From Adhaeribacter soli (GTDB lineage: Bacteria; Bacteroidota; Bacteroidia; Cytophagales; Hymenobacteraceae), in the NCBI RefSeq assembly GCF_008727925.1, contig NZ_VTWT01000002.1:124001-188000 (forward strand): a stretch of 64,000 nucleotides of DNA, given 5' to 3'. The notes under the pieces are model-generated. The model did no database searches. It was not told the DNA's origin and saw nothing but the letters and a program-made list of their open reading frames with translations. Shown one piece after another: positions 1-64,000 of this stretch. The first letter of the stretch is position 1. Each line of letters starts with the position of its first letter. The translations under genes and the position numbers were made by a program.

Positions 1-839
1 TAATGCTGAAAGCTTTTGAGTACTGGTTCGGCCCCTACCCTTTTTATGAAGACAGTTACAAGCTTGTGGAAGTACCGTATTTAGGCATGGAACACCAGAG
101 TTCGGTAACCTACGGCAACGGCTACAAAAACGGCTACTTAGGCAAAGACCCCAGCGGCACCGGCTGGGGTTTGAAGTTCGATTTTATCATCATCCACGAA
201 AGCGGGCACGAATGGTTTGCCAACAACATTACCTACAAAGACATTGCCGATATGTGGATCCACGAAAGCTTCACCAACTACTCCGAAGCTTTATATCTTG
301 ATTACCACTTCGGCACCAAAGCAGGAAATGAGTACGTGATCGGCCTTCGTAAAAACATTGCCAACGACCGGCCCATTATCGGCAAATACAACGTGAACTA
401 CGAAGGCTCCGGCGACATGTATTACAAAGGTGCCAACATGCTTCACACCATCCGCCAACTGGTAAACAACGATCAGAAATTCCGGGAGATCCTCCGCGGC
501 CTGAACAAAGATTTCTACCACCAGACCGTTACCACCGGACAAATTGAAGATTACCTGAGCCAAAAGTCAGGACTGAACTTAAAGCCGGTTTTCAATCAGT
601 ACCTCCGCGATATTCTCATTCCGAAACTGGAATACAGAACAGAGAAAAACAAACTAAGCTACCGTTGGGTTAATTGCGTGGAAGGTTTCAACATGCCGGT
701 AAAATGCTATGTAAACGGCCAGGAAAAGTGGCTTACCCCAACTACCGAATGGCAGGAACTGAAAAGCTTACCCAAAAAGATCACGTTCAAAACCGACGAA
801 AATTTCTATATTAACACCGCTGCAATTTCAAGTAAATAA
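1..839 (+). CDS. M1 family zinc aminopeptidase, C-terminal part (5' end outside window)
   Basis: The reading frame is open to the left edge, so the start lies outside the window. Counting from the first Met (base 3), HESGH at residues 65-69 followed by Glu88, 18 residues later, is the gluzincin HEXXH-x18-E zinc site of M1 peptidases. The upstream GMEH at about residues 28-31 matches the position of the GxMEN substrate-binding motif, with His where Asn is usual. M1 enzymes remove N-terminal residues from peptides. About 180 residues follow the active site, ending in a small beta-rich domain. The N-terminal domain and any signal peptide cannot be seen, so the location (periplasm or surface) is only inferred. 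Confident on family, not on substrate. Confidence 0.9.
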   Translation, partial: MLKAFEYWFGPYPFYEDSYKLVEVPYLGMEHQSSVTYGNGYKNGYLGKDPSGTGWGLKFDFIIIHESGHEWFANNITYKDIADMWIHESFTNYSEALYLDYHFGTKAGNEYVIGLRKNIANDRPIIGKYNVNYEGSGDMYYKGANMLHTIRQLVNNDQKFREILRGLNKDFYHQTVTTGQIEDYLSQKSGLNLKPVFNQYLRDILIPKLEYRTEKNKLSYRWVNCVEGFNMPVKCYVNGQEKWLTPTTEWQELKSLPKKITFKTDENFYINTAAISSK

Positions 840-867
840 AGATCTCTACCAGCAGAAAAAAAAAGCT

Positions 868-888
868 CCCCTCCTTTTCAAGGAGGGG
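868..888. repeat. Short G/C hairpin after the M1 peptidase gene
   Basis: A perfect stem of cccctcctt with aaggagggg and a 3-base loop. It is followed by GGCCGGGGGTGG rather than a T-run, so it is not a clean terminator. The same CCCCTCC/GGAGGGG wording recurs in other intergenic regions of the window (34.3, 39.6, 39.9 and 61.6 kb). Confidence 0.5.
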
Positions 889-965
889 CCGGGGGTGGTT
901 GTTACTTTTCCAGAATAATCACTACCGTTCTAACAAAAAAACCAATTCATTTCCATGCTTCAACT

Positions 966-1754
966 ATGAAACTCCGGATCTACCAGGTCGATGCCTTTAC
1001 GGATAAACTCTTTTGCGGCAACCCCGCCGCCATCTGCCCATTAGAAAACTGGCTGCCCGACGGCATGCTGCAAAACATTGCCCAGGAAAATAACCTGGCC
1101 GAAACAGGCTTTTACGTGAAGAACGGCGACCATTACCAACTCCGCTGGTTTACCCCAACAGTAGAAGTTGACCTGTGCGGCCATGCCACCTTAGCCGCTG
1201 CCTATGTATTGTTTAATCACGAAAATCACCCTGGCGACGAAATAAACTTCCATTCCCACCGGAGCGGCCCGCTAAAAGTTACCCGAACCAACGGCCAGCT
1301 CACGCTTAACTTCCCGACCGATGTTTTCCAGGTAGTTCCGCTTACTGCAGCGCTGCTCAAATGCTTCGATCCGGAACCCATAAAAGCGTACCGCGGTAAA
1401 GCCGACTACCTCCTTCTTTTTAATTCCGAAGCTGATATAAAAGAACTGCAGCCCAACCTGAACCAGATCGCAAAACTCGACAGCCGCGGCGTAATTGCCA
1501 CTGCCAAAGGCGAAAACGTCGATTTTGTGAGCCGCTGGTTCGGTCCCAGAGTTGGCGTAAACGAAGACCCGGTAACCGGTTCCGCCCACACCACCCTCAC
1601 GCCCTTCTGGGCAAAGGAACTAGGCAAAGACGAACTCACCGCCATACAACTATCCTCCCGCAAAGGCCACCTTTTTTGTAAACTCCTCGGCAACCGCGTC
1701 GAGATCAGCGGCAAAGCCCGCACTTACTTAACCGGCGAAATTGAAACAGCTTAG
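966..1754 (+). CDS. PhzF family epimerase/isomerase
   Basis: A 262-residue protein with the full PhzF pattern: an N-terminal QVDAFTDKLFCGNPAA segment, the catalytic-glutamate region NNLAETGFY (about residues 42-50), DLCGHATLAAA, and the C-terminal NEDPVTGSAHTTL. PhzF proteins have a diaminopimelate-epimerase-like fold and catalyse proton shifts on small substrates. Only a few make phenazines, and there are no phenazine genes here, so the substrate is unknown. The length is normal for the family. It stands alone between the M1 peptidase and a TfoX-like gene. Cytoplasmic; no signal peptide. Confidence 0.92.
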   Translation: MKLRIYQVDAFTDKLFCGNPAAICPLENWLPDGMLQNIAQENNLAETGFYVKNGDHYQLRWFTPTVEVDLCGHATLAAAYVLFNHENHPGDEINFHSHRSGPLKVTRTNGQLTLNFPTDVFQVVPLTAALLKCFDPEPIKAYRGKADYLLLFNSEADIKELQPNLNQIAKLDSRGVIATAKGENVDFVSRWFGPRVGVNEDPVTGSAHTTLTPFWAKELGKDELTAIQLSSRKGHLFCKLLGNRVEISGKARTYLTGEIETA

Positions 1755-1772
1755 AAAAAGTCCCGCTTCCTT

Positions 1773-1780
1773 TATCTTTG
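1773..1780 (+). promoter_or_regulatory. Decayed duplicate promoter -7 box (TATCTTTG)
   Basis: Matches the Bacteroidota -7 consensus TAnnTTTG. About 52 bases around it (1755-1808) are nearly the same as the promoter and start of the next gene (1946-1999). It leads only into a 13-codon ORF beginning MTSV at 1802 and stopping at 1843. Confidence 0.55.
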
Positions 1781-1818
1781 TATTCTCAACTACCCAAAAC
1801 CATGACTTCAGTTTGCTT

Positions 1819-1872
1819 GACGGGATTTGTAATCCCGTCTTAACGGAGCAGTGGGATTTGCAATCCCACTTT
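1819..1872. repeat. Two adjacent hairpins sharing the word gggatttg
   Basis: Two small palindromes lie side by side: gacgggatt-tgt-aatcccgtc and gtgggatt-tgc-aatcccac. They sit between the two copies of the promoter/start segment and close the 13-codon mini ORF. They look like an inserted repeat element. Confidence 0.5.
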
Positions 1873-1963
1873 CTGAAAATCAACTTGGGAAGGCAGTATT
1901 TGTTTGCTTTTGAAAAGAGCTTCTAAAACGCTACGAAAAAGGTTAAAAAAGTCCTTTCTCCTT

Positions 1964-1971
1964 TATCTTTG
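1964..1971 (+). promoter_or_regulatory. Promoter -7 box (TATCTTTG) of the TfoX-like gene
   Basis: Fits TAnnTTTG exactly. It ends 21 bases before the ATG at 1993, giving a short leader, as is usual in Bacteroidota. Confidence 0.65.
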
Positions 1972-1992
1972 CACCTTCATCTACCATAAACC

Positions 1993-2307
1993 ATGACTTC
2001 CGCCGAAGAACTTTTCCACCAATTAGCAACCCAAATACCCGATACTGCCGAAGGCAAAATGTTCGGCGCCCTTTGCATGAAAGCCCCGAACGGCAAAGCC
2101 GGCGTACTCTTCAAGAAAGACAACATCGCCTTCAAACTCGAAGAAACCGAATTACAGGAAACCCTGAGTTTAGACGGCGCCCAGATCTTCTCCCCTGCCG
2201 ACGGCCGCCCCATGAACGGTTGGGTGCAACTACCCTACACCTATGCCGAAAAATGGCCCGAGCTCGCCCAAAAAGCCATGGATTACGTGCGCACCCTGAA
2301 AAAATAA
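1993..2307 (+). CDS. TfoX/Sxy N-terminal domain-like small protein
   Basis: 104 residues starting MTSAEELFHQLATQI. The pattern of an amphipathic N-terminal helix, then GKMFGALCMKAPNGKAGVLF, then DNIAFKL, resembles the TfoX N-terminal domain (YjbR/TfoX-like fold), in which a beta-hairpin presents the MFG segment. No helix-hairpin-helix C-terminal domain is present, so it is not a full competence regulator. In Bacteroidota such stand-alone domains have no proven role. The start is supported by the promoter box just upstream and by similarity of the region to a decayed duplicate 190 bases upstream. Confidence 0.7.
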   Translation: MTSAEELFHQLATQIPDTAEGKMFGALCMKAPNGKAGVLFKKDNIAFKLEETELQETLSLDGAQIFSPADGRPMNGWVQLPYTYAEKWPELAQKAMDYVRTLKK

Positions 2308-2332
2308 ATTTCCCATGTTCGGAGAGGGCTGT

Positions 2333-2444
2333 GTACGGACAGGGCTTGACCTGTCCCCACGCATTCCAGATCACCAAATCAGATTTAATTTATCTGAATG
2401 TTTTTTCGTAATAACGTGAAGGACAGGTCAAGCCCTGTCCGTAC
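2333..2444. repeat. 24-bp perfect inverted repeat (REP-like palindrome pair)
   Basis: Arms at 2333-2356 and 2421-2444 are exact reverse complements, separated by 64 bases. Each arm is itself almost a palindrome (ggacaggt/agccctgtcc), so it can fold alone or with its partner. It lies wholly between two genes and no transposase is adjacent. Confidence 0.8.
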
Positions 2445-2455
2445 AAAAATCTCCG

Positions 2456-2463
2456 TACCTTTA
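2456..2463 (+). promoter_or_regulatory. Putative -7 box (TACCTTTA) upstream of ndpA
   Basis: One base off TAnnTTTG and 57 bases before the ndpA ATG. The leader between them contains an aattagcacatta word repeat (2486-2519). Confidence 0.4.
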
Positions 2464-2520
2464 CAGCCCATATTTTGCTGATCCAACAATTAGCACATTA
2501 AACAATTAACACATTAAAAA

Positions 2521-3564
2521 ATGCTCGTTACCACCGAAGTTCAGCTCGAATCTATCATTCTCCACAAAGTAGGCAATAAAAGCCGCGACGAAGGCGTAAA
2601 GCTTTCCCGAAACGAACTGAAATTGGACGGCGCGGTGAAAGAACTGCTGCTCAAATATTTCCTGAGCCCGTTTAAACAGGACGAGTATTTTAACCTGCAC
2701 CACGAATCCGACATCAACCTGAACGAGGTGTATGCTTTTTGTGCCGCCATTTTCGATAACCCGGAAACCTTTCAGGAGCAATCGGAAAACCTGGCGCGCC
2801 ACCTCTACGAGCAAAGCAACCACGCAAAAATTAAGGAAGGCGAATTCTACGTAACGTTTATGAAAGACCTGGTGGTGCACGGCGAAGCGGTAGATGCTGT
2901 GGGCGTTTTCAAATCAGAATCGCGCGAAACTTACCTGAAAGTGTACCCCAACGGCGACAATTTCGACATCGACTCCGAAGACGGCATCAACATCAACAAG
3001 CTCGACAAAGGCGCCCTGATTTTCAATACCGACCGCTACAAAGGCTTTATGGTTGCCACGGTAGATACCCTGAACAAAGGCAACGAGGCCCAATACTGGC
3101 GCGAAGAATTCCTGAGGCTGAAAAGCCGGGAAGATATTTACTTCCATACCCGCAACATGATGGACCTCTGCAAAACCTTTGTGGAAGAACACATGCCGGA
3201 GCAATTCGAAGTTACCCGCGTAGATCAGGTAGATCTGCTAAACAAATCGGTATCGTTTCTGCGCGAAAAAGAGACTTTTAACATCCAGGAATTCCAGAAC
3301 GAAGTAATTGCCCAGCCCGACCTGATCGAAAGTTTTCAGGAATACAAAGCGCAGTACGCTGCCAACAACGAAATTCCGCTTTACGACGAGTTCGATATTT
3401 CCGCCACCGCCGTTAAAAAGCAATCGAAGTTTATGAAAAGCATTATCAAGCTCGACAAGAACTTTCACATTTACGTGCATGGCAACGCCTCCGACATTGT
3501 TAAGGGCTACGACGAAGAAAAAGGCATGCATTTCTACCAGCTTTTCTACCGCGAAGAGAGTTAA
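2521..3564 (+). CDS. Nucleoid-associated protein, NdpA (37-kDa, YejK) family
   Basis: 347 residues, about the length of E. coli YejK/NdpA (335). The N-terminal LESIILHKVGNKSRDEGVKLS and the acidic, all-alpha plus mixed body match the NA37/NdpA family. These proteins bind the nucleoid and, in some genomes, travel with defence or restriction loci. There is no defence gene next to it here, so it is probably a housekeeping copy. It has its own putative promoter and a strong terminator about 100 bases downstream, so it is a single-gene unit. Cytoplasmic. Confidence 0.85.
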   Translation: MLVTTEVQLESIILHKVGNKSRDEGVKLSRNELKLDGAVKELLLKYFLSPFKQDEYFNLHHESDINLNEVYAFCAAIFDNPETFQEQSENLARHLYEQSNHAKIKEGEFYVTFMKDLVVHGEAVDAVGVFKSESRETYLKVYPNGDNFDIDSEDGININKLDKGALIFNTDRYKGFMVATVDTLNKGNEAQYWREEFLRLKSREDIYFHTRNMMDLCKTFVEEHMPEQFEVTRVDQVDLLNKSVSFLREKETFNIQEFQNEVIAQPDLIESFQEYKAQYAANNEIPLYDEFDISATAVKKQSKFMKSIIKLDKNFHIYVHGNASDIVKGYDEEKGMHFYQLFYREES

Positions 3565-3660
3565 TCAAAAGAATATTCCGATTTCTAAAAATATATTAAC
3601 ACTCAACATAAGAAACGTTTCTGCACTTTTCTTATAAAGCCTTCCGGAACAAATTTTAAG

Positions 3661-3695
3661 AAAAAGGCCTGCATATAACATGCAGGCCTTTTTTG
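3661..3695 (+). terminator. Rho-independent terminator after ndpA
   Basis: A 14-bp stem (aaaaaggcctgcat with atgcaggccttttt), a 5-6 base loop and a run of T. The A-run on the other side makes it usable on both strands. Confidence 0.8.
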
Positions 3696-3862
3696 TTTCC
3701 ATCCAACGCAAGCCATTTATAACTCCTTCGCGTCCAATGGGCTAAGCCCTACAAACAATTTTTCCCAAACCGGCTTCTTCAAAAAGGTTACACTTTTAAA
3801 TTATATACTTTTAAATATATTCACATTTATTAATCAACATCACTCTTAACCCATTTCACCTT

Positions 3863-6637
3863 ATGAAAAAACCTCTACGCACCAGCTTTCAGCTGATGGC
3901 TGCCATGCTATTTCCGGCATTGGCGTTCGGCCAAACTTCTGACTTCAGCATTCTGCTGAACTCCGGAAAGTTTCTGCCCCAGGAAAATACCAAAACCCTG
4001 AACCGGGATTCGGAAACGCTCCGCCACAGTTTATATAATGGAAAACATTATGTGGGTCTGCAATTCAAAACGCTACCCGATCAGGCGCAAAAAGAAAAAC
4101 TGGCTGCGGCCGGCGTTACCCTCCACGATTATTTACCTAACCTGGCTTACCTGGCTTCGGTGCCCCAACACCTTACTCCGGCTCAGCTTTCCGAATTCGG
4201 CGTCAGAAGCGTATTCCGCTTAAGCCAGTCGCAAAAGACTATTCCGGCTATATTAAAAGGCGAATTGCCGGAACATGCCGTTAAAACCAAGGGCTACGCC
4301 GACGTAACCCTTACCACCTACGAAACACTTAAACTGGCCGACATCAGCGAGCAGCTGGCCCAGGCAAAAGCCGAAGTACTGGAAGAAACGCCTGAATTCC
4401 GGAACGTTACCGTGCGGGTGCCCGTGGCAAGCCTGGCTTCGCTCGTAGAGCTGCCCTTCGTGCAATGGGTAGAACCGGTGGAAGCTCCGGTAGCGCCGGA
4501 AAACTCCAAAGGCCGTTCCCTCCACCGGGTAAACGGCCTGCAGGACGGTGCCCGCAATCTGAAAGGCGACGGCATTAAGATCGGCATCTGGGATGGCGAT
4601 GAAGTAAGCCGGCACCTGGATTTTTCTCCTTCCTCCCGCCTGCTTATCCGGGAAGCTACCGGCACCCAATCAGACCACGGCACGCATTGCGCCGGCACCA
4701 TCATCGGGCGCGGCCTGATAAACCCGAAAGCCAAAGGCATGGCGCCAAACGCAACCCTGTACTCTTATAATTTCAGCGGTACCGTTACTTCCGAAGTTTC
4801 GTCTGCTTTGTATTCCTACGGCCTGAACATCAGCAGCCACTCTTACGGCAGCACCACAGCCACCTGTGGTTTAACCGGTTCGAACGTAACCTACTCCACC
4901 ACCAGCCGCAACACCGATATCAACCTGAACAACTACAATTATCACCTGCACGTGCATTCGGCCGGTAATTCGCAAACTGCCTGCACCGATGGCTGGACCA
5001 CCATTACCGGGTCCGGTAAATCGGCCAAGAACAACATAGTAGTTGCCAATATTTCCACCACCGAGGCGCTTTCTTCTTCAAGCAGTTTCGGACCGGTACA
5101 GGACGGCCGCGTAAAACCGGAGATCAGCGCCCTAGGCACCAGCGTTTATTCTTCCTACATGCCCTTAAATGCGTATGGCACCTTATCCGGAACGTCCATG
5201 GCTACGCCGGGCGTGGCCGGCAGCTTAGCTTTAATTGTGCAGCGATACAAGCAACTCTATGCCAATGCCTTGCCTATTTCCTCGCTGGTGAAAGCCGTGG
5301 CCCTGAATACCGCGCATGACTTAGGAAACCCCGGCCCGGATTACAAATTCGGCTACGGCAGAATTAATACCTTAGCGGCCGTAAAAGCCATTGAAGAAAC
5401 CCGCTTCCTGACCAACTCCATATCTACCGGCGGCATTCAAACCAAAACCATTACGGTACCAACCGGTGCGGTAAAACTGAAAGTAATGCTTACCTGGAAC
5501 GATCCGGCCGCTGCTTCCAATTCCAGCGTGGCCCTGGTAAATAACCTGAACCTGGAAGTAGTGAACGGCACCACTACCCTGCCATGGATCCTGGACAAAA
5601 ACAATCCGGCCAATCCGGCCACCCGCGGCGTAGACAACATCAGCAACATCGAACAGGTAACCATCGATAATCCTGCTGCCGGCACCTACACCATCCGGGT
5701 AAAAGGAACCTCAGTACCTTCCGGCACCAGCCAGCAATATTCGCTTACCTGGGAAGTAGTGAATCCGTTTATTGAAGTTACCTTCCCGAACGGCGGCGAA
5801 TCCTTGTCACCGGCAACTTACGAGTACATTACCTGGGACAATGCCGGCGTAACCGGTCCGCAAACCCTTCAATACTCCATAGACGGCGGCACCACCTGGA
5901 CCAATATTTCCACCACTGTAGCCGCTACCACTACCCGTTACAACTGGTACGTTCCTTCCGCCCTGAACACCGCCAACGCCCTGATCCGCGTAACCGATGG
6001 CATTTTATCCGACCAAAGCGATGCCCCGTTCCAGACCCTGCGCGTGCCAACGGGCTTGAAAGCCACTGCCGATACTATTACCGCCGGTGCCGTAAAACTT
6101 ACCTGGAACGCGACTACCAACGCTACCCACTACGACATCTTAAGTTTAAGCACAACTACCGGCGCCTGGAGCACCTACGCCTCCAACATCGTGGGCACCA
6201 CTTATACCACCCCGGTACTTACCACCGGCAGCAGCCGCTGGTTTACCCTGATCGCCAAAAACAATACCCTGGGTACCGTTTCCGACCGGGCCGTGGCCAT
6301 TAACCACGTAGTAGGCAGCTCAGCGCGCATGGCTGCTTCATCTGAAACCGGCGGCCGTCTGGCTACGGCAAAAGAATTAGGCGAGATCGTCCTGTACCCG
6401 AACCCAACCCAAGGCAAATTCTCGATCCGTTGTGAAAACCCGACAAACGACAACCTGAAGATCACCATTTTCGATGCCCTCGGCAAACAGGTTCAGCTTC
6501 CGGCCACGCACCTGAAAACCACTCAGGATGGCGCGGAAATTGATCTCTCCAACCACGGGAAAGGCATCTTCCTGATCTACCTCCACAATGCGAATGGCCA
6601 GAAAATAGCAACTGAGAAAGTGATTGTTGTGTTGTAA
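3863..6637 (+). CDS. Secreted S8 (subtilisin) serine protease with T9SS type A sorting domain
   Basis: 924 residues. A signal peptide at 1-24 ends LAFGQ, followed by a propeptide-like region to about 220. The S8 catalytic domain has Asp244 (GIWDGDE), His272 (DHGTHCAGT) and Ser445 (GTSMATPG). Then come a beta-sandwich prodomain-convertase-like region (about 520-640), an Ig-like segment with a TFPNGGES repeat start and an Fn3-like domain. The last 80 residues (LYPNPTQGKF to VIVVL) form a T9SS type A sorting domain. Such proteins cross the outer membrane through T9SS and are released or anchored at the surface, where they degrade protein. It is paralogous to the protease at 7468: the catalytic spacing is the same, so the two arose by tandem duplication. 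Confidence 0.95.
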   Translation: MKKPLRTSFQLMAAMLFPALAFGQTSDFSILLNSGKFLPQENTKTLNRDSETLRHSLYNGKHYVGLQFKTLPDQAQKEKLAAAGVTLHDYLPNLAYLASVPQHLTPAQLSEFGVRSVFRLSQSQKTIPAILKGELPEHAVKTKGYADVTLTTYETLKLADISEQLAQAKAEVLEETPEFRNVTVRVPVASLASLVELPFVQWVEPVEAPVAPENSKGRSLHRVNGLQDGARNLKGDGIKIGIWDGDEVSRHLDFSPSSRLLIREATGTQSDHGTHCAGTIIGRGLINPKAKGMAPNATLYSYNFSGTVTSEVSSALYSYGLNISSHSYGSTTATCGLTGSNVTYSTTSRNTDINLNNYNYHLHVHSAGNSQTACTDGWTTITGSGKSAKNNIVVANISTTEALSSSSSFGPVQDGRVKPEISALGTSVYSSYMPLNAYGTLSGTSMATPGVAGSLALIVQRYKQLYANALPISSLVKAVALNTAHDLGNPGPDYKFGYGRINTLAAVKAIEETRFLTNSISTGGIQTKTITVPTGAVKLKVMLTWNDPAAASNSSVALVNNLNLEVVNGTTTLPWILDKNNPANPATRGVDNISNIEQVTIDNPAAGTYTIRVKGTSVPSGTSQQYSLTWEVVNPFIEVTFPNGGESLSPATYEYITWDNAGVTGPQTLQYSIDGGTTWTNISTTVAATTTRYNWYVPSALNTANALIRVTDGILSDQSDAPFQTLRVPTGLKATADTITAGAVKLTWNATTNATHYDILSLSTTTGAWSTYASNIVGTTYTTPVLTTGSSRWFTLIAKNNTLGTVSDRAVAINHVVGSSARMAASSETGGRLATAKELGEIVLYPNPTQGKFSIRCENPTNDNLKITIFDALGKQVQLPATHLKTTQDGAEIDLSNHGKGIFLIYLHNANGQKIATEKVIVVL

Positions 6638-6684
6638 CCTGAAACCTCTTTATTAGTTCTGGAAGTAGTATTCCCTTTCAAAAT

Positions 6685-6721
6685 AAAAGTAGTGCGGCTT
6701 AATAGTTGCACTACTTTTTAA
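6685..6721 (+). terminator. Terminator after the first S8 protease
   Basis: Stem aaaagtagtgc/gcactactttt with a 12-base loop, followed by TTTAATTTTT. Confidence 0.7.
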
Positions 6722-6853
6722 TTTTTAGTCCGGAATGTACTTTGATAAGATTTCTTCAAAAGCTGAATTCAACAGGAATCTCACCTAAACGCTATCCTTT
6801 CCGTTCAAAAAACCGATACCTATTTAAACCGAAGTGTTCAAAGGAGAAGATCA

Positions 6854-7303
6854 ATGGAAGCGATTATATTTTGCGGCATACAAGCCACCGGTAAAAGCAC
6901 TTTCTACAAAGAACGCTTTTTCCGCACGCACGTCCGCATTTCCATGGATCTGCTCAACACCCGCAACAAGGAAGCCCGTTTTCTGGACCTCTGCCTGAAA
7001 CTTCAGCAACGCTTTGTAATCGACAATACCAACCCTACCATTGCCGAACGAAAACGCTACATAGAAGCCGCCAGAAACCGGAAGTTCAAAGTAATAGGCT
7101 TCTACTTTAAATCGAAAGTGGAAGATGCCATCCGGCGAAACGCAGTACGGCAGGGAAAGGAATTTGTACCGGAAATCGGTATTCGTGGAACCGTGAAAAA
7201 ATTGGAAGCACCTACGTTTGCTGAAGGCTTCGATCTGCTTTTTGAAGTAGCGCTTTCAGATGGCGATTTTAAAGTAACCGAAGTAGTTAATCCCTTGAAT
7301 TAA
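6854..7303 (+). CDS. Small AAA/P-loop kinase-like protein
   Basis: 149 residues with a P-loop at the very N-terminus (GIQATGKST, residues 8-16). A DNTNPT motif follows about 50 residues later and a basic RKRYIEAARNRKF helix after that. This layout resembles polynucleotide-kinase-like and zeta-toxin-like P-loop kinases (COG4639-type). The substrate cannot be told; members phosphorylate RNA or DNA 5' ends or small molecules. It lies between two paralogous secreted proteases with no evident link to them, so the block may have been inserted between the copies or left there after duplication. No membrane segment. Confidence 0.75.
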   Translation: MEAIIFCGIQATGKSTFYKERFFRTHVRISMDLLNTRNKEARFLDLCLKLQQRFVIDNTNPTIAERKRYIEAARNRKFKVIGFYFKSKVEDAIRRNAVRQGKEFVPEIGIRGTVKKLEAPTFAEGFDLLFEVALSDGDFKVTEVVNPLN

Positions 7304-7421
7304 AGGACTAAGAAGCTAAGTGCCGCTAGGCTAAACTCAATTGTTTTGGCTTCCTGCTATGAATATAAACCCGTCTGCTTCCCTAACCTTCCCAATACTA
7401 GTTTTTTAATATTTTTATAGA

Positions 7422-7429
7422 TAAATTTA
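7422..7429 (+). promoter_or_regulatory. Putative -7 box (TAAATTTA) of the second S8 protease
   Basis: One mismatch to TAnnTTTG, 38 bases before the ATG at 7468, in a strongly AT-rich stretch. Confidence 0.35.
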
Positions 7430-7467
7430 CATTACCGCTACTCACGCCCAATTTTTAACCTCACTGC

Positions 7468-10400
7468 ATGAAGAAAATTCTACGCTATGCCTTAAAACTC
7501 TTATTAGCCTTTCTCTTTCCGGGTTTATTACTGGCCCAGGAGAGCCCCGATTACAGCCTAAATCTGAATTCCGGCCGGTTTATTCCCCAAGAAAACAGCC
7601 GTAACCTTTCTTCCGATTCAGAAATATTCCGGAAAAGCCTGTTTGGGAACAAATATTACCTTACGCTGCAGTTTTACAAGCTGCCGAATCAGGAAGCCAG
7701 AAAGCAACTTACAGCCGCGGGCATCAGGTTAATCGAATACCTCCCTAATTTTGCATACACGGCAACCGTAAAAGAAAGCTTCGACCCTAAAAAGCTTGAA
7801 GGCTTTGGAATAAGAAGCGTGGTACAGCTAACCGCACAGCAGAAAACCGTGCCGGCTTTGCTGAAAGGTGAAGTTCCGGCCCACGCCAAACGCACAGCCG
7901 GCTACGCCGACGTAACCGTAACCACCTACGACCAACTTTCTGCTGGAGCCATTTCCAAAAACCTGAACAGACTGGGCGCAACCGTGCTGGAAGAAATGCC
8001 CATGTTCCGGACCTTTACCATCCGGGTACCGGAAAAGCAAATTAAGCCACTGATAGAACTGCCTTTCGTGCAGTGGGTGGAACCGATAGATGCCCCGAAC
8101 ACCCAGGAAAACCTGCTGGGCCGCTCCCTGCACCGGGTAACCGAACTGAACGACGGGGTACGCAACCTGAAAGGAACCGGCGTTAAGATCGGTATCTGGG
8201 ACGGCGGCGAAGTAAGCCCGCACATCGATTTCAGCCCAACGGCCAGCCGCCTGACCATGATGGAAACCAGTCAGCCGGAAAGCCATGCCACGCACGTAGC
8301 AGGCACTATTGCCGGTCGGGGCATCATTAACCCGAAAGCGCGGGGCATGGCTCCTAATGCACAAGTCTACTCCTATAATTACAATGGTTCGGTAACTACC
8401 GAAATGTTTAGTGCCATTCCGGCGGTTGGTTTAAACATCAGCAGCCATTCCTATGGCAGCACCCAAACCTGCGGGGTAACCGGGGCCGGCGTGGCCTACT
8501 CCACCACCAGCCGCAACACCGACATCAACCTGAATACCTATCCTACGCACCTGCATGTCCATTCGGCCGGCAATTCCCAAACGGCTTGTAGCGGCGGTTG
8601 GTCTACCATTACGGGCAGCGGGAAAACGGCCAAAAACAACATCCTGGTAGCCAACATTACCACCACCGAAACCATAAACAGCAGCAGCAGTTTCGGGCCT
8701 GTAGCCGATGGCCGGGTGAAACCGGAAATCAGCGCCCTGGGTACCAACGTATTATCTACCTACACGCCTCTGAATACCTACAGCACCATTTCCGGCACTT
8801 CCATGGCAACGCCGGGCGTTTCCGGAACATTGGCGTTATTGGTAGAACGGTACAAGCAACTGCATGCCGGTACCACTCCTATTTCTTCGCTTATAAAAGG
8901 AATGGTATGCAATACGGCCCACGATCTCGGCAATACCGGCCCAGACTACAAATTTGGTTTCGGCAGGATCAATGCCCTGGCGGCGGTAAAAACCCTGGAG
9001 CAGAACCGCTTCGTTATAAATACCATTACCACCGGCGCCACCAACAACCACAATATCACTATTCCGGCCGGGGTGGTAAAACTGAAAGTAATGCTTACCT
9101 GGAACGATCCGGCGGCCACTGCCAACGCCAATCCAGCCTTGGTAAACAATCTCGACCTTTCAGTTATAAACGGCGCAGCCACTACCCTTCCCTGGAAATT
9201 AAATCCCGCTAGTCCCGGCTCCGTGGCAACCCGCGGGGTAGACAATGTAAGCAACATCGAGCAGGTAACGTTAGACAATCCGGTAGCCGGAACCTATACC
9301 CTACGGGTGAACGGAACGGCCGTACCTAGCGGTGCCAATCAGCAGTATTCGCTTACCTGGGAAATTATGGAGCCTTCAATAGAAGTTACCTATCCGAACG
9401 GCAAGGAATCGTTCAGCCCGGGTTCTCAGGAAACCATTACCTGGAACAATGCCGGCGTTACCGGTACGCAAACCCTGCAATATTCCGTAAACAACGGCAC
9501 CACCTGGACCACGATCTCTTCAACAATTTCAGCTGCTACTACCCGCTATACCTGGACCGTGCCGTCCGGCTTAAATACGGCCACCGCTTTAATTAAAGTA
9601 TCCAGTGGCAGCTTAACCGATGTCAGCGACAGCAATTTCCGGATCCTGGGCACACCGGGCAGCTTAAGCGCTACTGCCGGGCCTTGCGCCGGTTCCCTGA
9701 ACTTCTCCTGGCCGTCCGTAACCAATGCCACCCACTACGCCCTGCTAAAACTTGATCCGGCAACCGGCCTCTGGGACACTTTAAACGCAAACATCTCCGG
9801 TACCACGTACGCCGCAACCGGTCTGCCGGTAAACAGCAGCCTGTGGTTTACCTTAGTAGCTAAAAACAACGCCACAAAAGCCATAAGCGATAGAGCACTC
9901 GCCATAAACCGGACAACTTCCGGAACCGGGAGCACACCTTTAGCCAATATTTCAGGGCCTGCCTCCGTTTGCGGAAATCAGACCACAACGTATTCGGTAG
10001 CTTCCATGGCTGGCATTTCTACTTATACTTGGTCGGTACCCGCGGGAGCAACCATTTTAAGCGGGCAGGGCAGCACTACCATTTCCGTAAATTTCACCCC
10101 TTCCAGTACCTCCGGATCGGTAACCGTTTTCGGAACGGCAAGTGGTTGCCAGACCTCTACCAGTTCCTTAACTGTAACGGTGGGCAATAACGTAGCTGCC
10201 CCGGTAAGCGGCGGCGATCAAACCAGTTGTACTTCTACCAGTTCCGCTTTAACCGCAACTGCCACGGTACCAACCGGCTTTACCGTAGTCTGGTACAATG
10301 CTGCCTCGGGCGGAACGGTGATCAGTAATCCGGTACTTAATGCCCCCGGAACAGTAACGTATTATGCCGCCAGCCGGAGCAGCAACGGCGCCTGCGAAAG

Positions 10401-11595
10401 CCAGGCCCGAACTCCCGTAACCCTTACCTTAAATACAACCACTCCTGCTATGGTTACAGCTTCCGGCCCTGTTACATTCTGCGCCGGCGGCTCGGTTACG
10501 CTAACCGCTAATGCCGGCAGCGCTTATTTATGGACCAACGGCGCAACCACCCAATCGATTACGGTAAATGCTTCGGGCTCATATTATGTAACCGTAACCC
10601 AGCCAAACGGCTGTTCCAGCACTTCTTCCCCGATGGCCGTGCAGGTAAATCCACTACCGGTGGCAAGCATTTCCGCCAGCGGCGCTACCACTATTTGCCA
10701 GGGAGAAACGATAACGCTTACGGCCAGTACCGGCGACACCTACTTATGGAGCACCGGCGCCACTACCCAATCGATTACGGTTACGCAAGGAGGCTCCTAT
10801 TCAGTAACGGTAAACCAGGCTACCGGCTGTAGCAATACTTCTACTCCGGTGGTGGTTCAGGTAGAAGCAATTCCGTTAGCTGAAATTACGGCAAACGGAG
10901 CTACTGCATTCTGTGAAGGCGGCAAGGTTACGTTAACAGCTTCGCCTGGGAACACATACCGCTGGAGCACCGGCGAAACGTCTCAGGCCATTTCCGTAGA
11001 CCGGACCGGAGCCTACTCGGTAACGGTAACTTCCGCGGCAGGCTGTTCAAAAACGTCAAACCCGGTGTCGGTAAATGTATCGCCAATTCCAACTGTAGCG
11101 CTGGTAGCTGAGCAAAACACCAGCCTGTTGCCAGGAGAGCGCACTACCTTAAAGGCAAGCGCCAACGGAACCGGAACCTTTACCTGGCTTAAGAACGGGA
11201 CAATCGTAGCAAACGCAACGGCCAATACCTTACCTGTTTCAATTGATGAGCTGGGGGAATATTCTGTAAAGTTTACCAGTCAGGAAAGCTGCAGTGCTAC
11301 CTCCAACAAAATCGCCATTCAGGCAGCCGCCAGCAATGATCTTTTCCTTTACCCGAACCCGAATAAAGGCCAGTTCCAGATCCGCTACTATTCCGAGCCC
11401 GGTATTGTCAGCAGCACCGCGGTACTGATCTACGACTCAAAAGGCGCCCGAGTGGCTTCGGCCAATTACACCGTAAAAGTTGCGTACGACCGTCTGAAAG
11501 TAGACATGCGAAACGAAGGCAGCGGCATTTACTACGTGGTGCTTCAGCAGGAAAACGGCAAGAAATTAGCTTCCGGCCGGGTGGTAGTACTATAA
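7468..11595 (+). CDS. Large secreted S8 serine protease with Ig-like repeats and T9SS sorting domain
   Basis: 1375 residues. The signal peptide ends LLLAQ. Propeptide and S8 domain match the protease at 3863 almost residue for residue, with Asp245, His273 (here SHATHVAG, lacking the usual HGTH) and Ser445. After the shared Ig/Fn3 part, about 450 extra residues hold a PKD/Ig-like domain with cysteines (about 830-910), another at 910-990, and three to four tandem Ig-like repeats of about 80 residues, each carrying L(T)ASxGxTYxWSTGxTTQSI and SYSVTVxxxxGCS. It ends in a T9SS type A sorting domain (LYPNPNKGQF to VVVL). The tandem repeats probably space the enzyme from the surface or bind polymers. 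The two genes are best read as a tandem duplication in which this copy gained repeats. Confidence 0.95.
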   Translation: MKKILRYALKLLLAFLFPGLLLAQESPDYSLNLNSGRFIPQENSRNLSSDSEIFRKSLFGNKYYLTLQFYKLPNQEARKQLTAAGIRLIEYLPNFAYTATVKESFDPKKLEGFGIRSVVQLTAQQKTVPALLKGEVPAHAKRTAGYADVTVTTYDQLSAGAISKNLNRLGATVLEEMPMFRTFTIRVPEKQIKPLIELPFVQWVEPIDAPNTQENLLGRSLHRVTELNDGVRNLKGTGVKIGIWDGGEVSPHIDFSPTASRLTMMETSQPESHATHVAGTIAGRGIINPKARGMAPNAQVYSYNYNGSVTTEMFSAIPAVGLNISSHSYGSTQTCGVTGAGVAYSTTSRNTDINLNTYPTHLHVHSAGNSQTACSGGWSTITGSGKTAKNNILVANITTTETINSSSSFGPVADGRVKPEISALGTNVLSTYTPLNTYSTISGTSMATPGVSGTLALLVERYKQLHAGTTPISSLIKGMVCNTAHDLGNTGPDYKFGFGRINALAAVKTLEQNRFVINTITTGATNNHNITIPAGVVKLKVMLTWNDPAATANANPALVNNLDLSVINGAATTLPWKLNPASPGSVATRGVDNVSNIEQVTLDNPVAGTYTLRVNGTAVPSGANQQYSLTWEIMEPSIEVTYPNGKESFSPGSQETITWNNAGVTGTQTLQYSVNNGTTWTTISSTISAATTRYTWTVPSGLNTATALIKVSSGSLTDVSDSNFRILGTPGSLSATAGPCAGSLNFSWPSVTNATHYALLKLDPATGLWDTLNANISGTTYAATGLPVNSSLWFTLVAKNNATKAISDRALAINRTTSGTGSTPLANISGPASVCGNQTTTYSVASMAGISTYTWSVPAGATILSGQGSTTISVNFTPSSTSGSVTVFGTASGCQTSTSSLTVTVGNNVAAPVSGGDQTSCTSTSSALTATATVPTGFTVVWYNAASGGTVISNPVLNAPGTVTYYAASRSSNGACESQARTPVTLTLNTTTPAMVTASGPVTFCAGGSVTLTANAGSAYLWTNGATTQSITVNASGSYYVTVTQPNGCSSTSSPMAVQVNPLPVASISASGATTICQGETITLTASTGDTYLWSTGATTQSITVTQGGSYSVTVNQATGCSNTSTPVVVQVEAIPLAEITANGATAFCEGGKVTLTASPGNTYRWSTGETSQAISVDRTGAYSVTVTSAAGCSKTSNPVSVNVSPIPTVALVAEQNTSLLPGERTTLKASANGTGTFTWLKNGTIVANATANTLPVSIDELGEYSVKFTSQESCSATSNKIAIQAAASNDLFLYPNPNKGQFQIRYYSEPGIVSSTAVLIYDSKGARVASANYTVKVAYDRLKVDMRNEGSGIYYVVLQQENGKKLASGRVVVL

Positions 11596-11619
11596 ATTCA
11601 CCATATTGTTTTTACACGG

Positions 11620-11659
11620 GCAATGCTTCTTCTGTTTAGGGGAAGCATTGCTTTTTTTT
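11620..11659 (+). terminator. Terminator after the second S8 protease
   Basis: Stem gcaatgcttc/gaagcattgc followed by eight T. Confidence 0.8.
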
Positions 11660-11689
11660 AAGGCGAAGGAACATCATTTCCTACTTTCC

Positions 11690-11886
11690 CTGGCGCAAGT
11701 GTTAAGCGTAAGCGTCACTTGGGCCCAATAGACAGAAGCCAGTCTCCAGACTGGCGTGTTAGAAAAGCCAAAATCACATATTCTGAAAAAGCAACTGAAT
11801 TAGCCACTTAGATGGGGCACGGAAGTCTGGAGACTTTCTCCTGTTCGTCAGGCCCAAGTGGCGCTTACGCTTAACACTTGCGCCAG
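11690..11886. repeat. REP/BIME-like element, copy 1
   Basis: The 36-base left arm (11690-11725) and right arm (11851-11886) are inverted with one mismatch. Each arm folds alone (aagtg...cactt around gcgtaagc). Inside lie two further hairpins with inverted wording, agtctccagact and agtctggagact. Copies 2 and 3 are at 39714-39883 and 54061-54268. No transposase is nearby. Confidence 0.85.
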
Positions 11887-12093
11887 AAAACTTAGAAGTC
11901 TCCGAATTAAGAAACCAAGAATCACATATTCAAAAAAGCCCTCCCCTGTTTTTAGCTGTTGGGTGGGGTCATAAAACCGCTATAAAATCCTTCCCTCCTG
12001 AAAAATAAAACGGTAGGTTTTGGAGTTAAAAAGCTAAAAGGCTACAAAGCACCCTGAATTACCGTATAAGGTTAATGGGACCAGGTTCCTGAT
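11887..12093. other. Gene-free stretch between BIME copy 1 and msrB
   Basis: Contains the fragment ccctcccctgttttta...ggtggggtcata (11939-11972), the same wording that flanks BIME copy 2 (39.6 and 39.9 kb). It also contains the short word aaaacggtaggtttt (12007-12021). No clear promoter for msrB was recognised. Confidence 0.5.
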
Positions 12094-12669
12094 ATGAAAA
12101 AGTTATTCTTCCGGGTTATCTTCGCGGCGGCGCTTTTAAGCTGCCGGCAGCAACCCACCCTTAAACCTTCAAGTACCATGAATACCGAAAATACCGATAA
12201 ACAAACCACCAGTGCTGAACACGCCGGGAATCCTTATTACTCCCGCACCGATATTGCCAAATTGAACGTACCGGACGAGGAATGGAAGAAAATTCTGCCG
12301 GCAGACGTGTACTCGGTTGCCCGTCAGGCGGGTACCGAACGGGCCTTTACCGGTAAATACTGGAACACCGAAGGCCTGGGAAATTACTATTGCGCGGTGT
12401 GCGGAAACAAACTTTTCCGGGCCGACCAGAAATTTGCCAGTTCCTGCGGGTGGCCGAGCTTTTTTGAACCATCCCGGAAAGATGCCGTGGCATACCACAA
12501 AGACCAAAGCCATGGTATGAGCCGCATAGAGGTAACCTGCGGCCGCTGCGGTTCGCACCTGGGCCACGTTTTCGACGACGGTCCGAAGCCAACCGGTTTG
12601 CGCTACTGCATGAATTCCATTGTGCTGGATTTTGAGCCGGACAATGCACTTAATCCGGAAAAACCGTAA
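12094..12669 (+). CDS. msrB: Peptide-methionine (R)-S-oxide reductase MsrB, lipoprotein form
   Basis: 191 residues. The N-terminus is a lipoprotein signal with lipobox LLSC (Cys16), then a Thr/Ser-rich linker to about residue 50, then the MsrB domain. CAVC and CGRC are the two zinc CxxC pairs; SCGWPSFFEP and RYCMNS (catalytic Cys near the end) are diagnostic. It reduces methionine-R-sulfoxide in damaged proteins. The lipobox places it in the envelope, repairing exported proteins, unlike the cytoplasmic MsrB of E. coli. How it receives electrons there is not shown: no MsrA or thioredoxin-like gene is adjacent. Confidence 0.95.
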   Translation: MKKLFFRVIFAAALLSCRQQPTLKPSSTMNTENTDKQTTSAEHAGNPYYSRTDIAKLNVPDEEWKKILPADVYSVARQAGTERAFTGKYWNTEGLGNYYCAVCGNKLFRADQKFASSCGWPSFFEPSRKDAVAYHKDQSHGMSRIEVTCGRCGSHLGHVFDDGPKPTGLRYCMNSIVLDFEPDNALNPEKP

Positions 12670-12674
12670 TTTTG
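12667..12674 (+). promoter_or_regulatory. Putative -7 box (TAATTTTG) for the large envelope protein
   Basis: A perfect TAnnTTTG match overlapping the msrB stop codon, about 120 bases before the next start. A weak hairpin (aaaaggga...tcccttttattttg) lies at 12698-12731. Confidence 0.4.
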
Positions 12675-12792
12675 TATCTGAAAATCAGTTGATAATAGAA
12701 AAAGGGAGCCTGAACGTTCCCTTTTATTTTGTTAAGAAAAAAATGGCCGGCAAACGCGAAAGGTTATGCATGTTGGCGCCTCCATTTCAAGT

Positions 12793-14937
12793 ATGTTCCG
12801 AGTTTTATCTTTTTTATTGCTGCTTGCAGTGGTGTTGCCGGCAGCACCTGTTTTTTCTCAGAATCCTGTATCCGGCGCTTTTCGTGAGGTGGTGCTCCAC
12901 CTCGATACCGCTTCCTACAGCTTAAGCAAAAATGCCGTTTTGTTCAACGGTGAAACCCAGCTGGCTTTTCCGTATCAGTCCGAAACCCAGGTAGCCGAAG
13001 TAAACCTTTACCCCAGTTTTTCAGCCCGAAACCATACCGTTACCCTGGCCCGTTCCGCCGATTTCGAGCAGATGGATTCGGTGGTGAACATCAACGATCA
13101 GTATTACCGGGTTAAAGTAAAATTCCGCAACCTGACCGGTTCCCAGTTCCTGAACTTCACGTTTGCGGTAAAGGATTCGGCCTCGGCGCCGCGCCTGGAA
13201 GTGGTGAAACTTTTCCCCTATACCCGTACTTCCGTAAAGCTATTTCAGGAAGACAACGAGCTTTTTGTGGGCGAAGAAAAAATCCTGGAACTCACTACCG
13301 ACAATATCCGGAACGTAAAGCGCCCCCTCGATTGGGTAAAAGGCGAAGGCATAGATTACCGCTTATCGGAACAGAACGGTATTTTACGGCTGCACGTAAT
13401 GCCGACCCAACTGGGTACCCGCACCCTGAAAGTACGCCTGCAAAGCAACAAACCTTCGCTCGACAAAAACGGAAAGCCAACCTACGATCTTCCCACCCTC
13501 GAAAAAACCTTTATGGTAAAAGGCAGCCGGCTCCGTTTTCTGGCGCTGGATAAAAAAGAATTTATTTACGACGAAACCTCCCGCACCAAAGGCATAGAAG
13601 TACTGGTAGAAAACAACTGGAACCTTACTTTGCAGAAAACTTACCGGATAGAAGACCAGGAAGCGCCCGGCGGCGTGCTGATCGGCGAGCTGTTTACCCG
13701 CAATTCGGTGGCCAACAATAAAGTGTTGTGCTGGCTCCGGGTGTTTAATTACCACCGAATTTCCGAAGGGTATCTGTACCTGAAAGACGGCGACCAGGCC
13801 CGCTTCATTACCAATTTTGCCATTCTGCCGAAAAGCGCCGTGAAAGCGGTTTCCATTATGCACGAAGGTGGCGACTGGACTTCGAATTTAACCGTAAATC
13901 CGGGCGAGGTTATTAACTTAAAAATTGAGGGCGAAGGTCTGAGCAAAGCCCGTTTCCGCTTCGACGACCTGACAGATATTACCACCGATTCTACCCTCCG
14001 CACCGACGAAGCGGTGGTTTATAAATTGCGGGTGCCGGTAAATATCAGCCGGCGGAAGATCGGGATCTACAACCGCGCGGCCAGCACGGGCCACTTCCTG
14101 ACCGTGAAAGAATACCAGCGCCCCCGCAACTTCGATTTTGTGTACATTAATTATGGCGCCAAACCGCAGAAAGTATCGGGCATTGTAGATGGGCCTATTT
14201 TGTATGACCACGTGGTGAAAGACATCGTGTTCACGTTCCAGCCGAACGTTATCGAAAACGAGAAAAAACTCTACGGCAAGCAGTACCTCGACATTGACGT
14301 ACGGGTAACCAACAGCCGCAACGAACTCATCGACCAGCGCACCATCGAGAACATTGTGATCTGCCCCGGCGATAATTCCCCGCGCGCTGCCTTTGTGAAC
14401 GACCGCGAATGCACCTACGGCGAGATCAGCCTGAACAACTTCCTGGGCCGCAAAACCTACGACCTGAGCGAATGGAACCGCATTGAGATCACCATCCGGC
14501 ACGACAAAGACAAATACGGTTCCGAAGGCCAGAGCAAAAAAATAGACATTCTGCTACGCCGCCGCGTGAAGTTCGATACAGAAGTTTCGTTCCCGGCCGG
14601 TTTGCTCGTAAAGCACCAGAACTCGGACGGCTACGGCAACTTAGGGGGTATCAGCATGGCCATGATCGCGCAATTCAGCTTTTACCACCCTGAAAAAATT
14701 AACCGTTTCCGGCCTTACAAGATCGGCGCCGGCTTCCTGGCGCTCAATGCCTTCAACTTCAGCAACAGCGCCAACGTGCAGCGGGACCTGGGCGCCGTAA
14801 TCATCGGTTCCCTCTACCCTACCACCCGCGAAACAAAACTCAGTTTTCCGCTTTACCTGGGCGGTGGCTATTTTATTTCCAAGAAAACCGATCCGTGGTT
14901 CTATTTCCTCGGGCCGGGCATTCAGGTCAGGTTTTAA
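12793..14937 (+). CDS. Large secreted/outer-membrane protein of unknown function
   Basis: I do not recognise a named family. From the Met at 12793 the protein is about 714 residues with a signal peptide (FRVLSFLLLLAVVLPAAPVFSQ); an in-frame ATG at 12766 would add nine residues. The body looks like several beta-rich Ig-like segments of 80-100 residues. The last about 130 residues (SMAMIAQFSFYHPEK to GPGIQVRF) alternate hydrophobic and polar residues and end in an aromatic (F), as outer-membrane barrels do. A periplasmic or surface structural protein ending in a barrel is therefore inferred. It is alone, with no operon partner. Confidence 0.6.
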   Translation: MFRVLSFLLLLAVVLPAAPVFSQNPVSGAFREVVLHLDTASYSLSKNAVLFNGETQLAFPYQSETQVAEVNLYPSFSARNHTVTLARSADFEQMDSVVNINDQYYRVKVKFRNLTGSQFLNFTFAVKDSASAPRLEVVKLFPYTRTSVKLFQEDNELFVGEEKILELTTDNIRNVKRPLDWVKGEGIDYRLSEQNGILRLHVMPTQLGTRTLKVRLQSNKPSLDKNGKPTYDLPTLEKTFMVKGSRLRFLALDKKEFIYDETSRTKGIEVLVENNWNLTLQKTYRIEDQEAPGGVLIGELFTRNSVANNKVLCWLRVFNYHRISEGYLYLKDGDQARFITNFAILPKSAVKAVSIMHEGGDWTSNLTVNPGEVINLKIEGEGLSKARFRFDDLTDITTDSTLRTDEAVVYKLRVPVNISRRKIGIYNRAASTGHFLTVKEYQRPRNFDFVYINYGAKPQKVSGIVDGPILYDHVVKDIVFTFQPNVIENEKKLYGKQYLDIDVRVTNSRNELIDQRTIENIVICPGDNSPRAAFVNDRECTYGEISLNNFLGRKTYDLSEWNRIEITIRHDKDKYGSEGQSKKIDILLRRRVKFDTEVSFPAGLLVKHQNSDGYGNLGGISMAMIAQFSFYHPEKINRFRPYKIGAGFLALNAFNFSNSANVQRDLGAVIIGSLYPTTRETKLSFPLYLGGGYFISKKTDPWFYFLGPGIQVRF

Positions 14938-14970
14938 GCATTTACAGGCGAAGAACAAAGCAGCAAGAAT

Positions 14971-15132
14971 AAGCTGAATTATTGCGTCATTCTGAGCTTG
15001 TCGAAGAAACTTATGAAAATTACAATGACAAAGCGAGCGTAGCAAGATTTGGCTTATTTTTTAATTCTAAATATGCAGCTCCATAAGTTCCCTCGGCTTA
15101 CGCTCGGGATGACGCAATAATGTAGTCAAGCT
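14971..15132. repeat. Imperfect inverted repeat with gcgtcattctgagc / gctcgggatgacgc arms
   Basis: The arms at 14971-15015 and 15082-15132 pair over attattgcgtcat and gaaacttatg with mismatches between. Related wording occurs at 21641-21802. This is a dispersed intergenic element, and the 14938-15254 gap holds no gene. Confidence 0.6.
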
Positions 15133-15254
15133 TAGCGTAAAGGCTAAAGGCAAAGACGTAGAATAACTAACCAGCCCGCCGGCAAAAAAACTAAATTCCA
15201 CTCGCTGGCTGCTGTTCCTTTTATCGCGTAGAAAGCTAAAAAACGCTATCGAAA

Positions 15255-15641
15255 ATGCCGCAAAACCCGGAAAAGAACAAGCAAAACGCCCTGGCTTTCT
15301 ATGACCTGATGTTCAACCAATGCAAACCGGCGGAAGCAGTAGAAAAATACGTGGGCGCCGAATATATACAGCATAACCCGCATGTAGGCGACGGCAAAGC
15401 CGCTTTTATTCAATATTTCGAACGCATGGCCAGGAAATATCCCGGCAAGAAAGTGGAATTTAAACGGGCCATTGCCGAAAACGAGCTGGTGGTACTGCAT
15501 TGTTTCCAGACCTGGCCCGGCGATAAAGATTATGCCGGCATGGATATTTTCCGCTTCGATGAAAACGGTAAAATTGTGGAGCATTGGGATGTGCTGCAGG
15601 TAATCCCCGAAACGTCGGAGAACGGCAACTCGATGTTTTAA
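15255..15641 (+). CDS. SnoaL-like / NTF2-fold protein
   Basis: 128 residues with the SnoaL-like pattern: [23 protein letters not shown], then [19 protein letters not shown], then [19 protein letters not shown]. This fits the predicted SnoaL-like aldol-condensation group (COG4922). The NTF2 fold forms a cone-shaped pocket, and members bind or convert small hydrophobic molecules, but the substrate is unknown here. No signal peptide. It is convergent with the alpha/beta hydrolase gene, with 8 bases between the two stops. Confidence 0.85.
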
Positions 15642-15649
15642 ATGAGAAT

Positions 15650-16495
15650 TTACGCCAACAGAAAATTGGTAACGGCTTCCGCTATTTGCCGGGCTCCGGG
15701 GCCGTAGAGCATGATCTGGTGGTTTCCGGCTACTGCTTCGTAGCGGCAATCGGGCATCTGACGGGCTGTTTCAAGGGCATTTTCGGGAGGTAAGAGCGGG
15801 GCATTGAGGGTGTAAGGTTCGGTAGCGTTCAGCAAAAGAGCTGGTTTAGTTTGTTTGCTGAGGTAAACGGGCCAGGGCTCTTTCAGTACGTTTAGCACGG
15901 CCAGTCGGATATGCCGGGGATTGCTCCGGGGCTTTACTTTTCCGCCGGAAAGTTCCTGCACATCGGCCTGGTAATAGCTCCGCATGGTTTCTTCCCAGAA
16001 CGTATTGTATGGCGCTTGTTTTACGCTTTCCAGGTAAGCCTGAAAGGAAGGGAAGGTTTTGCCTAACCTGCTCATGGCCGGCTGCAGCATTTCCCGCGTG
16101 TTGGGATGCATCCGCGCGGCCGCATCTATGAGCACCAGCCGCTTGATCCTTTCCGGGAAAAAACGGCCCAGGTAAATACTGAGCAAACCGCCGAAAGAAT
16201 GTCCGCCCATAAATACGCTTTTCAGCTGCAGGTGGTCCAGCAGGCCAATAATATCTTTGGCGTGTTTGTGCATGGAATACCCCCAGATCGGCTTATCGCT
16301 TAAGCCCCGGCCCCGTAGATCGACGGTAATTACCCGGAACTGCGCTGCTAAACCGGCTGCCAGCAACCCTTCGAACGCGCGGGCATTGGCCGTTAAACCG
16401 TGCAGCAGAACCAGCTCCGGCCCGTTTCCGCCATAGTCGAGGTAATGCAGCCGGATGCCGTTCGTTTTTACAAAATTGGAAACTGGTTCTTGCAT
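15650..16495 (-). CDS. Alpha/beta hydrolase
   Basis: 281 residues with LVLLHGLTANA (oxyanion loop), GHSFGG (nucleophile Ser, about residue 109) and a C-terminal AGNHQIM with the catalytic His. It belongs to the broad epoxide-hydrolase/haloperoxidase-like group. It starts 17 bases after the 3-hydroxybutyrate dehydrogenase gene on the same strand, so the two are probably co-transcribed. It might hydrolyse a hydroxybutyryl ester or thioester, but that is inference from position only. Cytoplasmic. Confidence 0.85.
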   Translation of the reverse strand: MQEPVSNFVKTNGIRLHYLDYGGNGPELVLLHGLTANARAFEGLLAAGLAAQFRVITVDLRGRGLSDKPIWGYSMHKHAKDIIGLLDHLQLKSVFMGGHSFGGLLSIYLGRFFPERIKRLVLIDAAARMHPNTREMLQPAMSRLGKTFPSFQAYLESVKQAPYNTFWEETMRSYYQADVQELSGGKVKPRSNPRHIRLAVLNVLKEPWPVYLSKQTKPALLLNATEPYTLNAPLLPPENALETARQMPDCRYEAVAGNHQIMLYGPGARQIAEAVTNFLLA

Positions 16496-16512
16496 GAAGG
16501 CAGTTTTAGGAA

Positions 16513-17286
16513 TTATTGCGCCGACCAGCCGCCGTCTACCGGCAGGGCCGCGCCGGTTAAGGTGGTGGCATTTTCGGAGGCCAGAAACAAGGCTAATTCG
16601 GCAATCGTGGAAACCGGCACAAAATCCTTTACCGCCTGCTTGGCCAGAATTACTTTTTTCACGACTTCATTTTCCGGCAGGTTATGCGCTTTGGCCTGAT
16701 CGGCGATCTGTTTTTCTACCAGGGGCGTTTTTACGTAACCCGGACAGATGGCGTTGGCCGTAATATTATAGGGCGCTCCTTCCAGGGCGGCAGTTTTGGT
16801 AAAGCCCACAATACCGTGTTTGGCGGCCACGTAAGCGCTTTTAAATTCCGAAGCAAACAAGCCATGCGCCGAAGCAATGTTTATGATGCGGCCGAACTTC
16901 TGCGCCTTCATGTTCGGCCAGACGGCTTTGGTCAGGTGAAAGGCGGCTGTCAGGTTTATGCCGATAATGGCATTCCATTTTTCCTCCGGAAAATCTTCGA
17001 TCGCGGCCACATGCTGAATACCGGCGTTATTGATCAGCACATCGATACTCCCGAACTTTTCGGTTCCCTGGGCTACCATTTCGCGAAGCGCTTCGGGTTG
17101 CAACATATTGGCCCCGGAAAAGAGAAAATCTACCTGGTGCTGCCCGGCAACTTTTCGGGCTATTTCACTACCATTTTCTTCCAGGCCGTTGAAGATAATA
17201 TTATAGCCTTTGGCGGCAAACGCTTCGGCAATGCCCAGGCCAATGCCGCTGGTGCTGCCGGTAATCAATGCTATTTTATGCTTCAT
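16513..17286 (-). CDS. 3-hydroxybutyrate dehydrogenase (SDR family)
   Basis: 257 residues. The SDR Rossmann motif TGSTSGIG, NNAG, catalytic Ser (IASAHG) and YVAAK (Tyr and Lys) are present. The specific pattern NIASAHGLFASEFKSAYVAAKHG and NAICPGYVKTPLVEKQI matches D-3-hydroxybutyrate dehydrogenases (BdhA/HbdH type), which interconvert 3-hydroxybutyrate and acetoacetate with NAD. First gene of a likely two-gene unit with the alpha/beta hydrolase. No PHB synthase is visible in the window. Family membership is certain; substrate is well supported by the motifs. Confidence 0.88.
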   Translation of the reverse strand: MKHKIALITGSTSGIGLGIAEAFAAKGYNIIFNGLEENGSEIARKVAGQHQVDFLFSGANMLQPEALREMVAQGTEKFGSIDVLINNAGIQHVAAIEDFPEEKWNAIIGINLTAAFHLTKAVWPNMKAQKFGRIINIASAHGLFASEFKSAYVAAKHGIVGFTKTAALEGAPYNITANAICPGYVKTPLVEKQIADQAKAHNLPENEVVKKVILAKQAVKDFVPVSTIAELALFLASENATTLTGAALPVDGGWSAQ

Positions 17287-17552
17287 TCGTTTTCCTGAAC
17301 TTTCCGCTTAAAATTAAGTTAACCTTTTAATTCCCAAAACCCTCCGCTAAGCTAACAAAGTTAACCCGAACGGCAATTTACTTTTTTTGAGGATAAAAAC
17401 AGAACAGGTTAATTGATGTTTGGAATAAGGTTCTGGTTTGGTTTATTACCGACAACTTAATTTTTCCGGTAAAGCAACTTTTTTTCAGATTTCTACTCAA
17501 AGCATTCTTATAAATACCTAAACCAGTTTTTGAAATTGTTCTTGGCAAATAG

Positions 17553-17596
17553 ATCTCTTTGTAGCGCAGGGTTTAAACCCTGCGCTACAAAGAGAT
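17553..17596. repeat. 44-bp perfect palindrome
   Basis: Two 22-base arms with no spacer, centred on gggtttaaaccc, reading tagcgcagggtttaaaccc to gctacaaagagat. A sister element with the core gggtttaaacccta is at 51078-51113. It lies in a 446-base gap between bdhA and rnhA (divergent promoters) with no coding content. Confidence 0.85.
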
Positions 17597-17700
17597 AACT
17601 TCTACTTTTTTATATAGCCGGCCAAGACTTTGTTCAAGGGTAGCCTTCCGGGTAATAGCATCGGAAAAAATTCAGCCGCAAAGTTTCCTGCCAAATTCCC

Positions 17701-17708
17701 TAACTTTG
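17701..17708 (+). promoter_or_regulatory. Promoter -7 box (TAACTTTG) of rnhA
   Basis: A perfect TAnnTTTG box. It overlaps an in-frame TTG at 17706, which therefore cannot be the translation start. Transcription should begin near 17715, leaving a leader of about 18 bases before the TTG at 17733. Confidence 0.65.
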
Positions 17709-17732
17709 CTCCTTCACCCATCATTTACCACT

Positions 17733-18191
17733 TTGATCGAACTTTTTACCGACGGCTCTTCGCGCGGCAACCCCGGACCGGGCGGCTACGGCGTAATTCT
17801 GCGCTACAAACACCATGTGAAGGAAATTTCACAGGGTTTCCGCAAAACCACCAACAACCGCATGGAATTGCTGGCCGTAATTGTGGGCCTGGAAGCTATT
17901 AAACAGAACGATATTCCGGTAACGGTTTTTTCCGATTCGAAATACGTGGTAGATGCGATTGAGAAAAAATGGGTGTACGGCTGGCAGAAAAAAGGCTTTT
18001 CCGGCAAAGCCAACCCCGATCTCTGGATCAGGTTCCTAAAGGTATATAATCCCAAAATGGTAAAATTTGTCTGGATCAAAGGCCACGCTGGTCACCCGGA
18101 AAACGAGCGGTGCGATGTTTTGGCGGTACAAAGCGCCGAAGGCCCGGACAAACTGATCGACCACGGGTACGAAGCTTCGCTGGCAAAGTAA
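17733..18191 (+). CDS. rnhA: Ribonuclease HI
   Basis: 152 residues from a TTG start, beginning (M)IELFTDGSSRGNPGPGGYG, where most RNase HI proteins begin. The four catalytic acids are visible: Asp in FTDGSS, Glu in NRMELLA, Asp in FSDSKYV and Asp in NERCDVLA. It cuts the RNA strand of RNA-DNA hybrids, for example during removal of replication primers and R-loops. A longer in-frame start at 17706 is rejected because it sits inside the -7 box. Bacterial length (about 150) fits. Confidence 0.93.
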   Translation: MIELFTDGSSRGNPGPGGYGVILRYKHHVKEISQGFRKTTNNRMELLAVIVGLEAIKQNDIPVTVFSDSKYVVDAIEKKWVYGWQKKGFSGKANPDLWIRFLKVYNPKMVKFVWIKGHAGHPENERCDVLAVQSAEGPDKLIDHGYEASLAK

Positions 18192-18316
18192 AGAGAATAA
18201 TAGGACCGGGCGGAACAGGATTGAAGCGGATCTTACTATTACTGGTTAACAAACGGAGGGAATATTTTCCTTTTGAAATTTTTCGGTTAATTTAGTGGTA
18301 CTGAGGATTTAAAGCT

Positions 18317-18589
18317 TTGAGAATTACCGATCGCCATTTTTTCTTCCACAACCTGGCAGCCATTCTTTATAATGCTGCCGCCGGTCTGCTGATTTACAAC
18401 CACAAGCAAGACGTTTATTTGTACACTTCCATGGTGGCTTTGGTGGCAGGTTCACATTTAATTTTTCTGATCTTTACGGCCCTGCTCCGGATCATGAAAA
18501 TCAAATCCATTGGCAATATGGGGTATACCATTCTGGCGGTACTGATGATAAATGTAATTTTCTGGCTGCTTTTGCTGTCTATTTTCTAA
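18317..18589 (+). CDS. Small membrane protein, unknown
   Basis: 90 residues from a TTG start. Three hydrophobic segments (about 9-27, 37-60 and 70-89) with short charged loops ([15 protein letters not shown]). No family recognised. It runs in the same direction as rnhA and the methyltransferase pseudogene but is separated from each by a gap. The start is tentative because the first ATG in frame is well inside the first membrane segments. Confidence 0.6.
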
Positions 18590-18615
18590 CGTTTTCAATT
18601 TTCACTTTCCCGGTT

Positions 18616-19326
18616 GTGGCTAATTCTTATTTTCAGTTCAAGCAGTTCCGCATAAACCAGGAGAAAACCGCCATGAAGGTGTGTACCGATTCCTGCGTGC
18701 TGGGCGCCTGGTCCGAAGTGGAAAACGCAAAGCGTATCCTGGACATCGGTACCGGTACGGGCTTACTGGCTTTAATGGCCGCGTAACGCTCCGAAGCCGA
18801 AATTACGGCGGTAGAAATTAATGCCGCGGCAGCGCTACAGGCAGCAGAAAACTTTGCGGCAAGCCCCTGGAAGAACCGTATCGATTTAGCGCAAAAAAGC
18901 CTGCAGGAGTTCGGAAAAAAACAGCCGGAACCCTTCGATGTAATTATCTGCAACCCGCCCTTTTTTCAGGCTTCCCTGAAATCCCCGGTCCAGGCCAGAA
19001 CCATTGCCAAACACACCCAGGAACTTCCTTTCGAAGAGCTGCTGGCTTTTGTAAAGGCCTTTTTAACCCCGGAAGGTACCTACTATTTATTACTCCCTCC
19101 TGCCGAAGCTGAAATTTTCCGGAAGCTGGCAGTAGCAAGCGCCCTTTTTCCGGTTTCCCTTTTACAGCTCTATACCCAGCCCAATGGAAAGCACCTGCGC
19201 ACCATTTACGCGTATGCCTTTCAGGAAAAACCGCTTAAGTCTGAAAACCTGATCATCCGCAATACCGACCAGACTTATACAACTCAGTTTGCCACGCTGT
19301 TGCGGGAATATTACCTGATTTTTTAA
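18616..19326 (+). pseudogene. TrmN6-like tRNA(Val) adenine-37 N6-methyltransferase, broken by an in-frame TAA
   Basis: Read from GTG 18616, the frame gives [20 protein letters not shown], then the SAM motif [15 protein letters not shown], then TAA at 18784 (codon 57), and continues as RSEAEITAVEI with the catalytic NPPFF motif down to the stop at 19324. The whole 236-codon length fits TrmN6 (YfiC), which makes m6A37 in tRNA1-Val. At the TAA the family usually has Gln (AQRS), so one C-to-T change (CAA to TAA) explains it. No other damage is visible, so the change is recent, a sequencing error, or bypassed. Confidence 0.9.
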
Positions 19327-19332
19327 GTAGTC

Positions 19333-19470
19333 GCTATCCTAAATGATTGTCATGTTAAGCGATAGCAAAACAACTCGTAGGCTATTGGTAAAAATGTTAA
19401 ATCTGGCTTTAGTACTGAGAACCGACGAGGTCCTTCGCTATCGCTCAGGATGACAACCATTTAGGACAGC
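19333..19470. repeat. Imperfect inverted repeat, gctatcctaaatg...catttaggacagc
   Basis: The arms of about 36 bases (from 19333 and ending 19470) pair over cctaaatg-ttgtcat and gcgatagc with a few mismatches. It sits between the convergent trmN6 pseudogene and saccharopine dehydrogenase genes. Confidence 0.65.
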
Positions 19471-19478
19471 TTCTAATA

Positions 19479-19515
19479 AAAAAGTCGCCGCTGAAAATTT
19501 CAGCGGCGACTTTTT
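19479..19515. terminator. Bidirectional terminator
   Basis: An 18-bp stem (aaaaagtcgccgctgaaa with its complement) between two convergent genes, with A-run and T-run on the two sides. Confidence 0.8.
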
Positions 19516-19536
19516 CAGCATTTCTGCCTATCATTT

Positions 19537-20889
19537 TTAATGCACTTCTACTTCCAGCGAGGTAACTTCTTCCACGAAATGAATACCGTATTCCACCAGT
19601 TCGTGCATAATTGGTCCGTACACTTCGGCATTGGTTGGAATCACTACGCCTTTGTGATTGATGACGCCCTGCAGGATCAGTTTGGCGGCAATACCAACCG
19701 GCAAGCCAACGGTTTTGGCCATGGCTGTGTGTACTTCATCTTCCCCTAAAACCACCATGCTGGAGGTTAAGCGTTTTTTGCGGCCCTGGAATTCATACTC
19801 GAAAATGTGTTGCATCACGATCATGTCTTTGTCGCCGGGGCTCAGGTTCCATTTGTTTACCAGTAGCTTTTCAATTACCTGCGCCGGGCTGGCATCTTCC
19901 AAACCAATAGCCTCTTCCCCGAACAAGCCGAGCCAGGAAAGTTTGTACATGATATCGCTGTCCGGCGAAAGGCCTAAATAAGCGGCTACCCTTTCGGCCA
20001 GCGAGGCGCCTTCTACGGAAGCCGGAACATAAGCTTCGGTAAACTGGGCGTAGGTCATGGTCCGGGAACTTTCCAGCTTGTAGGTATCGTCCGTTAAGCC
20101 CAGTTGCACCAGCGCGTTCCAGGCTTCGCAATAACCTTTGCGGCGGAAGGTGCCCCGGAGAATGGTATCGATCTTTTCCAGGCCGTACGGCTCGCGGTAG
20201 CTGATGGAATCGCGGTTAGCGTAGCCCTCAAATTCGCCGTACTCGAGCACATTAAAGGTTTCGGTGCTGGCAAATAAGCGGTGGTAAGGAATGTATTTAT
20301 ACGCGCCGTTTTCCAGGTATTTGGCTGTGCCCTGTCCGGCTACCACTACGTTGCGCGGGTTCCAGGTAATTTTGTAATTCCAGGGGTTATTATCCGATTC
20401 CGGGGCAATTAAGCCGCCGGTGTACGATTTGAACGAAGTAATAAAGCCGCCCTTTTCTTTAATGTGATGAATTACGTGCATGGCCGACATGTGGTCGATG
20501 CCGGGATCGAGGCCGCATTCCATCAGAAACGTCAGGCCTTTGGCTTCAGCTTCGGCGTGCAGGGCTTTAATTTCCGGCGACACATACGAAGCCGTGATCA
20601 TATTTTTTCCCTGCTTCAGGCACTCATTGGCTACATGAATATGGAACATGGCCGGCAACAGAGAAATTACCAGATCGGCTTTGGCTACTTCCGAAAACCG
20701 CTGCTGCTCATCGAAAATATCGAACGCAATGGCCTTGGCAAACGGATGCGGTTTTAAAGAGGCTACTAAATGATCTACAGAAATATCGCCAATGGTCAGG
20801 GTCCAGTTTTGTTCGGCTGCGTTGCGCAACAAATAAGAAATAAGCACTGAAGCCGAACGGCCGGCGCCTAAAAGCAGGATATGTTTCAT
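19537..20889 (-). CDS. Saccharopine dehydrogenase family protein (LYS9-like)
   Basis: 450 residues beginning MKHILLLGAGRSASVLISYLL, a dinucleotide-binding GxGxxG motif. MECGLDPGIDHMSAMHVI, SYTGGLIAPESDNNPWNYKITW and the C-terminal domain match glutamate-forming saccharopine dehydrogenases. That enzyme works in the alpha-aminoadipate lysine pathway or in lysine breakdown; which one applies here is not shown. The longer open frame upstream (to 21042) is rejected because the nucleotide-binding motif must be near the N-terminus and the extension runs into cdd. Divergent from cdd. Cytoplasmic. Confidence 0.9.
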   Translation of the reverse strand: MKHILLLGAGRSASVLISYLLRNAAEQNWTLTIGDISVDHLVASLKPHPFAKAIAFDIFDEQQRFSEVAKADLVISLLPAMFHIHVANECLKQGKNMITASYVSPEIKALHAEAEAKGLTFLMECGLDPGIDHMSAMHVIHHIKEKGGFITSFKSYTGGLIAPESDNNPWNYKITWNPRNVVVAGQGTAKYLENGAYKYIPYHRLFASTETFNVLEYGEFEGYANRDSISYREPYGLEKIDTILRGTFRRKGYCEAWNALVQLGLTDDTYKLESSRTMTYAQFTEAYVPASVEGASLAERVAAYLGLSPDSDIMYKLSWLGLFGEEAIGLEDASPAQVIEKLLVNKWNLSPGDKDMIVMQHIFEYEFQGRKKRLTSSMVVLGEDEVHTAMAKTVGLPVGIAAKLILQGVINHKGVVIPTNAEVYGPIMHELVEYGIHFVEEVTSLEVEVH

Positions 20890-20969
20890 CTTGAGGTCGG
20901 TTATTTGCCGAAAATTAGCATTTTCCGGCGCCTTGCCCAAACTAAAACTTGTAATCTCGAAATAAACTG

Positions 20970-20977
20970 TTACTTTT
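20970..20977 (+). promoter_or_regulatory. Putative -7 box (TACTTTTA) of cdd
   Basis: One mismatch to TAnnTTTG, 34 bases before the cdd ATG, in the divergent cdd/saccharopine dehydrogenase region. Confidence 0.4.
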
Positions 20978-21011
20978 AACGCCCTTTTTACTACTATTTT
21001 AAGAAACGGCC

Positions 21012-21503
21012 ATGGCCAGACCATTAAATATAAATATTTCAATTGAAGTTTTAACTTCCGAAAACGAGCTAACCGCGCCGGAAAAACGTGCCTGGGACAA
21101 AGCCAAGGAGGCTACCAATAATGCCTACGCGCCTTATTCGAATTTCCTGGTAGGCGCTGCTCTTTTACTCGAAGACGGTACCATTCACATCGGCAACAAC
21201 CAGGAAAATGCTGCTTATCCTTCCGGCTTATGCGCCGAGCGCACGGCACTGTTCGGCAAAAGCGCCGTTCTGCCCGATATGCCCATCGAACTGATTGCCG
21301 TAGCAGCCCGCAAAGCCGGCACCGAAGCTTTCCTATGCGGTTCACCCTGCGGCGGCTGCCGTCAGGTAATGACCGAGTACGAAAACCGCCAGGGCAAACC
21401 TATTAAGATCCTTCTTCAAGGGAAAGGCACTGAAATATACCGCCTGGCTTCCGTTTCGGACTTACTGCCGATGCAGTTTTCGAAAATGGATCTGCTGGGT
21501 TAG
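21012..21503 (+). CDS. cdd: Cytidine deaminase
   Basis: 163 residues. The zinc-site motifs CAERTAL (Cys plus catalytic Glu) and PCGGCRQ (two Cys) are both present, as is the AYAPYSNFLVGAAL substrate loop. It converts cytidine and deoxycytidine to uridine and deoxyuridine in pyrimidine salvage. It belongs to the homotetrameric short form, though with about 25 extra N-terminal residues, as is common in Bacteroidota. Divergent from saccharopine dehydrogenase with a short shared promoter region. Confidence 0.95.
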   Translation: MARPLNINISIEVLTSENELTAPEKRAWDKAKEATNNAYAPYSNFLVGAALLLEDGTIHIGNNQENAAYPSGLCAERTALFGKSAVLPDMPIELIAVAARKAGTEAFLCGSPCGGCRQVMTEYENRQGKPIKILLQGKGTEIYRLASVSDLLPMQFSKMDLLG

Positions 21504-21506
21504 AGG

Positions 21507-21543
21507 GTTGGTATTTGGAAATTAGTATCTGGTATCTGGTACA
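21507..21543. repeat. Word repeat (ggtatttgg / agtatctgg / tatctgg)
   Basis: Imperfect short tandem repetition of tatctggtatctggtac right after the cdd stop codon. One of the gene-hugging word repeats. Confidence 0.5.
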
Positions 21544-21640
21544 GGGCAAAAGTGAAGTTCTTAGCATTTGAAGAAATTGTCTTTGGCCTCCCAACCCGGC
21601 CTTTGTTTGTGTTTCTCACCATTGCGTTCTGACTAAGAGA

Positions 21641-21802
21641 ATTGGGTCATCCCGAACGAATTTGAGGGAACCATCGCATACCGAATCTGAACGAAAGGCA
21701 TTTATTACAGCTACGCTGGGTCCTTTCGACTCCCATCTCAGGAATGCTCAAATGCCATAGTAGTAACCAATAGTTTCTTCGACAGGCTCAGAATGACGCA
21801 AA
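21641..21802. repeat. Inverted repeat of the gtcatcccga / tcagaatgac family
   Basis: Arms around 21641-21673 and 21768-21802. The right arm (cttcgacaggctcagaatga) is the reverse complement of the left arm of the element at 14971. The gap 21504-21892 has no gene. Confidence 0.55.
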
Positions 21803-21892
21803 CTTTACTTAAGTTGTGACATTGGGTGAGTTACTGGTTATTTCTGCAAATTTACTGCAAATTCACCGTTTCAAACCAGCAATCGTCAGGGC

Positions 21893-22543
21893 ATGAAAGC
21901 TTTCAATTTTTCCGTTACCCGCACCGCCAACGTATACCAGCTTGGTGAATTCTCTGCAGAAACCGAAACGCTTTGGGTGGTATGCCACGGCTACGGCCAG
22001 CGGGCCGATTATTTTCTCCGTCATTTCCAGGGTCTGGATACCGGCAAGAATGTAATTGTTGCGCCAGAAGGACTGTCGCGGTTTTACCGGGAAGGTTACT
22101 CCGGACACGTAGGCGCCAGTTGGATGACCAAATACAACCGTGAAGCCGAAATTCACGATTACGTAAATTACCTCAATCAGCTTTTCGAAAGTTTAAAACC
22201 GGAATTTCCTGCTGATCTGAAAGTGAATATATTGGGTTTTTCACAAGGTGGCGCCACCGTTTGCCGCTGGCTGACCGCCGGAAAAATTCCTTGCACCCGC
22301 CTGATCTTATGGGCAGCCGCTTTTCCGGAAGATATGAATTTCGATTTTTCGCTGGAAATGCTGAAGCAAACTAATATTGTGATGGTATACGGTACGGAAG
22401 ACGAACTGATCTCGAAAGAAATGCCGGAAAAGCAGTACGAGCTGCTGCGATCCTACGGCATAACGCCCCAACTGGTAAGCTTCACCGGCGGCCACAAACT
22501 GGATGCAGAAATCCTGCGGCAACTGGACCTGGGAATAATTTAG
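21893..22543 (+). CDS. Alpha/beta hydrolase, phospholipase/carboxylesterase type
   Basis: 216 residues with WVVCHGYGQRADYF (oxyanion region), GFSQGGAT (nucleophile Ser), GTEDELI (Asp) and GGHKLD (His). This is the pattern of the YpfH/acyl-protein thioesterase-like group, serine esterases of about 210-220 residues. The substrate is unknown. No signal peptide, so cytoplasmic. The stop codon TAG is the first unit of a seven-base tandem repeat. Confidence 0.88.
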   Translation: MKAFNFSVTRTANVYQLGEFSAETETLWVVCHGYGQRADYFLRHFQGLDTGKNVIVAPEGLSRFYREGYSGHVGASWMTKYNREAEIHDYVNYLNQLFESLKPEFPADLKVNILGFSQGGATVCRWLTAGKIPCTRLILWAAAFPEDMNFDFSLEMLKQTNIVMVYGTEDELISKEMPEKQYELLRSYGITPQLVSFTGGHKLDAEILRQLDLGII

Positions 22544-22594
22544 TGATTAGTGATTAGTGATTAGTGATTAGTGATTAGTGATTAGTGATTAGTG
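22541..22594. repeat. Seven-base tandem repeat (tagtgat)
   Basis: About 7.5 nearly perfect units of tagtgat, beginning at the esterase stop codon. Simple tandem repeat without spacers, so not CRISPR. Confidence 0.85.
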
Positions 22595-22686
22595 GGTACT
22601 CGTTTTGGCAGCAAGGTTTCATTAAAAAGGGCCTTTTTCGAAAATAATTCCTCAAATTCCCCTTCCCAGTTTACCCATTTCTAAAT

Positions 22687-22753
22687 TTGCTCATTCCCAC
22701 ATTAGCACATTTTTTAATTGCCTCATTAGCACATTAAAAAATTAGCACATTAC
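22687..22753. repeat. Word repeat (ttagcacatt) at the 3' end of the VOC gene
   Basis: The words attagcacatt / cattagcacatta occur four times imperfectly and run into the VOC stop codon. The same word occurs at 2486-2519 before ndpA. Confidence 0.6.
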
Positions 22754-23142
22754 CTCTCCCACATCCCGGTCATTACCACTTCCAGCAAATGGTTGTCAGG
22801 GTCGCGGAAGTAGAAGGATTTGGTGTTGTTGGGCCATTCGTGTTCGTGCTCAATTTCAATCCCTAAGGCCTTAATAATTACTTTTTCATCTTCGTAGCGG
22901 TCTCGGGCCACTTCAAAAGCTACGTGCAGGTTTCCGGAACCGAAATGCCCGGGTAGGTGATTCCCCTTTTTAGAAGCTTCCGGAATAAAACAAAGCAATA
23001 CCGATGTGCCGACCCGGAAAAATACGTGGCGGTTCTCGACTTCCCCAATAATTTCCAGCCCCAGTTTGCCCGCATAAAATTGCCGCGTAGCATCCAGGTC
23101 TTTCACGTACAGGCAGGTTTCTTTTATCTGCAGAAATTCCAC
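22750..23142 (-). CDS. VOC (glyoxalase/dioxygenase-like) protein
   Basis: 130 residues from a GTG start. The VOC pattern is seen twice, as expected for a beta-alpha-beta-beta-beta pair: ETCLYVKDLDATRQFYAGKLG, and FRDPDNHLLEVVM with the metal Glu. His in NLHVAFEV and the N-terminal region could complete the metal site. The family covers glyoxalase I, extradiol dioxygenases and fosfomycin-resistance enzymes; this one is not assigned. Word repeats (taatgattaatgg) lie directly upstream of the start. Confidence 0.85.
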   Translation of the reverse strand: MEFLQIKETCLYVKDLDATRQFYAGKLGLEIIGEVENRHVFFRVGTSVLLCFIPEASKKGNHLPGHFGSGNLHVAFEVARDRYEDEKVIIKALGIEIEHEHEWPNNTKSFYFRDPDNHLLEVVMTGMWER

Positions 23143-23147
23143 GAACT

Positions 23148-23317
23148 AATGATTAATGGTTAATGAATAATGATTAATAAACTGAAATTTTTGGAAAGGG
23201 TTCTGAAAGGCCAGTGTTTAGCTCGGAATAAATCTTCTGACGATCCAAAGTTTCCGAAAAAATGTAATTTCAGAAGGATTATTAATCATTAACCATTATT
23301 CATTAACCATTATTCAT
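23148..23317. repeat. Word repeats (taatgattaatggttaatg) forming an inverted pair
   Basis: Block 23148-23178 reads taatgattaatgg-ttaatgaat, and block 23276-23317 is its inverse (ttcattaaccattattcat). The second block contains the last codons and the stop of the cytochrome gene. Confidence 0.7.
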
Positions 23318-25246
23318 AGCTTCCTCTACCCTGCTTTTCAGCTCTTTGTAGGTACTGTTTTGGGGGAATTTGCGGATGAGGTTGTTTAGTTCGCTGAGGC
23401 CTTGCTGGAAGTTTCCGGTTTGCAGCAGCAGGTTGATGCGGTTTTCGTAGGCGCGGATGTAGTTGGGGTCGGAAAGAATGGCTTTGTTGGTTAAGGCCAT
23501 GGCCTGTTGGTAATCGCCGTTCTGCATGTACAGGAAACCGAGGTTCAGCAAAGCGCGTTTGTACAGGGGTTGCATCTGCAAGACCTGCTGGTAGTTTTCT
23601 TCGGCCAGTTGTTTTTGCTCAAAATTGTCGTAAAGCTCGGCCAGCTGCATCCGGAAATCTAAGTTGGCTGGCGCCAGTTGCGTACTTTTTTGGGCAAAGC
23701 TTATAGCCTTTTGCGGCTCGTTCTTAAATAGCTGGGAAAGGTAAAATGCTGTGTACGGGTTGGAGATCTGGTCCGGGGTAAGATTATGCCATTCCGGTTG
23801 CGGAGTTGTTTGTTGCAGGTAAGCCAGTTTTATCTGGTCGTCCAGATCAAGGTTCTTCTGGAACTGCACGATCCGCGCCAGGTATTCCGGGTTTTGTTCC
23901 TGCTGCTCGAAATAAAGCATATTGGCCAGGATATGGCTCCGGTCCGAATCAGTCAGGTTTTCGTTGGAAGTGAAGCTCTTAAACGAAACCAGCTTGTTTT
24001 TGGAAACGGTTATCGGTTGGGTTTCGGGCTTCTTCCGGATAAAATGATCGGTGCTCGATACGTGCGGGATGTCGGTGGTGCCGGATTTAGGCATGTGGCA
24101 GGTTACGCAGTTTTTGCCCTCCAGCTTTACGTTCTTGTGCGGATCGATCAGTTTTTTGGGTTCGTGGCAGCCCTGGCATTTCTCATCGTAGAACAGCAAC
24201 GAATTTCCTTTCAGGGCTTTGTGCGGATCGTGGCAGGTATTGCAGGTGAGCTTTTCGCCCGAACCAATAAAGCAGGGGCTTTGCTGCAAACGCTCGGCGT
24301 GCGAAGCAAAACCGAATTCCGGCGTATTCATGCTGGCAACCGGAATAAACACTTCGGCAAAACTGGCCAGGGGCATTCCCGGCCGGAAATCTACCAGGTT
24401 CTTATTTGGTTTGGGTACCGTTATCCCTTCCAGGTGGCACTGGCGGCATACATCGAACTGCAGCTGCACCGGTAGGTTTCTGGGGTTCACAATACTGTAG
24501 TCGATGCTGTTTTTGATGCTTTCTTTCGAACCGGCCTGCATCAGCTTCACGTGGGCTTCGCCGGGGCCGTGGCATTTTTCGCAACTGATGCCCAACCCTA
24601 CCGTGGTGAATTTGTTAACCGAGTTTGCTACGAACTGGCTGCCGGAATTGTGGCATTCCATGCATTGCTGCCCGATGGTGCGGTTGAAGCCCGTATTGTG
24701 GCCGTTTTCATAACCCGGACTCAGGTCCCAGATCTTTTTGCCCACGTACCAGGTAAGGGGCATTTCATAAAAGTAGCCGTTTATTTCGTAAAGGTAGGTG
24801 CGCGTCTGGTTGCCGGAACCAATTACGTAATCCACTTTTTCAGCCCGGTAGTGTACCGTATCGCGCCCCTGCAACCGGAATTCGGCGATGTACATATCCG
24901 GGCCACGCCAGAAAGCACGGTAACTAAGATCGGAGAATTTATCGTAAACCGGTTTGGCCTCGAAATTCTCGATAATATTGTCGCGCGAAGGAACATGAAA
25001 AGAACGCCCTTTGCCGGTTTCGAGGTAGGACTGGTAAATATCCTGGTGGCAGCTCACACAGCTTTTCATGCCGGTGTAATGCACCTCCGGACTGTGGTTT
25101 AAGTAAGGCGATTGCGCGGCAGCCGTTTTTTCTTCGCTTTTGCTATCGTTTTGCGAACAGCCAATAAAAATACAGGCCGAAAAAAACAGGATCACCGTTA
25201 GTAAAACCGCCCACTGCCTGGAACTCCACTTCAGCCCAGCCTTCAT
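23303..25246 (-). CDS. Seven-haem cytochrome c lipoprotein with TPR repeats
   Basis: 647 residues. The lipobox is FIGC at about residue 30. Seven CxxCH haem sites follow in order (CVSCH, CMECH, CEKCH, CRQCH, CNTCH, CQGCH, CVTCH), with the c554/hydroxylamine-like spacing. The C-terminal third (about 480-640) is TPR (LAELYDNFEQKQLAEENYQQVL, ALLNLGFLYMQNGDYQQAM). A periplasmic electron-transfer protein is inferred, with TPR for protein contacts. The partner oxidase or reductase is not in the window. It ends MNNG-stop, encoded by the word repeat around 23303. Next upstream is an SDR gene, 2 bases away, so the two are likely co-transcribed. Confidence 0.9.
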   Translation of the reverse strand: MKAGLKWSSRQWAVLLTVILFFSACIFIGCSQNDSKSEEKTAAAQSPYLNHSPEVHYTGMKSCVSCHQDIYQSYLETGKGRSFHVPSRDNIIENFEAKPVYDKFSDLSYRAFWRGPDMYIAEFRLQGRDTVHYRAEKVDYVIGSGNQTRTYLYEINGYFYEMPLTWYVGKKIWDLSPGYENGHNTGFNRTIGQQCMECHNSGSQFVANSVNKFTTVGLGISCEKCHGPGEAHVKLMQAGSKESIKNSIDYSIVNPRNLPVQLQFDVCRQCHLEGITVPKPNKNLVDFRPGMPLASFAEVFIPVASMNTPEFGFASHAERLQQSPCFIGSGEKLTCNTCHDPHKALKGNSLLFYDEKCQGCHEPKKLIDPHKNVKLEGKNCVTCHMPKSGTTDIPHVSSTDHFIRKKPETQPITVSKNKLVSFKSFTSNENLTDSDRSHILANMLYFEQQEQNPEYLARIVQFQKNLDLDDQIKLAYLQQTTPQPEWHNLTPDQISNPYTAFYLSQLFKNEPQKAISFAQKSTQLAPANLDFRMQLAELYDNFEQKQLAEENYQQVLQMQPLYKRALLNLGFLYMQNGDYQQAMALTNKAILSDPNYIRAYENRINLLLQTGNFQQGLSELNNLIRKFPQNSTYKELKSRVEEAMNNG

Positions 25247-25248
25247 GT

Positions 25249-26001
25249 TTATTTCCGGAAATTAATGGCGGCGCTGGCCTGGGCTGCCGGGAACACAACA
25301 ATGTCGGCCAGGTTTACGTGCGCCGGACGCGTTACTACAAACAAAATAATATCGGCAATGTCTTCGGCTTTTAAAACCTCGATGCCTTTATACGTGGCCG
25401 CTGCCCGCTCTTTGTCGCCTTTAAAGCGCACTTCCGAAAATTCGGTTTCCACCATGCCCGGATTAATTTCCGAAACCAGAATGCCTTCCCGGTTCAGATC
25501 GATGCGCATGGCCTGGGAAATAGCATCTACCGCAAATTTAGAAGCGCAATACACATTTCCGTTCGGGTAAACTTCTTTGCCGGCTATAGAACCGATGTTG
25601 ATGATGCGGCCGCTTTTGCGCGTGATCATGCCCGGAATAATTTCCCGGCTCACGTACAGCAAACCCTTCACATTAATATCGATCATCATGTCCCAATCGT
25701 CGGTATCGCCGTCCTGAATGGCGCTTAACCCGTGGGCATTGCCGGCATTGTTCACCAGAATATCGATCGCTTTCCATTCCTCCGGGAGGCTCTGAATGGC
25801 TTCTTTTACCGCAACTTTATCGCGTACGTCAAATTCGAGGGTATACACCTGCCCTTCCGGCAATTCCTGCTTTAATTCTTCAAAGCGTTCGGTGCGGCGA
25901 CCGGCGGCAATTATCCGGAAGCCATTTTTCCCTAAAAGCAAAGCAGTAGCGCGGCCAATGCCCGAAGTAGCGCCGGTAATAAAAACGGTACGGTTATTCA
26001 T
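25249..26001 (-). CDS. SDR family NADP-dependent dehydrogenase (YdfG-like)
   Basis: 250 residues with TGATSGIGRATAL, NNAG, IGSIAG and YCASK. The pattern (GRRTERFEEL, VSEINPGMVETEFSEVRFKGD) fits the YdfG 3-hydroxy-acid/serine dehydrogenase group, which uses NADP (Arg-Arg after beta2). The substrate is not settled. It ends 2 bases before the cytochrome gene and starts 9 bases after the PorT gene ends, so porT, this SDR and the cytochrome may share a transcript with ubiE. Confidence 0.88.
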   Translation of the reverse strand: MNNRTVFITGATSGIGRATALLLGKNGFRIIAAGRRTERFEELKQELPEGQVYTLEFDVRDKVAVKEAIQSLPEEWKAIDILVNNAGNAHGLSAIQDGDTDDWDMMIDINVKGLLYVSREIIPGMITRKSGRIINIGSIAGKEVYPNGNVYCASKFAVDAISQAMRIDLNREGILVSEINPGMVETEFSEVRFKGDKERAAATYKGIEVLKAEDIADIILFVVTRPAHVNLADIVVFPAAQASAAINFRK

Positions 26002-26010
26002 GAAAAAAGC

Positions 26011-26736
26011 TTATTCAAAGAACAGGTAAAGCGTAACGGAGGTGGTAGAAAGTTTCTGAAAACTCCGGCTGTAACGGTTATTATCGGCGATCAGGATATT
26101 CGGCACGCCATGCGCAACCCGGAGTTCGGGCGCAAACTTAAAGAACGGATAAAACAGGTCTATGCCCGCGCCGTATTCGATCTGAAAATTATTTTTATCT
26201 ACCCGCAGTTTGTTGTCGATACGTTCGCTGCGTTTGCTGCCGCCCATATCGATCATGGGCGTAACGCCGGCCACAAAATACATGCGGCTGTTCTTGCGGC
26301 GCTTGGCGGCATATTTCACCAGGAAAGGCAGGTGCACCGTGGTGCTGGCCACTTCCTGGTCTTTGGCCTCCGTACCGTCCAGGCGGGAAAACTCGATGTT
26401 GCGGGTATTAAAACTTACACCCGGTAAAAAGCGAATGTTGAAATAATCGCCCAGTTGCCGGCTGATCACAAAACCAAGTGTAAAGGCCGGGGTAGATTTC
26501 GGGTTAGCTGCCTGGGCCGTATCGGTTTGCAACTGCGCTACATACTCCGCCGAATGCTCTACGTTAAAACGCGTAGCGGCTGCACCCAGGTAAAACCCGT
26601 AATGCATTTTCTTGCTGTCGTAATTGGGCAGGTTCTTTCCGTTGATCTTTTCCGATTTCTGGGCAAATGCCGTTCCCTGCAACAATAAAAAAAGAAGTAA
26701 ACTGAAAACTACTTTATAGCGGTGTAAATAGAACAT
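26011..26736 (-). CDS. porT: PorT, type IX secretion outer-membrane protein
   Basis: About 241 residues from MFYLHRYK, with a signal peptide ending [28 protein letters not shown] and the barrel pattern to the final FFE match PorT, an outer-membrane beta-barrel protein required for T9SS export. Its position directly behind ubiE is the arrangement I recall as common in Bacteroidota and supports the call. The ORF overlaps the end of ubiE by 28 bases; a start at 26760 would overlap by 52. It ties to the two T9SS-sorted proteases at 3.9-11.6 kb. Confidence 0.85.
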
Positions 26737-27431
26737 ATTCCAAATGTAAGTGGCTGCCATTGCGTATTCTTAAACCCAACCTTATCCAGGATCTTCAGGA
26801 AGTCCTTGCCGTCCGGAAAAGCCTGAACCGATTCGGGCAGGTAAGTGTACGCAGCCTGGTCTTTGGAAATTACTTTTCCGAAAACCGGCAGAATGTTTTT
26901 AAAATAGAAATTATACGCTTGTTTCATCGGGAAAGCCGTCGGCTTCGAGAACTCCAGTATAACGATTCTGCCCCCCGGTTTTAGTACACGGAACATCTCG
27001 GAAAGTCCTTTTTCAAGGTTCTCAAAATTACGCACGCCAAAGGCAGCCGTTACGGCCTCGAAGCTATTGGCCTCGAACTGCAAATTTTCCGAATCGCCGC
27101 TAAAAAGCTCGATCTTATGAGCCAGGCCTTTTTTCTGAATTTTTTCCCGCCCTACGGCCAGCATACCTTCCGATATATCGATGCCGGTAACTTTTTCCGG
27201 GTTTACTTTTAAGGCCTCAATGGCCAGATCGCCGGTGCCGGTGGCAATATCCAGAATACGGGCCGGCTTACTTTTTTGGAGCAGACCGATAGCCTTTTTC
27301 CGCCAGTAAATATCGATACCGGCGCTCAGGAAATGGTTCAGGAAATCGTATTTACCGGCAATACTGTTAAACATTTGCGCTACCTGGCTTTTTTTACTGC
27401 CAGATGCGTCTTTATAAGGGACTACCGCCAT
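26709..27431 (-). CDS. ubiE: Demethylmenaquinone methyltransferase
   Basis: 240 residues. The SAM motif [10 protein letters not shown], the family signatures [21 protein letters not shown] and [34 protein letters not shown] are clear UbiE/MenG hallmarks. It methylates demethylmenaquinone, the last step of menaquinone synthesis. A -7 box lies upstream (27454-27461). First gene of the ubiE-porT-SDR-cytochrome run. Cytoplasmic or membrane-associated. Confidence 0.95.
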
Positions 27432-27453
27432 GGGCTGAAATATGCTTGAACCA

Positions 27454-27461
27454 CAAAAATA
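27454..27461 (-). promoter_or_regulatory. Promoter -7 box (TATTTTTG, minus strand) of ubiE
   Basis: Perfect TAnnTTTG on the minus strand, 22 bases before the ubiE start. Confidence 0.6.
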
Positions 27462-27496
27462 CTATTCCCTTAACTATAAAAGCTAAAATATGTTGT

Positions 27497-27534
27497 AAAA
27501 AAAACGGGCTGAACTTTTAGCTCAGCCCGTTTTC
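27497..27534 (-). terminator. Terminator of the OmpA/beta-propeller gene
   Basis: Stem aaaacgggctga/tcagcccgtttt with an 8-T run on the minus strand. Confidence 0.8.
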
Positions 27535-27557
27535 GGGGTTTCGGTTTTGCTTACCGC

Positions 27558-29771
27558 TTATTTTTTCGGTTCAACCTCCGTTTTGGTCTTAACTTTAGAA
27601 TCTTCGCCGGCTTTTACTTTGCCTTTGGTTTTTATTTCGCCGTCCGGCTCGATCTCGATCTTGGTTTCGTTTTTACCGTTTTCGATCTTGATCTTGGTTT
27701 CGCCTTTTTTCGAGGTTTTCACTTTCATTTCACCGTTTTCCATGGTGCCGGAAGCCGGACGAATGTTCTGCTGGGTTCCGGTACCTGTAGTTTTGGTGCC
27801 CGTGCCAGTACCACCGGTAGTGCCGCCGGTACGGTTTCTGGCGCCGCCGCCCATGGCGCTTGGCTGGTTAATTACCCGGAATTCGTCGCGGCGGTTAAGC
27901 TGCATATTCTCCGGAGAATCGTTCGGGGCAACCGGGCGTCTTTCGCCGTAGCTTACCGTTACCATGCGGCCGGCAGCAATGCCTTTTTTACGCAGGTAGT
28001 TGTAGGCAGACTTGGCGCGGTTCTCACCTAATACCATGTTGTATTCGTCGGTGGCGCGGCTATCGCAATGGCCTTCAATGGAGATGGTCATTTGCGGGTT
28101 GGCTTTCATTATGGAAGCAATGTTATCCAGTTCCCGAACCGATTCCGGACGAAGGTTATACTTGTCGGTATCGTAGTAAATGTTCTTGAACTTGATGGCC
28201 CGGGCAATCATAGAAGAATCTTCGTAAGGCACGTAAAAATCCTTCACGATGGTAGTAGTATCGTTGGTTACTACCGGAACATCAAATTCTTCGGTCGTAA
28301 TATTCTTACCGTCTTTGCTTACCACTACCGAATACTTACGGCCGGAAAGCACATTCACGCTATAATTTCCAGAGTCAGGCTTGGTAATATCGCGGTAGCT
28401 GATGGCCTTTTTATCGGCGGAAGTACTGTTGAAAACCAGTTCCACACCCGGAATTACCGAGCTGTCGCGCATAGAGTAAACATGGCCTTTAATGGTTACG
28501 TTGCGGATGTAGTTAATGGTCCAGATATCTTTTTCGCCGTAGCCGCCAATGCGGTAAGAAGAAAGATACGCGTAGCTGCCATCCGGGCTCAAACGGTAGT
28601 AAGTATCATCGTCCGGCGTGTTGATCGGGTAACCCATATTTTCCGGCTTGCTCCATTTACGGGCTACCGAATCGTATTTCGTCATGAAGATGTCGTAACC
28701 ACCCATGGTATTGTGGCCGCGGGAAGAGAAATACATGGTTTTTCCGTCTTTCGATAAATAAGGGCTATCGTCGTCGTACTTGGTATTGATCGGAGCGCCC
28801 ATCGATTTCGGTTTGCCCCAGTCGCCACCGGCTTCGCGGGTTGAATAGTAAATATCCAGGTCGCCGTTCTCGGAATAGTGGCTGGTAGAGAAGAACAGCG
28901 TTTTGCCGTCCGGCGTAATGTAAGCGTCGCTTTCAAAAGCCTTGGTGTTGATGTTGCTGTTCAGTTTTTTCGGCTGGGTCCAGTTGCCTTCCACTTTTTC
29001 GGAGAAGAAAATATCGCCGTTCTCATCCTGGCGGTACATCAGCAACTTGGTGTCGTTATCGAAAAGCTGAATGGAAGCATCGTGGCCTTTACCATTCAGG
29101 GCGCTGCTCAAAGAATGCGGCTGTTCCCACTCATCCGGCCCGATCCGGCGGGTTTCAAAAATATCCTCGAAGTACTCGCCATCGGCGGCTGCTTTACCAC
29201 CGGTCACGTTTTCCCCGCGGGAAGTAAAGAGCAGGTAATTGTCGTCGGAGGAAATAACCGGGCTATGCTCCGAATATTGGGTATTGATGGTTGGCCCCAG
29301 GTTCTTTACATAAACGTCTTTCTGTTTATTGAAGAGTTCTTTGGCGTTGCGGCTCTGCTGAATGAGCATGGCTACCTCGGCTTTGCGGCTGTCCGATTTC
29401 TTTTTCAGCGTGGCGTCGTAAGCCTTGTAGTGGTTAATGGCATCGTCGAAGCGGTAGTTGATGTGGTCTACCCGGCCCAGCCAGTACTCCACGTCTTTCG
29501 ACACTTTCGGCTTCAGCTTCTGTGCTCTGTAAATGTAATCGCTGGCCTTTTCCTTGTCGAAAGCCAGGTAGCTTACCCCGGCCCGGAAAAGCGCGGTTTC
29601 GTTATCCGGTTCTTTGGCTAAAACTTTTTCGTAAAAAGGTATGGCCGCCCGGTAGTTCTCGTTTTCAAAAAACTTATTGCCTTCCTTCATCAGCTTTCTG
29701 ACGCTTTGCGCCATGGTGGCGGATGCGGCAAAAAATGCCAGCATAAAGAGGAAAGTAGTCTTTTTCAACAT
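27558..29771 (-). CDS. PorE-like outer-membrane protein (TPR, beta-propeller, CRD, OmpA) with charged tail
   Basis: About 737 residues from MLKKTTFLFML, with a signal peptide ending ATMAQ. In order: TPR (about 25-145), a PD40/WD40-like propeller (about 165-425, with repeated SxDGxTLFFSS-type blades), a carboxypeptidase-regulatory-like domain (about 430-515), OmpA-like peptidoglycan binding (NIYYDTDKYNLRPESVRELD, NRRDEFRVI) and a 100-residue Gly/Thr then Lys/Glu-rich tail ending KTKTEVEPKK. The four-domain order is that of PorE, a T9SS component. However, many Bacteroidota OmpA proteins share it, and PorE is a lipoprotein while no lipobox is seen here. A start six residues upstream (29789) is possible. 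Confidence 0.82.
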   Translation of the reverse strand: MLKKTTFLFMLAFFAASATMAQSVRKLMKEGNKFFENENYRAAIPFYEKVLAKEPDNETALFRAGVSYLAFDKEKASDYIYRAQKLKPKVSKDVEYWLGRVDHINYRFDDAINHYKAYDATLKKKSDSRKAEVAMLIQQSRNAKELFNKQKDVYVKNLGPTINTQYSEHSPVISSDDNYLLFTSRGENVTGGKAAADGEYFEDIFETRRIGPDEWEQPHSLSSALNGKGHDASIQLFDNDTKLLMYRQDENGDIFFSEKVEGNWTQPKKLNSNINTKAFESDAYITPDGKTLFFSTSHYSENGDLDIYYSTREAGGDWGKPKSMGAPINTKYDDDSPYLSKDGKTMYFSSRGHNTMGGYDIFMTKYDSVARKWSKPENMGYPINTPDDDTYYRLSPDGSYAYLSSYRIGGYGEKDIWTINYIRNVTIKGHVYSMRDSSVIPGVELVFNSTSADKKAISYRDITKPDSGNYSVNVLSGRKYSVVVSKDGKNITTEEFDVPVVTNDTTTIVKDFYVPYEDSSMIARAIKFKNIYYDTDKYNLRPESVRELDNIASIMKANPQMTISIEGHCDSRATDEYNMVLGENRAKSAYNYLRKKGIAAGRMVTVSYGERRPVAPNDSPENMQLNRRDEFRVINQPSAMGGGARNRTGGTTGGTGTGTKTTGTGTQQNIRPASGTMENGEMKVKTSKKGETKIKIENGKNETKIEIEPDGEIKTKGKVKAGEDSKVKTKTEVEPKK

Positions 29772-29789
29772 TCTGACTGCATTATCCAT

Positions 29790-30171
29790 GTTTAAAATAG
29801 TTAAATAAGGTGCTTATAGTTATATGGGTATTGATTGGTAAAATTCACTCGGATTCTTTGCTAACTACTATACTGGTATTACTACATATTGGTTATAATA
29901 TATTTGAAAATCCTATCCTTGTCCGCAAAAAAAATTAAAAGAATTGGTGAGAGGCCCGTAAAAACCGGGGTGGTTTAAAATAGAAACAGAAGCCTGGGGC
30001 ACTAAAGCTAATTGAAAACATATTTGCCTACGTTACTCCTTTAAGCCGGTTTAGGTTACTATTTTTTGGTTATCACCGCTAAATTTCCTGTCGATCAAAA
30101 GCTACCGATTCAGTCTCAGGACTTTAGAAACCGTACTGAATTGGCTAAAAAAACTGAATTCAGCGCGAAAT
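29790..30171. other. AT-rich gap between the two PorE-like genes
   Basis: No ORF with coding features. It must hold the promoter of the 27558 gene (minus strand), but no TAnnTTTG box was found there. Nothing else recognised. Confidence 0.5.
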
Positions 30172-30223
30172 AAAAAACATAAGGCGCAAATATATAGTTT
30201 ATACCATATACTTACGCCTTATG
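30172..30223 (-). terminator. Terminator of the second PorE-like gene
   Basis: Stem cataaggcg/cgccttatg closing a long, partly paired AT-rich loop, followed on the minus strand by gttttttattt. Confidence 0.65.
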
Positions 30224-30250
30224 GGCCAAAAAAATCTAAAAGAAAAACAA

Positions 30251-32242
30251 TTATTGCTGCAATACCTTGAATTCGGTGCGCCGGTTCTGTTTCCGGCCGT
30301 CTTCAAAGCGGTTCGAGGCAATAGGTTTGCGGGCACCGTAACCTACGGCTACCATGCGGGTTTTGGCCACGCCTTTCTTAACCAGGTAATTCACTACGGC
30401 GCGGGCGCGTTTCAGAGAAAGGGCTTCGTTGTAAACGGCTTTGCCTTTATTGTCGGTATGGCCCGAAATTTCTACCCGCATACCCGGATTTTCCTGCATC
30501 AGGCCAAATAACCGGTCGAGTTCGGTGCGGGAGCTTTTGGTAAGCAGGTCTTTGCCGTATTCGAAGAAGATGTTGCGCAACACAATAGCCGCGCCAGCCT
30601 GAATTTTCTTTAATGCAATAGCTTTAGAGAGCGTATCGGGTTTATAAGCATCCGAAATTTTCAGGTCGGAGTTCTCGTAAAAATACCCTTCTTTCTGCAC
30701 CAGGAGGCTGTAAGCCACGTTCTTCTTCAGCTCCAGCTCAAAAGCCCCCAGGGTATCGGCAGTCAGTTTAAGCGGGCTTCCGGCTTTGCCTTTTTCAATT
30801 AAAACCAACTGGGCTGTAAGGGGCACTCCGGAAGCTGCATCCTGCACGCGGCCGGAAAGCTTTACTTTAAGTACTGGTTTTGCGCCACTTTCCGATACCG
30901 GGCCCGAAGCAATTACCGGTTCCGGGATAACCGGCTGCACTTCGGCTTCCGCAATTAAGGAATCGGTAGCAGTAGCGGTGCGGAAAGTGGCCAGGTAAAT
31001 ATCTTTGTCGCCTAAACCACCGATCCGGTCGGAGCAGAAATAGCCTTGGTGACCGTTGGGAGTAGGTACAAAATAAATATCGTCGTAAGGAGTGTTCACC
31101 GGCCAGCCCAAATTTTCGGCAATGCTCCAGGCCGCGCCTTCGGAAGAGGATCGGAAAATATCGTAGCCACCCATGCTGTTGTGGCCGCGGGAACTGAAAT
31201 AAAGCGTAACGCCGTCAGCGGCAATAAAAGGAGCGTCTTCGTCGTATTCGGTGTTTACGTTGGCGCCCAGGTTCATGGCTTCGCTCCAGCTGCCGTCGGG
31301 CTGTTTCATGGTCAGGTACAGGTCCAGGCCGCCAAAACCATCGGGCCGGTCGCTGGAAAAAAAAGCAAACTGCCCGTCGGGGGTAATAAAGAGGGAAGGT
31401 TCGAAATCGCGGGAATTGATAGGTTCGGGTAAAGGAACGGGCTTGCCCCAGGAGTTATTTCCAGTCCGTTTAATTGCATAAATATCGCCACCATTTTCTT
31501 CGCGGTACAAATAAAGGGTATTGCCGTCGGGTGAAATACTGGTGGCAGCATCGTGGTCGGGCGTGTTTACCGGCTTTCCGAAGGCTACGGGCGAGATCCA
31601 CTTTTCTTCTTTCAGGTCGGAGAAATAAATATCTTCGGTTACTCCTTTTTTACCCGGCGTGCCGGTATGGCGCGAAGTAAAGATCAGCGTATTGCCGTTA
31701 TTGGTTAAAAGCGGGGCCAGGTCGGCAGCCGGCGAATTTACCGGCGCACCAACGTTTTTAACTTCCGCCACCGCGGCGGCAGCCGTCAGCTCTTTCCCGG
31801 AACGACATTCGGTTATCCGTTTCTGCAGTTCCATGCGCTGCTCTTCGTCTTTGCGGCTGGTTTTATTCAGGACTACCTGGTATTGGGCAATGGCTTCTTC
31901 AAAGTTGTTGTTCAGGTGATAAGCGCGGGCCAGGCTCAGGGCGTAATCGGTTTTGGATTTGAACGGTTGGCTTGTTGCCTTCTGCAGAAAAGGAATGGCT
32001 TTATCGGGTTGCTGCAGTTCCAGGTAAATTAGCCCCAGGCGGCCGTTTATGCGCAAATTGTTGGGCTGGGCTTTCAGGGCCTTTTCGTAAAGAGGAAGTG
32101 CCGTTTTATAATCATTATTGAAAAATGCTTTGTCGGCGGACTTCAATGCCTTTTTCTGGTCTTGCGCCAAACCGGGCTGGTTCAGCCAGAACGTTAGAAA
32201 AAAAGCTATAAAAAGTACCCTGAAACTCATCATAAAAATCAC
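30251..32242 (-). CDS. Second PorE-like protein (TPR, beta-propeller, CRD, OmpA)
   Basis: 663 residues, close to P. gingivalis PorE in length. The signal peptide ends PGLAQ. TPR (about 25-150), PD40 propeller with SDGNTLYLYR/TPDGQFAFFSSDRPDG blades (about 175-430), CRD-like domain (LSGRVQDAASGVPLTAQLVLIEKG), and an OmpA domain with NIFFEYGKDLLTKSSRTELDRL and NRRTEFKVLQQ at the end. It is a paralogue of the gene at 27558 but lacks the charged tail. It probably spans outer membrane to peptidoglycan. Its role (T9SS or general envelope) is inferred from architecture and its closeness to porT. Confidence 0.85.
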   Translation of the reverse strand: MIFMMSFRVLFIAFFLTFWLNQPGLAQDQKKALKSADKAFFNNDYKTALPLYEKALKAQPNNLRINGRLGLIYLELQQPDKAIPFLQKATSQPFKSKTDYALSLARAYHLNNNFEEAIAQYQVVLNKTSRKDEEQRMELQKRITECRSGKELTAAAAVAEVKNVGAPVNSPAADLAPLLTNNGNTLIFTSRHTGTPGKKGVTEDIYFSDLKEEKWISPVAFGKPVNTPDHDAATSISPDGNTLYLYREENGGDIYAIKRTGNNSWGKPVPLPEPINSRDFEPSLFITPDGQFAFFSSDRPDGFGGLDLYLTMKQPDGSWSEAMNLGANVNTEYDEDAPFIAADGVTLYFSSRGHNSMGGYDIFRSSSEGAAWSIAENLGWPVNTPYDDIYFVPTPNGHQGYFCSDRIGGLGDKDIYLATFRTATATDSLIAEAEVQPVIPEPVIASGPVSESGAKPVLKVKLSGRVQDAASGVPLTAQLVLIEKGKAGSPLKLTADTLGAFELELKKNVAYSLLVQKEGYFYENSDLKISDAYKPDTLSKAIALKKIQAGAAIVLRNIFFEYGKDLLTKSSRTELDRLFGLMQENPGMRVEISGHTDNKGKAVYNEALSLKRARAVVNYLVKKGVAKTRMVAVGYGARKPIASNRFEDGRKQNRRTEFKVLQQ

Positions 32243-32404
32243 ATAACTGAAACGAACTGCTGGTTTTACTATTGCCTGTTCGCAAATATGTTAAAATAAA
32301 AGCGATATTGTTATTACTACCTGTAAAAAATTAAATCCCGATTAAAGTTCCAGGGCGGCCCCGCCTTATTCTATATAAATATAGCAAAGCCGGCCGTTTT
32401 TTTT

Positions 32405-32412
32405 TAAGTTTG
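32405..32412 (+). promoter_or_regulatory. Promoter -7 box (TAAGTTTG) of engB
   Basis: Perfect TAnnTTTG, 23 bases before the ATG at 32436. Confidence 0.6.
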
Positions 32413-32435
32413 ATGCTGGAATACTATTTCTGAAG

Positions 32436-33038
32436 ATGATTATAAAAGACGCCCGGTTTATTGCCAGCAATACGCAAGTTGATAAATGCCCCGAAACCGA
32501 ACTGCCGGAATACGCTTTCATCGGCCGTTCCAACGTCGGCAAATCGTCACTCATCAACATGCTCACCAACCGGAACAAACTGGCTAAAACGTCTTCTTTT
32601 CCGGGTAAAACCCAGCTCATCAACCATTTCCTGATCAATGAATCCTGGTACCTGGTAGATTTACCGGGTTACGGCTGGGCCAAAGTAAGCAAGGACTCGC
32701 GGGAGAAGTGGGGCAAAATGATTAAAGCGTATCTGGGCCGGCGGAAAAACCTGGTTTGCGTGTTCGTGCTCATCGATTCGCGCCACGAGCCCCAGAATGC
32801 CGACCTGGAATTTATTGAAATGCTGGGTACCATGGAAGTTCCGTTCGTGCTTGTATTTACCAAAACCGATAAGCAATCTTCGGTAAAAACCGACCAGAGC
32901 ATGGCTGCCTTTGGCCGTAAAATGCGCGAAACCTGGGACGAACTGCCGATGATGTTCCGGACCTCTTCGGCCGAAAAAGCCGGACGCGACGAAATTCTTG
33001 ACTTTATAGAGCAAACAAACAACCAACTAAGCGAATAA
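32436..33038 (+). CDS. engB: Ribosome biogenesis GTPase YihA/YsxC (EngB)
   Basis: 200 residues. G1 GRSNVGKSSL, G3 DLPGYG and G4 TKTD are all in place. The N-terminal ARFIASNTQVDKCPE and WGKMIKAYLGRRKNLV are typical of EngB. It is a GTPase needed for assembly of the large ribosomal subunit; cytoplasmic. The next gene (TonB-C protein) starts 66 bases later. Confidence 0.95.
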   Translation: MIIKDARFIASNTQVDKCPETELPEYAFIGRSNVGKSSLINMLTNRNKLAKTSSFPGKTQLINHFLINESWYLVDLPGYGWAKVSKDSREKWGKMIKAYLGRRKNLVCVFVLIDSRHEPQNADLEFIEMLGTMEVPFVLVFTKTDKQSSVKTDQSMAAFGRKMRETWDELPMMFRTSSAEKAGRDEILDFIEQTNNQLSE

Positions 33039-33104
33039 AATATTAAATTGGCATTAAAATTGGGATTCCTCCGGAACTCATTTTATCTTAAAAAGCAATT
33101 TATT

Positions 33105-33587
33105 ATGAAAGTTAAATTTTTCCTTGCAGCTGCCGGCCTGGCGTTTTTCGCCTTCAGTGCTTCCGCACAGTCCGATGCCAAAACCAAAGTAAAAACCAAA
33201 ACGGAGACCACCACTACCGAAACTCCTGCCGAAGCGGCGCCCCAGAAATCGCCGGAGCCTATTGCTCCCGGTCAGGACAAAGCCGGTGGAAAAGCCGCTG
33301 ACAAAGCGATTCCGGTAGCCCAGTACTACGAAGGCGGCCAGGCAGCCATGTACGAGTTCATTAACGCCAACGTACAATACCCACCCATGGCAAAACGGAA
33401 CCGTATTCAGGGCCAGTGCATTGTTTCCGTTACCCTGAACGAAGACGGTACCACTACCAACATGAAGATCCTGAAGAACATTGGCGGCGGTTGCGGCGAA
33501 GAAGCTTTGCGCGTGGTAAAGCTGCTGAAGTTCAAAGCCCCGGGTTACAGCGTGCAGTCCAGCATTCCGGTTAACTTCAAACTCTAG
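33105..33587 (+). CDS. Periplasmic TonB C-terminal domain protein without membrane anchor
   Basis: 160 residues. The signal peptide FFLAAAGLAFFAFSASAQ is cleaved. A low-complexity linker follows (KTKVKTKTETTTTETPAE, Pro/Ala-rich), then a TonB C-terminal domain (QYPPMAKRNRIQGQCIVSVTLNEDGTT, then GGCGEEALRVVKLLKFKAPG). True TonB keeps its N-terminal helix in the inner membrane; here the helix looks like a cleavable signal, so the mature protein would be free in the periplasm. It may therefore not drive receptors with ExbBD but bind them or act elsewhere. Start chosen at the ATG before the signal; a longer frame from 33048 is unlikely. Confidence 0.85.
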   Translation: MKVKFFLAAAGLAFFAFSASAQSDAKTKVKTKTETTTTETPAEAAPQKSPEPIAPGQDKAGGKAADKAIPVAQYYEGGQAAMYEFINANVQYPPMAKRNRIQGQCIVSVTLNEDGTTTNMKILKNIGGGCGEEALRVVKLLKFKAPGYSVQSSIPVNFKL

Positions 33588-33639
33588 TTTCGTAAACTCA
33601 AAGTTAAAGATTTGAATTTTCTGTAAGGCTGATTTTCAG

Positions 33640-33686
33640 TTTACAATTTTCAAATTTCCACATTTTCAAATTTCCACATTTAAACT
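33640..33686. repeat. Word repeat (ttttcaaatttccacat) before the DUF5606 gene
   Basis: The word ttcaaatttccacat occurs twice plus a partial copy, ending at the ATG of the next gene. Confidence 0.65.
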
Positions 33687-34214
33687 ATGCCTGTCGATTT
33701 AAGAGAAATTGCTTCTATTTCCGGAATGCCCGGTTTATACCGCATTGTAAGCCCAACGCGCAGCGGCGTTATTATTGAAACCCTTGCCGAAAATCCGGTA
33801 CGTTCAGCCGCCCAGGCCAAGCACCGCATTTCCCTGCTGCACGAAATTTCCATTTACACCAACGATCCGGAAGTTACAGCTCCCCTTTCCGAGGTATTCG
33901 ATAACATCCGGGCCAAGTACGGCGACAACGTTCCGGTAAACGGAAAATCTTCGAACCAGGAACTTGCCGCTTTTATGGAAGCAGTGCTGCCGGATTACGA
34001 CCGGGAACGGGTTTACATGTCGGACATTAAAAAACTGGCAGCCTGGTATGGTATTGTAAGCAAAAACTTACCTTTTACCAAAGCAACTCCAGAGGCAAAA
34101 GAAGCTGAACCTGCTCAGGAAGAAGCCAAACCAGCCAAAAAAGCCAAAGCCGAAAAAGCGGAAGCCCCGGAAGGTGAAGCCAAACCAAAGAAAACAAAAA
34201 AGTCTGCTGAATAA
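33687..34214 (+). CDS. DUF5606 protein with Lys/Ala/Glu-rich tail
   Basis: 175 residues. The N-terminal 130 residues (LREIASISGMPGLYRIVSPTR, LLHEISIYTND, LPDYDRERVYMSDIKKLAAWYGI) match DUF5606, a Bacteroidota family of unknown function. The last 45 residues are Lys/Ala/Glu/Pro-rich (EAKPAKKAKAEKAE), a likely flexible or nucleic-acid-contacting tail. No signal or membrane segment, so cytoplasmic. The terminator hairpin overlaps its last codons. Confidence 0.85.
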   Translation: MPVDLREIASISGMPGLYRIVSPTRSGVIIETLAENPVRSAAQAKHRISLLHEISIYTNDPEVTAPLSEVFDNIRAKYGDNVPVNGKSSNQELAAFMEAVLPDYDRERVYMSDIKKLAAWYGIVSKNLPFTKATPEAKEAEPAQEEAKPAKKAKAEKAEAPEGEAKPKKTKKSAE

Positions 34215-34227
34215 GCAGACTTTTTTG
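34195..34227 (+). terminator. Terminator overlapping the DUF5606 stop
   Basis: Stem aaaaaagtctgct/agcagactttttt. The left arm encodes the protein's last residues. Confidence 0.8.
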
Positions 34228-34255
34228 TTTAAAACGGTAGCGTTTATGGGGGAAA

Positions 34256-34288
34256 AAACCTCACAGGTTTCAGAAACCTGTGAGGTTT
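34256..34288. repeat. 16-bp perfect palindrome (aaacctcacaggtttc)
   Basis: Two 16-base arms with a one-base spacer. Stand-alone intergenic palindrome next to the G-rich inverted-repeat element. Confidence 0.7.
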
Positions 34289-34320
34289 GGATTGATAGCT
34301 GACCTTATGCAAGCAGGAGA

Positions 34321-34426
34321 AAAGTCCCCCTTTGGAGGGGGGAGGGGGAGGATTTCCATTATTTGATCAAAATATTTTTCAGATAAATCTCCTGTCCTCC
34401 CCCTACCCCCTCCAAAGGAGGACTTT
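34321..34426. repeat. G-rich inverted-repeat element, copy 1
   Basis: Arms at 34321-34352 and 34395-34426, 32 bases with two mismatches (aaagtccccctttggagg wording). The centre has tttgatc...cagataa. A second copy with the same centre and orientation is at 61546-61648. Confidence 0.8.
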
Positions 34427-34484
34427 AATAAACTTGCGAAACCTCAGGTATTAAATGGTATGGCTTAAGGCCTAAAAGTCGGTT

Positions 34485-35075
34485 TTATTCCCCGCCGCCT
34501 AAATAAAACCGGAGCGTTACCACCACGTTGCTGTTCTTAAAGTGCAGGTCGTCGAGCCATTTTACGGAATACTGGTAACGCGCATTGGCAGCAAAATTAT
34601 CCCAGATACGGTATTCAACCCCGCCCATATAATTGAGATCGAACTTCTGCAGATCTTCGGTCCGGTCTTCAAAGCCGACACCAACATCCACTTTGGCGCT
34701 TAACAGGTAATCGGCAGCAAGCCCGGCCTGCAAGGTAAACTTCGGCTGAATTTTGTAGTTAAGCAGCAAGGGAACCGAAACGTAATTGAGGCGCCATTTA
34801 TAAAACGCATTCGGATCGCCATATTCTACGGTATCGGATTTGCTGCCTTTCTGCAGAAACAATATTTCGGGCTGAAAACTGAATTTTTCGTTAATTTTGA
34901 AATTGGAGCTTCCCCCGAAAACAAGGCCGGCTTTATCGAACCCGCCCTGGCGGTCGCCGTCTATTTGCGAAGCGCTGGCGCCGATCACAATGGCGTTGCG
35001 GATCTGCTGGGCGTAAACGGTAGGTTTGAACAGGAAAAAACTAAAGAACGTAAACAAACATAAACATTTTTTCAT
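34485..35075 (-). CDS. Outer-membrane beta-barrel protein (PorT/OMP_b-brl_2 family)
   Basis: 196 residues. The signal peptide ends TVYAQQ. It has alternating strands typical of an eight-stranded barrel (FQPEILFLQKGSK, LNYVSVPLLLNYKIQP, TLQAGLAADYLLSAK) and ends with an aromatic-containing strand, VTLRFYLGG. It is a PorT-family-type barrel distinct from the PorT gene at 26011, and its function is unknown. Divergent from the next gene with only 9 bases between the starts. Confidence 0.82.
   Translation of the reverse strand: MKKCLCLFTFFSFFLFKPTVYAQQIRNAIVIGASASQIDGDRQGGFDKAGLVFGGSSNFKINEKFSFQPEILFLQKGSKSDTVEYGDPNAFYKWRLNYVSVPLLLNYKIQPKFTLQAGLAADYLLSAKVDVGVGFEDRTEDLQKFDLNYMGGVEYRIWDNFAANARYQYSVKWLDDLHFKNSNVVVTLRFYLGGGE
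35021..35028 (+). promoter_or_regulatory. Putative -7 box (TAGGTTTG) for the 35085 gene
   Basis: Perfect TAnnTTTG inside the divergent barrel gene, 56 bases before the TTG start at 35085. Confidence 0.4.
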
Positions 35076-35084
35076 AGCACTGGT

Positions 35085-35387
35085 TTGGAAGATAATCTCG
35101 ATAAAGCAGTAGTGGAAACCGTGAACCGGAACTTTGAACTGAAGCTCCGCCGCCGGATCATACCCGAAAGCGAATTCCTGGAAATTCTAAGCCTGGCCAT
35201 TGCCCATTTGCTCAACAATAATACTCAAAAATTACTTTCCGTACTATACCGGCTCGATGTGGATGAAAACAAGTTCCGGCAGGCTTTGCTGGCGGAAGAC
35301 TCGCGGCAGGCCGCCGGCAATATTGCAGCACTGGTATTAGCCCGGGAAAAACAGAAACTGGAGTTCCGAAGGAGGTATTCCAGCTGA
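35085..35387 (+). CDS. Small conserved-looking cytoplasmic protein, unknown
   Basis: 100 residues from a TTG start. All-helical and charged (DNLDKAVVETVNRNFELKLR, IIPESEFLEILSLAIAHLLNN, RQALLAEDSRQAAGN). No recognised family. The helical regularity and lack of low-complexity sequence support a real gene. The TTG is the only plausible start. Divergent from the barrel gene. Confidence 0.65.
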   Translation: MEDNLDKAVVETVNRNFELKLRRRIIPESEFLEILSLAIAHLLNNNTQKLLSVLYRLDVDENKFRQALLAEDSRQAAGNIAALVLAREKQKLEFRRRYSS

Positions 35388-35529
35388 TTTTTTTTGTTGC
35401 TGTTCCTGTTACTTTCATACTCCTTACTTTTCCTGTTGATTTAAATTGACACCCAGTGTGTTTTGCTTTCGATCTTTGATCCTGGACGAAGAGCTTCAAT
35501 TAACTTTTTAAATCTACCTTTCGGGCATA

Positions 35530-35567
35530 AAAAAGCCGCAACTGTTATGATACGGTTGCGGCTTTTA
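35530..35567 (-). terminator. Terminator of fbp
   Basis: Stem aaaagccgcaac/gttgcggctttt, with T-run on the minus strand. Confidence 0.75.
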
Positions 35568-35590
35568 AGATTATATCTCCAGGAAAACAA

Positions 35591-36607
35591 TTACGCCTGT
35601 ACCAGCGCAGCTTCCGATTTTTTCAGCATTTCGGTAACCTTGTCTACCATTTCCGGCGAACCGATTACCAGTGGGCAACGCTGGTGCAGCGAGGTTGGCT
35701 CCAGTTCCATAATGCGGTTAACGCCATCGGTGGCTTTACCGCCGGCCTGTTCGATAATGAAAGCCAGGGAGTTACACTCGTACATTAAACGCAGCTTGCC
35801 GTTTGGCGCTTTGAGGGTAGAAGGGTAAATATAAACGCCGCCTTTCAGCAGGTTCCGGTGGAAATCTGCTACCAAAGAACCGATGTAACGGGCCGAATAT
35901 TCGTTGCTTTTGCAGTACTCTACATAATCTTTAATGCCTTGCGGGAAAGAGTTGTAGCTGCCTTCGTTAATAGAGTAGGTTTTACCGGTTTTCGGTGTTT
36001 TGATATCCGGGTGGCTCAGGAAGTATTCTCCCAGCGATGGCTCGTAGGTAAAGCCATTCACACCGTTGCCGGTAGTATACACCAGCATGGTAGAAGAACC
36101 ATAAATCACGTAACCAGCCGCTACCTGTTCCACGCCGCGCTGTAAGCAGTCGGTCAGGTCGCCATCGCAGCCCTGGCTGGTCTTGCGGCGGTAAATAGAA
36201 AAAATGGTACCGATAGAAACGTTCACGTCGATGTTGGAAGAACCGTCGAGCGGGTCCATGGCCACGATGTATTTGCCGTGCGGGTTACCGGTCTGGATAA
36301 TATCTTCATCTTCTTCTGAAATAATGGTGCAAACCTCGCCCCCGTTACGGAACGCCCGGATAAAGCGGATATTGGCAATTACATCGAGCTTCTGCTGCTC
36401 TTCGCCCTGCACGTTCTGGTTACCATAAGCACCTGCAATATCCAAAAGGCCGGCCCGGTTAATTTCCCGGTTCACGATTTTGGAAGCAAGGGCAATGTCG
36501 CGGAGCAATTGGGAAAGTTCGCCGGTGGCATACGGAAAATCTTTCTCTTTGCGCATAATAAAACGGTCGAGGGTCGTTCCAACAGGAAGCGCTAACTTAG
36601 AGTCCAT
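35591..36607 (-). CDS. fbp: Fructose-1,6-bisphosphatase, class I
   Basis: 338 residues from [10 protein letters not shown]. The signature [13 protein letters not shown] and the metal-site EEDEDI are seen, with LTDCLQRG and [16 protein letters not shown]. It hydrolyses fructose-1,6-bisphosphate in gluconeogenesis and is cytoplasmic. A longer frame to 36658 is rejected because residues 1-17 ([10 protein letters not shown]...) do not look like the family and the conserved start follows. A -7 box on the minus strand lies 49 bases upstream. Divergent from aspartate kinase. Confidence 0.95.
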
Positions 36608-36655
36608 GGTTTTTATGGGTTGTATGGGTTTGTTATGTGAAGGTGAATGATGACA

Positions 36656-36663
36656 CAAAAATA
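36656..36663 (-). promoter_or_regulatory. Promoter -7 box (TATTTTTG, minus strand) of fbp
   Basis: Perfect TAnnTTTG on the minus strand. A TTGG sits near the expected -33 position. Confidence 0.55.
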
Positions 36664-36723
36664 TATTAATTTGTCCGATATAACCAAGTTATCTACATTT
36701 ACAGCCGGATAAATTGAGTGAAC

Positions 36724-37986
36724 ATGCAGATTTTTAAGTTCGGCGGCGCTTCGGTTAAGGATGCGGCAGCATTTCGGAACGTTCGGTTTATTGTTCAGAA
36801 CTATAGCGTTCCGGGGGAATTATTAATTGTGGTCTCCGCCATCGGGAAAACTACCAACGCCCTCGAAACCATCTTCAGCAAAGCTCACGGAAACCTTATA
36901 TACGAAGAAGACCTTTTAAAGTTAAAAGACTACCATTTTTCGGTGGCTTCCGAATTGTTTTCTCAGAACGAAAACCGGGTTTTCCAGCACCTCGAACTTT
37001 TGTTTGCCAACCTGCAGGAACAGCTCCAAAACCTGGTTCCCGATAAATTCGACCAGCAATACGACCAGATCATTTCCTTCGGCGAACTGCTGGCCTCTAC
37101 CCTGCTTCACCATTACCTGAAAACCGAAAACCTGCCGGCCGTCTGGCTCGATTGCCGCAAATACATCCAGACCGACAGTACCTGGCGCGAAGGCAAAGTA
37201 GACTGGACCTGGACCGAAAAACTGATCCAGCGCGACCTGCCGGAAATGCTGAGTAATGGCAACATCATCGTAACCCAGGGCTTTATCGGTGGCACTTCCA
37301 ACGGACAAACCACCACGCTGGGCCGCGAAGGTTCGGATTACAGCGCGGCCATTTTTGCCTATTGTTTGCGCGCCGAAAAAATGACCATCTGGAAAGACGT
37401 AGCCGGTTTACTGAACGCCGATCCGAAGATTTTTCCGAATACGGTGCGTTACCCGCAAATCTCTTACCAGGAAACCATCGAGATGGCGTACTACGGTGCT
37501 TCAGTGATTCACCCCAAAACCATTAAACCGCTCGCCGACCGGCAGATTCCGCTGTTCGTAAAATCGTTCCTGGATCCGGAAAGCGAAGGCACGAGAATCG
37601 GTATTTGTCCGCACGAAAAACTGGCGCCGGCCTTTATTCTGAAGCAGAACCAATGTTTAATTTCCTTTGGCGTGAAAGATTTTTCCTTTATTTCGGAGCA
37701 GAATTTAAGCACCATTTTCCACGTACTTTCCGAGCTCCGCATTAAAATAAACCTGATGCAGAACTCCGCCATCTCCTTTTCCATCTGCACCGATTACGAC
37801 CCTACCCGGCTGGAAAAGCTCATAGAAACCTTGCGCGACCAATTCCAGATCCAGTACAACATTTCCCTGCAACTTTTCACCATTAAAAACTACGATTCGG
37901 AAAGCATCCGGAATTTAACCGCCGGCAAAGAAATTCTGCTCGAGCAACGGACGCGGAATACGTACCAGTTTGCCTGCAGGGCTTAA
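36724..37986 (+). CDS. Aspartate kinase
   Basis: 420 residues from ATG 36724 (GTG at 36718 is an alternative two codons earlier). KFGGASV (ATP/Asp binding), GFIGGTSNGQTTTLGREGSDYSAA and an ACT region in the last 130 residues define an aspartokinase. It phosphorylates aspartate in the first step toward lysine, threonine and methionine. It is a monofunctional form without a homoserine dehydrogenase fusion. The stop TAA runs into an attgttgattgttaa word repeat. Confidence 0.92.
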   Translation: MQIFKFGGASVKDAAAFRNVRFIVQNYSVPGELLIVVSAIGKTTNALETIFSKAHGNLIYEEDLLKLKDYHFSVASELFSQNENRVFQHLELLFANLQEQLQNLVPDKFDQQYDQIISFGELLASTLLHHYLKTENLPAVWLDCRKYIQTDSTWREGKVDWTWTEKLIQRDLPEMLSNGNIIVTQGFIGGTSNGQTTTLGREGSDYSAAIFAYCLRAEKMTIWKDVAGLLNADPKIFPNTVRYPQISYQETIEMAYYGASVIHPKTIKPLADRQIPLFVKSFLDPESEGTRIGICPHEKLAPAFILKQNQCLISFGVKDFSFISEQNLSTIFHVLSELRIKINLMQNSAISFSICTDYDPTRLEKLIETLRDQFQIQYNISLQLFTIKNYDSESIRNLTAGKEILLEQRTRNTYQFACRA

Positions 37987-38060
37987 TTGTTAAATTGTTG
38001 ATTGTTAATTGTTGATTGTTAATTGTTGATTGTTGATTGTTAATTGTTGATTGTTGATTG
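37984..38060. repeat. Word repeat (ttgattgttaattg) after aspartate kinase
   Basis: About ten imperfect units of attgttg / attgttaattgttg over 75 bases. The first unit contains the stop codon. Confidence 0.8.
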
Positions 38061-38160
38061 GTGCATTGATAGAATTGCTTTACATCAAGCTTATACCTAA
38101 TTTTCTTGTTTTATTAGCGTTTAATTATTCTGGCTCTATTCAAAAAAAACAAACCGCAAA

Positions 38161-38712
38161 ATGGTATTTGATCTGCAACCGAAACTGGAAAATGACAAGG
38201 TGAGCCTTACGCCCTTAGCAGAGGTGGATTTTGATTCGTTGTATGCCGTAGCGTCTGACCCTAAGATCTGGGAGCAACATCCCAATAAAGACCGGTGGAA
38301 GCAGGACGTTTTCCGGACCTTTTTTGATGGAGCGCTTCAAAGCAAAGGCGCCTTTAAAATAACCGACAAAGCTACCGGTAAAATTGCCGGCAGCACCCGC
38401 GTGTACGATTACAACGAGCAAGACAAGAGTATTCTGATCGGTTACACGTTCCTGGGCAGAGAATTCTGGGGGAAAGGCATAAACACCTCGGTAAAAGCGG
38501 TACTGCTAAATTACCTTTTCCGGTTTGTTTCCCGGGTTTACTTCCATATCGGAGCCGTGAACACCCGTTCCCAGATAGCAATTGGCCGTTTAGGCGCTGA
38601 AAAGATCGGTGAACAGGAAATTGCCTATTTCGGAGAACTGCCGAAACTAAATTATATCTACCGGATCAAAAAAGAAGACTGGCTGGCAAATCCTACCGGT
38701 CTGGCGTATTGA
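38161..38712 (+). CDS. GNAT family N-acetyltransferase
   Basis: 183 residues. The N-terminal LEAEVDFDSLY-like segment (LTPLAEVDFDSLYAVASDPKI), IGYTFLGREFWGKGINT (acetyl-CoA loop; Q/RxxGxG/A region) and FHIGAVNTRSQIAIGRLGAEKIGE are typical of the RimJ/RimL-like group. The substrate (protein N-terminus or small molecule) is unknown. Cytoplasmic, monocistronic. Confidence 0.88.
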   Translation: MVFDLQPKLENDKVSLTPLAEVDFDSLYAVASDPKIWEQHPNKDRWKQDVFRTFFDGALQSKGAFKITDKATGKIAGSTRVYDYNEQDKSILIGYTFLGREFWGKGINTSVKAVLLNYLFRFVSRVYFHIGAVNTRSQIAIGRLGAEKIGEQEIAYFGELPKLNYIYRIKKEDWLANPTGLAY

Positions 38713-38823
38713 AACGATCAGGATTCAGCCACTTCCAGAAATGCGGAAATTTAAAAGCTATTGTAAGAAACTCTTTCTACTTTTATCCTCAAACTTCACT
38801 CCCAAACGCTATCATTTCAAGCC

Positions 38824-38864
38824 AAAAGTCCAGCATCTAATATCCAGCATCTAACATCTAAATA
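38824..38864. repeat. Word repeat (ccagcatctaa) before enoyl-CoA hydratase
   Basis: Units ccagcatctaata-tccagcatctaa-catctaaat end 2 bases before the ATG. Confidence 0.6.
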
Positions 38865-38865
38865 A

Positions 38866-39639
38866 ATGGAATTCATAAAAGTTACCCCAAACCACCGCGA
38901 ATACATTGCCCTCATCGAGTTGAACCGTCCGAAAGAACTCAATGCCCTGAACCTGCAACTGATGGGCGAATTACGCGACGCGCTAAAGCAACTCGACGAT
39001 GATGACAGCGTGCGCGCCATTGTACTGACCGGCAACGAACGCGCTTTTGCCGCCGGCGCCGACATCAAGCAAATGGCCGGCAAAACCGCCATCGATATGT
39101 TCAACATCGACCAGTTCTCTACCTGGGATCAGATCAAGAAAACTAAGAAGCCGATCATTGCCGCGGTATCCGGTTTTGCCTTAGGCGGCGGTTGCGAACT
39201 GGCCATGACCTGCGACATGATCATTGCTTCGGAAACCGCACAATTTGGTCAGCCGGAAATTAAAATTGGCGTAATGCCCGGCGCGGGTGGCACCCAGCGT
39301 TTAACCAAAGCGTTAGGCAAAGCCAAAGCCATGGAAATGGTACTGACCGGCAAATTTATTTCGGCCGAAGAAGCCGAAAAACATGGTTTGGTAAACCGCG
39401 TGGTACCGGTAGAATTGTACTTAGATGAAGCGCTGAAACTAGCCGGTGAAATTGCCAAAATGAGCCCGGTAGCCGTGAAACTGGCCAAGGAAAGCGTAAA
39501 CCGTTCGTTTGAAACCGGCTTGGATGAAGGCTTGTATTTCGAGCGCAAAAATTTCTACATGTGTTTTGCTTCCGAAGACCAGAAAGAAGGCATGAATGCT
39601 TTCGTAGAGAAACGCGCACCGCAGTTTACGGGGAAGTAA
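38866..39639 (+). CDS. Enoyl-CoA hydratase/isomerase (crotonase family)
   Basis: 257 residues. Oxyanion-hole motifs AFAAGADIKQMA and SGFALGGGCELAMTCD, and the catalytic glutamates in FGQPEIKIGVMPGAGG, indicate an active crotonase-type enoyl-CoA hydratase. It hydrates trans-2-enoyl-CoA in fatty-acid or amino-acid degradation. No neighbouring fad genes, so the pathway is open. Followed by BIME copy 2 and a bidirectional terminator. Confidence 0.93.
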   Translation: MEFIKVTPNHREYIALIELNRPKELNALNLQLMGELRDALKQLDDDDSVRAIVLTGNERAFAAGADIKQMAGKTAIDMFNIDQFSTWDQIKKTKKPIIAAVSGFALGGGCELAMTCDMIIASETAQFGQPEIKIGVMPGAGGTQRLTKALGKAKAMEMVLTGKFISAEEAEKHGLVNRVVPVELYLDEALKLAGEIAKMSPVAVKLAKESVNRSFETGLDEGLYFERKNFYMCFASEDQKEGMNAFVEKRAPQFTGK

Positions 39640-39960
39640 CCCCACCCCAACCCTCCCCTAAAAACAGGGGAGGGAGTTTTTTCTTCGCAAATTTTCATCT
39701 GCATTCTTTTTCTTGGCGCAAGTGTTAAGCCGGAGGCGTCACTTGGGCTTAAAAGGCAGAAACCAATCTCCAGACTGACGTAATCCGGGAAAGTAAGTGT
39801 TTTCTATTCAAAATTCGGAAGTCCGGAGACTTCCACTTGTTCTTTAAGCCCAAGTGACGCCTCCGGCTTAACACTTGCGCCAGTAATACTTTACTTAACC
39901 TTACACATTCCCGATCAAAGTCCTCCCCTGTTTTTAGGGGAGGATTTAGGAGGGGTCATA
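39640..39960. repeat. G/C-rich inverted wording around BIME copy 2
   Basis: 39640-39680 (cctcccctaaaaacagggga) and 39917-39960 (tcctcccctgtttttagggg) are inverted partners flanking the BIME element. Similar wording follows copy 1, and a variant lies inside copy 3 (atcctcctctgtttttagag). Confidence 0.65.
39714..39883. repeat. REP/BIME-like element, copy 2
   Basis: Arms at 39714-39751 and 39844-39883. Hairpin loop word gccggaggc occurs in both arms (gcgtaagc in copy 1, gcgaaagc in copy 3). Inner hairpins aatctccagact and gtccggagac are retained. Confidence 0.85.
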
Positions 39961-39964
39961 GGTA

Positions 39965-40013
39965 CACCAACAAAAAAGCCGCTGAATTAACTTCAGCGGC
40001 TTTTTTGTTGGTG
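39965..40013. terminator. Strong bidirectional terminator
   Basis: 22-bp perfect stem (caccaacaaaaaagccgctg with its complement), serving enoyl-CoA hydratase (+) and the VOC gene (-). Confidence 0.85.
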
Positions 40014-40018
40014 ATCAA

Positions 40019-40056
40019 AACATCTTCAAATTTTCAAATCTCCAAATCTTCAAATA
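40019..40056. repeat. Word repeat (cttcaaattttcaaatctcc) near the VOC stop
   Basis: Imperfect caaatctccaaatcttcaaat units. The same words occur at 40678-40712 before acs and at 53936-53990 and 54284-54322. Confidence 0.6.
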
Positions 40057-40064
40057 AAGGAAAA

Positions 40065-40442
40065 TTAATTCATAGAATGCATGGCAAGTTTGTTGCCTTC
40101 GGTATCGATGAAGATAGCCATGTAACCGTTTTCCGGAGAGATCTGGAATTTTTCCATCACCACGCTACCTCCTGCGGCTTCTACTTTGGCTAAGGCGTTC
40201 GAAAGGTCTTCGCCGCCGTTCAGGTACAGTAGAGGGCCTTTAGCAGATGGCTCGTAGCCCTGACCTTTTACCAGCGCGCCGGCTACACCCGTATCCTGGC
40301 TGTGCGCAAAAATGCCCATTTCCTGGTCTTCGCCGTAAGGCATGGTTTGTACTTCGATGCCGAAAACGGTGTTGTAGAATTTAGAGGCGCGGTCCATGTC
40401 GGAAACCGGAATTTCGAACCAGTTAATGTAATTGGTTTTCAT
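40065..40442 (-). CDS. VOC (glyoxalase-like) protein
   Basis: 125 residues. VOC pattern: NWFEIPVSDMDRASKFYNTVFGIEVQ at the start, GALVKGQGYEPSAKGPLLYLN in the middle and FIDTEGNKLAMHS at the end. This subgroup (uncharacterised, PhnB/glyoxalase-like) often lacks the full metal triad; Glu at the usual last ligand position is not obvious, so catalysis is unproven. Cytoplasmic. Confidence 0.85.
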   Translation of the reverse strand: MKTNYINWFEIPVSDMDRASKFYNTVFGIEVQTMPYGEDQEMGIFAHSQDTGVAGALVKGQGYEPSAKGPLLYLNGGEDLSNALAKVEAAGGSVVMEKFQISPENGYMAIFIDTEGNKLAMHSMN

Positions 40443-40677
40443 AATTTTATTTATCGGTTTAGGTTTTTTGCTTCAGCAAGATAGCATTTTTCCGGAACAA
40501 CCGGCAAACATTTCCCTTCGTTTAAACATTTCTTATTTCATGTTCTGCAAGCGGGCCAATGCGCTGCAGAAAAAATATGCGGAGTACCTTACCTTTTTCC
40601 CGAAAACTTGTTAAATTTCAAATCCGGAAACGATTTTTAGAGTAGGCCTTACTTTTTCAGGCCTTTCCCTTAGCGTT

Positions 40678-40712
40678 TTCAGATCTTCAAATCTCCAACT
40701 CTTCAAATTTGA
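40678..40712. repeat. Word repeat (cttcaaatctccaa) before acs
   Basis: cagatcttcaaatctccaactcttcaaat units end just before the ATG at 40715. Confidence 0.6.
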
Positions 40713-40714
40713 CC

Positions 40715-42634
40715 ATGCAACCAGACATCACTTCTTTCGACGAATATCAGAAACAGTATCAGTATAGCGTAGAAAACCCGGAAGCTTTCTGGGCCGGCAT
40801 TGCCGAAAAATTTACCTGGCGCAAAAAGTGGGACGAAGTGCTGAACTGGAATTTCCGGGAACCGAAAGTGGAGTGGTTTAAGGGCGGCCAACTGAACATT
40901 ACCGAAAACGTGCTGGACCGGCACCTGGAAGAACGCGGCGACCAGCCGGCCATTATCTGGGAGCCCAACGATCCGGACGAAAGCAACATTGTATTGTCGT
41001 ACATCGAGTTGCACATCAAGGTTTGCCAACTGGCGAATGTCCTTTTGCGAAACGGCGTTACCAAAGGCGACCGCGTTTGCATTTACCTGCCCATGGTGCC
41101 CGAACTGGCCATTGCATTATTGGCCTGCGCGCGCATCGGCGCAATTCATTCCGTGGTTTTTGGCGGTTTTTCCGCCCAAGCCTTAGCCGATAGAATAAAC
41201 GACAGTGGTTGTAAAATGCTGCTTACCGCCGATGCTTCGTACCGCGGAGCCAAAACATCGCCCATAAAAGAAATTGCCGACGAAGCCTTAACGCAAACGC
41301 CAACCATTGAAAAAGTATTGGTTCTGCGGCGTACCGGCACCGAAGTTTCCATGACCGAAGGCCGCGACCTTTGGTGGCACGACGAACTGAACGAAGTAGA
41401 TTCCGATAACGAAGCCGTTACAGTAGACGCCGAGCATCCGCTCTTCATTCTTTATACCTCAGGCTCTACCGGCAAACCGAAAGGCGTGGTGCACACCACC
41501 GGCGGTTACATGGTTTATACCGATTACACGTTCCGCAATGTTTTCCAGTACCAGCAAGGCGAAATTTACTGGTGCACCGCCGATATTGGCTGGATTACCG
41601 GCCACTCTTACATTGTGTATGGTCCGTTGCTTGCCGGTGCCACCACGCTCATGTTTGAAGGGGTGCCTACTTACCCGGACGCCGGCCGTTACTGGGAAGT
41701 TATCGAGAAATACGGCGTGAATATTTTCTACACATCCCCAACGGCTATCCGGTCGCTGGAAGCATTCGGTCCGGAGATTCCGGAAAAATTTGAGATGAAA
41801 AGCCTGCGGGTATTAGGCTCCGTGGGCGAACCGATAAACGAAGAAGCCTGGCATTGGTACGATGAACACGTAGGCCGCAAACGCTGCCCCATTGTAGATA
41901 CCTGGTGGCAAACCGAAAACGGCGGCATTCTTATTTCGCCGCTGGCCGGAATTACGCCCACCAAGCCAGGTTACGCCATGCTGCCCCTGCCGGGCGTGCA
42001 GCCCGTTTTAGTAGATAACGAAGGCAAAATAATAGAAGGCAATGGTGTGGAAGGCAACCTGTGCCTCAAATTCCCGTGGCCGGGCATGTTCCGCACCACG
42101 TGGGGCGACCACGAGCGCTGCCGCCAGAATTACTTTGCCACTTACCCCAACCTTTACTTTACCGGCGACGGCTGCAAACGCGACAAGGAGGGTTATTACC
42201 GTATCATGGGCCGCGTAGACGATGTCATAAACGTTTCCGGGCACCGCTTTGGCACTGCCGAAATTGAGAATGCCATAGACGAACACCCGAACGTAATAGA
42301 AAGCGCTGTGGTAGGTTATCCGCACGACATTAAAGGACAGGCCATTTACGCCTACGTGATATGTGAGCATCATCCCGAAAATGAAACGCAACTGATAGCC
42401 GAAATAAACCAAAGCGTGAATAAGATTATCGGCCCGATTGCGCGCCCGGAAAAGATCCAGGTAGTAACCGGCCTGCCCAAAACCCGCTCCGGCAAAATTA
42501 TGCGCCGTATTCTAAGGAAAATTGCCGAAGGCGAAACCGGAAATTTAGGCGATACTTCGACGTTGCTGGATCCGGAAGTGGTGGAGGAAATTAAGGCGGG
42601 GGCTTTGAAGTTGAAAGGGAGAGAGAAGGTTTAA
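40715..42634 (+). CDS. acs: Acetyl-coenzyme A synthetase
   Basis: 639 residues. YTSGSTGKPKG (P-loop-like AMP motif), the TWWQTENGG acetate pocket, YFTGDG and PKTRSGKIMRR (acetylatable Lys in the SGK motif) are diagnostic of AMP-forming acetate-CoA ligase. The length (about 640-650) fits. It activates acetate to acetyl-CoA in the cytoplasm. An in-frame TTG six bases upstream is not preferred. Monocistronic. Confidence 0.96.
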   Translation: MQPDITSFDEYQKQYQYSVENPEAFWAGIAEKFTWRKKWDEVLNWNFREPKVEWFKGGQLNITENVLDRHLEERGDQPAIIWEPNDPDESNIVLSYIELHIKVCQLANVLLRNGVTKGDRVCIYLPMVPELAIALLACARIGAIHSVVFGGFSAQALADRINDSGCKMLLTADASYRGAKTSPIKEIADEALTQTPTIEKVLVLRRTGTEVSMTEGRDLWWHDELNEVDSDNEAVTVDAEHPLFILYTSGSTGKPKGVVHTTGGYMVYTDYTFRNVFQYQQGEIYWCTADIGWITGHSYIVYGPLLAGATTLMFEGVPTYPDAGRYWEVIEKYGVNIFYTSPTAIRSLEAFGPEIPEKFEMKSLRVLGSVGEPINEEAWHWYDEHVGRKRCPIVDTWWQTENGGILISPLAGITPTKPGYAMLPLPGVQPVLVDNEGKIIEGNGVEGNLCLKFPWPGMFRTTWGDHERCRQNYFATYPNLYFTGDGCKRDKEGYYRIMGRVDDVINVSGHRFGTAEIENAIDEHPNVIESAVVGYPHDIKGQAIYAYVICEHHPENETQLIAEINQSVNKIIGPIARPEKIQVVTGLPKTRSGKIMRRILRKIAEGETGNLGDTSTLLDPEVVEEIKAGALKLKGREKV

Positions 42635-42662
42635 CGGAAAAATAGGGGATACTTAGATATAA

Positions 42663-43639
42663 ATGCATTCATCGGGAGAAATACTAATTTACAAATCGAC
42701 TGAAGGGCGCCCGGAGATACAGGTTCGCCTTGAAAACGGCACTCTATGGCTTGATCAATATCAATTGTCAGAGCTTTTTCAAACGGATAGAACATCCATT
42801 GGCAGACATATCAGCAACATTTATAAATCTGGTGAGTTACAGGAAAACGCAACTTGTGCAAAATTTGCACAAGTTCAAAAGGAAGGCAGCCGGGAAATTA
42901 AACGACAAATAAAGGTTTATAATTTAGACCTGATTATTTCTGTTGGATATCGTGTAAATTCTAAAAGGGGAACACAATTTAGAATCTGGTCAACTAACGT
43001 ATTAAAGGAACACCTCATTCAGGGATATTCTTTAAATCAAAGAAAGCTTGATGAACTAAAGAAAACCATCCAATTAGTAAATCGCACTTCCGAACAAATA
43101 GCAACGAAAAACCAGGAAACAAAAGGATTAATCGATGTATTATCAGATTATGCGCTTGCATTAGATATATTGGATGACTATGACCATCAACGACTTACAA
43201 CGGACAACACAAATTCCAAAGTTTCCTATAAAATCAGTTATCAGGAAGCAAAAAAAGCAATTGAGCAATTAAAGCAAAAGTTTGGCGGTTCCTCGTTATT
43301 TGGGAATGAAAAAGACGACTCTTTTAAAAGCTCAATTGCCGTTATCGACCAGACTTTCGATGGTTTAGCCTTTATCCAAGTATAGAAGAAAAGGCCGCCA
43401 ATTTGTTATATTTTATCGTTAAGAATCATTCATTCAGCGATGGAAACAAAAGAATTGGTGCCTGGCTTTTTTTGTGGTACCTGGAAAAGAACAGTTACCT
43501 TTATAAGAAAGACAGAACGAAAAAAATTGCTGATAATGCCTTAGTAGCTTTAACCCTCATGATAGCTGAAAGCAAACCGGAAGAAAAGGACTTAATGACT
43601 AAAGTTGTAGTTAACCTTATAAATGCTAAAAATGAGTGA
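42663..43639 (+). pseudogene. RhuM-Fic/DOC fusion gene with a one-base frameshift
   Basis: Frame 1 (42663-43385) encodes the RhuM-type part (LENGTLWLDQYQLSELFQTDRTSIGRHI, GYRVNSKRGTQFRIWSTNVLKEHLIQGY) and ends at a stop, TAG. Another frame from 43373 reads YPSIEEKAANLLYFIVKNHSFSDGNKRIG to the stop at 43639. That contains the Fic motif HxFxDGNKRxG and is in the right place in the family. Losing one T in the TTT at 43371-43373 (expected GLALYPSIEE) restores one protein of about 325 residues. The region is AT-rich with codon use unlike its neighbours, so it was probably acquired. It may also be a sequencing error. Confidence 0.85.
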
Positions 43640-43725
43640 AAGTATTTTGCTTTCTTATCTATTGCAAAAGTTTTTATTGCTGGTAGTTTATCCCCCCAAA
43701 ACTTGCCTTTCCCACTCTTCCGGCG

Positions 43726-43733
43726 TAGCTTTG
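43726..43733 (+). promoter_or_regulatory. Promoter -7 box (TAGCTTTG) of the peroxiredoxin gene
   Basis: Perfect TAnnTTTG, 78 bases before the ATG at 43812. Confidence 0.5.
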
Positions 43734-43811
43734 TATCAAACTTATTCGGCATGCGTACCAACGCATTCTGAAAACACTTAACGCATAATTTTAACTCATA
43801 ACTAAAATAAT

Positions 43812-44441
43812 ATGGCTGTATTAGTAGGAAAAAGAGCTCCTCATTTTAAAGCGACTGCCGTTGTAGACGGTGAATTCGTAGAGAACTTCTCTTTAGATCA
43901 ATACCTGGGCAAGAAACACGTACTTTTCTATTTCTACCCAATGGACTTTACTTTCGTATGCCCTACCGAGATCATCGCGTTTCAGGACCGTATGAAGGAA
44001 TTTGATGCGAAAAACGTAGCCGTAGTAGGTTGCTCTACCGATACGCATTTCTCGCACTTCGCCTGGTTAAGCACCCCGCGCGACAAAGGCGGCATCGAAG
44101 GCGTGAACTACCCGTTAGTAGCCGATGCTTCTAAAACCATTGCTACGAACTACGACGTTTTAGCCGGCGAATACCACTACAACGACGAAGGCCAGATGGA
44201 ATTTACCGGTGCTCCGGTTGCTTACCGCGGCCTGTTCCTGATCGACAAAGAAGGCATCGTGCGTCACCAGGTAGTAAACGACCTGCCACTGGGCCGTTCT
44301 ATCGATGAGGCGCTGCGTATGGTAACTGCCCTGCAGTACTTCGAAGAAAAAGGCGAAGTTTGCCCGGCGAACTGGGAAGAAGGCAAAGAAGCGATGCAGG
44401 CAACCCGCGAAGGCGTTTCCAGCTACCTGTCCCGTCACTAA
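43812..44441 (+). CDS. 2-Cys peroxiredoxin (AhpC/TSA)
   Basis: 209 residues. Peroxidatic Cys50 in FVCPTEIIAF, Arg in the DRM segment, and the C-terminal resolving Cys in EVCPANWEEG, with the YL-type tail (SYLSRH), describe a typical 2-Cys Prx of the Tsa1/Prx1 class. It reduces hydrogen peroxide and organic peroxides in the cytoplasm using thioredoxin. Strong codon adaptation visible by eye suggests high expression. Confidence 0.95.
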   Translation: MAVLVGKRAPHFKATAVVDGEFVENFSLDQYLGKKHVLFYFYPMDFTFVCPTEIIAFQDRMKEFDAKNVAVVGCSTDTHFSHFAWLSTPRDKGGIEGVNYPLVADASKTIATNYDVLAGEYHYNDEGQMEFTGAPVAYRGLFLIDKEGIVRHQVVNDLPLGRSIDEALRMVTALQYFEEKGEVCPANWEEGKEAMQATREGVSSYLSRH

Positions 44442-44446
44442 GTTTT

Positions 44447-44525
44447 AGATTGTTCGAATTTTCGATTGTTCGATTGTTCGACTTTAATTTCGATTGATCG
44501 AATATTCGATATTCGATTGTTCGAC
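44447..44525. repeat. Word repeat (ttcgattgttcgattgttcg) after peroxiredoxin
   Basis: Imperfect tcgattgttcgat units over about 75 bases after the stop, with the tcg/gttcg family of words. Confidence 0.8.
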
Positions 44526-44556
44526 TTTTTTACCGGGAAACGGTACTGTTTTTAAC

Positions 44557-44588
44557 AAAAAACCGCTGCAGTTTTGTAGCGGTTTTTT
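44557..44588 (+). terminator. Terminator after the peroxiredoxin gene
   Basis: Stem aaaaaaccgct/agcggtttttt followed by GTTTTTAT, beyond the word repeat. Confidence 0.75.
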
Positions 44589-44665
44589 GTTTTTATTGAT
44601 AGGTTGAATTTCCCTCCTGCCGTTGGTGGTGTTTTCATCCAGGTAGTCAGGCTAATTTCCGGAGA

Positions 44666-44807
44666 CCTGTAGAGACGTAATATATTACGTCTTTCACAGC
44701 ATTGCGACAAATATGCAACGGCTTGAACCCGATTTGTAGCTGACGCTTGCATTAATTACCACCTTTTGTACCCTGAATGGAGACGTAATATATTACGTCT
44801 CTACAGG
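44666..44807. repeat. Inverted repeat of gagacgtaatatattacgtctc palindromes
   Basis: Arms at 44666-44693 and 44781-44807, each itself a near-perfect palindrome (gacgtaatatattacgtc). The gap 44442-45051 has no credible gene. Confidence 0.8.
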
Positions 44808-44875
44808 CAAATTATCTTAGCCATACGGTTATAGTGAAAACTCCAACAACGGCGGATGGCGGGCTCCAATGGTAG

Positions 44876-44930
44876 AAAAACGCTACCGTACGAAACTGAA
44901 AAACCGCCACAAAACTGCAGCGGTTTCTAC
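44876..44930. other. aaaaacgctaccgtac and a decayed terminator-like word
   Basis: Holds aaaacgctaccgt (a recurrent intergenic word in the window) and ccgccacaaaactgcagcgg, a relative of the stem at 44557. Confidence 0.35.
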
Positions 44931-44960
44931 TATAAAAAGCGTTAACATTTCCCCTTTAAA

Positions 44961-45051
44961 AAGTCGAACAATCGAATATCAAACAATCGAACAGTCGGAA
45001 TTAAATTCGAACATACGAACTACGAACCTACGAAAATTCGAAAAATCGAAC
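44961..45051. repeat. Word repeat (tcgaacaatcgaat / acgaacctacg) after the response regulator
   Basis: Units of tcgaacaatcgaa, acgaactacgaac and aaattcgaaaaatcgaac run into the end of the response-regulator gene. Confidence 0.7.
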
Positions 45052-45501
45052 TCACTCTTCCACTCGCATAATGTGCGTTGGGAAATATTCCTGCACCAGG
45101 TCTTTTACATCTACTTCGGTAAGCGATTTGGAGTAATGTTTCTTCACATCCGGGTACTGCTTTAATTTTTCCAGGTCGTAGAAACTGGCCGAAGACGTAA
45201 GCATCAGGATAATGATTTCCTTGTCGAATTTGGCTTTAACTTCTTTATACGCTTCCAGGAATTCGAACCCATCCATTACCGGCATTTTAATATCCAGGAA
45301 CATGAGGTCCGGGCACGGGTAGGCTTCCTCGTTTCCGGCCTGGCAGGCTTTGATCAGGTAGTCGATTGCCTGTTCGCCGTCTTTCAGGACCACGATCTTT
45401 TCGGCGGCATTCAGGCTTTCGAGTAAGCGCTGGTTCAGGTAGTTGGTCGTATCGTCGTCGTCTACCAGCAGGATGGTTTTTAAGGGCAGTAATTTTCTCA
45501 T
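45052..45501 (-). CDS. Single-domain response regulator
   Basis: 149 residues, receiver only. Acidic pocket DDDD (residues 14-17), phosphoacceptor Asp70 (MFLDIKMPVMDG), Thr in LMLTSS and Lys in HYSKS. There is no output domain, so it acts by protein contact (CheY-like) or phosphotransfer. Its start overlaps the stop of the histidine kinase gene by four bases (ATGA), so the two form a pair. Output unknown. Confidence 0.93.
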   Translation of the reverse strand: MRKLLPLKTILLVDDDDTTNYLNQRLLESLNAAEKIVVLKDGEQAIDYLIKACQAGNEEAYPCPDLMFLDIKMPVMDGFEFLEAYKEVKAKFDKEIIILMLTSSASFYDLEKLKQYPDVKKHYSKSLTEVDVKDLVQEYFPTHIMRVEE

Positions 45502-48212
45502 GCGGTTGGATTTTTTACTTTATGCGGGAGCGAAATCCGGAAGGTAGTTCCCTGGTTTACTTCACTTTCCAGTTCTATGGCGCCGCCCTGGTTCTGCACC
45601 AACCGGTTTACAATGTATAAACCGATGCCGGAACCGGGAACGTGGTTGTGGAAGCGCTTGAACATCTGGAATAATTTTTCCTTATGCCGGGCTAAGTTAA
45701 TACCTAATCCGTTATCCTGCACGGTTATTACTATACAGTTATTCTTTATCTCCGATTTAAAATGCACTTCCGGCTTCCGCTCCGAAGACCGGTATTTCAG
45801 GGCATTGCTCATCAGGTTATAGATCACGCTTTTCAGGTTTACATGGGAAAAATAAACTTCCGGCGCGGGCTTAAAATCGGTGGTAATTTGCGCATCCGAT
45901 TCCTTGATCATGTCCTGAATGCTGAGTTTAACTTCTTCGGTTACTTTGGCCAGGTCCACAAATTCCAGGTTCTGTTCGGCATTCTTCTGCACTTTTACAA
46001 TGTCGGCAAGGTCCTGAATGGTGCTGTTTATCTGGGTAAGGGATCTATGGAACATGCCCATCAGCTCTTCGGCATCCGGGGCAGCAAAAGTAGCCGATTT
46101 GGTTAATTCCGTAAAAATGCGCGACATGCTGATGATCGGAAGTTTCAGGTCGTGCGAAGCGGTGTACACAAAGCTATCGAGGTCGGCGTTGGCTTTTTTC
46201 AGGTCTTCGTTCGTTTTAATCAGCTCTTCCTGCCATTGCTTTTGCTCCTCGATATCGGTGCAGGTGCCAAACCACTGGGTAATGTCGCCGTCGGCATTGC
46301 GACGGGGTTGTGCCTGGCCCAAAAACCAGCGGTAAATGCCATCCTTGCCTTTGAAACGGTACTCTATTTCGTAAAATTCGCCGGTTTCCAGGGAGTGCTG
46401 CCACCGGTTGAAAGACCGTTCGCGGTCGTCGGGGTGCAGCAGGTTGTTCCACATTTCGGTTCCCTTGCTGGCTTCCACGTCGTAGCCGGTATAATGGATC
46501 CAGCGCTGGTTAAAGTAATTGTGGAAGCCTTTTTCGTCCGTTACCCATACCAATTGCGCAATAGAATCGGCCAGGAACTGGAAACGCTCTTTTTCCTCCA
46601 GTAATTCTTCCGATAACTGAAACGCCGCCCGTTTGGCCAGTACCTGTTCGGTAACTTCGGTGGCCAGGATCAGCACGCCTTCTATTTTGCCGTTAAAATC
46701 GCGGAAAGGCTGGTAGGTGAAATCGAAATAACCTTCGGACAACTCGCCGTTATTTTCGCGGTCTACCATTACCTGGTTTTCCCAGAAATATTGCGGCCGG
46801 CCGGTGGTATAAACCTGGCGCATCTGTTCGGTGAGGCCTTGCGCGGCAATTTCCGGCCAGGCTTCACTCAGGGGAATGCCTACGCAATTCCGGTTCCCGA
46901 ACAAACTCTGAATACCCGGCGAAGCAAAGTCGATGATCTGTTCTTCGCCTTTAATTAAACAGAAGTGCGCGGGCGCCTGGCTTAAAATGCGGTGTACCTT
47001 TTCTTCCTGTTCCTGTAGTTTCTGGGTAATTTTTTTCTGATCGTCGATATTGGTGCAGGTGCCCGTCCAGCCGATAATTTCGCCTTCGGGGTTGCGGTTG
47101 GCTACGCCGCGGGTCAGGAACCATTTGTATTCATTTTCCGGCGCTTTTAAATACCGGTGTTCTATTTCCACGTCTTCGCCCGTTTTCAGGCAATGCTCCC
47201 AGTTCGTTACGGTTTTCTCCAGGTCAGCCGGATGCATAAAAGCCGTCCAGCCTTTTTCGTAAATTTCTTCCAGGGAAATTCCGAGGTATTTGGGCCACTG
47301 CTGGTTGTAATAATGCACGGTTCCGTCGGGCATGGCAGCCCAGGCCATTTGGGGCATGCTTTCCATTACGCTCCGCAACCGGGCTTCACTTTCCCGGGCT
47401 TCTTTTTCGGCTTTTTTATCGCGGGAAATATCGATCATGGCGCCCACCACGCGGTAAGCCTTGCCGCTGCTGTCGCGCAAAACGCCGGCCCGGTCCAGAA
47501 TATCGGCATAATGCCCGTCTTTTAACCGGAAACGATATACTTCCGCCCAGTTAGTTTCACCGGTATCGATGGCTTTATGAATACTGGCTTTCACCCGTTC
47601 CAAGTCTTCCGGGTGAATGTGCGTAAACCAGGAATCTACGGTAGGTTCTATTTCCTGGAGAGGATAACCGAAATTCATATTGAACCCGGGGCTCCACCAG
47701 ATCTCGTCGGTTTTCAGGTCCCAGTCCCACACCACATCGTTCACGCTTTGGGTTACCACCCGGATCAGTTCTTCGTTGCGCTGGGCTTCCTCGCGCTCCA
47801 ACACCTGTTTGGTGACCTCGGTAGTATGATGAATCAGGCCAGCAACTTCCTTTTCGTTCGTAAAGATAGGCGTATCCACTATATCCCAGAACCGCTGTTC
47901 AAAAGCACCGTTAGCACCAGGAATATCGTAACGCAGGCAGCTGATCCGGTTCGCTTTTTTGCTTTGGATCACCTGCTGCATCGACTCTTTTAATGGCCCA
48001 ACCTGCTTTCTTTCCGGCAATTCCGGATTATCCGGAAAAATATCGAAGACGTATTTGCCCACGATATCCTGACGCCGGGTGCCGGTGGCGGCCAGATAAT
48101 CGTCGGAGGCATTTTGAATAATAAGGCTGGTATCCAGAATAAGGTATTCGCCGGGAATGGCATGTAAAATAAACTCAAGATCGAAAGACCTGGCAACAGA
48201 AGATTCCGTCAT
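45498..48212 (-). CDS. Cytoplasmic five-PAS sensor histidine kinase
   Basis: 904 residues, no signal or membrane segment. Five PAS/PAC units: about 10-130, 143-265, 275-390, 400-520 and 535-655, several starting with WxxD/MPQMAW-type motifs. H-box YTASHDLKLPI, then N-box LMSNALKY, DNGLGI and GSGIGLYIV of HATPase_c. It phosphorylates the response regulator that follows. The N-terminal unit (EYLILDTSLIIQNASDDYL) is a PAS without obvious cofactor residues, so the ligand is unknown. Confidence 0.94.
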   Translation of the reverse strand: MTESSVARSFDLEFILHAIPGEYLILDTSLIIQNASDDYLAATGTRRQDIVGKYVFDIFPDNPELPERKQVGPLKESMQQVIQSKKANRISCLRYDIPGANGAFEQRFWDIVDTPIFTNEKEVAGLIHHTTEVTKQVLEREEAQRNEELIRVVTQSVNDVVWDWDLKTDEIWWSPGFNMNFGYPLQEIEPTVDSWFTHIHPEDLERVKASIHKAIDTGETNWAEVYRFRLKDGHYADILDRAGVLRDSSGKAYRVVGAMIDISRDKKAEKEARESEARLRSVMESMPQMAWAAMPDGTVHYYNQQWPKYLGISLEEIYEKGWTAFMHPADLEKTVTNWEHCLKTGEDVEIEHRYLKAPENEYKWFLTRGVANRNPEGEIIGWTGTCTNIDDQKKITQKLQEQEEKVHRILSQAPAHFCLIKGEEQIIDFASPGIQSLFGNRNCVGIPLSEAWPEIAAQGLTEQMRQVYTTGRPQYFWENQVMVDRENNGELSEGYFDFTYQPFRDFNGKIEGVLILATEVTEQVLAKRAAFQLSEELLEEKERFQFLADSIAQLVWVTDEKGFHNYFNQRWIHYTGYDVEASKGTEMWNNLLHPDDRERSFNRWQHSLETGEFYEIEYRFKGKDGIYRWFLGQAQPRRNADGDITQWFGTCTDIEEQKQWQEELIKTNEDLKKANADLDSFVYTASHDLKLPIISMSRIFTELTKSATFAAPDAEELMGMFHRSLTQINSTIQDLADIVKVQKNAEQNLEFVDLAKVTEEVKLSIQDMIKESDAQITTDFKPAPEVYFSHVNLKSVIYNLMSNALKYRSSERKPEVHFKSEIKNNCIVITVQDNGLGINLARHKEKLFQMFKRFHNHVPGSGIGLYIVNRLVQNQGGAIELESEVNQGTTFRISLPHKVKNPTA

Positions 48213-48289
48213 GGAAAGGCAAGGTTATTTAAAACGGGACAATTTACCCAAATTACGTTTAAACCCGGAATTGCGGAAAAGGTTTTGGT

Positions 48290-48376
48290 CTGGTCGAATT
48301 TTCGTAGGTTCGAATTTTCGTAGATTCGTAGTTCGTAGGTTCGTAGGTTCGTAGGTTCGAATTTTCGATATGCGAA
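48290..48376. repeat. Word repeat (ttcgtaggttcgaattttcg) upstream of the kinase
   Basis: About ten imperfect units of ttcgtaggttcg / attcgtag, upstream of the histidine kinase on its strand. Confidence 0.8.
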
Positions 48377-48440
48377 TTTTGGTCAGGACTATAGCCTCTT
48401 GCCACAAAAGAGCATTGGCAATAAAAAACGATTTCTAAAT

Positions 48441-48529
48441 TGAATTCATTGCTATCTGCTTTAGCGGACTGTTTTAAGAATTAGCAAACATGCTGCTATC
48501 CGTCAGCTAAAGCAGACGGCAATGAATTT
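48441..48529. repeat. Inverted repeat (gaattcattgc...gcaatgaattt)
   Basis: Arms of about 28 bases with a few mismatches, containing tctgctttagc/gctaaagcaga. Between the kinase and waaA; no gene. Confidence 0.65.
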
Positions 48530-48612
48530 CTTTTTCTTTTTGTTAGTCCTTTCAGAGGAAGAAAATAAAATCCTCCCTCCTTTCTATTTCAGCTTTTCTC
48601 TTTTATAAACCG

Positions 48613-48620
48613 TACCTTTG
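48613..48620 (+). promoter_or_regulatory. Promoter -7 box (TACCTTTG) of waaA
   Basis: Perfect TAnnTTTG. The leader to the ATG (48710) therefore includes the aaaacgctaccgttct word and the tacgaacattcg word repeat. Confidence 0.65.
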
Positions 48621-48651
48621 CCCCAATAAAACGCTACCGTTCTAGCCAAAA

Positions 48652-48708
48652 AAAGTCAAAAAATCGAATTACGAATCTACGAACATTCGAACCTACGAAC
48701 ATACGAGA
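48652..48708. repeat. Word repeat (acgaatctacgaacattcg) before waaA
   Basis: Units of tacgaacattcgaacctacgaa in the transcribed leader, ending at the start codon. Confidence 0.7.
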
Positions 48709-48709
48709 A

Positions 48710-49939
48710 ATGCTTTACAATCTATCCATCTGGTTTTACTGGCTGTTCGTGCGGCTGGCTTCGCCTTTCCATAAAAAGGCAAAGCTGATGCTGGAAGGTC
48801 GTAAAAACCTGTGGCCGGAACTGGAGGCAAAACTGCAGGGTAATACTTCACCGGTAGCATGGTTTCATTGTGCGTCTTTGGGCGAATTCGAACAAGGCCG
48901 ACCGGTTATTGAAGCATTTGCCAGACAGTACCCGGACTATAAAATTGCGTTGAGCTTCTTCTCCCCTTCCGGCTACGAAGTGCGGAAAAATTATGCCGGG
49001 GCGCATTACATTTTTTACCTGCCGAAAGATTCTGCTAAAAATGCCCGGAAACTGGTAGCTCTTTTAAAGCCAAAACTGGCGGTATTCGTGAAATATGAAT
49101 TCTGGCATTACTTTACCCAAGAACTGAAAACCAACAACGTACCGGTCATTTCCATTTCCAGTATTTTCCGCGAAGGCCAGCTTTTCTTTAAACCCTACGG
49201 AGGCTTTTACCGGAATATCCTCCGAAATTTTTCCTGGTTTTTCACCCAGAATGTGCACTCCGAAACCCTGCTGAAAAGCATTGGCATCACAAACGTTTCG
49301 GTGGCCGGCGACACGCGCTTCGACCGGGTTTTGCAGACGGCAGCCGGCGTGAAGCAAATTCCGGTAGTCGAGAATTTTAAAGCCGGCAGGGAAGTTTTCA
49401 TTATCGGAAGTTCCTGGCCCGAAGACATGCAGGTGCTGGTGCCGTTCATTAAAAAGCATCAGGCCGAACTGAAATTCATTATTGCCCCGCACGAAATTCA
49501 TGAAACCGAAATCGCTAAATTGAGCAGTGAATCTGCCGGAACCGCCATCCGCTTTTCCGAAGTTGCAAACCGTGATTTGTCCGACTACTCGGTGCTAATC
49601 ATCGACAATATCGGCATTCTTTCCTCGCTTTATAGTTACAGTTCGTATGCCTTTATCGGCGGTGCGTTCGGCAAAGGGCTGCACAATACCTTAGAGGCAG
49701 CCGTATTCGGTCTGCCGCTATTCTTCGGCCCGAAATACCAGAAGTTCCAGGAAGCCAGGGATTTGGTTTCTTTGCAAACCGCCTTCCCGGTAAACAACTT
49801 AAGCGAGCTGGAAACAGTATTCGAAAACGTGAAAAAACCGGCAACCAAAAACGCTATTGCTGACCGCCAGAAAATCTACATTCAGGAACAGGCCGGCGCT
49901 ACTCAAAAAATTATGGATTGGATCTCCGCAACGCTATGA
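48710..49939 (+). CDS. waaA: 3-deoxy-D-manno-octulosonic acid transferase
   Basis: 409 residues. N-terminal membrane-association segment (LSIWFYWLFVRLASP), WFHCASLGEFEQGRPVI, YEFWHYF, GSSWPED, and the C-terminal IGGAFGKGLHNTLEAAVFGLPLFFGPKY sugar-nucleotide motif mark KdtA/WaaA. It adds Kdo to lipid A at the cytoplasmic face of the inner membrane. The last base of its ATG-TGA overlaps rsgA. Confidence 0.95.
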   Translation: MLYNLSIWFYWLFVRLASPFHKKAKLMLEGRKNLWPELEAKLQGNTSPVAWFHCASLGEFEQGRPVIEAFARQYPDYKIALSFFSPSGYEVRKNYAGAHYIFYLPKDSAKNARKLVALLKPKLAVFVKYEFWHYFTQELKTNNVPVISISSIFREGQLFFKPYGGFYRNILRNFSWFFTQNVHSETLLKSIGITNVSVAGDTRFDRVLQTAAGVKQIPVVENFKAGREVFIIGSSWPEDMQVLVPFIKKHQAELKFIIAPHEIHETEIAKLSSESAGTAIRFSEVANRDLSDYSVLIIDNIGILSSLYSYSSYAFIGGAFGKGLHNTLEAAVFGLPLFFGPKYQKFQEARDLVSLQTAFPVNNLSELETVFENVKKPATKNAIADRQKIYIQEQAGATQKIMDWISATL

Positions 49940-50856
49940 AAGGACTGGTATTAAAATCGACGGGCTCGTGGTACGTGGTGCGCAAAGAAGACGGCGGGCT
50001 TTTACGGGCGCGCTTACGCGGCAAATTTAAAACCAAGGGCCTGAAACTGAGTAATCCGGTGGCCGTGGGCGATCATGTAACTCTGGAATTGGAAGGCGAA
50101 GAAGGCACAGCCGTGATCACCGAAATCGCCCCACGCACGAACCACATCATCCGGAAATCGATCCACAAAACGGCGCATGCGCACATCATTGCTTCCAACA
50201 TCGACCTGGCTTTCCTGGTGGTTACGCTGGTTTCGCCGCGCACTTCCTTTGGCTTTATCGACCGTTTTCTGGTTACCGCCGAAGCCTACCACATTCCCGT
50301 AACGCTGCTTTTCAACAAGATAGACCTTTACGACGAAGACACGCTGCAATACCAGGAACGCGTGCGGCAGATGTACCGGCAGATCGGTTACGAAAGCGTA
50401 GCCTGTTCGGCAGCCGAAGGAATCGGTATCGAAGAAATTCAACAGCTTTTAGATCAGAAAGTGACCTTGTTCTCCGGGCATTCCGGCGTAGGAAAATCTA
50501 CCCTGGTAAATACCCTGGTTCCGGACCTCGATCTGAAAACCACCGAAATTTCCGCCTACTCCGACAAAGGCGTGCACACTACCACCTTTGCCGAAATGTT
50601 CGAAATTGGCGAAAACACGTTCCTGATCGATACCCCCGGCATTAAAGAACTTGGCGTGGTGGATATTCCCAAACCGGAATTGAGCCATTACTTTCCCGAA
50701 ATGCGCGACCTGCTGCAAAGCTGCCGTTTCAACAACTGTTTGCATTTAAATGAACCCGGCTGTGCCGTGCGCGAAGCCGTGGATGCCGGTAAAATTTCAC
50801 TTACCCGCTACGACAGTTACCGGAGTATTCTGGAAGATGAGGACAACAGACGTTGA
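49936..50856 (+). CDS. rsgA: Ribosome small subunit-dependent GTPase A
   Basis: 306 residues from the ATG that overlaps the waaA stop (ATGA). OB fold at 1-75. The circularly permuted GTPase has NKID (G4) before GHSGVGKSTL (G1) and DTPGIKE (G3). The zinc site SCRFNNCLHLNEPGC follows. It assists 30S subunit maturation. A six-codon longer start is unlikely. Confidence 0.96.
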   Translation: MKGLVLKSTGSWYVVRKEDGGLLRARLRGKFKTKGLKLSNPVAVGDHVTLELEGEEGTAVITEIAPRTNHIIRKSIHKTAHAHIIASNIDLAFLVVTLVSPRTSFGFIDRFLVTAEAYHIPVTLLFNKIDLYDEDTLQYQERVRQMYRQIGYESVACSAAEGIGIEEIQQLLDQKVTLFSGHSGVGKSTLVNTLVPDLDLKTTEISAYSDKGVHTTTFAEMFEIGENTFLIDTPGIKELGVVDIPKPELSHYFPEMRDLLQSCRFNNCLHLNEPGCAVREAVDAGKISLTRYDSYRSILEDEDNRR

Positions 50857-50880
50857 GATAGGAGTTAAGAGTTAAACTCA

Positions 50881-51113
50881 TTTGTAGCGTAGGGTTTAAA
50901 CCCAATGCCGTCAACTTAAGGCAAAAGGGCTCTTCCAGACATCTGTGTCTGGAAGCAATCTGCCGGGGACATCTGTGTCCCCGTATGAATAAACGCGGAC
51001 ATGGATGTCCGCACCAGAGTAAGTTTCAGACACAGATGTCTGAAACAGCGATTATTATTAATTCATAATCCTTAAGTCTGTAGCATTGGGTTTAAACCCT
51101 ACGCTACAGACTT
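50881..51113. repeat. Nested palindrome array (four gacatctgtgtc palindromes framed by tttaaaccc arms)
   Basis: Outer arms: about 50881-50911 and 51078-51113 (gtagcgtagggtttaaaccc and ctgtagcattgggtttaaac). Inside are perfect or near-perfect palindromes at 50932-50955, 50964-50983, 50995-51012 and 51023-51046, all built on gacat.tgtgtc-like cores. No protein gene occurs in 50857-51338. Confidence 0.8.
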
Positions 51114-51159
51114 TTCAGGTCAAAAACCATAGCATTTTTACAATTAATAGCTCTTTTCC

Positions 51160-51282
51160 TCGTCATCTCGACGTCAGGAGAGATCTCCGGAATAAGGCAG
51201 CAAGTCTGAATAATTGGTAGTACCAACCTAATGAGATTAGGCTCTGCCGAACCTTCGGTTCCTTACTCCGTTCGAGATGAAC
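51160..51282. repeat. Inverted repeat (cgtcatctcgacg...ttcgagatgaac)
   Basis: Short, imperfect arms on the theme of the tcatctcgac/gttcgagatga wording seen in other intergenic elements. Confidence 0.5.
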
Positions 51283-51296
51283 AAAAAATATTAAAA

Positions 51297-51335
51297 AATT
51301 CTGATACCTGATACTTTCTACCTGATACTACTAAA
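51297..51335. repeat. Word repeat (ctgatacctgatacttt) before an SDR gene
   Basis: Units ctgatac-ctgatac-tttctac-ctgatacta end 3 bases before the start codon. Confidence 0.6.
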
Positions 51336-51338
51336 ACT

Positions 51339-52040
51339 ATGAAGATCGAAAATTCAACCTTCCTGATAACCGGCGGCACCATGGGCATTGGGTACGCTAC
51401 GGCAAAAATGCTACTGGAAAACGGCGCAAAAGTAGCCATTACCGGCCGCGACCAAACCCGCACCGAAACCGCTGCCAAAGAATTAGGGGCTTTCCCCATT
51501 ACCGCCGACGTAGCCAACCCGGAAGACATTAAACGGACTTACCAGGAGTTTTTGCAGGAATTCGGCAGGCTCGATTGTTTGATCAACAACGCCGGTTTAG
51601 GTGTCTTCAAAAGAATTGAAGATTGCACCGTAGAAGATTTCGAATACATTTACCGGATCAACGTTTTTGGCGCCGCTTTAATGGCCGGCGAAGCCGCGAA
51701 GCTTTTCAAGCAGCAGAACTCCGGCAACATCATTAATATTGCCTCTACGGCCGGTACCAAAGGGTTTGAAGGCGGCAGCATTTACGCTTCTTCCAAATTC
51801 GCCTTGCGAGGCATGACCCAGTGCTGGCAGGCCGAACTCCGGAAGCACAACGTACGCGTAATTTTAATTAACCCAAGCGAAGTTACTACCGCCTTTAACG
51901 TGGCCACACGCGAAGAAAAACCGGAAGTACCCAATAAACTCCGCGGCGAAGAAATTGCCCACGCCATAAAATCGGCCCTGGAAATGGACGACCGCGGCTT
52001 TATTCCGGAGCTAACCGTTTGGGCTACTAATCCGTTTTAA
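51339..52040 (+). CDS. Short-chain dehydrogenase/reductase
   Basis: 233 residues. TGGTMGIGYATA (NAD(P) loop, slightly unusual TGGTMGIG), NNAGLG, NIASTAG, and YASSK (Tyr-x3-Lys). Short C-terminus after NPSEVTTAFN. Classical SDR, substrate unknown. Monocistronic, with a leader made of word repeats and a hairpin terminator directly after it. Confidence 0.87.
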   Translation: MKIENSTFLITGGTMGIGYATAKMLLENGAKVAITGRDQTRTETAAKELGAFPITADVANPEDIKRTYQEFLQEFGRLDCLINNAGLGVFKRIEDCTVEDFEYIYRINVFGAALMAGEAAKLFKQQNSGNIINIASTAGTKGFEGGSIYASSKFALRGMTQCWQAELRKHNVRVILINPSEVTTAFNVATREEKPEVPNKLRGEEIAHAIKSALEMDDRGFIPELTVWATNPF

Positions 52041-52054
52041 GGAAGAATTCTTTA

Positions 52055-52100
52055 GTAAAAAACGCTACACTTTGCAGTAAAAAAGTGTAGCGTTTCTTTG
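52055..52100 (+). terminator. Terminator after the SDR gene
   Basis: Stem aaacgctacactt/aagtgtagcgttt followed by CTTTG; the A/T-runs make it bidirectional. Confidence 0.7.
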
Positions 52101-52145
52101 TTTCCAATTTAATTTAAAGTTGCAGGCAGGCTATTTACAGAAATT

Positions 52146-52694
52146 CTAAAGATGCTGCTCAATTAAAGCTAGGTTAGATAAATAATGCTGCTGCAGCGGA
52201 ATGAACTGAATTTCCGGTGCGGCAGCGCGTAAGCTGGCCTTTACTTTGTTCAGGGGTAAATATTGCAGCTTCACAATTTCTTCTTTCTGAAAATTGAAAT
52301 CCGCCAGCTCCAGGTTTGTCCGGTACAGAAAAATACCGGCATGCTCCCGGTCCAGCAGCTGTGCTACTTTATCCTGCCCGTCTATTTTGGTTGTGGTAAT
52401 AAATTCCAGGTTTTCCGGTTCTGGCTTAAGACCAAGTTCCTCGCCCAATTCCCGCAAGGCACAGGCCTTATAACTTTCGCCCGGCGCCAGGTGGCCGCCT
52501 ATGCTTACATCCCAAAGCATAGGAAACAGGTCTTTTGCCGGACTCCTTAAGTTACAAAGCAACTCGTTCCGGTAATTAAACACATAAACCTGGGCAGTAC
52601 GGTGCCAGTGGCCGGATGCATGTACCTCCCGGCGCAAAAGCTGCTGGTTCGTGGGTTGGTTATGCTCATCGAAGATCTCCAGATATTCCTTCAT
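52146..52694 (-). CDS. Nudix hydrolase, YfcD-like
   Basis: 182 residues from MKEYLEIFDEHN. The Nudix box GHLAPGESYKACALRELGEE-LGL (GX5EX7REUXEEXGU) is complete. HRTAQVYVFN, and RSPAKDLFPMLWD, match the YfcD/IPP-isomerase-like branch. Substrate not determined. A longer frame up to 52814 is rejected: the extra 40 residues are basic and unlike the family, and they overlap the promoter of the divergent gene. Cytoplasmic. Confidence 0.9.
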   Translation of the reverse strand: MKEYLEIFDEHNQPTNQQLLRREVHASGHWHRTAQVYVFNYRNELLCNLRSPAKDLFPMLWDVSIGGHLAPGESYKACALRELGEELGLKPEPENLEFITTTKIDGQDKVAQLLDREHAGIFLYRTNLELADFNFQKEEIVKLQYLPLNKVKASLRAAAPEIQFIPLQQHYLSNLALIEQHL

Positions 52695-52762
52695 AGCTGC
52701 AAGGTAAAATTTTTCAACGGTTCCGGCTTCATGCCGCCTACCAGGCTTTAGCCGGAAATTCT

Positions 52763-52770
52763 TACCTTTG
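52763..52770 (+). promoter_or_regulatory. Promoter -7 box (TACCTTTG)
   Basis: Perfect TAnnTTTG, 32 bases before the ATG at 52803. Confidence 0.6.
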
Positions 52771-52802
52771 TTCAGCAATTTCTTTAACGGCGCTGTCTTC
52801 TT

Positions 52803-53450
52803 ATGGCTCAACATACTTATTTTCTGGATCGTAACCGGGAAGAACCTTTATTGCTAAGCTGGGGCTTTAACTGGAAACAGCTAACTGTCAGCTATAAGGG
52901 CCAGCAATTAGGTGAAATTGCTAACAAAAAAGCCCTGATCCAGGGGCAGGATTTTCAGCTGCCCGATAACCGCACAGTAAGCGTTAAACTGAAAGGCAGC
53001 TTTATGCCGCAATTAGAGGTGCTGGTAAATGGCGAGCCCCTTGCCGGCAGCGCCACAGATCCGGAAATGATCATCAGCCAGATCTTTAAACTTTCGATCA
53101 TCCTGGCTGGTTTAAACTTTACTTTAGGCCTGATCGCTTCTTTCTGGCCAAATGAGCTTCTGCTACGGTTAGGTATGGGCCCCGGAACTGTATTTACAGG
53201 AATACTGATAGCGGGGCTTGCATATGGCATAAAAAAGCACTCGATGGCGGCTTTACTTGCCTCTATCAGCTTCTGGATTTTAGATTACGGCCTGGGAATT
53301 TACTTTGCCTCACAGTCGCCGGGCGGCGTTAACCCTGGCTCCGGACTTGTTATGCGGATGATTATTGTATTTACTTTATTCCGGGGCATAAACGCCCTGA
53401 AAGAACTAAAACAGAAACGGCTACCTGAAACTCAGGTAGCTTCACTTTAA
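52803..53450 (+). CDS. Four-helix membrane protein with N-terminal beta domain, unknown
   Basis: 215 residues. Residues 1-80 form a soluble beta-rich domain (LLLSWGFNWKQLTVSYKGQQL, FQLPDNRTVSVKLKGSF). Residues 90-200 hold four hydrophobic segments (ISQIFKLSIILAGLNFTLGL, VFTGILIAGLAYGI, AALLASISFWILDYGLGI, MRMIIVFTLFRGI). No family recognised. The N-terminal part looks like a cytoplasmic sensing domain. Its start is set by the -7 box. Co-directional with the cyclophilin gene 20 bases downstream, so possibly co-transcribed. Confidence 0.7.
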   Translation: MAQHTYFLDRNREEPLLLSWGFNWKQLTVSYKGQQLGEIANKKALIQGQDFQLPDNRTVSVKLKGSFMPQLEVLVNGEPLAGSATDPEMIISQIFKLSIILAGLNFTLGLIASFWPNELLLRLGMGPGTVFTGILIAGLAYGIKKHSMAALLASISFWILDYGLGIYFASQSPGGVNPGSGLVMRMIIVFTLFRGINALKELKQKRLPETQVASL

Positions 53451-53470
53451 ATTTACTAAACAATAACTAT

Positions 53471-53935
53471 ATGAAAACTGCTGAAATCATTACCGACAAA
53501 GGCACCATGAAAGTAGAATTCTACGAAAAGGATGCCCCGAAAACGGTTCAGAACTTTGTTGACCTGGCTGAAAAAGGCTTCTACGACGGGCTATCTTTTC
53601 ACCGTGTAATTCCTGATTTCGTAATTCAGGGTGGCTGCCCGAACTCCCGCGAAGGCGCCAAAGGGGTTCCGGGTACCGGCGGACCAGGCTATAAAATTGA
53701 CTGTGAACTAAGCGGCGAAAACCAGTATCACGATCGCGGCGTTTTATCAATGGCGCATGCCGGCCGCAACACCGGTGGTTCCCAGTTCTTTGTTTGCCAC
53801 AGCCGCAAAAATACCGCCCACTTAGACCGCAATCACACCTGCTTTGGTAAAGTAGTGGAAGGCCTCGATGTGATCGACCAGATCAAAGCCGGCGACCGCA
53901 TTCAGAAGATCACGATCACGAATGTGGAAGGATAA
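53471..53935 (+). CDS. Peptidyl-prolyl cis-trans isomerase (cyclophilin type)
   Basis: 154 residues. FYEKDAPKTVQNFVDLAEKGFYDGLSFHRVI, GGSQFFVC and the HLDRNHTCFGKVV block are cyclophilin hallmarks (catalytic Arg, Phe). It speeds proline isomerisation in folding proteins. No signal peptide, so cytoplasmic. The stop is followed by a gaaaatttgg word repeat and a terminator. Confidence 0.94.
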   Translation: MKTAEIITDKGTMKVEFYEKDAPKTVQNFVDLAEKGFYDGLSFHRVIPDFVIQGGCPNSREGAKGVPGTGGPGYKIDCELSGENQYHDRGVLSMAHAGRNTGGSQFFVCHSRKNTAHLDRNHTCFGKVVEGLDVIDQIKAGDRIQKITITNVEG

Positions 53936-53990
53936 TTGATTTGGAGATTTGAAAATTTGGAAATGAAGCTTCAAATCTGAAGAATTCTAA
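53936..53990. repeat. Word repeat (gatttggagatttgaaaattt) after cyclophilin
   Basis: Units of gatttggagatttgaaaatttgg and its partial inverse ttcaaatctgaag begin at the stop codon. Confidence 0.6.
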
Positions 53991-54028
53991 AAGTAAAGGC
54001 CGGGAAGTTTTCCGGCCTTTACTTTTTT
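53989..54028 (+). terminator. Terminator after cyclophilin
   Basis: 15-bp stem (aaaagtaaaggccgg and its complement) and a T-run. Confidence 0.85.
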
Positions 54029-54060
54029 CAGGGAAAATGGTAGCTTTTTAGTTAATAAAA

Positions 54061-54268
54061 CTGGCGCAAGTGTTAAGCGAAAGCGTCACTTGGGTCTAAT
54101 AGACAGAAACCAGTCTCCGGACTGGCGGATTAGGAAATCAGAAATTACATATTCTAAAAAAAATCCTCCTCTGTTTTTAGAGGAGGATTTAGGAAGGCAC
54201 ACGGAAGTCTGGAGACTTCCTTTTGTTCGTCAGGCCCAAGTGACGCTTTCGCTTAACACTTGCGCCAG
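54061..54268. repeat. REP/BIME-like element, copy 3
   Basis: Arms at 54061-54096 and 54233-54268. Loop word gcgaaagc occurs in both arms. Inner hairpins agtctccggact and agtctggagact, plus an extra tcctcctctg...agaggagga hairpin in the centre. Confidence 0.85.
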
Positions 54269-54283
54269 CTACAACCAAACAAT

Positions 54284-54322
54284 TTCCAAATCTTCAAATT
54301 TCCAAATCTTCAAATCTAAATC
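54284..54322. repeat. Word repeat (ccaaatcttcaaat) covering the M49-like stop
   Basis: Units of tttccaaatcttcaaat run over the last codons and the stop of the peptidase gene (minus strand). Confidence 0.65.
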
Positions 54323-56022
54323 CCTAACACTTCCTTTCCCTGTTCAAAAACTACATCTACCGGAATGTTGGCTTCTTTCAGGCGATTCAGGTCTTGCTGG
54401 AGTTCCGGGCCTACTTTGCCTTGTTCGGTGAAGAGCTTTTTCACGCCTTCGTAGTCGCCGTTGCCCTGCAGGGTTAAGAGAATTTCGGAAAGCTTGTTCA
54501 TGGCCTGCTCCATTTTGGCGTAGTCTACGCGGTAGGTTCCGGTTTTAGCATCGCGTTGAAAAGCGCCTTGCTGGGCAAAATAATTGAAGCGCACCATATT
54601 GGCCTGTCCGTGGGCTTCGCCGGCGCCAAACCGCACCGAACGGATCACGCTGGCCAGGAAAGTAGTGTAATAATCTTTCAGGTCGCCTTCTACCATGCCT
54701 TTTTTATGCAGCTGCGTGATCATGTACAAACCCAGGATATCGGCTTTGCCTTCTTCAATGGCGGAACCCTGTTCTTTCAGGGCTTCGCGTACCAGGCCTT
54801 TGCCATTCACGGTTTTCTTTATGCCTAAACCATGGGCTACTTCGTGGAACATGGTGGTAGCAAAAAAGGCATCGAAAGTCAGAAATTGCCTTTGCTCCGG
54901 CGCAATAAGCATGTTGCCGATCGGCATCAGGATCTTATCGAACTTGGCCCGCATGGCGTTTTTTAGTTGCAGGCGGCGCGCGCCTTTTTTCAGCTGTACT
55001 TCTTCGTCGTTAGGCAGGTTTATGGCTATGGTTTTACCGCCGGTGTTGCAATGCCCGGCATAGTATAATACATCGTAAGCATTCAGGTCGGCATCGGTAC
55101 CCGGTTTTTCCGCTTTGTATTTGGCAGGTACCGGCAGGCCGCGCTGTAGGTCCGGCAAGGTAGCCGCGTATTTTTCCAGGCGCTTGCTCCAGTCCAGATC
55201 TTTTACCAGCACGTAGGCTTCGTGGGCGGCTTTGTAACCGAAAAGTTTGTCTTCATACACCTCGATCGGGCCAACTACAAAATCGATGGTATTGGTTTTC
55301 ATGTCCATCCAGGCCAGGTCGCTCGGCTGGTAATTGTCTGTCAGTAAGGCTTCCGCGCGTAAGGTTAGGTATTTTTTCAGACCCGGGTTTTCGGCTAAAG
55401 CAGCGGCACGTTTTAAAAGATCGGAAGCCTGCTTTACCTGAGCGGCATACGCGGTGCGGTACGGAACGGTGATTAGCTTTCCGTTGGCGTCGCGGCGCAA
55501 TAAGGTGTACTGGCTCGTTTTATCAGGCAGGTTGGCGCTTTCAAATTCTTCCCGGGTCATGTTCTTCGGGTAGAAATTAGCTCCTTCTGGCTTGGGTCCT
55601 ATGCCGGGTACAAACGGTTTATCTTCTTCCAGCCGGTCCCAGGGACCGTAATTCATTTCGATGTAGCGCTTCAGGTTAGCATCCGTCGTAGCATTGAGCA
55701 GGGAATCGTAGCTGCCATAGGTTTGCTGCTTGAAAATGGCATCCATAATTTTGGCGCAATCCAGCAGGATCGGGATCATTTCTTTTTCCTTTGCCGTGAG
55801 CTTGCTCAGATTCGCGGTCAGGCGAACGGGCGCGTACTGCCTGATCCGGTCGGCAATGGTAGCGGAATGGGCGGCATGAGCAGTATCTGCAGTGGCAGTA
55901 GTATCGGCGGGCAGGTTCGCGGCATCGGGTATTTTAGCAGTTTCCTGCACTTGGCGTTTATTTTCGCAGGCAAAAACGAGCGAAGCAGCAGTTACGGTTA
56001 GCAGGAGGTTTTTGCGGATCAT
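54316..56022 (-). CDS. M49 (dipeptidyl-peptidase III)-like zinc peptidase, lipoprotein
   Basis: 568 residues. Lipobox LVFAC (Cys19) followed by an Ala/Thr/His-rich linker to about 55. Zinc motif HEVAHGLG (about residue 393), with EEGKADILGLYMI downstream giving further ligands. Classical DPP III has HExxGH, one residue longer, so this belongs to a related HExxH branch of M49-like peptidases. An envelope-anchored peptidase is inferred. It stands alone between the BIME copy 3 region and a divergent membrane-protein gene. Confidence 0.8.
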   Translation of the reverse strand: MIRKNLLLTVTAASLVFACENKRQVQETAKIPDAANLPADTTATADTAHAAHSATIADRIRQYAPVRLTANLSKLTAKEKEMIPILLDCAKIMDAIFKQQTYGSYDSLLNATTDANLKRYIEMNYGPWDRLEEDKPFVPGIGPKPEGANFYPKNMTREEFESANLPDKTSQYTLLRRDANGKLITVPYRTAYAAQVKQASDLLKRAAALAENPGLKKYLTLRAEALLTDNYQPSDLAWMDMKTNTIDFVVGPIEVYEDKLFGYKAAHEAYVLVKDLDWSKRLEKYAATLPDLQRGLPVPAKYKAEKPGTDADLNAYDVLYYAGHCNTGGKTIAINLPNDEEVQLKKGARRLQLKNAMRAKFDKILMPIGNMLIAPEQRQFLTFDAFFATTMFHEVAHGLGIKKTVNGKGLVREALKEQGSAIEEGKADILGLYMITQLHKKGMVEGDLKDYYTTFLASVIRSVRFGAGEAHGQANMVRFNYFAQQGAFQRDAKTGTYRVDYAKMEQAMNKLSEILLTLQGNGDYEGVKKLFTEQGKVGPELQQDLNRLKEANIPVDVVFEQGKEVLGI

Positions 56023-56222
56023 CGGAATAAATGGCAGTAATGAATTCGAACAAATTGAAACAGCTAAATTTAAGATATGTATTCAAGAAATGAAATATTC
56101 CGGATGAATTAGCGCGTCATAATTTCACTTTATTAAAAAGAATACCTGAATTACCCTACCGAATAGCAATTCCGCCGAAATCTGCTTAAATTTCTACCCC
56201 GTTTTTGAACAAGGGCTTCTTT

Positions 56223-57056
56223 ATGCATACGAATACGCTGCCGGCACAGGCCGATACCGGCAAACAGGTTATTGTTGGTATTAACAGTACCATTTTGTTT
56301 CTATTGGCTTACCTGATGTGCCATATTGCTTACCAGGGCGCTACTATTATGACCGCCATGAGCAACGGCATCCAGACCGAACTCTTCCCGGGCCACATAC
56401 AGTTCAAGCTCTTCGATTCGCAATGGGAAACCAATGCCGTAATTTCTACCTACGCGGCCGGCCCGTTCGTGTGCCTGGCCCTTGCCTTTATTTTTTTCCC
56501 GCTTTTCAATTTGTATAAAACCAAACGCGGGCTGAAAAAAGTATTCTTTCTCTGGGCCACCCTGCACGGCCTGAATACTTTTTTCGGAAGCATGGTGGCA
56601 GGCACCCTGGTAAAAGGCGGTTTCTGGTACGCCGTGCGCTGGGCCGTAATCAGCAATGCCCTGGCCGGATTTGTTGCGTTCATTTTCTTTCTGGTACTGA
56701 TCGGGATCGGTATTTTAATGGCGCCGGCTTTCTTACAAGCCTGCGATTCCAAAACGCTCATGAAGTTCACCAACCGGCAGAAAATGCTGTTTACCACCGT
56801 TTTCATGCCCTGGATCGTCGGCTCGCTTTTTATTTATTTGCTGAAGGTGCCGGATTTTCAGCTCTACGAAGGCCTGATCTTATTATCCCTGAGCCTTGTG
56901 CTGATACCGGTATATTTCATGAACCAGCATAACCTCTTCAGTCAGACCATTCCGGCGCCGCAAAAAACGAAAATTGCCTGGGCCTCCTTAATCATTTTAC
57001 TGGCTGGGGCGCTTATTTTCCGACTTAGTTTGATGAACGGTATCAGTTTCGGGTAA
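56223..57056 (+). CDS. Polytopic membrane protein, unknown
   Basis: 277 residues from the ATG at 56223 (a TTG six codons earlier is less likely). About seven membrane segments, the main ones TILFLLAYLMCHIAYQG, AGPFVCLALAFIFFPL, FFLWATLHGLNTFFGS and the C-terminal IILLAGALIFRL. No family recognised; the LHGLN within a membrane helix could be a metal or active-site His but there is no matching motif. Downstream, 81 bases away, is a lipoprotein gene in the same direction. Confidence 0.65.
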   Translation: MHTNTLPAQADTGKQVIVGINSTILFLLAYLMCHIAYQGATIMTAMSNGIQTELFPGHIQFKLFDSQWETNAVISTYAAGPFVCLALAFIFFPLFNLYKTKRGLKKVFFLWATLHGLNTFFGSMVAGTLVKGGFWYAVRWAVISNALAGFVAFIFFLVLIGIGILMAPAFLQACDSKTLMKFTNRQKMLFTTVFMPWIVGSLFIYLLKVPDFQLYEGLILLSLSLVLIPVYFMNQHNLFSQTIPAPQKTKIAWASLIILLAGALIFRLSLMNGISFG

Positions 57057-57137
57057 AAACCCGCGCTGTAACTTTTCGGGCAGGAATCAGTTTTAGAAGG
57101 TAATTCAGATCTAAACGCTGTAAACCTGCTTAAAACA

Positions 57138-57839
57138 ATGAAATTACTTTCTCCCCTGAATCCGGTTCTGTTTTCGGCTATGCTGGTGGCGGCGCTTTGC
57201 AGTTGCGAACGCACCAAAACCACCCAGACCGAAAGAACCACTACCGACCGCGATACCACAGCCGTTACCCATACCGAAACCCGCACCAAAGCCAAAGACG
57301 AGCTTCACGAATTCCGCGACTGGGTAAATGCCAAAACCTCCGGAGCCGACAGCAATGCCCGGGAACGCTGGCCGAAAGTAAAAGAGGAATTTAAAACCAG
57401 AACCGATAAACTGGAAAGTCGGCTCGATACCATGTCGGCCAAATCGAAACAGGAGTACGCTGAGCTGAAATCGCGTTACAAAGCCTGGGAGCAAAAGCAG
57501 GAAAAACGGGAAGACCGGCCCCTGGACCCCAAAAAACTGACTTCGATCCGGCAGCAGTTGCTCGGCAAACAGAGCGACCTGAAAACAGTTACCAGCGCCA
57601 ATATCCGGCAGACCTACGAAACCCTCCTGCAATACGTGCGTGGCACCCACAACTCCTGGACACCCGACGACTGGGATTATGTAGATTATATTTACAGCGA
57701 ACTCAACAACCGCAAAGACGAAGTAGAAGGCGATATTTCCACGAAAGATGGGCTGAAAATAAAAGCCCTGCAGGGAGAATATTTAGGCTATGAAGCTGCC
57801 GCCGACACCAAAGACGCCGCCCACCATTTGAAAAAGTAA
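57138..57839 (+). CDS. Coiled-coil lipoprotein, unknown
   Basis: 233 residues. Lipobox LCSC (about residues 20-23). A Thr-rich linker (TKTTQTERTTTDRDTTAVTHTE), then a helical charged body (WPKVKEEFKTRTDKLESRLDTM, AELKSRYKAWEQKQEKREDR) with coiled-coil character, and a small folded C-terminal part. No family recognised. Outer-membrane or inner-membrane lipoprotein facing the periplasm. Confidence 0.7.
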   Translation: MKLLSPLNPVLFSAMLVAALCSCERTKTTQTERTTTDRDTTAVTHTETRTKAKDELHEFRDWVNAKTSGADSNARERWPKVKEEFKTRTDKLESRLDTMSAKSKQEYAELKSRYKAWEQKQEKREDRPLDPKKLTSIRQQLLGKQSDLKTVTSANIRQTYETLLQYVRGTHNSWTPDDWDYVDYIYSELNNRKDEVEGDISTKDGLKIKALQGEYLGYEAAADTKDAAHHLKK

Positions 57840-57861
57840 TACCACCGCTTACCGTTTTAAA

Positions 57862-57939
57862 TATAGCTCAAGTGTCCGCTTGTGCTTTGCAGATAAGCAG
57901 ATCAAGATAATGTAAGCACAAGCGGACGCTTGCGCTATA
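57862..57939. repeat. 26-bp inverted repeat (tatagctcaagtgtccgctt)
   Basis: Arms 57862-57887 and 57914-57939 with two mismatches. Wording is close to the BIME arm word gcgcaagtgt. Confidence 0.7.
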
Positions 57940-58024
57940 AATTACCAAAATTCTATTTCTATGAGATACATTACTTTTGTTTAGGTATAAACCTGCTTAA
58001 GAAAAAAAGTTCTACCAATAAAAT

Positions 58025-58067
58025 AAAAAAACGCCTGCTTCGGAATCTCCCAAAGCAGGCGTTTTTG
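58025..58067 (-). terminator. Terminator of the YciF-type gene
   Basis: Stem aacgcctgctt/aagcaggcgtt with long A/T-runs. Usable on both strands. Confidence 0.8.
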
Positions 58068-58096
58068 TTTTCAATAGCCTTCAACAGAAAGGCAAC

Positions 58097-58588
58097 TTAC
58101 ATCGCTTTCTGGTTGATATAGCCTTTTGCCAGTTTATTCAGTTTGGTATCGGCGTTTTGTTCTTCCTTCAGCGTTTCTTCCAGAATTTTAGCTACGTCGG
58201 TCAGGCCGAGGCGCTCGGCGTAGTGGTGCGCGGTGCCGTAACCGGAAATTTCGTAGTGCTCAATGCGCTGGGCTTCCGCAATCAGGCCGGCATCTTTCAC
58301 TTCCGGTTCCGCATCTTCGTGGATCATTTCTTCGCCTTCCTCGATCAGGCCTTCCATGGCTTTGCACTTCATGCGTCCCGGGCTGATGCCGATCATTTCA
58401 CAAACCTGTTCCAGACGGGCTTTTTGCTCTTCGGTTTCGGCCAGGTGGTTTTCAAATGCGGCTTTCAGTTTCGGGTCCTGGGCTTTTTTGGCCATTTTCG
58501 GCAGCGCTTCCAGCAATTGTTTTTCGGCGCTGTACAGGTCTTTTAACTGGTGGTGGAACAGTTCCTCGAGATTCTTCAGTTTTGGCAT
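58097..58588 (-). CDS. Ferritin-like DUF892 (YciE/YciF) protein
   Basis: 163 residues. LEELFHHQLKDLYSAEKQLLEALPKM at the N-terminus and the helical ELLxxAxxxEHYEISGYGTAHHYAERLGL carboxylate/His repeats are typical of DUF892, a four-helix diiron-like fold linked to stress. Metal binding by Glu and His is likely but not shown. Cytoplasmic. Monocistronic. Confidence 0.92.
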   Translation of the reverse strand: MPKLKNLEELFHHQLKDLYSAEKQLLEALPKMAKKAQDPKLKAAFENHLAETEEQKARLEQVCEMIGISPGRMKCKAMEGLIEEGEEMIHEDAEPEVKDAGLIAEAQRIEHYEISGYGTAHHYAERLGLTDVAKILEETLKEEQNADTKLNKLAKGYINQKAM

Positions 58589-58768
58589 GGTATTAGGTTG
58601 TTTTTAGTTAAGTTTCGGACTTGAAAAGGCAGGCTGAAAAGGCCAGCGCCCGAGCCCTATACGCGGTTATCCGGAAAGCGTTCCCGCACTTTTCCTTTTT
58701 TTCGAAGGGTAGCAGGGTATCTTTTAGGTCCGAAAAAACGTTACCTATGTAATTAATCTTTCGTTTTC

Positions 58769-60700
58769 ATGCAGTGTTCGGTAAAGGCTAGCGGTTGTTC
58801 GGCTCTTTTTAATTTCTTTTTCTTCTTCGTAATTTTTTCAGGGATCTTGTTTTCCGGTTGCCGGCAAAAGCCGGAAGGGCAAGCTGTTGCCGCGCCGGCC
58901 AAGTACACCAAAACGATCTCCGAGATCCAGAAAGGCAGCCTGATCGAGGCCCTGCAAACCGAATCGCATTGGGTCGATTCGGTGTACAATTCGCTTACCC
59001 CGGACGAACGCATTGCCCAGCTGATGATCGTGGAAGGGTATTCGAACCAAGGAAAAAAGTACGAAAAAGACCTGCTCATGCTGGTTAAGGAATACAAAGT
59101 GGGCGGCATCATTTTCTTCCAGGGCGGACCGGTACGACAGGCGAAACTTACCAATAAACTGCAGGCGGCCTCTAAAGTACCTTTAATGCTTAGTATGGAT
59201 GCCGAATCGGGCGTGGGCATGCGCCTGGACAGTTGCGTGCAATACCCGCTGCCCATGCTTCTGGGCGCGGCCCGCAACGATACCTTTGCTTATAAACTGG
59301 GGTCTGAAATTGCCTACGAATTCCAGCGGCTGGGCATGCACATCAACTTTGCGCCGGTTGCCGACGTGAACAACAATCCGAAAAACCCGGTTATCAGTTT
59401 CCGTTCCTTCGGCGAAAACAAAGAGATCGTTACTTCCAAAAGCATTGCCTACATGCGCGGCATGCAGGATAATAACGTAATGGCGGTAGCCAAGCACTTT
59501 CCCGGCCACGGCGATACCGATGTAGATTCTCACTTCGATCTGCCGGTAATCACCTTTAAACGCCACCGCCTCGATTCCCTGGAGCTTTACCCTTTCCGGG
59601 AAATGATCCGGACGGGTACCGGCGGCATTATGGTGGCCCACATGAACGTGCCGCGCCTCGACACTACTACCAAACTGCCGGCCAGCCTTTCCCGCCCTAT
59701 CGTAACCGATCTACTGCAACTGGGCCTGGGTTTTCAGGGTTTGATCTTTACCGATGCCATGGTAATGAAAGGCGTAACCAAGTATTTTGCGCCCGGGGTG
59801 GCCGAAGTAAAAGCCCTGCAGGCCGGCAACGATGTGCTGGAACGGTTGGTAAGCGTACCTACGGCCCTTAAAGAAATTAAGAAAGCCATTGCCCGCGGCG
59901 ATCTATCGCAGGAAGACCTGGACCGGCGCTGTAAAAAGATCCTGAAAGCCAAGCTCTGGCTAGGTTTGAACCGGACGCCGCACGTGGAACTGAAGAACCT
60001 GCAGCAGGACCTGACTTCGGCAAATTCCCGGATCCTGAACCAGCAACTGGCCGAAGCTTCCGTTACCCTGCTTCGCAACCAGAACCAAACCTTACCCCTG
60101 AACTGGTCGGAGTTGCGCAAAAAACGCACGAAAGTAGCCACGCTTAGTTTTGGGGCCTTTAAACCTACGGTTTTCCAGAAAATTGCCGAAGACCAGATCC
60201 AGGCGCCGGCCTATACGCTGGCCCGAAGCAAGAATAAAGCCCGCGAACTGCAGAAACTCCGGAAAAATTTAAAGAAGTACAAACTGGTTATTATCAGCAT
60301 TCACGGGCGGGGCAATCAGCCGAGCAACAACCTGGGCTACGGCAAAGCCGAAACCGCTTTAATAAACGAGCTGGTAAAATCGGGCAAGGCTATTGTGTGC
60401 TTTTTCGATAATGCTTACGCCCTGAGCCAGTTCGAGGAACTGCAGCATGCCCGCGCCTTGCTGGTGGGCTACCAGCAATTGCCGGCCGTGCAGGAAGCCA
60501 CCGCCAAGATCGTGTTCGGGCAATTGCAGCCGCGCGGCCGTTTGCCGGTAACGGTAAGCAGCCATTTTAAATACGACGCCGGATTAGCATATACCCAGCT
60601 ACCTTCCGTAAATTCGCACCCGGTAATGCCGGCCCTGGACAAAAAAGCGAAAAAGCAATTCGAAAAGCATCGCATAAAAGCCAAAGTGGCCCGCAATTAA
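58769..60700 (+). CDS. Glycoside hydrolase family 3 (NagZ-like N domain), lipoprotein
   Basis: 643 residues. Lipobox FSGC at about residue 31. GH3 N-terminal barrel with [18 protein letters not shown] (catalytic His/Asp dyad of NagZ-type enzymes) and FTDAMVMKG (nucleophile Asp), then a GH3 C domain-like part to about 615. NagZ-type enzymes remove N-acetylglucosamine from muropeptides. Many Bacteroidota relatives carry an added C-terminal beta-lactamase-like domain, which is absent here. Periplasmic lipoprotein inferred. A 62-residue gene follows 17 bases later. Confidence 0.9.
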
Positions 60701-60717
60701 AAGAACCAGAAAACAGT

Positions 60718-60906
60718 ATGCGGATCCGGAAAAAAGTAAAAGTATTGCTACCGCTGGAAGGCGGGAAATTTATTGCCCTGGGCGTTTTTGTGAAAGCGGC
60801 GGAAAAGGAAAAATGGACCGAAGAGGAAATCCAGTACGTGATTGACGAAGTGGTGGAAGCCAGCGAAAGCGAAGGCCTGAAGGTGCTGCAGGATTATGTG
60901 TTTTAA
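60718..60906 (+). CDS. Small conserved-looking protein, unknown
   Basis: 62 residues, [22 protein letters not shown] then an acidic helix ([27 protein letters not shown]). Compact beta-beta-alpha appearance. Co-directional and 17 bases behind the GH3 gene, so likely co-transcribed. No name. Confidence 0.65.
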
Positions 60907-60987
60907 GCCTGAATGCAGCAGAAAACGGTAGCATTTAGCCACAAAAAAACCGGTCTGCAGAAAACCGGAACAGCTTGTTTTTGAATA

Positions 60988-61033
60988 CCGAAAGATCCGT
61001 TGCCGAACAAGCCGGCAACGCTTTCGGGTTTTT
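60988..61033. terminator. Hairpin between the 60718 and 61038 genes
   Basis: Nested stem ccgaaag/ctttcgg and cgttgccg/cggcaacg followed by gggtttttg. Confidence 0.6.
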
Positions 61034-61037
61034 GCCC

Positions 61038-61238
61038 TTAAGAAACCGGAGCTTTTTTCTCGGCGGGAGGGGTAGAAGAAATATTGCCGAATTCATCTAC
61101 GTAAGCGAGCATGGCATCTAAAGAACCGCCGGCGGAATTTTCGTGGCGTTCCTGCTTACGCTCTTCTTTTTCTTTTCTTTTTTTAAGTCTTTTCTGTTCT
61201 AATTGCTTTTTAATAAAGCTGTTCTGGGATTTAGCCAA
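61038..61238 (-). CDS. Small basic protein, N-terminal half of two-domain cold-shock proteins
   Basis: 66 residues: basic helix NSFIKKQLEQKRLKKRKEKE, then SLDAMLAYVDEFGNISSTPP. In many Bacteroidota this segment precedes a cold-shock domain in one protein (basic helix, AYVDExGNxxDTPP, then CSD; recalled, not searched). Here it stands alone, facing away from the CSD gene at 62001. It probably binds RNA. Confidence 0.75.
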   Translation of the reverse strand: MAKSQNSFIKKQLEQKRLKKRKEKEERKQERHENSAGGSLDAMLAYVDEFGNISSTPPAEKKAPVS

Positions 61239-61545
61239 GTTATATGAATTTAAAGGTTAAATCGGGCTCCGGTAAAAACGGAAACCAGATCAAATAATTG
61301 AAACTGCTGAAGATTGGGTATTCGGAAGAAATAACCGCCCTAAAGAAATGTACAGCCTGATAAGACTGCTATACAATAGCTACAAATTGTTTTCTGCTAT
61401 AATTCAACGAAGTTGCTGAAGTTGGGGAAAGGCAGCGATGGAAGAGGAGAAATCCTGTCGGTTCCGGAATTTTCGGAACAGCGACCTTTAGGGCAGGAAC
61501 CAACAAAATGATTGCTTATTAACGGAAGTTACGCAAGTTTTTGAT
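61239..61545. other. Gene-free stretch upstream of the G-rich element
   Basis: No gene, promoter or repeat recognised. Confidence 0.4.
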
Positions 61546-61648
61546 GTCCCCCTTTGGAGGAGGTAGGGGGAGAATTTTCACTTAATTTGATCTTCTTTAA
61601 AAATCAGATAATTCTCCTGTCCTCCCCCTACCCCCTCCAAAGGGGGAC
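61546..61648. repeat. G-rich inverted-repeat element, copy 2
   Basis: Arms at 61546-61573 and 61620-61648. Shares arms and centre (tttgatc...cagataa) with the copy at 34321-34426 in the same relative orientation. Confidence 0.8.
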
Positions 61649-62000
61649 TTTTCTCCTGTTTACTTAAGATCCGTTATTAAATAAAGGTAGAAAATTAATA
61701 TTACGAATCCTAAAGCCAGCCTTTCGCGCCGGTGCGGTTCCGAATTTCGCCTTACATACTGAAGAATGATTCCTCTTTCCGGAAACCTGAAGAGAATGAG
61801 CTGGTTAGATTTCCCATTTAAAACCTGAAGCATTCAACTATCCGGGAGTGAATGCACCAATTAATTATTCCGGTAAAGATCTTACAGCCAAACACATAGC
61901 AAACAAGGAATTTAAAATTGTAAAACCTTAAGTATAAATTGAAAAATATTTTGAACCTTTGTTTACCAGAAAACGTAATGCTGGTATAATAATTAATAAT
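61649..62000. other. Leader region of the cold-shock gene
   Basis: About 350 bases without a gene. A weak box AACCTTTG lies near 61953. If transcription starts in this region, the cold-shock mRNA has a leader long enough for a temperature-sensitive structure. Confidence 0.35.
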
Positions 62001-62192
62001 ATGAATAACGGAACAGTAAAATTCTTTAACGAGACGAAAGGCTTCGGTTTTATTAAAGACAACAATTCAAACACCGAGTACTTTGTACACGTTTCTGGTC
62101 TTATCGACGAGGTAAGAGAAAATGACAACGTAACTTTCGAGCTTCAGGAAGGAAGAAAAGGACTTAACGCCATTAACGTTAAACGCGCTTAG
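62001..62192 (+). CDS. Cold-shock domain protein
   Basis: 63 residues. NGTVKFFNETKGFGFIKD (RNP1) and YFVHVSGL (RNP2) define an OB-fold cold-shock protein that binds single-stranded RNA and DNA. Start chosen at MNNGTVKFF, because upstream in-frame codons are AT-rich and unlike the family. Shorter than the usual 66-70. Followed by a terminator. Confidence 0.93.
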   Translation: MNNGTVKFFNETKGFGFIKDNNSNTEYFVHVSGLIDEVRENDNVTFELQEGRKGLNAINVKRA

Positions 62193-62219
62193 TCTTTTAT
62201 ATAAAAGAGAAATCGCTTA

Positions 62220-62250
62220 AAAGCCCTGCCCTAACCGGCGGGGCTTTTTT
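62220..62250 (+). terminator. Terminator of the cold-shock gene
   Basis: Stem aagccctgcc/ggcggggctt followed by TTTTATTTG. Confidence 0.8.
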
Positions 62251-62334
62251 ATTTGCCTGCCCCCAAAGCATTTCAGGGATTAAGAAAGAAGATCTTTGAA
62301 GGTTTGGAGGTTAATTAAACCCCTATAAGTATTC

Positions 62335-62727
62335 TTAGCGCACCGCCCAGTTCCGGGCAGCGTTTACATCCTGAAAATATTCTACCGGATAAGGCAGGCG
62401 CGGGCGCATCTTGCTCATCATGCTGCTCATGGCCATCTGATTGAACATGTCGTCGGAAACCACAATGGCCCATTTTTCAATATTCAGCGTAAGGAATTCG
62501 GGCAACCATGTATTTACACTCCACTCCTGATCGGCCTGGCGGATCGCTTTCATCTCCTTCATGTTCGAAACCCAGCGCTTAATACCGTGCAAGCGCGAAA
62601 GCTGCACCGCTTTGGTGCGTGCTTCCTGAAACTCTTCACTATTGGCAAACCCATGCCAGGTAAGAACAAGCAGGTTGTTTTCCTGCTCGAGCTCAATAGT
62701 GGCAAACGGCTTGTCGAAATAGATCAT
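62335..62727 (-). CDS. STAS/SpoIIAA-like small protein
   Basis: 130 residues. MIYFDKPFATIELEQENNLLVLTWHGFANSEEFQEA, then GIKRWVSNMKEMKAI and WAIVVSDDMFNQMAMSSMM: an alternating beta/alpha pattern like SpoIIAA-like (STAS fold) proteins of Bacteroidota. No phosphorylatable Ser is clear, so no partner switch can be claimed. Start at the ATG 62727 (GTG at 62733 possible). Confidence 0.65.
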   Translation of the reverse strand: MIYFDKPFATIELEQENNLLVLTWHGFANSEEFQEARTKAVQLSRLHGIKRWVSNMKEMKAIRQADQEWSVNTWLPEFLTLNIEKWAIVVSDDMFNQMAMSSMMSKMRPRLPYPVEYFQDVNAARNWAVR

Positions 62728-62940
62728 AGGCACTTAAAAAAAATTAACACCCCTGAAAACAGGGCATCCTGACTGATAAAAGTCATTCCATCGTTCAAAG
62801 ATATTTATTTTAGTAAATGCGTGCAAGCCACTACGTTTTTGGTTTCTGCTTTAAAAACGGTAGCCGGTTGCAGACCGGCTACCGCAATCGGTATAGGTTA
62901 AGTTACAAAACCGGTATACTTCAGGTTATAAAATACCTTT

Positions 62941-64000
62941 TTAAAATTCAATGCGGTAATTCAGCACCGGAATAAGGCCGGTCTGGGTGATGGTTTTCAC
63001 TTCTTTCAGGTCCTGGTCATAAAACTGGCGGTACACGTTCAGGCGGTTGGTTACGTTCTGAATATCCAGGGATAGAACATACGAAGCCCTGGGTTTGTTT
63101 TTACGGTAACTTACCCGGATATCGGTACGGAAATAATCTTCGGCCTGCTTTGCGTAACTTTCCTTTTCCAGGTAAACCGCATGGCCTTCCTGAATCGACT
63201 TTTCCTGATCTATCGGGGTGTAGCGGTTGCCGCCAGCCCAGAGTAACCGAATATTAGCGCCGATCTGGTTGGTTTTTTCGGCACCTACTTTAAACTCCTT
63301 CCCTCCTACTACATTCAGAATATGGTTGCCGTTGAAGCGGGTGTTTCGTTCGATGCCATCGGCGGCGGTGTATCTGGAATTGTAAAGCGAACTGGTGATC
63401 AGGAAATAAATATTATTGGTGAAGAATTTTTCCAGGCTGAGTTCCAGTCCGTAATTCCGGCCGGTGCCCTGGCTAACCAGGCTGTCGGTGATAAATCCAT
63501 CTTCGGCATTCAGGGCGGCAAAGGAGCTTTTCGGGTCGGCGCCAATGGCTACATCGTAGAGCTGCTGGTAATAAGTTTCGGCTTTGAAACGGAGGTCTTC
63601 GCGCAGCATCTGATCGTAGGAAAGTACGAAATGACGGGCTTTGGTAAGTTCCAGGTTTTTGTTGAACTGGCTGTACTGTCCGTTTGCCAGTGGCTGCCGG
63701 GCAAAGTAAACGGCCATGGATTCGTGGCGGCTGTGCACGCCGAAAGCGGCTCCCAGGGCCTGCGTTGAAGAAAAATTCCAACGCAAGCCTAAGCGTGGTT
63801 CTACGGAAGTGTTGCCGTTCAGCCCCAGCCGGATAACGTGGAGCCCGGAATTCAGCGTCACGTTTTCCAGAATGCGGTATTTCCACTGTCCGTAGGTTTG
63901 TACAATGCCGGTAGCGCCGTCGTTATCCATGTAGCGCTGAAAAACCTTGTCTTCGTTCCGGCCTTCGCTGAAAAGGTCGAAACCCAGTCGGCTGTAAATA
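62941..64000 (-). CDS. TonB-dependent receptor, C-terminal part (5' end outside window)
   Basis: More than 350 residues in an open frame to the right edge. The barrel pattern (LGLRWNFSSTQALGAAFGVHSRHESM, LKAETYYQQLYDVAIG, GRNYGLELSLEKFFTNNIYFL, and a terminal NYRIEF ending in Phe) is that of the outer-membrane receptor barrel. It takes up siderophores, vitamins or sugars through the TonB system. N-terminal plug and any CarboxypepD_reg domain lie outside. Confidence 0.9.
   Translation of the reverse strand, partial: IYSRLGFDLFSEGRNEDKVFQRYMDNDGATGIVQTYGQWKYRILENVTLNSGLHVIRLGLNGNTSVEPRLGLRWNFSSTQALGAAFGVHSRHESMAVYFARQPLANGQYSQFNKNLELTKARHFVLSYDQMLREDLRFKAETYYQQLYDVAIGADPKSSFAALNAEDGFITDSLVSQGTGRNYGLELSLEKFFTNNIYFLITSSLYNSRYTAADGIERNTRFNGNHILNVVGGKEFKVGAEKTNQIGANIRLLWAGGNRYTPIDQEKSIQEGHAVYLEKESYAKQAEDYFRTDIRVSYRKNKPRASYVLSLDIQNVTNRLNVYRQFYDQDLKEVKTITQTGLIPVLNYRIEF

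Follow-up and report, generated by a model that had tools for sequence, protein, structure and literature searches.

Between rsgA and an SDR gene, the 64-kb stretch of DNA analysed here (the window) carries a block (50881-51113) that is made of three layers: a module of four hairpins, an inverted-repeat frame around that module, and a split 28-bp palindrome. A first-pass annotation, made from the letters alone, had placed four palindromes with differing outer stems at 50932-50955, 50964-50983, 50995-51012 and 51023-51046, and on reading the sequence we find both the positions and the differing stems exactly as it described them. The core on which the palindromes were said to be built, GACATCTGTGTC, is exact in three of them (once on the minus strand) but carries two mismatches in the third palindrome, and the inverted arms said to frame them correspond to a 39-nt inverted repeat (50883-50921 and 51070-51108) with 87% complementarity. 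Two of the hairpins face one direction and two the other, which makes the module a set of two inverted pairs; on the minus strand, the order runs GCT, 10-bp hairpin, spacer, CTG, 7-bp hairpin, spacer, 8-bp hairpin, CAG, spacer, 10-bp hairpin, AGC. The features are as follows, with CT counts referring to the 43 aligned modules described below.

50884-50900, plus strand: left half of the split 28-bp palindrome GTAGCGTAGGGTTTAAACCCTACGCTAC, ending in TTTAAA (from genome half-match counts)
50895-50900, no strand: TTTAAA, left copy of an apparent 6-bp target duplication (sequence reading; other frame copies are alike)
50901-50921, plus strand: left terminal inverted repeat of the frame, CCCAATGCCGTCAACTTAAGG (inverted-repeat and pattern searches)
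50929-51049, minus strand: four-hairpin module, 121 bp (the alignment orientation, GCTGTTTC... first, is the minus strand)
50929-50931, plus strand: GCT foot of the first hairpin (CT in 43 of 43)
50932-50955, plus strand: hairpin 1, 10-bp stem, loop TCTG (sequence reading and covariation, as for all four hairpins)
50960-50962, plus strand: CTG foot of the second hairpin (CT in 42 of 43)
50964-50983, plus strand: hairpin 2, 8-bp stem, loop TCTG
50995-51012, minus strand: hairpin 3, opposite orientation, 7-bp stem
51015-51017, minus strand: CTG foot of the third hairpin (CT in 40 of 43)
51023-51046, minus strand: hairpin 4, opposite orientation, 10-bp stem
51047-51049, minus strand: GCT foot of the fourth hairpin (CT in 43 of 43)
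51070-51090, minus strand: right terminal inverted repeat of the frame, plus-strand letters CCTTAAGTCTGTAGCATTGGG (compared with other copies)
51091-51096, no strand: TTTAAA, right copy of the apparent 6-bp target duplication (sequence reading; other frame copies)
51091-51107, minus strand: right half of the split 28-bp palindrome (sequence reading; half-match counts)

Immediately downstream, 51160-51280 of the window holds a further stretch resembling an inverted repeat (CGTCATCTCGA ... TTCGAGATGAAC); a diverged counterpart is present in a second genome of the same genus (G001).

Within the window alone, the number of core matches with up to two mismatches is unremarkable, at four against a shuffled mean of 1.46 and with at least four in 8 of 100 shuffles. 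The palindrome block as such is beyond chance, because the hairpin pattern GACATCNNTGTC occurs 53+53 times in the genome that holds the window (the source genome: G000, 4.97 Mb, 16 contigs) against 0 and 2 times for the reversed pattern, and because the DNA fold of the 121-nt module reaches z = -9.4. A search for the core elsewhere, which the first-pass annotation had proposed, is thus answered by these pattern counts; the block itself has 78 matches in the source genome, on both strands at E <= 0.001, and none in a plasmid collection. We aligned 28 of the 30 full-length modules of the source genome, leaving aside L013 (internal deletion), L033 (short) and all partial copies, together with 15 modules from other genomes (43 rows). 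Covariation across these copies, another of the proposed checks, is strong, with stems changing on both sides and pairing kept. The 35 pairs of the four hairpins are paired in 96.0% of 1503 cells and double-sided changes occur in 16 of the 35 pairs; the 108 double-change cells compare with a shuffled mean of 28.6 (0 of 500 shuffles as high), in a comparison that is not a probability, as the structure comes from the very sequences aligned and these are related to one another. As a control, shifting the partners by 1-3 columns leaves 4 to 10 such cells. Foot and loop are nearly invariant and the stem sequence varies provided that pairing holds: of the 172 feet, 168 (43, 40, 42 and 43 of 43) have CT 10 nt ahead of the loop, a constant distance even though the stems measure 10, 7, 8 and 10 pairs, the feet mostly read GCTG, nCTG or GCTC, and nearly all loops start with TC.

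The first-pass annotation had also suggested that the block could fold into a multi-stem RNA, that is, that it is transcribed as a small RNA or 3' untranslated element whose hairpins are kept for RNA function. The 233-nt block does fold at -128 kcal/mol as RNA (z = -16.2), and such a role would accommodate the strong covariation and the position of the modules: of 27 copies examined, 24 follow at least one gene (in 14 co-directional and 10 convergent contexts), the remaining 3 contexts being divergent. However, stable RNA folding is a property of any inverted repeat irrespective of its role, and the minimum-energy RNA fold consists chiefly of a single long hairpin, which the inverted arms close, in place of four stems in a row. 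As DNA, the minimum-energy fold of the window module pairs hairpins 1 and 4 together (-38.2 kcal/mol) and the separate four hairpins are seen largely in the centroid (-34). The single-strand minimum-energy folds bring distant parts of the block together instead of forming four separate hairpins. An Rfam gathering search of the window returned 0 matches, and promoter and terminator scans were at chance: each yielded a single candidate site, where shuffled sequence gives a mean of 1.2 for promoters and 0.7 for terminators. Departures from Watson-Crick pairing in the module alignment comprise 29 G/T, 28 A/C and 32 other cells; the nearly equal G/T and A/C counts are what DNA that can be read from both strands should give, in what is a weak test, since module orientation is not transcription orientation and the direction of transcription is uncontrolled. 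Modules are moreover found with and without the frame, and they flank the gene of a single-strand DNA transposase (see below). The multi-stem RNA is left without support by these searches, counts and long-range folds, and we regard a structured RNA as unlikely; strong covariation need not signify an RNA, and the block resembles mobile DNA more than it does a gene for a small RNA. The annotation had reckoned that a lack of transcription and of conserved structure in other copies would leave a mobile repeat cluster: a mobile repeat cluster is the best reading, yet, contrary to that clause, its structure is conserved.

A search for the PF01797 family found seven genes in the source genome. One of them, at G000:C12:56405-56950, is a REP-associated tyrosine transposase (RAYT) gene flanked on both sides by a full module; a second RAYT, 90% identical to the C12 one, has a half module upstream. 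RAYTs with 79, 78 and 76% identity in three other genomes (G032, G017 and G022, respectively) adjoin modules or half modules, and in G002 the RAYT match is split into two overlapping pieces and accompanied by one module; the same-genus genome G001 has no such RAYT match, no module match and no hairpin-pattern match. Across 59 genomes, the source included, module matches occur in each of the four genomes whose RAYT reaches 75% identity and in 4 of the 55 others (G002, G012, G027, G036), a co-occurrence with Fisher p = 1.5e-4 at a cut-off that was set after the hits had been seen. The exception G012 combines nine module matches with no close RAYT, its only match having 44% identity and a stop codon. 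The exact 14-nt pattern occurs in 12 of the 59 genomes, single matches being no more than the reversed control yields in others.

The C12 protein (181 aa) matches PF01797 at E = 2.4e-8 and carries NHLH, FWQ and YIHQNP motifs. By sequence it finds the solved ISDra2 transposases at E of about 8e-4 and, weakly (E = 0.063), 4er8, which is a RAYT bound to a REP hairpin; a structural model of the relative from Pontibacter indicus (76% identical; mean pLDDT 73, with three low stretches) has 4er8 as its top match in the PDB (E = 4.4e-7, TM 0.63/0.69, 17% identity). Among 21 aligned RAYT relatives the H-x-H and WQ motifs are invariant and the Y motif varies in some (YLHQNP, YIHDNP, YIHMNP, YIHQNS). Subclass 2.6, in the accessible text of PMC6006769, comprises Y1 transposases with NH[LIV]H, WQ and YIH[QN]NP motifs and a mean length of 179 aa, whose genes are flanked by atypical structures that have no GT[AG]G and had to be inspected manually. 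The C12 protein has such motifs and such a length, and its gene is flanked by non-GTAG structures with copies elsewhere in the genome; by motifs, length and flanking structures, the RAYT of the module is best read as probably subclass 2.6-like. The available portions of the literature further state that in E. coli the RAYT cleaves at a CT adjoining the REP and that RAYTs make contact with either the REP loop or irregularities in the stem (PMC8266576), and that in subclass 2.5 foot plus stem length is kept within a narrow range (PMC6006769). Because of these parallels with the E. coli RAYT and subclass 2.5, the CT of the module is likely to be both foot and cleavage site.

The association extends well beyond close relatives. 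A scan of genome contigs that used the RAYT as query yielded 41 loci, which belong to Pontibacter, Rufibacter, Hymenobacter, Larkinella, Ancylomarina and others, four of which are titled Chlorobiota and the remainder of which we take, by title or taxonomy, to be Bacteroidota; 29 loci of relatives and 4 of the source genome bring the set to 74. A GCT-footed hairpin lies within 400 bp of the RAYT in 45 of the 74 loci, against 2 of 74 for control windows 1000-1400 bp away, and in a scan of all 64 trinucleotide feet GCT scores 120, where the median over the 64 is 9. Such a hairpin is absent within 400 bp in 29 loci, some of which have another hairpin type; 23 of the 29 RAYTs fall below 55% identity, the other six being L170, whose upstream flank is missing from the sequence, L153, L156, L165, L175 and L177. 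Loop size, assigned for 42 RAYTs as a triloop such as GGATTTGTAATCC or a tetraloop such as GGACATCTGTGTCC, follows RAYT phylogeny: it changes twice on the tree, against a shuffled mean of 9.9 and with 0 of 500 shuffles as low, on a quick tree in which 16 of 39 inner branches have support below 80 and in which included near relatives add to the clustering. Three proteins below 140 residues and 29 with mixed loops or no classified hairpin were omitted from that tree. The source genome holds both hairpin types, the C12 RAYTs being found with GGACATC and a second-type RAYT at L046 (G000:C2:40277), 70% identical to the C12 RAYT, with triloop hairpins (among them GGATTTGTAATCC). The coexistence of these RAYTs, each kind with its own hairpins, in a single genome offers a natural specificity test.

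The arms around the module belong to another repeat. They are not specific to the block and are halves of a separate 28-bp palindrome, half-matches to which (<=2 mismatches) number 72+75 in the source genome and 25+24 in G001, with intact solo GTAGCGTAGGGTTTAAACCCTACGCTAC palindromes also present in the source genome. Between these halves and the module lies the frame, for which a pattern search limited to end pairs within 330 bp listed 18 pairs; three (L136, L257, L265) were dropped as another inverted repeat caught by the loose pattern, and 15 copies remain. The frame measures 92 to 197 bp between outer motif ends. Identical 6-bp outer flanks (TTTAAA, TCGCGA and once TTTAGG) are found in 10 of the 15, and 5, 4, 4, 3 and 0 of 6 flank positions match in the other five; the window copy, which the pattern missed on account of the patch in its right repeat and which we inspected directly, has TTTAAA at either end. 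In 8 of the 15 frames (at least 11 of 17 positions) and, by reading, in the window copy, the duplication is the centre of a palindrome made up of the two flanks. Besides solo GTAGCGTAGGGTTTAAACCCTACGCTAC, a second intact target, the perfect palindrome GGACAGGTCGCGACCTGTCC, occurs at 24 places in the source genome (e.g. C15:8439 and C15:8636), 23 of them exact and one with a mismatch; four pairs of these places are spaced 150-230 bp. As the flanks are palindromic around the duplication and intact targets exist, the arms of the first-pass annotation are best read as the two probable halves of a palindromic repeat opened by insertion. The reading of TTTAAA as a target duplication is complicated in that target and duplicate are both palindromic, and the duplication stays an apparent one. 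We also considered the arms as part of the module element, which does not agree with the 28-bp palindrome often standing alone and occurring in the module-free G001, and as the REP of another RAYT, for which no match with up to three mismatches was found in the sequence stretches around three further RAYT-like genes.

MITEs are non-autonomous inverted-repeat elements, and the frame shares with them its terminal inverted repeats and, in several copies, a target duplication; from its length it would have no coding capacity. Four frames have other interiors (L039, L289, L291, L292), those of L291 and L292 being bounded by inverted repeat-like ends (GTCATTCTGAGC... and ...TTCGGGATGACC). Ten of the 28 aligned modules of the source genome sit in a frame with both ends recognisable and 18 are solo, some of them with frame remnants. 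On a tree of the 28, the ten framed modules fall in two groups among the others (6 changes against 8.4 when shuffled, 24 of 500 shuffles as low, a weak signal), which weakly suggests that the module was taken up by the frame more than once. In the right inverted repeat of the window copy, positions 51077-51083 read TCTGTAG where other copies have TTGACGG or near it, and this 7-nt patch equals the reverse complement of 51104-51110; it may have been left by a replication template switch. The annotation had remarked that the palindromes look as if independently formed or corrected, and it is correction that fits this patch.

Solo copies of the 28-bp palindrome in the source genome (e.g. L136:1501, L241:380, L264:360, L259:365) often form the centre of a longer locus-specific palindrome. 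A palindromic extension of at least 5 bp is present at 35 of 53 such places, against 1.65% for shuffled flanks, the 53 being those in the retrieved sequence stretches and including five that are halves of framed copies; by eye, several of the extended palindromes resemble intrinsic terminators with a T-run. Solo palindromes may have inserted at the tips of hairpins already present, or may have acquired their palindromic flanks later. Of eight palindrome sites searched for in G001, seven were compared by eye. Two have the palindrome at the same place there, with different, fully paired arms at L241 and poorly paired arms at L258; the counterpart of L264 is a related terminator-like hairpin, and at four of the seven sites there is none in the G001 stretch examined. 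The flank of L254 (G000:C13:166300-167100) contains tandem GAACAAC repeats with many matches in G001. At the locus of the block itself, inspection by eye found arms, frame and module all absent from the rsgA-SDR interval of G001 and from three further relatives with an SDR gene beside rsgA, an arrangement present in 5 of 30 loci, the source genome included.

The nested repeats raise the question of whether the palindromes are passive, that is, whether the copies are passengers of the frame and their paired changes a product of replication template-switch correction, with no recognition by a RAYT. Template-switch correction of imperfect palindromes could indeed yield part of the paired changes without selection, and the patch in the window copy, the ten modules in a recognisable frame and the family of 28-bp palindromes with locus-specific palindromic flanks are all in keeping with passive copies. 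Yet most aligned modules of the source genome are labelled solo, if some with frame remnants, and other genera have the module though the palindrome of the arms is absent or nearly absent there; template switching, furthermore, accounts neither for a CT at fixed distance nor for the agreement of loop size with RAYT phylogeny, and we consider passive palindromes quite improbable. A host function that keeps REP-like hairpins in place, as protein-binding or nucleoid sites or as transcript-end signals, agrees with 0 of 27 copies overlapping an ORF (at least 90 aa, simple ORF caller) and with host roles of REPs proposed in the accessible part of PMC3733652, but is very unlikely given a same-genus genome devoid of any module or hairpin-pattern match and hairpins that, by eye, have no T-run after them in the window copy.

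Our preferred explanation, which we hold to be highly probable, is that the four palindromes are the REP array of a Bacteroidota RAYT of the subclass 2.6 kind, situated inside a frame within a third repeat. A structure kept by paired changes, a constant foot and loop, linkage to RAYT genes and a nested anatomy are its observed elements, and mobilisation of the module by the RAYT is its likely mechanism. Studied RAYT relatives act on single-stranded DNA. The hairpins would form in single-stranded DNA such as the lagging-strand template, and the RAYT would bind them as single-stranded DNA, probably recognising foot and loop rather than stem sequence; it may then cut at CT and move or copy modules into intergenic sites. 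The frame would be a second non-autonomous element that carries the module between its CCCAATGCCGTCAACTTAAGG ends, presumably inserted at the dyad centre of the 28-bp palindrome with duplication of TTTAAA. A broader proposal, which we advance tentatively as plausible rather than favoured, is that subclass 2.6 RAYTs read their REPs by geometry, and that in this lineage an unrelated non-autonomous element targeting palindrome centres acquired the array, which would thereby have another way to spread. An enzyme that reads the loop letters and a CT placed 10 nt from the loop, whatever the stem sequence, could serve four different hairpins in a fixed array. The rule of a CT foot 10 nt from a clade-specific loop, with free stem letters, would render such hairpins searchable across the phylum and predicts what the RAYT enzyme recognises.

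In the wide sense the hairpins are REPs, being multicopy, intergenic, RAYT-linked and of conserved foot; their feet are not the GTAG or GTGG of canonical REPs. The open-literature texts consulted contain no description of the module or of the foot-and-loop rule, and Table S1 of PMC6006769 may list some of the sequences. The rule is what appears to be new here, as the accessible text found calls the hairpins of the Bacteroidota RAYT group only 'atypical' (PMC6006769). The frame resembles MITEs in its short terminal inverted repeats, exchangeable interior and apparent 6-bp target duplication, and differs in often sitting at the dyad centre of other palindromic repeats and in that no matching transposase was identified among the frames with end pairs within 330 bp. 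Compared with subclass 2.6 (Bertels group 5) as presented in the consulted text of PMC6006769, the RAYT system agrees in its occurrence in Bacteroidota, in a protein of 181 against a mean of 179 aa with NHLH, WQ and YIHQNP, and in a hairpin-flanked gene with copies of the hairpins elsewhere in the genome and no GT[AG]G foot. It differs in that the structures are called weaker there, against stems of 7-10 bp with a CT foot at 10 nt here, and in that the module consists of four hairpins with TCNN loops, where that text gives no rule for foot, loop or stem. With subclass 2.5 REPs, according to the same partial source (PMC6006769), it shares a foot plus stem of narrow range, in which a shorter stem goes with a foot further from it, whereas the foot is CT(G) rather than GTAG and the RAYT motifs differ. 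Finally, the two inverted pairs of REPs in each module recall the REPINs and BIMEs of E. coli and Pseudomonas, which the available text (PMC6006769, PMC8266576) describes as inverted hairpin pairs with a conserved 5' foot, intergenic and next to a RAYT gene; unlike these, the module combines four hairpins in fixed order, with different stems of variable sequence and CT in place of GTAG.
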